Assembly: GCF_039822205.1 (NCBI RefSeq)
Contig: NZ_JBAGBW010000025.1
Coordinates: forward strand, 1 to 26,333
Length of the DNA stretch: 26,333 bases
DNA from: Thermodesulfobium sp. 4217-1
GTDB lineage: Bacteria; Thermodesulfobiota; Thermodesulfobiia; Thermodesulfobiales; Thermodesulfobiaceae
Direction: 5' to 3'
In this document: in pieces, positions 1 through 26,333 of the stretch
How positions within the stretch are numbered: position 1 is the stretch's first letter
Layout: every line of letters begins with the position of its first letter
Program-made: the position numbers and the translations under genes
Notes under the pieces: generated by a model
The model's input: the letters and a program-made list of their open reading frames with translations, nothing else
Databases searched by the model: none
Told to the model about the DNA's origin: nothing

Positions 1-1
1 G

Positions 2-31
2 AAAAGCCGCGAGCTAATCGCGGCTTTTTTT
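2..31. terminator. Intrinsic terminator after livF, possibly bidirectional
   Basis: An 8-bp GC-rich stem (AGCCGCGA at 5-12 with TCGCGGCT at 18-25) has a 5-nt loop and lies directly after the livF stop. The T-run is longest on the plus strand (25-31). On the minus strand a shorter T-run leaves the window. It should end the liv transcript and may also stop a plus-strand gene lying to the left. Confidence 0.75.
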
Positions 32-737
32 AATGGCCTCCCAGATAGGCTGCCCTAACGTGTTCTGAGCTCAATAGCTCTTCAGAGGTCCCAGACAAAG
101 TTATATTGCCGGTTTCAACCACATATCCTCTATTGGCAAGCTTAAGAGTTTTTACAGCATTCTGTTCAACGATGAGAAGACTTGTACCCGATTCATTTAT
201 CTCTTTTATTATCTTAAATATCTCATCGACCAGTACTGGCGCAAGGCCAAGCGATGGCTCATCTAAAAATAGATATTTAGGTCTTGACATCATTCCCCTT
301 GCAATTGCAAGCATTTGCTGTTCCCCTCCACTTAGGGTTCCTGCCTTCTGGATAAGTCTTTCTTTTAACCGTGGGAACAATGTCAGCACCTTATCTATAT
401 CGTCTTGAATGCCCTGTTTGTCCTTCCTAAGGAACGCCCCCATCAAAAGATTTTCATGAACGCTCATCCTGGTGAATATCCTTCTGCCTTCTGGCACCAG
501 ACACAAGCCCATGTTTACTATCTTGTCAGTGGACAGTCCTGTTAAAAGGACGTTGTCCAGATACACCTCTCCGCTTGATATCTTTTCAAGCGCCATAATC
601 GACTTCAGCACAGATGATTTGCCAGCTCCATTGGCTCCAATTAGCGCTACTATCTCGCCCTTGTTCACCTCGAGTGATACACCCTTCAGGGCTATTATGC
701 CGCCGTATCTTAACACCACATTATTTATCTTAAGCAA
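30..737 (-). CDS. livF: Branched-chain amino acid ABC transporter, ATP-binding protein LivF
   Basis: One of the two cytoplasmic ATPases that power the high-affinity importer for leucine, isoleucine and valine. The 235-aa length is normal for LivF. Visible motifs are Walker A GANGAGKSS (about residues 33-41), ABC signature LSGGEQQ (about 136-142) and Walker B YLFLDEPSLGL (about 155-165), followed by the switch His region. The start is TTG, with GAGGAAG a few bases upstream inside the end of livG; the two genes overlap by 8 bp. It is the last gene of livKHMGF and is followed by a hairpin terminator. Substrate is inferred from the family; related systems also take amides or urea. Confidence 0.93.
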   Translation of the reverse strand: MLKINNVVLRYGGIIALKGVSLEVNKGEIVALIGANGAGKSSVLKSIMALEKISSGEVYLDNVLLTGLSTDKIVNMGLCLVPEGRRIFTRMSVHENLLMGAFLRKDKQGIQDDIDKVLTLFPRLKERLIQKAGTLSGGEQQMLAIARGMMSRPKYLFLDEPSLGLAPVLVDEIFKIIKEINESGTSLLIVEQNAVKTLKLANRGYVVETGNITLSGTSEELLSSEHVRAAYLGGH

Positions 738-1512
738 TTTCGGCTTCCTCTTTTCCGAGGTAGGCCTCTATAACCTTGGGGTTGTTCCTAATCTCCATAG
801 GGCTTCCTTCAGCAATCTTTTGTCCGAAATCCAATACAAATATTCTCTCAGAGAGCTTCATAACAAGAGACATATCGTGCTCTATCAGAATTATAGTTAC
901 TCCCATTTCTCTAATCTTCTTAATCAGCGATATAAGCTCCTCGGTTTCTGACGGATTCATCCCCGCAGCAGGCTCATCCAGCAATAATATCTTGGGCTCA
1001 GATGCCAAAGCCCTTGCAATCTCAAGCTTTCTCTGAAGTCCATACGGGAGGTTTATAGAAATCTCCGCCTCTCTGTCAAGTAAGCCCACAAACTCCAGCA
1101 AATTTCTCGCCAGTCTAACCCCTTGCTTTTCTTCTTTTACAAAGGCAGGCAAGGTTAAGAGTATTTCCCATATCTTAGCTCTTAGTTTTGGATGCCTTCC
1201 TACCAGAACGTTTTCCAGAACTGTCATATTTTTAAAAAGCCTAATGTTTTGAAAGGTCCTTGATATCCCCAGATAAGCTATCTTGTATGCTGGTACACCC
1301 ACAATATCTCTTACAACGCCATCTTTTTTATACAATATCTTTCCCTTTTCAGGGGTGTATACGCCAGTCACACAGTTAAAAAGGGTAGTTTTGCCTGCTC
1401 CGTTTGGACCTATAACAGATATTATTTCGCCCTCATGAACGTCCATTGAGACATCGTTCACAGCTATTAGCCCGCCAAATTGTTTGGTAACGTTAGAAAT
1501 CTCTATTAACAA
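730..1512 (-). CDS. livG: Branched-chain amino acid ABC transporter, ATP-binding protein LivG
   Basis: Second ATPase of the Liv importer, expected to pair with LivF on the LivH/LivM membrane core. At 260 aa it has the usual LivG length, with the extended helical insertion after the Q-loop that separates LivG from LivF. Motifs: Walker A GPNGAGKTT (about 35-43), a modified signature LPYGLQRKLEIARAL (about 155-169) in place of LSGGQ, and Walker B ILLLDEPAAGMN. The start is TTG, about 9 nt after a GGAGGAG Shine-Dalgarno, and overlaps the end of livM by 20 bp, suggesting translational coupling. Confidence 0.93.
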   Translation of the reverse strand: MLIEISNVTKQFGGLIAVNDVSMDVHEGEIISVIGPNGAGKTTLFNCVTGVYTPEKGKILYKKDGVVRDIVGVPAYKIAYLGISRTFQNIRLFKNMTVLENVLVGRHPKLRAKIWEILLTLPAFVKEEKQGVRLARNLLEFVGLLDREAEISINLPYGLQRKLEIARALASEPKILLLDEPAAGMNPSETEELISLIKKIREMGVTIILIEHDMSLVMKLSERIFVLDFGQKIAEGSPMEIRNNPKVIEAYLGKEEAEIA

Positions 1513-2515
1513 GCGGATTCTCCTCCTCAGCAGTTCTCAATATCCTTCTTGGCTTTATCCAACCCATAAATCCCTTGGGCATCACGATCATCATAAATAC
1601 CATAAGAGCTCCAAATATAAGCATCCTATAATCAGAAACGCTCCTTAGAGCCTCAGGCAAAAGAACAAGGATAAGCGCGCCTATCACGGGACCTTCTATG
1701 GTCCCCATACCACCAATTACTACCATAGCAAGAACCATAACTGACTCCATAAAACTAAAGCTCTCAGGCGACACAAAGGTAGCATAGCTTGCGAAAAAGA
1801 CTCCTATAGAGCCTCCAAGCATAGCGCCTATTATAAAAGATATTAATTTAAAATTTTTAAGGTTTACCCCCATCGAGATCGCTGCAATCTCATCTTCCCT
1901 TATGGCCTCAAGTGCCCTGCCAATCCTTGATGCCTGAAATCTATAAGTTAAAAAAATGGCTACTGCTACAAAGGCCAAAGCCAGAAAGTAGTATTGGGAT
2001 GGGTCTTCAAATTTGAAACCAAATGCATTGGGTCTGGGTATGCCTATGATGCCTATTGGGCCATTGGTCAAAAAGGTAAGGTTGTTTGCAAGAATTCTAA
2101 TTATCTCACCGTAGCCCATAGTAACGATGGCAAAGTAGTCGCCTCTAAGCCTAAAAGCAGCAGAACCGACCAAAAGACCAAAAAGCGCTGTAGTAACACA
2201 CGCTATAGGCAATATCTCCCAAAAGCTAAGGCCCAGCTTAATTGAAAGAATTGCATAAGTATAGGCTCCTACGGCATAAAAAGCTATAAATCCTAAGTCA
2301 AGAAGTCCCGCCAATCCACAGACTATATTCAAGCCTAATGACAAAACAATGTATATAAAAGCCAGATTCATAATGTGAACGTAGTATTGAGATGAAGCAA
2401 GAAACGGATATACACAGGCAATTACAAGCAGTATGCCCCACTTGAGGCGCATATCCATATTGTTCCATCGCCTTGCTGCGGTCTTAATCCTTCTTCTAAA
2501 CCTGATATCCATCAT
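1493..2515 (-). CDS. livM: Branched-chain amino acid ABC transporter permease LivM
   Basis: Inner-membrane permease subunit, 340 aa, with about nine hydrophobic segments from residue 26 onward and a basic N-terminal tail (RFRRRIKTAARR). The family core is clear: AGLLDLGFIAFYAVGAY (about 68-84), RGDYFAIVTMGYGEIIR (cytoplasmic EAA-type region), EDEIAAISMGVN and GGMGTIEGPVIGA. The ATG overlaps the livH stop as ATGA, so the two permease subunits are probably made in equal amounts. It forms a heterodimer with LivH and receives substrate from LivK. Confidence 0.92.
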   Translation of the reverse strand: MMDIRFRRRIKTAARRWNNMDMRLKWGILLVIACVYPFLASSQYYVHIMNLAFIYIVLSLGLNIVCGLAGLLDLGFIAFYAVGAYTYAILSIKLGLSFWEILPIACVTTALFGLLVGSAAFRLRGDYFAIVTMGYGEIIRILANNLTFLTNGPIGIIGIPRPNAFGFKFEDPSQYYFLALAFVAVAIFLTYRFQASRIGRALEAIREDEIAAISMGVNLKNFKLISFIIGAMLGGSIGVFFASYATFVSPESFSFMESVMVLAMVVIGGMGTIEGPVIGALILVLLPEALRSVSDYRMLIFGALMVFMMIVMPKGFMGWIKPRRILRTAEEENPLVNRDF

Positions 2516-3405
2516 ACTTTATCAGGAACCTGCTGACCCAAAAGGCCAGAAGGTCTAAGCAGCAGGATAAACAAAAGCATAAGAAAAGCGAACATATCCT
2601 TGTATTCAGACGATATATATCCAGCGCCAAAGCTCTCTATAATCCCCAGACAAAAGCCTCCAAGCATAGCACCGGGTATATTTCCTATGCCGCCAAGCAC
2701 AGCAGCCGTAAAAGCCTTCAGGCCTGCAAGATATCCCATATCGAACTTTGCCACGCCATAATACATCCCATACATCACCCCGGCAGCGGCAGCAAGCGAC
2801 GAGCCTATCATAAAGGTGATTGTAATAATTCTATTGACCCTTATGCCCATCAGGCTTGCTGTGACATAGTCCTGAGATACAGCCCTCATTGAGCGGCCAA
2901 GCTTAGTCTTGTTCACAAGAAGAGTTAAACCTATCATCATCAATATACAGGTAACAAAAATAAATATCTGGATCAAGCTTATCCTTGCGTGAAACAGATT
3001 CCAACCAAAATCAGGAAAGATTGCAGGATATACCCTATTTGTAGAACCAAAGGTGAGCATAGCAAAATTTTGCAAAAAAATCGATGCTCCAAGGGCGCTA
3101 ATCAAGGGTATGAGCCTATTTGTCACGCTCCTTAGCGGGCGATATGCGATAAATTCCAGAAGTGCTCCCAAGAAAGCCGTGGCAATCATGGAGAACACAA
3201 ACATCAGAAAGATAGCAAGCGGAATAGGTATAATCTTTGAGAGACCTGTCATCTCCAATATCCACCAAAAAAGAAGCCCGAAAAAAGATCCCATCATAAA
3301 GATCTCCCCATGAGCAAAGTTGATAAGCTCAAGTATGCCGTAAACCATAGTATAGCCCAATGCAATCAGAGCATATACCGACCCCAAAGTCACTCCATTT
3401 ACCAA
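2512..3405 (-). CDS. livH: Branched-chain amino acid ABC transporter permease LivH
   Basis: Partner permease of LivM. The hydrophobic core carries LivH hallmarks: LGSVYALIALGYTMVYGIL (residues 7-25), INFAHGEIFMMGSF, DYVTASLMGIRVNRI and VLGGIGNIPGAMLGG. The coordinates given use a TTG with no good ribosome site. Family N-termini usually include FLQQLVNG, and the in-frame codons just upstream encode FLQQ. A Shine-Dalgarno AGGGGAG (3431-3437) sits about 10 nt before an in-frame ATT at 3418-3420, and a stop (the livK stop) lies at 3442-3444. The real start is therefore probably ATT at 3420. The subunit assignment is secure; only the start is open. Confidence 0.9.
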   Translation of the reverse strand: MVNGVTLGSVYALIALGYTMVYGILELINFAHGEIFMMGSFFGLLFWWILEMTGLSKIIPIPLAIFLMFVFSMIATAFLGALLEFIAYRPLRSVTNRLIPLISALGASIFLQNFAMLTFGSTNRVYPAIFPDFGWNLFHARISLIQIFIFVTCILMMIGLTLLVNKTKLGRSMRAVSQDYVTASLMGIRVNRIITITFMIGSSLAAAAGVMYGMYYGVAKFDMGYLAGLKAFTAAVLGGIGNIPGAMLGGFCLGIIESFGAGYISSEYKDMFAFLMLLFILLLRPSGLLGQQVPDKV

Positions 3406-3441
3406 TTGTTGTAAGAAAATTGTAAAATCACTCCCCTCATA

Positions 3442-4581
3442 TTAGTTGACACTTTTCCAGCTACCATTTTTTACCACATAAACGTTAACAAGATTATTAC
3501 TTGTATTGCCTTCTTTGTCAAAAGAGGTGTTACCTAATATACCATCAAATTTCAGATTATGCATTGCATTTGCCAAGATAGTCCTGTCTGGCTTGCCAGA
3601 TAATTTGATAGCATCTATTATAGAAAGAGTTGCGTCATATGCAAAGACCGAGTAGTCAGTCGGATCCTTCTTAAATGCATTTCTATATCTCTGGACGAAG
3701 TCAGGTCCTTTTGGAATCTTGTTTAGAGAAAATCCTACCGACGTAGCCATTGTTCCCTCTGAGGCTATGCCTGCAACCTTTATAAATTCAGTATCTTTTA
3801 TGCCGTTAGCGCCAAAAAATATAGACTTTATCTCCATTTCCTTCGCCTCTTTAACGATTTGGGCACACTCTGGATACATTCCTGCAAAATAAACTACCTC
3901 AGGATTAAGAGCCTTTATCTTTTCGAGAGGAGCCTTGAAATCCTTGTCCCCCTGAGAGACCTTCTCCTCTGCAAGGATTGTCCCTCCAAGCTTCAAAAAC
4001 TCACTTTTAAAAGAGTCTGTTAGCTCTCTTGCATAGGCGCTATTGTCCTCGATGATTGCTGCCCGCTTGAATTTCAAACTGCTAACTATAAAGTTAGCCG
4101 CATAGGGTCCCTCTGATGCGTCGCTGGCACAAATCCTAAAGACGCTGTAATATCCCTTAGCGGTAAGCTCTGTGGCAGTGGCAGAAGGAGTTACCATTAC
4201 TAAGTTGTTCTTTGCATAAATCTGAGCTGATGGGATAGCGTCTCCTGCGTTTGCCCCTCCAACAACGCCAAGAATAGAGGAATCAGCAGAAATCTTTTGG
4301 GCAATGATAGCAGACTCTACTGGATCGCCCTTATCGTCCATCTGGACAAGCTCAAATTTCCTGCTCAGCGCTCCTCCTGCTGCATTGGCATCCTCTATGG
4401 CAAGAAGGGCTCCATTTCTCTCCTCTTCTCCAATCTGAGAAAACTCCCCCGAGAGAGGGACTGCAATAGCTATCTTTAGCGCAGGGCTTGTTATACCTAT
4501 CTGGGAGCATCCAGAGATAAATAAGCTTAATGCGACTATGAACAATAACGAAAAAATAAGAATTATCCTGCGATTATTCAA
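3442..4581 (-). CDS. livK: Branched-chain amino acid ABC transporter substrate-binding lipoprotein LivK
   Basis: Binding protein that delivers substrate to LivH/LivM. It opens with a basic stretch and hydrophobic segment ending in lipobox LFISGC, with the acylated Cys at residue 25, so it is a membrane-anchored lipoprotein. The mature part is a Peripla_BP_6 type I fold: IAVPLSGEFSQIGEEERNG, VGGANAGDAI, VTPSATATEL, PYAANFIV, FVQRYRNAFKKDPTDYSVFAYDA. I chose TTG at 4581 because GAGGGG (4589-4594) lies 7 nt upstream; an in-frame GTG at 4596 adds five residues but has no ribosome site. First gene of the liv operon. Between it and the terminator at 4698 I see no confident promoter. Confidence 0.9.
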   Translation of the reverse strand: MNNRRIILIFSLLFIVALSLFISGCSQIGITSPALKIAIAVPLSGEFSQIGEEERNGALLAIEDANAAGGALSRKFELVQMDDKGDPVESAIIAQKISADSSILGVVGGANAGDAIPSAQIYAKNNLVMVTPSATATELTAKGYYSVFRICASDASEGPYAANFIVSSLKFKRAAIIEDNSAYARELTDSFKSEFLKLGGTILAEEKVSQGDKDFKAPLEKIKALNPEVVYFAGMYPECAQIVKEAKEMEIKSIFFGANGIKDTEFIKVAGIASEGTMATSVGFSLNKIPKGPDFVQRYRNAFKKDPTDYSVFAYDATLSIIDAIKLSGKPDRTILANAMHNLKFDGILGNTSFDKEGNTSNNLVNVYVVKNGSWKSVN

Positions 4582-4697
4582 TAAATAGCCCCTCACTTTA
4601 TACCATAAATTTACTTATGTTATCACAAAAATGGGGATTCGTGAAGGAGGGTACTATAAGAAAATCTTAGGGGAAAAATATTTTTATTTATTGATAT

Positions 4698-4731
4698 TAA
4701 AAAAGCCCCCGATTTCTCGGGGGCTAAAAAA
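4698..4731 (-). terminator. Intrinsic terminator of the SLH porin gene
   Basis: A perfect 9-bp stem (AGCCCCCGA at 4704-4712 with TCGGGGGCT at 4717-4725) has a TTTC loop. On the minus strand it is followed by a T6 run, immediately after the porin stop codon. It isolates the porin from the downstream liv operon, so livK must have its own promoter in the short gap 4597-4697. Confidence 0.88.
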
Positions 4732-4736
4732 GTTCT

Positions 4737-6311
4737 TTAGAACTTTACGTCCATCTGAATGTAGTATCTTTGATCCTTGTCAACCTGATCTGGGTTAAAG
4801 GTATAGTAGTAGCCATTATTAATATTATAAGGCTGCTTGCCCTTCCAGTAGTCATAGTTCAAGGTTAAGGTTGCGTTATTTGCGACTGGGAGTGTGTAGT
4901 ATACGTTGTAGTAGTCCTTATAGTCTGTAGATGCCATAGTGTTAAGAATGAATGGGTTGTACCACTTGTTGTTGCCAAACCAAAAGTCGCCTGTAAGTGC
5001 GCCGACTGGTAGAGGAATGGTTGCTCCTACTCTCCATACGCCACCGTTTACAGTACTTGTGCTGCTAAGATCTGGACCAGAAGCAGTGGCTGATGGCATA
5101 TCGGTAGATGTGCCACTGTAACCTGCCCACATATTTATGTTATACATGGTCCAGTTGCCAATTACTGTCCACCAGCTATACTTGCCATAGATGCCGTTTG
5201 CAGCTGATGTATACTGTACGCCGTTTACGGTATTAAGGCCGCCAAAATAAGTTAACTTGTCTACGTTACCGTAGTCAGCTTCTAAACCAAAGGTGTTGAA
5301 GAGCTTTGTCTTTAAGTTCAAAATGTATGCGTCTTTGTCCTTAAGACCATTTGCCTCTTGAGTAGATGTAATAGAACCATCATCAAAGAGCTTTACCCAT
5401 GCTGCTGAAACTGATGTTGATGGGAGGAAGTTGCTAAGGTCAAATGCTACCAAGCCGCCTTCTACTGAAGCATCAAGGAAGATATTATTGTAATATCTGC
5501 CAGCATCCATAGTAGGAAGTCTACCAAGAACGAATGTAACAGGATATGGGTTCAGAGTCCATACAATGTATGATCTCTCTACAAATAATGTGTTCTGGTT
5601 GTTATTATAGCCTGTGTTTGCAGCTGTAACCAGGTTGGAGTTGTCTCCTGTGCCGTTTACGCCTGCATTCTTCTGCATTGTAAGCCTTGCATTGAAGCTG
5701 ATGTTGTCAGCAACTGGTGCTGCAACGTTTAGTCTAATTCTATAACGCATAAAGGTATCGTTGTTTTTGTCAGCAGGCACTGTTGTAGATGTAGCAAGTG
5801 CTTCTCCGCCAACGCCGCCTGGAATATTGTTGCTGGCTACTGGTGCAACTATTGTTCCGCTATTCATTGCATAATAGGTTGCCTTTTCACTTGCAAGTCT
5901 AAATCTTGCATCTCCTGTGAAGTTAACAGTGTCAAGAGCTGCTTTTTTCTCAAGCGCTGCGACTCTGACGTTTAGCGATGCGAGTTCTGATTTAAACTCT
6001 TCTGCTAACTTCATAAGTGTTGCGATGTCGTTAGCGTTTAACTGGATCTTTTGATCTTGTGCATTCTGACCTTTTTCATACATGTCGAGCATTCTTGCAA
6101 CTACCATTGCCATCTCATAACGAGTGGCAAGTCTGTCGCCTCTGAATGTTCCGTCGCCATAACCAATGACCAATCCTTTTGCTGCTAAGTCTTGCACTGC
6201 TTTGTATGCCCAAGAATTAGCTGGTACATCTGAGAATGGTCCTGCCATAGCTGGAACTGCAAGGGCGACGAGAAGTGATGCTACTACGAAAAACATAGCT
6301 AATTTTTTCAT
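4737..6311 (-). CDS. SLH-domain outer-membrane porin
   Basis: Predicted outer-membrane channel tethered to the cell wall. It has a Sec signal peptide (residues 1-23, cleavage after AMA), one SLH domain (about 24-80; FSDVPANSWAYKAVQDL, GYGDGTFRGDRLATRYEMA), a coiled-coil linker (about 90-135; LASLNVRVAALEKK), then about 390 residues of alternating polar/aromatic beta-strand pattern rich in Tyr, Asn, Gly and Trp. The last residues, IQMDVKF, end in Phe as outer-membrane barrels do. The layout matches SLH-OprB-type porins of cyanobacteria, Negativicutes, Deinococcus and Thermotogae. At 524 aa it is complete. The ATG has AAAGGGGG 10 nt upstream. A consensus promoter, long leader and its own terminator suggest an abundant, monocistronic product. 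Pore selectivity cannot be read from the sequence. Confidence 0.9.
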   Translation of the reverse strand: MKKLAMFFVVASLLVALAVPAMAGPFSDVPANSWAYKAVQDLAAKGLVIGYGDGTFRGDRLATRYEMAMVVARMLDMYEKGQNAQDQKIQLNANDIATLMKLAEEFKSELASLNVRVAALEKKAALDTVNFTGDARFRLASEKATYYAMNSGTIVAPVASNNIPGGVGGEALATSTTVPADKNNDTFMRYRIRLNVAAPVADNISFNARLTMQKNAGVNGTGDNSNLVTAANTGYNNNQNTLFVERSYIVWTLNPYPVTFVLGRLPTMDAGRYYNNIFLDASVEGGLVAFDLSNFLPSTSVSAAWVKLFDDGSITSTQEANGLKDKDAYILNLKTKLFNTFGLEADYGNVDKLTYFGGLNTVNGVQYTSAANGIYGKYSWWTVIGNWTMYNINMWAGYSGTSTDMPSATASGPDLSSTSTVNGGVWRVGATIPLPVGALTGDFWFGNNKWYNPFILNTMASTDYKDYYNVYYTLPVANNATLTLNYDYWKGKQPYNINNGYYYTFNPDQVDKDQRYYIQMDVKF

Positions 6312-6521
6312 CTTTGCATTTCCCCCTTTAGGAAATTAATTTTTTTGTTTCATATATCAGCCTTTTTACAGAACTACTTGCGCGCGTTCGGGGGAATACA
6401 CCTCCTTTTTTTGCAGATTGCACAGATCTGTAAAGGGCTCCTTGAAGGCTAACGCCGTCCAAAGCTTTGGGAGAAGCAAAACAATATTCAGTTGTCAATG
6501 AAAAAAGTTAATTTTTGACTG
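6312..6521 (-). promoter_or_regulatory. Long structured 5' leader of the SLH porin mRNA
   Basis: About 210 nt separate the predicted transcription start from the porin ATG. Part of it (6380-6470) is clearly richer in G+C than its AT-rich surroundings. On the minus strand I see a palindrome CCAAAGCTTTGG (6459-6470); a hairpin TTTACAGAT/ATCTGCAAA (6426-6434 with 6410-6418, one mismatch); and a competing long-range helix AGCCCTTTACAGA/TCTGTAAAAAGGCT (6427-6439 with 6359-6372), which reuses the first arm of that hairpin. Between them lies AAGGAGGTG (6399-6407), a perfect anti-16S match with no start codon after it, followed by CCCCC. It matches no riboswitch class I know. Mutually exclusive pairings suggest cis-regulation or transcript stabilisation, but this is unproven. 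Confidence 0.4.
6328..6498 (-). CDS. Possible 56-aa leader ORF upstream of the porin (doubtful)
   Basis: An open frame from TTG (6498) runs 56 codons to a TAA (6328-6330) that touches the porin Shine-Dalgarno, as a coupled leader peptide would. It has no ribosome site of its own, and it uses CGA, ACG and CGC codons that are uncommon in neighbouring genes, where AGA dominates. It contains GGVFPRTRASSSVKRLIYE. I do not recognise it. More likely it is a by-product of a structured RNA leader. Confidence 0.12.
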   Translation of the reverse strand: MTTEYCFASPKALDGVSLQGALYRSVQSAKKGGVFPRTRASSSVKRLIYETKKLIS

Positions 6522-6527
6522 TCATAA

Positions 6528-6555
6528 TTTATAACACATTAAAAAAATCTGTCAA
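6528..6555 (-). promoter_or_regulatory. Sigma-70-type promoter of the SLH porin
   Basis: On the minus strand a perfect -35 TTGACA (6550-6555) is separated by 16 bp, including a T7 run, from -10 TATAAA (6528-6533). Transcription would begin near 6521. It is the best promoter match in the window, as expected for an abundant surface protein. It lies about 40 bp past the stop of the upstream glycosyltransferase gene. Confidence 0.75.
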
Positions 6556-6592
6556 GTGGGCAATTGAGCATTAACTCCATATTAACATATTG

Positions 6593-7618
6593 TTATTGAC
6601 CTAAAATATCCATTGTGGCATCGACTATTTCATCAGGCGTTATCAACTTCATACACCTTCCCCCTTTATCACATCTCTGATAAAGACACTCCCTGCAGAT
6701 CTCCTTGTGCATCAATACGCTGTGCTTTTTGCCCCAGGGCCTATATCTTCTCTCATCAGACGGTCCAAAGAGCGCAACTGTGGGGATATTTAGCAGAGAG
6801 GCTATGTGCATAGGCCCTGAGTCATTGGTAACAAGAGCTGAGAGATTTTTTATGATGTAGAACAAATCCATCAGGCTCGTCTTGCCGCAAAGATTAAGCG
6901 ATTCTACTTCCTTTGAGATCTCATCACAAAGACCTATCTCCTCGCTTGATCCGAGTAAAACTAAATTCAAACCATTATTTTTCAGCATCTTTGCGACCTT
7001 GACGAATCCATCGATACTGTATGCCTTAGGCTGCCAGGTGGCGCCTGGCACGATGCCAACCGAACCCAATATCTTGTCAAAAACGTCGCTAAACTTGATA
7101 ATAGTCTTAGTGTCAATTATAATCTTATTAGAGTAATCGAATTTAATGTTTTCTACATCTTTGTGAAAGATATTTCTTAGGTGTTCTTCGGTTGCATGAA
7201 TCCCAGGGAGTTTTGGCTTAAAGGTTGTGAATATCTTTTGTTTGGAACGCACAAATATAGGCAGAATGGAGTGTCTGAGGTCAATGACAAGGTCGTATCT
7301 TTTTTTTGAAATAGTCTTTATCAAAGGAATCTTACCCTTTATGCCCCTGTTTTCAGAGGTGTACAAAAATACTTCGTCTACGTTTGACAAGGTTAAAAAT
7401 ATTTCCTTTGACCTTTCACCTACCAGGACGTCAAATTGAGCTTTTGGAAAGAGCCTTTCGAGCTCAAAAAAGACAGGTAGGCTCATTATGCAATCGCCAA
7501 GAGAAGACAGCGTTATAAAGAGAATCCTTTCAAAATCCTCTCTCTCTCGAAGAGATTTCCTAAAGATGCTTATGATATCACCTCTAATAAATAATATATA
7601 CTTCAGTGATTTTAGCAT
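6593..7618 (-). CDS. Glycosyltransferase family 9 (heptosyltransferase-like) protein
   Basis: Predicted cytoplasmic GT-B fold enzyme that adds a heptose-like sugar from a nucleotide donor to an LPS-type core. The core begins at ILFITLSSLGDCIMSLPVFFELE (from about residue 32); the C-terminal half has the family signature VTNDSGPMHIASLLNIPTVALFGPSD and a four-Cys cluster (CRECLYQRC, GGRC) seen in many heptosyltransferases. The length of 341 aa is typical. The only ATG/GTG/TTG start in frame is at 7618, which adds about 31 residues before the usual N-terminus and overlaps the divergent DUF4127 gene by 131 bp. A non-standard start nearer 7525 is possible. It supports the presence of an outer membrane. 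Acceptor unknown. Confidence 0.85.
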   Translation of the reverse strand: MLKSLKYILFIRGDIISIFRKSLREREDFERILFITLSSLGDCIMSLPVFFELERLFPKAQFDVLVGERSKEIFLTLSNVDEVFLYTSENRGIKGKIPLIKTISKKRYDLVIDLRHSILPIFVRSKQKIFTTFKPKLPGIHATEEHLRNIFHKDVENIKFDYSNKIIIDTKTIIKFSDVFDKILGSVGIVPGATWQPKAYSIDGFVKVAKMLKNNGLNLVLLGSSEEIGLCDEISKEVESLNLCGKTSLMDLFYIIKNLSALVTNDSGPMHIASLLNIPTVALFGPSDERRYRPWGKKHSVLMHKEICRECLYQRCDKGGRCMKLITPDEIVDATMDILGQ

Positions 7619-9029
7619 AGCTTCATCAAGAGATGCATGTTATGTGCCTCTGGACAACAGGCCGCCAAACTATATCTATCCGAAAAGATTAGCAGATATT
7701 TTGGGGATAAAGCTATTGATCCCCCCAGAGGATACGCTTTCTGAGAGAAGAAAAAAGGCTGCAAGTCAGGATATATTGGCATTTTTAGTAGAAAATTGGG
7801 CAAGTTGTGCCATAGTAAGTGCTGACTCAATGATATTCGGAGGGCTTGTCCCATCAAGAGAAAGTCAGATGACACAAGATGATGCAATATGGTACACAAG
7901 GAGACTTCTTAATCTAAAGAGCTCAAACATATTTGACAGCGTATATCTATTTAAGTCTCTTATGAGGCTGATGCCTACCGTTTTGGACGACAAAGAGCTA
8001 TTTTACGCCACAAAGATCGAAGAGATAATGAAGTTTTCAGTTGACGATATTAAGGATCCTGTAAACTTTTATGAAAGAGAGCTTCTTTTGACATACGTTC
8101 CGCCAGACATATTAGAAGACTATATAGAGTCAAGAAAGATAAACTACTTTGTTGACAGGATGTTGATAGATGGTTCTAAAAAGGTAGATCTCTTAGTGCT
8201 GGCCCAGGATGACTCAGCTGACAAGGGCGTGGCATACGAAGAGAAGAAGAGGCTAAGCATGATCGCCACAAAAAATACCAAGATAGTGCAGGGCTCAGAC
8301 GAAATAGGCATGCTTCTTGTAACAAGGTTTGGCAAATCTGACAATGTAAGCGTAAAAACTACTTTTGTGCCAGAAGAGATAGAAGAGGAAGTAATGCCCC
8401 TTGAAACGGTGGCTCTTGGAAAGAATCTTTTGTCCCAGGTAAACCTCCTACAACTAAAGTTAAACGACACAAATCCAAATTTTTATATGGTAGTCTTTGG
8501 CAAGTCAGGATATGAGCAAACAGCTTTTGGCAAAGTAAGGTCTCTCATTAACGACAAAAAAAATGTGGCGTTTGCAGACGTGTCAAATATGAACATGACG
8601 GACGAGAAGATGTTTAAGCTTTTGCTCTCAAGCGGTCTAATATTTAGGCTTATCGCCTATGCAGGCTGGAATACGGCGGCTAATACCACAGGGACGGCTA
8701 TCTCACAAGCAGTCAGCTACCTGTCAGGCAGAAATTTCAAAGAAAATTTTAGATTTCTGATAGAGAGAATAATATACGACTATTACTATCAGAACGTCAT
8801 AAGACCACAGATAAACAATATATTGATAGAAAACAACCAATCAAATTTCAAGATGACACAAGATAGCATAAACATAGCAAAAAACATATTCTTTCAATAC
8901 TTCCCTGGAATTTCAGAAGAGATTATGATGTGCAGCCCAATAAAATTTAGTATTACAGATGTAAATTTCTCCCTCCCCTGGGAAAGAACTTTCGAGGCAA
9001 ACATAGAGATAGAAATAAAGCTAATTTAA
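7488..9029 (+). CDS. DUF4127 family protein with Tat-like N-terminus
   Basis: A 513-aa protein of the uncharacterised DUF4127 family. Diagnostic motifs in order: YVPLDNRPPNYIYP (about 52-65), SADSMIFGGLVPSR, LAQDDSADKG, GSDEIGMLL, AFADVSNMNMTDE, AGWNTAANTTGTAISQA (about 397-413) and PWERTFE near the C-terminus. The N-terminus has SRRDFLKM (about 20-27), a good twin-arginine motif, followed by a moderately hydrophobic stretch, so export in folded form is likely. The ATG at 7488 has AGGTAGG upstream; a start at the Met after the motif would lose the Tat signal. It is the only complete plus-strand gene in the window. The conserved Asp/Asn-rich motifs suggest an enzyme, but the reaction is unknown. 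Confidence 0.83.
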   Translation: MQSPREDSVIKRILSKSSLSRRDFLKMLMISPLINNIYFSDFSIASSRDACYVPLDNRPPNYIYPKRLADILGIKLLIPPEDTLSERRKKAASQDILAFLVENWASCAIVSADSMIFGGLVPSRESQMTQDDAIWYTRRLLNLKSSNIFDSVYLFKSLMRLMPTVLDDKELFYATKIEEIMKFSVDDIKDPVNFYERELLLTYVPPDILEDYIESRKINYFVDRMLIDGSKKVDLLVLAQDDSADKGVAYEEKKRLSMIATKNTKIVQGSDEIGMLLVTRFGKSDNVSVKTTFVPEEIEEEVMPLETVALGKNLLSQVNLLQLKLNDTNPNFYMVVFGKSGYEQTAFGKVRSLINDKKNVAFADVSNMNMTDEKMFKLLLSSGLIFRLIAYAGWNTAANTTGTAISQAVSYLSGRNFKENFRFLIERIIYDYYYQNVIRPQINNILIENNQSNFKMTQDSINIAKNIFFQYFPGISEEIMMCSPIKFSITDVNFSLPWERTFEANIEIEIKLI

Positions 9030-9071
9030 TATGCCCTTTTTTATGAAATGACGGAAAATTTCGCTAAACAG

Positions 9072-9320
9072 TTACTTTTTAAATACGCTAAGAGAAGATA
9101 CCAAGCCCACAGCAAGACCGATTATCAGAGCGACTATCAAGAACAAAACATACGGCATAGCCATAGAGTTTCTTCTTAGCTTCATCTTTTTCGTAGAGTC
9201 CTGAAAGAGCGCATCCCTTGTCAGAGGCACGCCGCAATTCCTGCAGAAAAATGCATCATGAGGATTTTGTGTGCTGCATCTATAGCAAATTTTACTATCT
9301 TTCTTTTTAAAAATGCTCAT
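9072..9320 (-). CDS. Small zinc-ribbon membrane protein
   Basis: An 82-aa protein with an N-terminal zinc ribbon, CYRC-x10-CRNC (two CxxC knuckles at about residues 12-28), a basic linker (KKMKLRRN) and one C-terminal membrane helix (about 54-77; MPYVLFLIVALIIGLAVGLV). It would sit as a single-pass protein with the ribbon probably in the cytoplasm. I chose ATG at 9320 over the in-frame TTG at 9338: neither has a ribosome site, but the predicted promoter places transcription start within a few bases of 9320, giving a leaderless mRNA. No specific function can be named; zinc-ribbon-plus-helix proteins are common and mostly uncharacterised. Confidence 0.7.
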   Translation of the reverse strand: MSIFKKKDSKICYRCSTQNPHDAFFCRNCGVPLTRDALFQDSTKKMKLRRNSMAMPYVLFLIVALIIGLAVGLVSSLSVFKK

Positions 9321-9328
9321 ATTTATGA

Positions 9329-9357
9329 ATGATAGCAAAACGAAGCGTTTTGTGCAA
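9329..9357 (-). promoter_or_regulatory. Predicted leaderless promoter with a palindrome filling the spacer
   Basis: On the minus strand TTGCAC (9352-9357) and TATCAT (9329-9334) are exactly 17 bp apart. The 17-bp spacer is itself an inverted repeat, CAAAACG-AAG-CGTTTTG (9336-9352, sharing one base with the -35). Transcription would start about one or two bases before the ATG at 9320. The palindrome could be an operator, or a weak hairpin. The -35 match is poor (3 of 6). Confidence 0.4.
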
Positions 9358-9381
9358 TAAATTTAACATGCTGGCAAATTT

Positions 9382-9420
9382 AAAAGGAAAAGGAAAGCAA
9401 ACCTTCCTTTTCCTTTTTTT
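9382..9420. terminator. Hairpin terminator after hup
   Basis: A 14-bp purine/pyrimidine stem (9382-9395 with 9404-9417) has an 8-nt loop. The T-run is longest on the plus strand, but the minus strand also ends in T's, so it can act both ways. It lies 6 bp after the hup stop and ends the long housekeeping transcript, isolating the zinc-ribbon gene. Confidence 0.7.
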
Positions 9421-9425
9421 GATAT

Positions 9426-9746
9426 TTATTTTTTCTTTGCGCCCTTTACAGGCTTTTTTTCAACTTTTTTTGGCTGAACTACTTCTTTCAAAGCCTTCCC
9501 AGCCTTAAATCCAGGCGTCCTCATAGCAGGAATGATTATCTCTTCCTTGCTCCTTGGGTTTCTGCCTTTGCGCTCTTTTCTTTCTCTCACCTCAAAGGTA
9601 CCGAAACCAATAAGCTGAACCTTCTCGCCCTTTTTAAGAGCATCTTTAACAGAATCAAAAACGGCTTCTACTACAACTGCACAATCCTTCTTCGTCATGC
9701 CCTTGCACTTTTCAGCAACTGCACTAATAAGATCTGATTTTCTCAA
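9426..9746 (-). CDS. hup: DNA-binding protein HU with lysine-rich C-terminal tail
   Basis: Histone-like nucleoid protein that binds and bends DNA as a dimer. The HU fold spans about residues 1-88: [43 protein letters not shown] (the beta-arm with RNP), and [15 protein letters not shown] further 15 or so residues form a basic tail ([14 protein letters not shown]) beyond the usual 90 aa. I chose TTG at 9746, 7 nt after a perfect AGGAGG and giving MRKSDLI, the typical HU start; a GTG at 9755 lies within the Shine-Dalgarno itself. It follows gpsA by about 24 bp and is the last gene of the long operon. The identity is certain; the tail's role is inferred to be extra DNA affinity. Confidence 0.95.
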
Positions 9747-9770
9747 AAAATTCACCTCCTTTCAAAAAAA

Positions 9771-10754
9771 TTAATAAAATTCTTTAAGTGGTCTGCGAGA
9801 AGTCAATAGATCAATGGCATCTCGTATTGAAACATCTCCACTCAAGATTGAACAAACCTGTTTAGTTATGGGCATGTCAATGCCCAATAGCGTGGATAAC
9901 CTTAGGGCAGCTTCAGAAGTATAAATCCCCTCTATAACGCTCCCTAATTTTTTCTTTATATCTTCCAAAGAGTAACCATCAGCAAGAAGCGCACCAGCTC
10001 TAAAATTTCTACTCTGAAAAGAGGTACAACTTAACAACAGATCCCCTACGCCTGATAGCCCAAAAAAGGTTTCTTGCTTTGCCCCAAGCTTCAAGCCAAG
10101 TCTTGTAATCTCAGCCAAACCTCTCGTAATAAGAGCAGCCTTCGAATTGTCGCCATAATTTAACCCCTTAACAACTCCTGCCGCAATAGCAATCACGTTT
10201 TTCAATCCTCCCGAAATCTCAACTCCCACCACATCGCTTGTAGTATACACTCTAAAGTACTGAGAGATCAATAGTTTTTGCCAATATTCGCTCTCTTCTT
10301 CAAAGTCTGATGCGATCACAGTTGCACAAAACTCTTTTAGAGCCACTTCTCTAGCGAAATTTGGCCCTGAAAGAACCGAATACTTCGAGGATGGCATATT
10401 CTCTTTAAATATTTCAGAAACCCTTTTTATAGTGTTTATCTCTATCCCCTTGCCAAGATTTAAGACTCTGACTGAGTCCTTAAAGAATATCTTGTAATCT
10501 TGTATTACCTGCCTTATAGATTGAACTGGCACTGAAAAAACTATGCCTTCAGCATTGGACAAGAGGCTCATGTCAGTCGTAGCACTGATATTTGCAGGGA
10601 GCGTTATGCCTTTTAGATATCTTAGGTTCTCATGGATAGTGTTTATATTTTTTACAGTCTCTTCATCCCTTGCAAATATCACTACATCGCTTTTCTGTGA
10701 AATAACCGTTGAAATTGAGGTTCCCCATGTTCCCGCACCTATGAGTGCTATCAC
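9771..10754 (-). CDS. gpsA: Glycerol-3-phosphate dehydrogenase [NAD(P)+]
   Basis: Reduces dihydroxyacetone phosphate to sn-glycerol-3-phosphate, the backbone for phospholipids. The length of 327 aa is normal. Dinucleotide-binding loop IALIGAGTWGTSIS is at residues 2-15; further motifs are LNLGKGIE, SGPNFAREV, the catalytic-Lys region GGLKNVIAIAAGVVKGLNYGDNS (about 181-203) and GLSGVGDLLLSCTS with QSRNFRAG. The start GTG overlaps the plsY stop (GTGA), which couples it to the acyltransferase that uses its product. Confidence 0.96.
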   Translation of the reverse strand: MIALIGAGTWGTSISTVISQKSDVVIFARDEETVKNINTIHENLRYLKGITLPANISATTDMSLLSNAEGIVFSVPVQSIRQVIQDYKIFFKDSVRVLNLGKGIEINTIKRVSEIFKENMPSSKYSVLSGPNFAREVALKEFCATVIASDFEEESEYWQKLLISQYFRVYTTSDVVGVEISGGLKNVIAIAAGVVKGLNYGDNSKAALITRGLAEITRLGLKLGAKQETFFGLSGVGDLLLSCTSFQSRNFRAGALLADGYSLEDIKKKLGSVIEGIYTSEAALRLSTLLGIDMPITKQVCSILSGDVSIRDAIDLLTSRRPLKEFY

Positions 10755-11350
10755 TTTAACCTTAACTCCTCGCCCTTTATTAATCTTTGGATATTATCTT
10801 TATGTCTAAATAATATCATTAAAAAAGCAACAATTGAAACTGTCTTAAGGTAAATCGATCCTATCAATATTTCATATATTAGCACGCTTGATGCGCCAAA
10901 TATAGATGCAAGCGACATTATCTTTGTCCTCTTCAGCGTCATAAACCATACTATAAAACCAACTGTTAGCGCCCCTGGATCAAGTCCCAAAAAAGCGCCT
11001 GCGGCAGTGGCCACGCCCTTTCCCCCTCTAAACCTCATAAAAGGAGAGCTTATATGACCAAATATGGCAGCCACGCCTACCAGAATCGCAAATATTTCGT
11101 TGTTTGCAAAAAAAATATATCTTGACAAGAAAACTGGCAAAAAGCCTTTCATAGCGTCAAGAAATCCAGCAAACACGGCAAATTTTAAGCCAAGCGTCCT
11201 ATACACATTGGTAGCCCCAGTATTTCCACTCCCTATCTTTCTAAGATCGTGCCCCTTTGAAAGAGCTACCCAATGAGAAAATGGCAAACTGCCTACTAAA
11301 TAAGAGAGTATCAAGAAAGAAGCATAAATAAAAATATTTTGAAAAAACAT
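10751..11350 (-). CDS. plsY: Glycerol-3-phosphate acyltransferase PlsY
   Basis: Integral membrane enzyme that transfers acyl from acyl-phosphate to glycerol-3-phosphate, giving lysophosphatidic acid. At 199 aa with about five membrane segments it fits the family. The conserved loops are visible: GSLPFSHWVALSKGHDLR (about 21-38), IGSGNTGATNVYRTLG (about 40-55) and FRGGKGVATAAGAFLGLDPG (about 108-127). It sits 4 bp after der and overlaps gpsA by 4 bp, so substrate production and use are cotranslated. No strong ribosome site precedes its ATG, which also suggests coupling to der. Confidence 0.95.
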   Translation of the reverse strand: MFFQNIFIYASFLILSYLVGSLPFSHWVALSKGHDLRKIGSGNTGATNVYRTLGLKFAVFAGFLDAMKGFLPVFLSRYIFFANNEIFAILVGVAAIFGHISSPFMRFRGGKGVATAAGAFLGLDPGALTVGFIVWFMTLKRTKIMSLASIFGASSVLIYEILIGSIYLKTVSIVAFLMILFRHKDNIQRLIKGEELRLK

Positions 11351-11354
11351 ATAC

Positions 11355-12632
11355 TTAGTCTTTGAAGTCCATTCTCAGGTTTATGCCTCCCATACCCAGT
11401 TGCTTTTTCACTGTACTTATAAGATATCTCAAATAAGACTTTGGCACAAGATCAGAGCGCACGTTTGTCTTGATATCTATCACCAAGGGAAACTTCGATG
11501 CAAATCTGATATTTCTTATTATAAGGGATTTGTTCTCGACTGTTGTAGGTCTTTTCGAAACAGCTTCTTTTATGGCATCAAAGATGTCCTTTTTCGAATA
11601 AGACTTCATAGCCCTTTCCCAAAGCTCTTTTAGGTTTTCCAGAACAAGATGGACGTTTTCACCTGTTAAGGCAGATCCGAATATTATAGGAGAGTCCATA
11701 AACTTTAGATCATTTTTTACGTTGTTAAAGATAACTTCTACAGATGACTTTGGAATAAGATCTTTTTTATTCACAAAAATCACTGAGGCGCCAGTTCTCT
11801 CAAGCATTAGGTCTGCTACTCTTTTGTCCTGGTGAGTGACAAGACGGCTTGCGTCCACCACAAGCACTCCCATTGGAGCGCCCATAGCCGATATGCTCCT
11901 GGAGACACTAAGGCCATCAAGTTCTTTGTCGTAGGCCTTCCTCCTCTTTATCCCTGCGCTATCCAGGAGAAGCCAGCTTTTTTCAAGCCTCCTGAAAGAC
12001 TTTGCTACCACCTCTCTTGTGGTCCCCACAAGATCTGAGACGATAAACCTTTCCTCCTGCAAGATCGCATTGGCAAGAGATGACTTCCCCACGTTAGGGA
12101 TGCCAAATATGCCAAAAACTATAGAATTGGGGGTATCCAGCTTTTGACCAGTTACCTTGCTAAATATCAAGTCTTCAAGCTGATAAATGTTCAAACCATG
12201 ATATGCGCTTATAGGCACAATGTCATCAATTCCAAGCGAATAAAAGTCTGATATATCAGTTTTACCCTCAGACTTGTTCACCACAAGAATTATTGGCTTA
12301 TTAAATTTCCTAAGATATAGAGCTATCTCTTCGTCAATTTGGGTTAGACCCTTAGCATCTACCACCAGCACAATTAGATCAGACTTCTCTATAACTTCTC
12401 GCGATTTCTCAAATGCAAGCTCAGAAAAGTAATCCCCCTCAAGAACGCCAGGCAGATCAATCAGGTTCAATGCGCTCGCATCGGTGTATCTGAATATGCC
12501 CTCGTGAAAATCTCTTGTGGTGCCAGGCACGCTTGAGACCATAGAATAGCTTTGTTTTAGTAGCCTGTTAAAAAGGGTAGACTTTCCAACGTTCACCCTA
12601 CCTGCCAGAACTACACTGGAAAGTTTTCTCAT
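11355..12632 (-). CDS. der: Ribosome-associated GTPase Der (EngA)
   Basis: Double-GTPase factor for 50S ribosome assembly. It has G domain 1 (about 5-165: GRVNVGKST, PGTTRD, DLPG, NKSE), G domain 2 (about 172-345: GIPNVGKSS, GTTRE, DSAG, NKKD) and a KH-like C-terminal domain ending LGMGGINLRMDFKD. Its 425 aa is slightly short for Der. Domain 1 departs from the norm: GRVN for GRPN, DLPG where DTGG is usual, and Glu for Asp in NKxD (NKSE). Domain 2 is closer to consensus. The ATG overlaps the ispH stop (ATGA). The tandem architecture makes the identity firm. Confidence 0.94.
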   Translation of the reverse strand: MRKLSSVVLAGRVNVGKSTLFNRLLKQSYSMVSSVPGTTRDFHEGIFRYTDASALNLIDLPGVLEGDYFSELAFEKSREVIEKSDLIVLVVDAKGLTQIDEEIALYLRKFNKPIILVVNKSEGKTDISDFYSLGIDDIVPISAYHGLNIYQLEDLIFSKVTGQKLDTPNSIVFGIFGIPNVGKSSLANAILQEERFIVSDLVGTTREVVAKSFRRLEKSWLLLDSAGIKRRKAYDKELDGLSVSRSISAMGAPMGVLVVDASRLVTHQDKRVADLMLERTGASVIFVNKKDLIPKSSVEVIFNNVKNDLKFMDSPIIFGSALTGENVHLVLENLKELWERAMKSYSKKDIFDAIKEAVSKRPTTVENKSLIIRNIRFASKFPLVIDIKTNVRSDLVPKSYLRYLISTVKKQLGMGGINLRMDFKD

Positions 12633-13459
12633 AAATTTCTTAACCTACTTTCTACTTCTTCAATAATCCATTCGGGCGTAGAAGCGCCCGCTGTGATGCC
12701 GATGCTCTTATATTTTGACATATTTTCAGGCAAATCAGATGCGCTTTCTACTTTGTATGCGTCAATGTTATATGAGCTCAATGCTAAGTATAGTTTTTTT
12801 GTGTTTGAACTCTCTTTTCCGCCTATTACAATCATCGCATCCACCTTTCCTGCTAAATTCCTGGCAGCCTCCTGCCTCTTTCTGGTAGCGAAGCAAACTG
12901 TATTCGCCACCACAAGCTCCTGTGAGATCTCCACCAGCCTTGCTGCAAGAGATTGCAATTTTTCAATTGGCTGTGTGGTTTGCGATAGAAGCCCAACTTT
13001 TTCTATAATTTTTTTATCAAAATTAAATTTTTCAAGATTTTCGTTAACAACATTTGAATCGGGTGCATAGCTCAAAATTGACTGCACCTCAGGATGCTCG
13101 ATCTCACCAAGTATTACCACACGAAAACCTTCAAGGTAGAACTTAGAGGCGATGCTTTGTGCCTTTGCCACATGAGGACATGTCGCATCTATAACCTCTA
13201 TACCCAGTTTCTTTGCGCTCTCAAGCACATCACGCCTTACACCGTGGGTTCTCAAGACTATTGCAGGAGCGCTAACTTCATCAAGAGAGCTTATTGGTGT
13301 AGCGCCCAACTGAGCAAGCCTTTTTACTTCGCGTTCGTTGTGAATTAGGGGCCCGAGCGTATTCACTCTTTGATATTTCTCCAACGCCGCAAGAACTTTC
13401 TGATGGGCAAGCCTGACCCCATAACAAAAACCTAAAGACGAAGCTCTTTCTATAGTCAT
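12629..13459 (-). CDS. ispH: 4-hydroxy-3-methylbut-2-enyl diphosphate reductase IspH
   Basis: Last enzyme of the MEP isoprenoid pathway; reduces HMBPP to IPP and DMAPP with a [4Fe-4S] cluster. The three cluster cysteines are present: C12 (LGFCYGVRLAH), C94 (IDATCPHV) and C189 (NTVCFATRKRQ). The proton-relay Glu lies in EHPEVQ (E124), and the substrate-binding loops SQTTQP, GGKESSNTKKL and GITAGASTPEWI follow. The length of 276 aa is normal for the short bacterial form without an S1 domain. It is 28 bp after purC and overlaps der by 4 bp. Confidence 0.96.
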   Translation of the reverse strand: MTIERASSLGFCYGVRLAHQKVLAALEKYQRVNTLGPLIHNEREVKRLAQLGATPISSLDEVSAPAIVLRTHGVRRDVLESAKKLGIEVIDATCPHVAKAQSIASKFYLEGFRVVILGEIEHPEVQSILSYAPDSNVVNENLEKFNFDKKIIEKVGLLSQTTQPIEKLQSLAARLVEISQELVVANTVCFATRKRQEAARNLAGKVDAMIVIGGKESSNTKKLYLALSSYNIDAYKVESASDLPENMSKYKSIGITAGASTPEWIIEEVESRLRNL

Positions 13460-13487
13460 ATATTCAATCTTTAAAATATCAAGGTTT

Positions 13488-14183
13488 TTATTTGCTTATT
13501 TTTTCCAAAAACAGTCTATACCCAGCAAGCAGGTCACCCAGATCGAATCTAAACCTGTCTTTGTCAAACGGCTCAAGGGTATCCTTGTCCCAGAGTCTCA
13601 TTGAATCAGGAGTAATTTCGTCAGCTAACAGAATTGAATCCTTAAACTTTCCGAACTCAAGCTTGAAATCCGCAAGTATAATGCCCTTTTCCAACAAGAA
13701 GTTTGAAAGTACCTCGTTTACCTTTAGCGCGCTCTTGTAAAGGACCTCAAGGTCGTTAGCCGTGACGAATCCGAGAGCTATCGCCCTGTCGTCGTTTAGC
13801 ATAGGATCGTGGAGTTCATCGCTTTTGTAAAATAGATCCCTGATAGGAAATGGAAACTTTATGCCCTTTTTTAGGCCCAGATTTTTGGCTATAGAGCCAG
13901 CAGAATAATTTCTTATTACAACCTCGAGGGGCAACATAGAGCACCTTTTGACTAACATTTCATTTGGAGAAAGCCTCTTTACAAGGTGGGTCTTCACCCC
14001 ATTCTTTTCAAGAAGGGTTAATAGCATTTCAGTTATCTGAGCACACATCTCTCCTTTGCCACCAAAAGATTCCTTTTTTACTCCATCAAATGCAGTAGCC
14101 TCATCCTTGAAATGAAAAACCACCATATCAGGATCATCTGTCAAAAAAACTTGTTTTCCCTTGCCTTCATACAAAAGTTCCAC
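13488..14183 (-). CDS. purC: Phosphoribosylaminoimidazole-succinocarboxamide synthase (SAICAR synthetase)
   Basis: Joins CAIR and aspartate with ATP to form SAICAR in purine synthesis. The 231-aa length is typical of bacterial PurC. Motifs: LLYEGKGKQVFLTD (3-16), FKDEATAFDGVKKESFGGKG (about 26-45), VVIRNYSAGSIAKNLG (about 88-103), ILADFKLEFGK and DEITPDSMRLWD (about 188-199). The GTG start has a strong GGAGGAG 7 nt upstream. Its product is the substrate of PurB, encoded 80 bp upstream in the same transcript; the gap holds a possible minigene. Confidence 0.96.
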   Translation of the reverse strand: MELLYEGKGKQVFLTDDPDMVVFHFKDEATAFDGVKKESFGGKGEMCAQITEMLLTLLEKNGVKTHLVKRLSPNEMLVKRCSMLPLEVVIRNYSAGSIAKNLGLKKGIKFPFPIRDLFYKSDELHDPMLNDDRAIALGFVTANDLEVLYKSALKVNEVLSNFLLEKGIILADFKLEFGKFKDSILLADEITPDSMRLWDKDTLEPFDKDRFRFDLGDLLAGYRLFLEKISK

Positions 14184-14201
14184 TAATTACTCCTCCGATA
14201 G

Positions 14202-14234
14202 TCACAGGCATAAGAGCTTACATAAAAAAGCCAT
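14202..14234 (-). CDS. Possible 10-codon minigene between purB and purC
   Basis: In the purB-purC gap the minus strand reads GAGGAG (14238-14243), 3 nt, then ATG and MAFLCKLLCL with a TGA just before the purC Shine-Dalgarno. The ribosome site is good in sequence but closely spaced. It could be a leader peptide tuning purC, or chance. I recognise no homologue. Confidence 0.15.
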   Translation of the reverse strand: MAFLCKLLCL

Positions 14235-14263
14235 TCGCTCCTCAACCCTAAGAATTTTTAAAG

Positions 14264-15556
14264 CTATATTACCCTTGAAATTATTTCGTCCACATAACGA
14301 ACAAAGTATCTATAGTCAAACACCTCATTTAACTCGTCTTCGCTTAAATATGATTTTATTTCTGGATCATTTCTGACAATCTGCTCGAAATTCATCTTTT
14401 CGTTAAATGCCTTCATAGCAAGAGTTTGGACTATTTTATAAGCCTTTTCTCTAAGCATATCCTTTCTCACCAGTTCAAGTAGAAGCCTTTGAGAACAGAT
14501 AATTTTACCTCTGAAATTAAGATTCTCCATCATATTATCAGGGTATATCCTACAATCAGTCAGTATTCTTGTCATAGTCTTAATCATATAATGAACCAGT
14601 ATAGCGCTTTCTGGTATGATCATCCTTTCAACAGAAGAGTGCGAAATATCCCTTTCATGCCAGAGAGCAGTGTTTTCAAGGGATACTATTAAGTTGCCCC
14701 TTAGAATTCTTGACATCCCGTCAAGCCTCTCGCACAATATTGGATTTCTCTTGTGAGGCATAGCAGAAGATCCTTTCTGCCCTTCATAGAAGGGTTCCTC
14801 CATTTCCAGGACTTCAGTTTTCTGAAGGTGTCTGATCTCAAGGGCAAGCCTTTCGATAAAGGCACCAATTAAAGTCCATGCGGAAAAAACGCCTGCAAAT
14901 ATATCTCTTGGTATGATCTGCGTAGAAACCTCCAGGGGCTTAAGGCCTAAGTCCTGAAGAGTAAACTTTTCTACGTTTGGATTTAGATGCGCATAAGTTC
15001 CAACTGCACCAGAAATCTTACCTACGGATGCTTCCTTTGAAGCATTCTGCAGCCTTTCTTTGTTCCTTTTTAGCTCAAGTAAATATCCAGCAAGCTTAAA
15101 GCCAAAGGTAACGGGTTCAGCGTGAACTCCGTGTGTCCTTCCGACACAAAGGATATCTTTATTTTTTATTACCAGATCCCTTAAAACGACCTCCAGCTTT
15201 TCTAACTCCTGATATATAAGCTCGTTTGCCTCTTTTATCTGTAAGCTGGTTGCAGTGTCAAGGATGTCTGATGATGTAAGTCCAAGATGAATAAACCTGC
15301 TCCTTTCGCCTACATTTTCTGCAAGGGCAGTAAGAAATGCAATAATTTCATGGTGAACTACCTTTTCTATCTCTTTCATTCTCTTTATGTCTACCTTTGC
15401 GTTTGAGAGCACTGCTTTGTGAGTGCCATCAGGCACAACCCCTTCTGACTCCCACGCCTTCAGGGCTGCCATCTCAATGTCTATCCAAAGGCCAATCTTG
15501 TTCTCTTCAGAAAATATTGCCTTCATCTCAATCTGAGCATATCTGTCAAGTTCCAT
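14264..15556 (-). CDS. purB: Adenylosuccinate lyase
   Basis: Cleaves SAICAR to AICAR plus fumarate, and adenylosuccinate to AMP plus fumarate. The protein is 430 aa with this start; ATG at 15556 follows AAAGGAGGAG directly, whereas an earlier in-frame start lies inside hisF and before the ribosome site. Family motifs: HLGLTSSDILDTATSLQ (about 90-106), GRTHGVHAEP with the catalytic His (about 139-148), and signature GSSAMPHKRNP (262-272). The length and short C-terminal helical domain match the Thermotoga/Bacillus type. It follows hisF by 10 bp. Confidence 0.96.
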   Translation of the reverse strand: MELDRYAQIEMKAIFSEENKIGLWIDIEMAALKAWESEGVVPDGTHKAVLSNAKVDIKRMKEIEKVVHHEIIAFLTALAENVGERSRFIHLGLTSSDILDTATSLQIKEANELIYQELEKLEVVLRDLVIKNKDILCVGRTHGVHAEPVTFGFKLAGYLLELKRNKERLQNASKEASVGKISGAVGTYAHLNPNVEKFTLQDLGLKPLEVSTQIIPRDIFAGVFSAWTLIGAFIERLALEIRHLQKTEVLEMEEPFYEGQKGSSAMPHKRNPILCERLDGMSRILRGNLIVSLENTALWHERDISHSSVERMIIPESAILVHYMIKTMTRILTDCRIYPDNMMENLNFRGKIICSQRLLLELVRKDMLREKAYKIVQTLAMKAFNEKMNFEQIVRNDPEIKSYLSEDELNEVFDYRYFVRYVDEIISRVI

Positions 15557-15566
15557 AACTCCTCCT

Positions 15567-16328
15567 TTACCAATCAAGCCTTACAGGTATTTTTTCTCTT
15601 TGCATAGCAATCTTTATATCTTGAATTCTTATCTCGCCAAAATGAAGAACACTAGCAAGTAGCGCTGCTGTAGCACGAGTTTTTTTGAAAGCCTCTATCA
15701 CGTGTTCTATGGTCCCAGCGCCGCCAGATGCTATCACAGGTATATTTACAGCATCTGAAATCTCTTTTGTAAGCTCAATATCATAACCAGTTTTTCTGCC
15801 ATCCTGATCCATACTGGTTAGCAATATCTCTCCTGCGCCTCTGTCCTCTACCTCTTTTGCCCATTCAACAGCATCAAGCTCGGTAGGCCTGGATCCACCA
15901 TGAGTAAAAACCCTAAACGACTTCCCGTCCCTTTTTGCGTCTATCGCTACTACCATAAATTGTCTTCCGAAAGTGGTAGCGCCTTCTGTGATAATTTTTG
16001 GGTCAAATACGGCCGAGGTATTTATTGAAACTTTATCGGCACCAGCCATAAGCAGATCTTCCATATCCTTAAGAGATTTTATGCCTCCGCCAACAGTGAA
16101 TGGAATAAAAACCTCTTTTGCCACGTCCTGGACAACTTTTAACATTATATCTCTTTTTTCTTTTGATGCAGTAATGTCCAGAAACACAAGCTCGTCTGCA
16201 CCCTCTCTGTCATACGTTCTCGCAAGGAGAACAGGATCTCCAGCGTCTCTAAGGCTTACAAAGCTTACCCCTTTTACAACCCTGCCATCTTTTACATCAA
16301 GGCAAGGTATAATTCTCTTTGCGAGCAT
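15567..16328 (-). CDS. hisF: Imidazole glycerol phosphate synthase cyclase subunit HisF
   Basis: TIM-barrel cyclase that, with HisH, converts PRFAR to imidazole glycerol phosphate and AICAR. The 253-aa protein begins [20 protein letters not shown], with catalytic Asp in PCLD; the second catalytic Asp is in [10 protein letters not shown] (about 130). Phosphate-binding loops VGGGIKS and [10 protein letters not shown] are intact. I chose ATG at 16328, which has GAGGAGGAAG just upstream; an earlier start adds 13 unrelated residues. No hisH or other his gene is nearby. Its neighbour PurB also makes AICAR, which may explain the placement. Confidence 0.95.
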
Positions 16329-16369
16329 AAACTTCCTCCTCTGGCAACTGCAAGAATTGTCTTGCACAT

Positions 16370-16399
16370 ATTATAAATTACCCCGTCTAAATGGAGCAA
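16370..16399 (-). promoter_or_regulatory. Possible internal promoter before hisF-purB-purC
   Basis: In the 102-bp gap between nusB and hisF the minus strand has a perfect -10 TATAAT (16370-16375), 18 bp after a partial -35 TTGCTC (16394-16399). A small hairpin GCAAGA-ATTG-TCTTGC (16350-16365) follows. It could allow the AICAR-linked genes to be expressed apart from efp-acc-nusB. The -35 is weak. Confidence 0.35.
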
Positions 16400-16430
16400 T
16401 TTAATAAAGCCATACATTAAGAACATTAAC

Positions 16431-16841
16431 CTAAGAATTTTGACTGCTAATGGTGACCACCTTAGACAATATACCGTTAACAAATTTATATGATTTTTCA
16501 GTACCATAAATTTTTGAGAGCTCAACTGCCTCGTTTATGGCTATCGATGGTGACAATTTTAGAAAATTTAATTCGAATATAGCCATTTCCATAATAAGCC
16601 TATCGGTTAATACCATTCTATCTGTTGACCAATCGATCGAAAGATCGTCTAAGGTTTTGTCAATGGATTCTTTGTTGGTCGTAATGCCTTCTGCCCTTAT
16701 CTTTATAAACTCAAAATCTTCGCTTTCCATATATTCGCTATACCTTGGCATTAGCATCTCTACCGTGCTTTCAGTATTCATCTCGATTTCATACAAAATT
16801 TTTAAAACTATTTCTCTTAAATATCTTAAAGGCTTTTTCAC
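16431..16841 (-). CDS. nusB: Transcription antitermination factor NusB
   Basis: All-helical RNA-binding protein that joins NusE/S10 on boxA during rRNA antitermination. It is 136 aa. Recognisable features are the N-terminal RYLREIVLKILYEIEMN (usually R..A..LLY..E), WSTDRMVLTDRLIMEMAIFEL (about 70-90) and SIAINEAVELSKIYGTEKSYKFVNGILSKV, the most conserved NusB segment. The sequence is divergent at the N-terminus but the C-terminal half is clear. The GTG overlaps the accC stop (GTGA). The neighbourhood efp-accB-accC-nusB recurs in Firmicutes-type genomes. Confidence 0.92.
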   Translation of the reverse strand: MKKPLRYLREIVLKILYEIEMNTESTVEMLMPRYSEYMESEDFEFIKIRAEGITTNKESIDKTLDDLSIDWSTDRMVLTDRLIMEMAIFELNFLKLSPSIAINEAVELSKIYGTEKSYKFVNGILSKVVTISSQNS

Positions 16842-18181
16842 TTTATGCCCATTCTTCTTTGTACAAAATTGGTATAATAATCACCTTTTCTAAAAAATGC
16901 ATTCTTCAGGACCTCTCTATGAAAGTCTATCGTAGTTGAAATCCCTTCAATAGTCATCTCATACAAAGCCCTTTCCATTCTGTTGATAGCTCGTTCTCTG
17001 GTGGGAGCATATGATATAACCTTTGCAATCAAAGAATCATAATATGGGACAACCTTAAATCCCGAATAAAGATGGCTATCACATCTGATACCTGGTCCAC
17101 CAGGAGGGATGTACTGATCTACTCTGCCTGGAGATGGACAGAAATTATTACGGGGGTCCTCTGCGTTGATCCTACACTCTATAGCATGACCTGTGATTTT
17201 TACGTCTTCCTGAGAGAATGGTATTGGTCTATCTTCTGCAATTATAAGTTGCAATTCTACCAAGTCTACCCCTGTAACCATTTCCGTAACTGGATGCTCA
17301 ACCTGTATTCTTGCGTTTATCTCAATAAAATAAAACATTTCTTCGGGCGTAACCAGGAATTCTGCGGTTCCCACCCCCACATAGCCTACTTGATTAGCGA
17401 TAGCCAGGGCAGAATCGCTTAAAACTTTTCTCAATTTGGGGCTGATAGCACAAGAAGGACTTTCTTCAATAAGCTTCTGATGTTTCCTCTGGATCGAGCA
17501 CTCCCTTTCAAACAGAGATATACAATTGCCAAATTTGTCCCTTGCAAATTGTATCTCAATGTGTCTGGGCTCTGAAACATATTTCTCAAGGTATAAATTG
17601 CTATTTCCAAAAGCAGTCAAAGCCTCGTTCGAAGCAGTGTCGAAAGAATCATCAAGCTCTTTAAAGCTCTGGACAATTCTCATGCCCTTTCCGCCGCCTC
17701 CTGCTGACGCCTTCAATATCAGCGGAAAGCCTATTTCTTTTGCAAGTCTAAGGAGGTCTTCTTTTGAAGAAACGAATCCTGTTGAGCCAGGAACTACTGG
17801 CACCCCGGCGCTCATGGCTACAGATCTTGCAACAGACTTATCTCCAACCTTCTCCATAGCCTCAGGAGATGGACCTATAAAGATAATTCCTGCATCCTTA
17901 CATACCCTTGCAAATTGAGGAGATTCAGCAAGAAAGCCATACCCTGGATGCACAGCGTCACAACCAGTTATCTCAATAGCAGAGATTATTGCAGGTATGT
18001 TTAAATAGCTTCCCTTTGCGCTAGGAGGGCCAATACATATCGCTGCGTCTGACAACTTAACTGGCAAGCTAGATCTGTCCGCCTCAGAATAGGCCAATAC
18101 AGAAAAATATCCAAACTCCCTAAATGCCCTGATGAGTCTCAGTGCAATTTCGCCTCTGTTCGATATCAATATTCTCTTCAT
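16838..18181 (-). CDS. accC: Biotin carboxylase subunit of acetyl-CoA carboxylase
   Basis: ATP-dependent carboxylation of biotin on AccB, first half-reaction of fatty-acid synthesis. The length of 447 aa is typical. Domain order: N-terminal pre-ATP-grasp (LISNRGEIALRLIRAFRE, HPGYGFLAE at 78-86), ATP-grasp with glycine loop KASAGGGGKGM (157-167), the catalytic EINARIQVEHPVTEMVTG, and the biotin-carboxylase C-terminal domain (HAIECRINAEDP, PSPGRV). Its own ATG has no clear ribosome site; a short SD-equipped ORF in front ends on it as ATGA, so initiation may be by coupling. accA and accD are not in the window. Confidence 0.96.
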   Translation of the reverse strand: MKRILISNRGEIALRLIRAFREFGYFSVLAYSEADRSSLPVKLSDAAICIGPPSAKGSYLNIPAIISAIEITGCDAVHPGYGFLAESPQFARVCKDAGIIFIGPSPEAMEKVGDKSVARSVAMSAGVPVVPGSTGFVSSKEDLLRLAKEIGFPLILKASAGGGGKGMRIVQSFKELDDSFDTASNEALTAFGNSNLYLEKYVSEPRHIEIQFARDKFGNCISLFERECSIQRKHQKLIEESPSCAISPKLRKVLSDSALAIANQVGYVGVGTAEFLVTPEEMFYFIEINARIQVEHPVTEMVTGVDLVELQLIIAEDRPIPFSQEDVKITGHAIECRINAEDPRNNFCPSPGRVDQYIPPGGPGIRCDSHLYSGFKVVPYYDSLIAKVISYAPTRERAINRMERALYEMTIEGISTTIDFHREVLKNAFFRKGDYYTNFVQRRMGIK

Positions 18182-18237
18182 GAATTTATATCGTTAAAGC
18201 TATTAAATAAAATAAAATACAACTGCAACTCGTACAT
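18178..18237 (-). CDS. Possible 19-codon coupling minigene upstream of accC
   Basis: In the 97-bp accB-accC gap the minus strand has GAGGTG (18243-18248), 5 nt, then ATG and a 19-codon frame encoding MYELQLYFILFNSFNDINS. Its TGA overlaps the accC ATG as ATGA. accC itself lacks a ribosome site, so ribosomes reaching this stop could re-initiate on accC. The peptide is hydrophobic in the middle and unknown to me. It is supported by position and Shine-Dalgarno only. Confidence 0.35.
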   Translation of the reverse strand: MYELQLYFILFNSFNDINS

Positions 18238-18278
18238 TAATCCACCTCTAAAAATATCATAATTAAAATCAAATAAAT

Positions 18279-18740
18279 TTATTCTGGTTTTACGACCATC
18301 AATGGCTGACCAAACTCAACAGGCATTCCGTTTTCGACAAGTATCTCTTTTACCACGCCTTGTACCTCAGATTCTATCTCGTTCATAAGCTTCATAGCTT
18401 CAATGATGCACACTACTTGACCCTTTTTTACAAAGTCACCTACCTCCACAAATGAAGGCGAATTCGGTGACGGCGCCCTATAAAAAGTGCCGACCATTGG
18501 AGACTTTATATGAGCATCTCCAGATTGATCCTCTAATTTTTGTTGTGCAAAATCTTTCTTAGAATCACCAGATTCCAAAAAATTGCTCTCTTGCATATCA
18601 AGAACCGATTGCAACTGAGCGAAGGATTCCCTTTTCAGATTAAGTTTTATGCCTTCTGACTCTAAATAGAGTTCAGAAATTGAGTTTTCCTGCATAGACC
18701 TTATAAGCTCTTTGATTTCTTCAAGATCAAAGTTTATCAT
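18279..18740 (-). CDS. accB: Biotin carboxyl carrier protein of acetyl-CoA carboxylase
   Basis: Carries the biotin that AccC carboxylates and the carboxyltransferase uses. The 153-aa protein has an N-terminal helical part (about 1-35, [11 protein letters not shown]), a flexible Gln/Ser/Lys-rich linker (about 40-75), and a C-terminal biotinyl domain (about 77-153) with EAMKLMNEI; the biotin attachment site is K117. The PxxP thumb-like [23 protein letters not shown] is typical of bacterial BCCP. Its ATG overlaps the efp stop (ATGA). Confidence 0.96.
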
Positions 18741-19306
18741 GACTTTACCCTTTCAGTATAAAGATTTGTGCGAGTGTCCACTCTTACAACATCTCCCACA
18801 TTTATAAATAAAGGCACGCTTATAACAGCTCCAGTCTCAAGAGTCGCAGGCTTCGAACCTCCTTGTGCAGTATCACCTCTTACGCCAGGATCGGTCTCAA
18901 CCACTTCAAGCTCTACGGTAGTCGGCAACTCAATACTCAAAAGCATATCATTATACACTATTGCATCGACATTTTCCTGATCTTTAAGATAGTTAACAGC
19001 ATTTCCAAGGACATCTTTATTTAGCTCCCACTGTTCGTAATTATTTAGATCCATAAAGTGAAAAGAATCACCCGACTTGTAAAGAAATTGAAAAGGCCTT
19101 CTCTCTACATCTGCCTCTATAATCTTGTCCTCAGACCTAAAAGTCTTTTCGAGCACCGCACCTGTTTTCATATTCTTTAATTTCGTTCTTACATAGGCTG
19201 CTCCCTGCGCCTTTCTTGCGTGTTGAAAGTAAACCACTTGATAGACTGCTCCATCAATTAAAATGTTTGTAGCATTCTTCAGATCGTTCATAGAAATTTC
19301 AGACAT
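18737..19306 (-). CDS. efp: Translation elongation factor P with atypical tip loop
   Basis: Binds the ribosome between P and E sites and relieves stalling at polyproline. At 189 aa it has all three OB-like domains, ending [16 protein letters not shown]. The domain I tip normally reads HVKPGKGAAFVR, with a modified Lys (or Arg). Here it is [12 protein letters not shown] (29-40): ungapped, the tip position is Q34 and the PG before it is replaced by K32-A33. A Lys is thus present only two residues earlier. The rest is ordinary. The ATG follows AGGGAGTG and a good promoter; it is the first gene of the long housekeeping operon. No epmA-, earP- or ymfI-like modifier is in the window. Confidence 0.94.
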
Positions 19307-19346
19307 ATTACACTCCCTATCGTATATATATTACTCATATTAAACT

Positions 19347-19375
19347 ATATTATTTGCAATTTACAAAAAATTCAA
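19347..19375 (-). promoter_or_regulatory. Promoter of the efp operon
   Basis: On the minus strand -35 TTGAAT (19370-19375) is followed after exactly 17 bp by -10 TAATAT (19347-19352), giving a leader of about 35 nt before efp. It is the only strong promoter found upstream of the 10-kb run of genes down to hup. The rest of the gltD-efp gap is AT-rich and shows no clear terminator. Confidence 0.55.
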
Positions 19376-19400
19376 GAAAATTAAATAAATTGCTAAAAAA

Positions 19401-20867
19401 TTATTTAGTCATCAAGTATTCGTTCACGCTCTTTGCAACACCTCTTCCTTCGGCGATAGCCCAAACAACCAGACTCTGTCCTCTTCTCATGTCTCCTGCT
19501 GCGAAAACCTTTTCGACATTCGTTCTAAACTTTCCAAATTGTGCCTTGACATTTGACCTTTGATCCTGTTCTATAGAAAGTTCTCTTATAATGCTTTCTT
19601 CTGGGCCCAAAAAACCCATGGCAATCAGCACAATATCTGCTCTCAACCTTTCTTCACTTCCTGCAACGTGCCTGGGAATAAAATTTCCTTTTTCGTCCTT
19701 ATCCCATTTTACCTTAACAGTGTTAACCCATCCAAGGCTAACTTTGTCCTCTGCCGGTTCAAAGCTCGTTACGGTAGTAAGATAGATTCTCGGATCTGTC
19801 CCAAATAATGCTATCCTCTCTTCCTGCCCGTAGTCGACCTTTAGAACTTTTGGCCACTCAGGCCATGGGTTACTTTGAGATCTTGATTTTGGCGGCTCTG
19901 GAAGTATCTCAATTTGTATAACGTCTCTACAACCATGCCTAATAGATGTAGCCACACAGTCTGTGCCAGTATCTCCTCCGCCTATTATTACGACGCTCTT
20001 GTCTTTTGCGGATATCAAGGATGAGTTATCTTTATCCAGGAGGCTCTTCGTGTTCGCCTTCAAAAAGTCAACAGCAAAGTATGCTCCCGACAGGTCTCTC
20101 CCGTCTACCTTCAAATCTCTTGGTCTGGTGGCGCCGCAGCAAAGTACAACGCTATCAAATTCGTTTAGAAGATCTCTTGCAGATGGGTCCACTCCAACCT
20201 CTTTATTTGTAAAAAATTTGACCCCCTCTTCCTGCATAAGATTTATTCTTCTCATTACAATATTTTTATCAAGCTTCATATTCGGTATGCCGTACATAAG
20301 AAGGCCTCCAACTCTATCAGCCCTCTCGAAGACTGTGACCTCATGTCCAAAGCTGTTCAAAGTATCAGCACAGGCAAGGCCTGATGGGCCAGAACCGATC
20401 ACAGCTACTCTTTTCCCAGTTCTCTTGATAACCTTTTTCTTCACAAACCCAGATAGAAAGGCCTTTTCTATAATAGAGTACTCATTGTTCTTTATAGTTA
20501 CGCTCTCCCAGTTCAAGCCCTCAGTGCAAGAACCTTCACAGGGAGCAGGACAAACTCTCCCTGTAAATTCTGGAAAGTTATTGGTAGCAATAAGCCTCTT
20601 ATATGCATCTTCCCATGCTCCTCTGTAAATCAAATCGTTGAACTCAGGAACAAGGTTGTGAATAGGACACCCCGCAGCCATCCCTCCAAGCAATACGCCA
20701 GAGTGACAAAAAGGTATGCCACAATCCATACATCTTGATGCTTGAAGCTTTATATCTTCTTCGCTCATAGGTATCTTAAATTCGTTATAATCTTTAATCC
20801 TCTCAAGAGGCTCCCTTTCAGTGGGAACGGATCTCTTTTGTTCAAGAAAGGCTCCAATCTTGCCCAT
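19401..20867 (-). CDS. gltD: Glutamate synthase small subunit
   Basis: FAD- and NAD(P)H-binding subunit that passes electrons to GltB. It is 488 aa, the usual length. The N-terminus carries two cysteine clusters for [4Fe-4S] centres (ASRCMDCGIPFCHSG, about 43-57, and GRVCPAPCEGSCTEG, about 103-117). Next come the FAD Rossmann loop VAVIGSGPSGLACADTL (about 154-170), the NAD(P) loop VVIIGGGDTGTDCVAT (about 290-305) and the C-terminal FAD motif VFAAGDMRRGQSLVVWAIAEGR. The ATG follows AAGGAGGAAG, and the gene is 21 bp after gltB. Confidence 0.96.
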   Translation of the reverse strand: MGKIGAFLEQKRSVPTEREPLERIKDYNEFKIPMSEEDIKLQASRCMDCGIPFCHSGVLLGGMAAGCPIHNLVPEFNDLIYRGAWEDAYKRLIATNNFPEFTGRVCPAPCEGSCTEGLNWESVTIKNNEYSIIEKAFLSGFVKKKVIKRTGKRVAVIGSGPSGLACADTLNSFGHEVTVFERADRVGGLLMYGIPNMKLDKNIVMRRINLMQEEGVKFFTNKEVGVDPSARDLLNEFDSVVLCCGATRPRDLKVDGRDLSGAYFAVDFLKANTKSLLDKDNSSLISAKDKSVVIIGGGDTGTDCVATSIRHGCRDVIQIEILPEPPKSRSQSNPWPEWPKVLKVDYGQEERIALFGTDPRIYLTTVTSFEPAEDKVSLGWVNTVKVKWDKDEKGNFIPRHVAGSEERLRADIVLIAMGFLGPEESIIRELSIEQDQRSNVKAQFGKFRTNVEKVFAAGDMRRGQSLVVWAIAEGRGVAKSVNEYLMTK

Positions 20868-20888
20868 AACTTCCTCCTTAAATTTTGA

Positions 20889-23800
20889 TTAGTTACCCGT
20901 AACCCTTGACATATCCTTGATATTTTCATAGAAAGCCTCCATCAAGGCATCGTCACCGCTAAAGCCAGCAGCATAAGCCCTATCAATTGAAAGAAGCATC
21001 CTCTTGTAATCTTTTGGTATTATTTTTACAAACCTTCTCACGTTCAATTCCCAACCTTGTAGGATCTCCTTAGCAAGAGATGAATCTGTATACAGTAAAT
21101 GCTTTTCAAGCATTGCTCTAACTTTCTCCTCTTCAGAAGGGCTTTCTATATTCTCGACATATACGGTATTTATATTAATCTTACTCTTAAAAGTTTCATT
21201 TTTGTCGTATACATAAGCCACACCGCCAGTCATCCCGGCTGCGAAGTTTCTGCCAGTTGATCCTATACAGACAACCACGCCGCCAGTCATATACTCACAT
21301 CCGTGGTCGCCTACGCCTTCCACTACAACCTGTGCGCCAGAGTTCCTCACACAAAATCTCTCGCCAGCAACGCCTCTAATGTATCCCTCCCCCGATGTAG
21401 CTCCATAAAATGCCACGTTGCCTATAATTATATTTTCATGTGCTACAAATTTTGAATTTTTTGGGGGATATACTATTATCTTGCCGCCGCTAAGTCCTTT
21501 TGCTATATAATCATTTGAGTCACCTTCAAGTGTCAGGGTTACTCCCCCTGGCAAAAAGGCGCCAAAACTTTGACCTGCTGAACCCACAAAGTTTAGTTTT
21601 ATCGTATCTTCAGGCATACCGTTCAAACCATGTCTTGAGGTTATTTCATTACCCAGAATAGTTCCTACCACTCTGTTTGTATTTTTTATAGGTAAAGAAA
21701 GCTCGACTGGCTCTTTATTTTCAATTGCATTTTTACATCTATCCAACAAAATATTGTAATCCAAAGACTTCTCAATTGAGTGGTCTTGCTTAATAGAGCA
21801 ATATCTTCCAACTGAGGGCTCGACTGGAGGCTTTGCAAGAATTGGGTTTAAACATAGAGTTTTTGCCTTCCAGTGATCGGTCTGGATGCTCTCAAGGCAA
21901 TCAGTTCTTCCCACCATCTCGCTTATAGTCTTGAATCCCATTTGGGCCATAACCTCTCTAAGTTCTGTTGCAAGAAAATACATCAGATTTATCACGTATT
22001 CGGGTTTACCCTTGAAATACTTTCTAAGTTCTGGGTTTTGAGTAGCTACGCCCACAGGACAGGTATCCAGGTTACAAACTCTCATCATAACGCAGCCAAG
22101 AGACACAAGCGGCAGAGTAGCAAACCCAAATTCTTCAGCCCCAAGCATTGCTGCAATTGCGATATCCCTGCCTGACATAAGCTTCCCATCTGTCTCAACG
22201 GTAATTCTATCTCTCAGGTTATTCAAAACAAGCGTCTGATGAGTTTCGGACAAGCCAAGCTCCCATGGTAAACCTGCATGTCTTATGCTCGAGCGGGGAG
22301 ATGCGCCAGTTCCTCCATCATAGCCCGATATCAATACCACATCTGCCTTACCCTTCGCAACCCCTGCAGCAATAGTGCCAACGCCCACCTCGGAAACAAG
22401 CTTTACGTTGATCCTTGCTTTTCGATTGGCATTCTTGAGATCGTGGATAAGCTCGGCCAAATCTTCAATAGAGTATATATCGTGATGTGGCGGTGGTGAA
22501 ATAAGTCCAACCCCAGGAGTAGAATACCTTGTTTTTGCTACCCATGGATAAACCTTTTTGCCAGGAAGCTGACCACCCTCACCAGGTTTTGCACCTTGAG
22601 CCATTTTTATCTGGATTTCAGACGCGCTTGAAAGGTAAAGGCTATCCACGCCAAATCTTGCAGATGCAACCTGCTTTATAGCGCTATTTCTTGAATCGCC
22701 GTTTTCATCTGGAGTATATCTTGATGGGTCTTCGCCGCCTTCGCCCGTATTTGACTTGCCGCCTATTTTATTCATAGCTAAGGCAAGAGTCTCATGAGCC
22801 TCCTTTGAAATTGATCCATAGCTCATTGCTCCAGTTTTAAACCTTTTTACAATGGACTCTACGCTTTCAACTTCATCAATTGAAATTGGATTATTTTGTT
22901 TTTTGAACCTCAAAAGCCCTCTAAGATTCTGAATAGCACTGCACCCCTCATGCAACGATGCAGTAAAGGCTTTAAATTTTTTGTAATCGCCCTCTGTAAC
23001 CGCTCTTTGCAAGAGATATATCGTTTCTGGCCTATAAGCATGGTATTCTCCATCATCCCTATATTGGTATATTCCCCCAGAAGGCAACACCTGATTATTT
23101 GGCAGGAAGGCTTTGTCATATCTTAATAGAGTTTCTTGTTTGATGATATCCAGGTTTATTCCGCCAATTCTTGATGGAGTTCCTGTAAAATATTTATCAA
23201 TAACTTCCTTAGCAATACCCACACACTCAAATATCTGCGCACCCATATAACTTTGGAGCGTTGAGATACCCATTTTGGACGCAACTTTCATTACGCCTTT
23301 CAATGCAGCCTTAACATAATTTTTTACAGCCAAATCGTATTCTACGTCCAAAAGAGATCTTTCACGCATATCTTTCAAGGTATCATAAACAAGGTATGGA
23401 TTTATTGCACTAGCACCATATCCTATTAGACATGCAAAATGATGAACCTCTCTTGGCTCAGCTGATTCAAGCACTATGCTAATCTTTGTTCTTGTGCCCT
23501 TCCTAATAAGGTGCTGATTCAAGCCTGACAGCGCAAGGAGAGCAGGGATTGGGACAAGATTATCATTTAGACCCATGTCGGATAGTATTATTACATTTGT
23601 CCCCTTTGTAATTAATGCGTCTACTTTTTCAAAAAGATTATCAAGGGCGACATGTAGATCTAAATTTTTATCAAATAGTATAGAAACCGTTTCAGACTTT
23701 AGCGTGCTTTGATCTAGAGATCTTATCTTTTGCATATCTGTATTTGTAAGTATCGGATTCTTTAGCAAGAGACACCTGCAATCTTCTGGTCTTGGCTCTA

Positions 23801-25442
23801 TAAGATTGCCTTCGCTTCCCAGAAGCATTTCTGAAGCAGTTATTAGTTCTTCCCTGATGCCGTCAAGCGGTGGATTTGTAACCTGTGCGAAGAGTTGTTT
23901 GAAATAATTGTATAAAAGCTGCTCCTGATTTGAAAGAACTGCAAGGGGCGAGTCATAGCCCATTGAACCTACTGGTTCGACTCCTTGCAGGGCCATTGGT
24001 TCTATAATCTTTTTTATGTCCTCATAAGTATATCCAAATGCAAGTTGCAGTTGAGTTAAAGACATATCTGAATTCTGTTTTAATACAGAATCAGACCCTA
24101 TCTTGCAATCATCAAGGGTGAACATATACTCATTAATCCATGATCCATAAGGTTTTTCTTCAGATATACTTTTTTTAAGCTCTTCATCAGAGATTATTCT
24201 TCCCTGTTCTGTATCTACCAAGAGCATTCTCCCAGGTCTAAGCCTGTCTTTCAGAATGACCCTCTCTGGATCAATATCGCACACCCCAACCTCTGAAGAA
24301 AGCACAATTGTATCGTCGTCCATTACATAATACCTTGAGGGTCTTAGACCGTTCCTATCAAGGACTGCACCTATAACCGAGCCATCCGTCACTACTATTG
24401 AGGCGGGACCGTCCCATGGTTCCATTAAACAATTGTGATACTCATAAAAGGCCCTCTTTTTGTCGTCCATGCTCTCGTGATTTTGCCAGGGTTCTGGTAT
24501 CATCATCATAACAGAATGAGGTAAACTTCTGCCCGTAAGATAAAGCATCTCAAGACAATTATCAAACATCTGAGAATCAGATCCGTCTTCATTTATAATG
24601 GGCAAACACTTAGTAATCTCAGGAAAGACTTTAGAAGTAAAAAGCTTTTCTCTTGCTTTCATCCAGTTCACATTGCCTCTAAGGGTATTTATCTCGCCAT
24701 TGTGAATTAGATATCTATATGGATGAGCCCTTTCCCAGGATGGAAGGGTATTCGTAGAAAATCTCGAATGCACTACTGCAATTGCACTTTCAAAATCGGC
24801 ATCCTGAAGATCTTTATAATATTCTGGCACCTGATCTGGTGTGAGCATCCCTTTGTAAACAATTGTTCGCGAAGATAGGCTGCATATATAAAAGAGAGAA
24901 TTATCTTCATCGGCATACTTTATTTCCTTTTCTGCCATTTTTCTAATAAGATAAAGCTTCCTTTCAAAATCCATTCCTCTTTTTGTCGAACTATCTTTTC
25001 TTATAAAGGCCTGCTTCACTATTGGCTCTCCAAGCCTTGCAACATTTCCCAAAGAAGTATTATCAGTCTCAAGCCTTCGCCAAGAAATAATACTCTGACC
25101 CGCTTCATTTACAATTCTTTCAAATTTTGATTCAAAATCTGTTATCCTGTTCTCATCTCTTGGAAAGAATATCTGAGCAACTGCATAATCTCCCTCTTCT
25201 GGAAGATCTGGCACATTTTTCCTAAAAAACTTGTGCGGAATCTGGACTAACAAACCCGCACCGTCACCCGTGTTCTCTTCACATCCCTTTGCGCCCCTAT
25301 GATCTAAATTGATCAATATCTGCAGGGCGCTTTGAACAATTTGAAAAGATTTCTTGCCTTTAATATTGGCAATAAAACCTATTCCACAAGCATCGTGTTC
25401 AAAAAAGGGATCGTACAAGCCATCTGTAAAATTCTTTCCCAT
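20889..25442 (-). CDS. gltB: Glutamate synthase large subunit
   Basis: Makes two glutamates from glutamine and 2-oxoglutarate. The protein is 1517 aa with the ATG at 25442, which has GAGGAG and AAAGAGAG upstream; an earlier ATG at 25547 adds 35 residues without family similarity. Class II amidotransferase: Cys19 in HDACGIGF becomes the N-terminal nucleophile after an 18-residue propeptide is removed. Further on are the FMN-binding synthase domain ([42 protein letters not shown]), the [3Fe-4S] motif ([16 protein letters not shown]) and the C-terminal glycine-rich beta-helix ([17 protein letters not shown]). It is first in gltBD. Its promoter is probably the one overlapping that of the divergent nuclease gene. 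Confidence 0.96.
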
Positions 25443-25591
25443 CAGCTCTCTTTCTCCTCTTCTTATCGAATATGTAAATGGCTTTATTTTATATAAATAA
25501 TTAGAAAAAGTGAATAGCTTAGACTTATTTCGATTCTTCGATATCAACTAAACCTTGCAATATTTAATAATCTTTAAAAAGGAGTTTTTTC

Positions 25592-25620
25592 TTTATAAAT
25601 AAATTGTCAAATTTCACCAA
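25592..25620 (-). promoter_or_regulatory. Candidate gltB promoter, overlapping a divergent promoter
   Basis: On the minus strand -35 TTGGTG (25615-25620) lies 17 bp from -10 TATAAA (25592-25597), giving a leader of about 140 nt before gltB. It shares sequence with the plus-strand promoter of the nuclease gene. I see nothing else in the AT-rich leader 25443-25585. The -35 match is only partial. Confidence 0.4.
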
Positions 25621-25633
25621 ATTATGGTATATT
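25604..25633 (+). promoter_or_regulatory. Candidate promoter of the Rpn-like nuclease gene
   Basis: On the plus strand -35 TTGTCA (25604-25609) and -10 TATATT (25628-25633) are 18 bp apart, about 32 bp before the predicted TTG start. The -35 lies inside the spacer of the divergent gltB promoter, so the two polymerase sites would exclude each other. Confidence 0.45.
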
Positions 25634-25664
25634 GCTTTAAACTAATCAATGAGGGTAATACAGT

Positions 25665-26333
25665 TTGGCTGATTTCTTAGAGGATGCAAAGGGCGTTAAG
25701 GATGCACATGACAAGTTCTTTAAGATGGTTTTTTCAAATGAACTGGATACAAGAACTTTTATAGACAAGTTCTTTCCAAAAGATATCAGAGAGCATATTG
25801 ATTTAGATTCTGTAAAGCTAATAGACAACGAAAAGCTAACAAAGGGATACAAGAAGTATCAGTTAGACCTGTCCTTTGATTGCAAGTTCAAGGAAAAAGA
25901 GTCTAAATTTTATCTGATATTTGAACACAAATCAGCTTTAGATAAATTTGTACTTCTTCAGATACTAAGCTATATGACAGTTACATGGGAGACAAATCTA
26001 AAACAAAACAAAGACTTGATACCTATAATTCCTGTAATCTTCTATCAAGGAAAGGAGAAGTGGAACATACCAGAAGAATTTTCAGATCAATTTAAATCGA
26101 TAAAATCAGATAAAGACTTATCTTTCTTGTTTGAATACCTGCCAAAGTTCAAACACATACTATTTGATACAAAGAATTTATCAAATAGTATGATAGAAGA
26201 GGGATTAAGAGAAAATATAAGTCTTTTCTTTAAGCTTGCAGCTTTAAAGTACTATAAAGATAGTTTTGAAGAATTGAAAAAAATATTTGCATTAGTGTAT
26301 CATATTATTAAAGAGCAAGGACTTGATTTATTA
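25665..26333 (+). CDS. Rpn/YhgA-like PD-(D/E)XK nuclease, 3' end cut by the window
   Basis: The 5' 223 codons of a recombination-promoting-nuclease-type protein (putative transposase family PF04754). The hallmark N-terminus AHDKFFKMVFSN is at residues 14-25. A PD-(D/E)XK core is visible: DLSFD (68-72), then FYLIFEHKS with E87 and K89, followed by LLQILSYMTVTWE and PIIPVIFYQG (family consensus P.V.YhG). Start is TTG at 25665 with GAGGGT 8 nt upstream; no ATG precedes it in frame. The frame is open to the window edge with no internal stops. Members cleave DNA and are often multi-copy and rapidly varying. No terminal repeats are visible on this side. Confidence 0.85.
   Translation, partial: MADFLEDAKGVKDAHDKFFKMVFSNELDTRTFIDKFFPKDIREHIDLDSVKLIDNEKLTKGYKKYQLDLSFDCKFKEKESKFYLIFEHKSALDKFVLLQILSYMTVTWETNLKQNKDLIPIIPVIFYQGKEKWNIPEEFSDQFKSIKSDKDLSFLFEYLPKFKHILFDTKNLSNSMIEEGLRENISLFFKLAALKYYKDSFEELKKIFALVYHIIKEQGLDLL

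Follow-up and report, generated by a model that had tools for sequence, protein, structure and literature searches.

What does a perfect Shine-Dalgarno (SD) sequence do when no start codon follows it? The question arises in Thermodesulfobium sp. 4217-1, where a 26,333-nt stretch of DNA (hereafter the window) contains, on the minus strand, a leader of about 210 nt ahead of an OmpM-like porin gene. The initial annotation of this leader had described a near-consensus promoter, a GC-rich leader in an AT-rich gap, two helices competing for one arm, and an orphan perfect SD able to pair imperfectly with the CCCCC that follows it. The motifs it quoted are all present where it placed them when the minus strand is read (arm 6439-6427, ATCTGCAAA, TCTGTAAAAAGGCT, and AAGGAGGTG at 6407-6399), as is a promoter-like TTGACA; the contrast in GC content was checked by eye only. 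The plus-strand fold of the region is scarcely better than shuffles (z -1.3); the finding is one of the minus strand.

The features of the leader are collected in Table 1. The orphan SD lies about 95 nt upstream of the porin gene, whose start codon is at 6311, and about 113 nt from the predicted transcript start. OmpM tethers outer membranes in diderm Terrabacteria (PMC10628300), and the porin encoded here is similar in kind.

Table 1 Features of the porin leader, in window coordinates
Feature	Position	Strand	Basis
Near-consensus promoter: TTGACA (6555-6550), 16-nt spacer, TATAAA (6533-6528)	6528-6555	-	sequence
Transcription start	~6521	-	predicted from the promoter, not mapped
TTTTGCTTCTCCC, alternative mask of the ribosome-binding site (RBS)	6469-6481	-	minimum free energy fold, group-A alignment, energy
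5' hairpin CTTTGGACGGC-GTTA-GCCTTCAAGG, upstream of the orphan SD	6440-6464	-	group A only
5' arm of long-range helix P2, AGCCCTTTACAGAT	6426-6439	-	comparison
ATCTGCAAA, local and weaker option for pairing with the 5' arm of P2	6410-6418	-	energy
Orphan SD AAAGGAGGTG, without usable start codon downstream	6399-6408	-	sequence and comparison
Anti-RBS TTCCCCC, complement of the real RBS GGGGGAA	6390-6396	-	energy, shuffle and swap tests
3' arm of P2, TCTGTAAAAAGGCT	6359-6372	-	comparison
Real RBS of the porin gene, GGGGGAA, with CCTAAA before it	6320-6326	-	sequence
SLH-domain porin, OmpM-like, 524 aa	4737-6311	-	Pfam SLH and DUF3373, weak Porin_5

As a whole, the leader folds only mildly better than shuffles (z -1.7), and the case therefore rests on comparison. 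Four genomes represent the genus, which is the whole content of the phylum in the genome collection used. The parts of the leader recur in them before most SLH-porin (OmpM-like) paralogues, in leaders that sort into five groups, A to E, the window's belonging to A. All five groups have a strong orphan SD 56-97 nt upstream of the start codon (87-97 nt in A-C), no group has a conserved start codon after it, and it is the only feature constant across them. This leader, and with it the orphan SD, is missing from porin paralogues that immediately follow a feoB-like gene. In the complete genome G001, where a simple ORF rule served for gene calling, 693 upstream regions contain 12 orphan sites that match in eight or more bases, and half of these sites (6/12) are porin leaders, a hypergeometric P of 4e-11, or about 1e-7 when three homogenised group-A copies are counted once. 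The annotated orphan SD without a start codon thus held, far above chance.

Two group-A copies of G001 share 99.5% identity in the leader and 97.4% in the first 130 codons, against 53.6% in the promoter and 76% in the remaining gene. Group-A leaders and first 130 codons are homogenised within a genome, so that within-genome copies are not independent. A related pattern was noted at 141-155 kb of G001 (L047) and 120-132 kb of G003 (L048), where inverted porin pairs face each other 12-14 kb apart, with leader and SLH region nearly identical, homogenised, and promoter and barrel different; gene conversion or perhaps inversion may be responsible. Two further observations concern individual paralogues. 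In group E (L023, L026, L033) a tRNA gene precedes the porin, and a strong hairpin separates the tRNA from the orphan SD; the feoB-like neighbour of one paralogue, judged by eye in L029 and L034, may point to an iron-linked porin.

Groups A, B and C can be aligned and share P2, a long-range helix that encloses the orphan SD. Against shuffled flanks, P2 z-scores are -1.8 to -3.9 in A, -3.2 to -4.5 in B, and -3.6 and -5.9 in C. The window's own P2 alone (z -1.8) is not significant, and that of paralogous leaders is (z -2.8 to -5.9); groups D and E gave no notable z-score for P2 by the same procedure, E having the strong 5' hairpin instead. In the alignment, 91% of cells are paired at P2 positions compared with at most 61% in slid controls, and double changes occupy 23 cells vs. 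9.7 in shuffles, although the number of pairs with double changes shows no excess over shuffles. Because the structure was derived from the same sequences, the controls are biased in its favour, and no more than a few between-group events underlie the double changes. When the four genomes were searched with a covariance model of the leader, R1, each of its 14 sense-strand sites preceded a porin gene, and there was one weak antisense echo besides; L165, held out when the model was built, is matched at E 3.6e-7.

Energy calculations support the competing helices of the initial annotation, yet make them very unequal, at -4.2 kcal/mol for the local helix and -13.2 for P2. The local helix is much weaker, and its role, if any, would therefore be only transient, during transcription. 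Pairing of the orphan SD with the adjacent CCCCC was rejected as too weak (-3.7 kcal/mol). What had been missed is that the same CCCCC can pair far better with the real RBS of the gene (UUCCCCC/GGGGGAA, -14.1 kcal/mol). The segment 6469-6481 can pair equally well (-14.1 kcal/mol) with the real RBS and the stretch preceding the start codon (GGGGGAAATGCAAA), and TTCTCCC within it is retained in 7 of 8 aligned group-A copies. In the nested minimum free energy fold it is this segment, not TTCCCCC, that masks the RBS. The real RBS is predicted to be sequestered in the window, its unpaired probability being near 0. The orphan SD is the better match to the 3' tail of 16S rRNA, at -16.1 kcal/mol vs. 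-11.1 for the real SD. The tail used is the standard sequence, which is assumed, as rRNA stretches of G001 are apparently masked and its 16S 3' end was unreadable. Within the genus the anti-RBS is clear in group A only; in C, D and E the orphan SD occurs without a good anti-RBS, and masking of the RBS is therefore not the constant function.

The same arrangement recurs across lineages, which had also been missed. In genomes of other families, an orphan perfect SD frequently lies 135-184 nt ahead of the SLH-porin gene, so that the spacing over all leaders spans 56 to 184 nt. At least nine bases of 16S complement are present in 43 of 103 SLH-porin leaders from other lineages, compared with 1.9% of shuffled leaders; the counts are per leader, not per family, and 34 of the 103 come from one phylum. 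The conserved complement is 10-13 nt long, and is followed by a segment matching the gene's own RBS.

This last match was examined in 11 lineages. The RBS of the same gene is a better partner for the segment that follows the orphan SD than are those of the other lineages (mean score 16.6 vs. 11.9), and none of 100,000 permutations in a swap test was as good (p<1e-5), a value that is indicative because lineages and windows were picked after the pattern had been seen. Individually, eight of the 11 beat shuffled loops at p<=0.06, seven of them at about 0.01 or below, and three show no significant match; the window's own loop gives p = 0.01. The two partners change together between lineages (CUUGGUAG/CUACCAAG, UCUCUGGAA/UUCCAGGGA, AUUAUCCC/GGGAUAAU, CUUGGUU/AACCAAG, UUCCCCC/GGGGGAA). 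Inside the best-sampled set, from one phylum, the loop/RBS helix is invariant, and support for it therefore comes only from between lineages. Pseudoknot counting was dropped for set A6 because loop and RBS shift register between its two subgroups.

In the phylum of genome G144, the orphan GAAAGGAGGUGA is nearly invariant and shares its loop with CUUGGU or UUGGU, which is complementary to the RBS ACCAAGG. From this phylum, 14 leaders taken as a subset support 43 pairs, with 95.6% of cells paired (slid controls at most 51%) and 14 pairs with double changes vs. 6.2 in shuffles; an AT-rich subset was also analysed. The RNA has two covarying domains, the second with a conserved GRAAC/GGAUA loop, and is absent from Rfam. 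Its covariance model, R2, also matches leaders of other families (L261, L270, L185, L251, L173, L252; E 5e-9 to 1e-4). Over 386 genomes its sites precede SLH-porins, except that in one family they precede proteins that look from their sequence like outer-membrane barrels and have no SLH domain; the sole other match is weak, partial and before a MarR-like gene. Before these barrel-like genes (L298, L299, L300) the loop reads UCCUUGG and the RBS CCAAGGA.

The R2 leader resembles that of the window in gene family, orphan SD, anti-RBS directly after it, and closing helix. It differs in its second domain, which inspection by eye did not reveal in the genus, whatever the leader group, and in having no sequence-level match to the window. 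Membership of the window in R2 was rejected, since the model gives only chance-level matches, elsewhere in the window. The logic is present in the window's leader, where orphan SD and anti-RBS likewise share a helix-closed loop.

An Rfam covariance search and an alignment of SLH-porin paralogue leaders were among the checks suggested by the initial annotation. The search found no family in the leader at strict or permissive thresholds, and the alignment gave both conservation and compensatory changes. The annotation had inferred a cis-regulatory element or mRNA stabiliser of no recognised class, and this reading is supported by the compensatory changes before SLH-porins, the lack of an Rfam match, and the presence of RNases J and Y without RNase E/G; regulation or stabilisation itself remains an inference. 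An exact-pattern scan of genome contigs for AAGGAGGTGNANTCCCCCGA returned four matches, three in coding sequence and one before an unrelated membrane protein, which we take to be chance; records near the window's genome may have lain outside the scan. No report of such a leader was found in the literature searched, which left out most subscription papers. The leader belongs to a new family that combines known kinds of element: by sequence, the orphan SD is conserved, the closing helix covaries, and the RBS of the gene itself has its complement in the segment just 3' of the orphan SD.

We propose that the leader controls translation of a major outer-membrane porin by serving as a docking site for 30S subunits, an inference without experiment that may as well prove wrong as right. 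Without a bound 30S subunit, the anti-RBS TTCCCCC would pair with the real RBS GGGGGAA and mask it. A 30S subunit would dock on the orphan SD, the better match to the 16S tail, and the anti-RBS would then lie in the mRNA channel of the ribosome, at the usual place of the start codon, where it could not mask the RBS; the RBS would be uncovered and the porin translated. The docked subunit would probably also block RNase J arriving from the 5' end. Porin output would thereby track the supply of free 30S, and the message would be long-lived. RNase J and RNase Y are present in the genus, RNase J scoring over the cut-off in all four genomes, and RNase E/G is absent from the genomes examined. Groups C, D and E have no good anti-RBS, and it is possible that stabilisation is the older, constant role, masking having been added in group A and in other lineages. 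The model rests on no data for transcription start, structure probing, half-life or ribosome binding.

Riboswitches and leaders that mask an RBS likewise contain an upstream segment complementary to it. They differ from the window in that here a 16S-tail complement stands beside the anti-RBS, and for this reason we propose the 30S subunit as the trigger, in place of a metabolite or protein. A bolder reading, against which we lean slightly, is that these leaders form a multi-lineage RNA class for major outer-membrane proteins with the free 30S subunit as effector: the perfect 16S-tail complement would capture a subunit, the real start site would be uncovered, and synthesis of envelope proteins would be matched to ribosome supply. 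Sensing of free 30S by an mRNA is plausible and unproven. Perfect SDs without start codons are usually ignored, and here they are conserved before major outer-membrane porins in unrelated lineages, next to a segment that fits the start site of the respective gene. At a minimum they mark a family of structured leaders that has not been described before and serves a defined set of genes. If 30S docking is true, the supply of ribosomes would be coupled directly, at the RNA level, to production of the most abundant envelope proteins, and it would become testable whether an mRNA is where bacteria sense free ribosomal subunits.

One of two main rivals is a pure 5' stabiliser of the STAB-SD type, in which the sole effect of the docked 30S is to keep out RNase J, the anti-RBS being incidental. 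This remains possible. In organisms with RNases J and Y and no RNase E/G, an orphan SD is known to stabilise mRNA (PMC4113751, PMC3997798), and the STAB-SD of cry3A (cryIIIA) in Bacillus thuringiensis works in exactly this way (same references). As in the window, the cry3A element is a perfect SD in the 5' UTR without a start codon, serving a very abundant protein in an RNase J organism, and the window's SD qualifies as a STAB-SD in having no associated start codon and being able to pair with the 16S 3' end, the standard tail again being assumed. Further points in favour are the constancy of the orphan SD alone over five groups, in a genus with RNases J and Y and without RNase E/G, and, by inference, group E, where tRNA processing would leave the 5' end open to RNase J. 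Unlike cry3A, the window has an anti-RBS after the SD, a covarying helix around it, and an SD well inside the predicted leader. Stabilisation alone does not explain the conserved closing helix or the gene-by-gene matching of loop and RBS across lineages, and the distance of about 113 nt to the predicted transcript start may also speak against it, unless the leader is cleaved.

The other main rival, likewise possible, is a standby or hand-over site, in which a 30S loaded at the orphan SD would be handed on to the masked real RBS, about 95 nt further downstream, with the two sites brought close by the loop/RBS pairing. In its favour, the real RBS of group A is predicted to be masked, the orphan SD is 87-97 nt upstream in groups A-C, and in tisB of Escherichia coli, as in the window, the site used lies upstream of a sequestered RBS, 100 nt away (PMC7708055). 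Descriptions of the tisB site, however, name a single-stranded region and a pseudoknot that binding of 30S and S1 requires, and not a perfect SD, whereas the window has an SD of 10 nt. An SD duplex of 10-13 nt should, we infer, retain the 30S rather than release it, and the spacing is inconsistent between leaders (56 to 184 nt).

Two others are very unlikely: repression or protection of the mRNA by CsrA bound to GGA motifs in the loop would suit an AGGA in a loop and a CsrA homologue in all four genomes, but the homologue matches below the curated cut-off and conservation spans the 10-13 nt of 16S-tail complement, beyond what CsrA needs; and an SD serving a short leader-peptide ORF with an unusual start could be read from an MFLF* ORF in group D of two genomes and an open TTG frame in L174, but the SD is conserved and a start codon is conserved in no group.

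Some minor observations were made alongside. A hairpin with a conserved GRAAC...GGAUA (or GGCAA) loop, without an Rfam match, occurs 60-135 nt upstream of SLH-porin genes in many lineages (L173, L174, L175, L178, L179, L183, L216-L249, L258), including a Thermus-like slpA leader (L179, L258) that showed no orphan SD. At 156888, 500608 and 323116 of G001, a strong SD seems to be split from its start codon by a short hairpin (SD-hairpin-ATG). In the window itself, a gene for a DUF4127 protein (7488-9029, plus strand) and an oppositely oriented glycosyltransferase family 9 gene overlap at the start of the latter.
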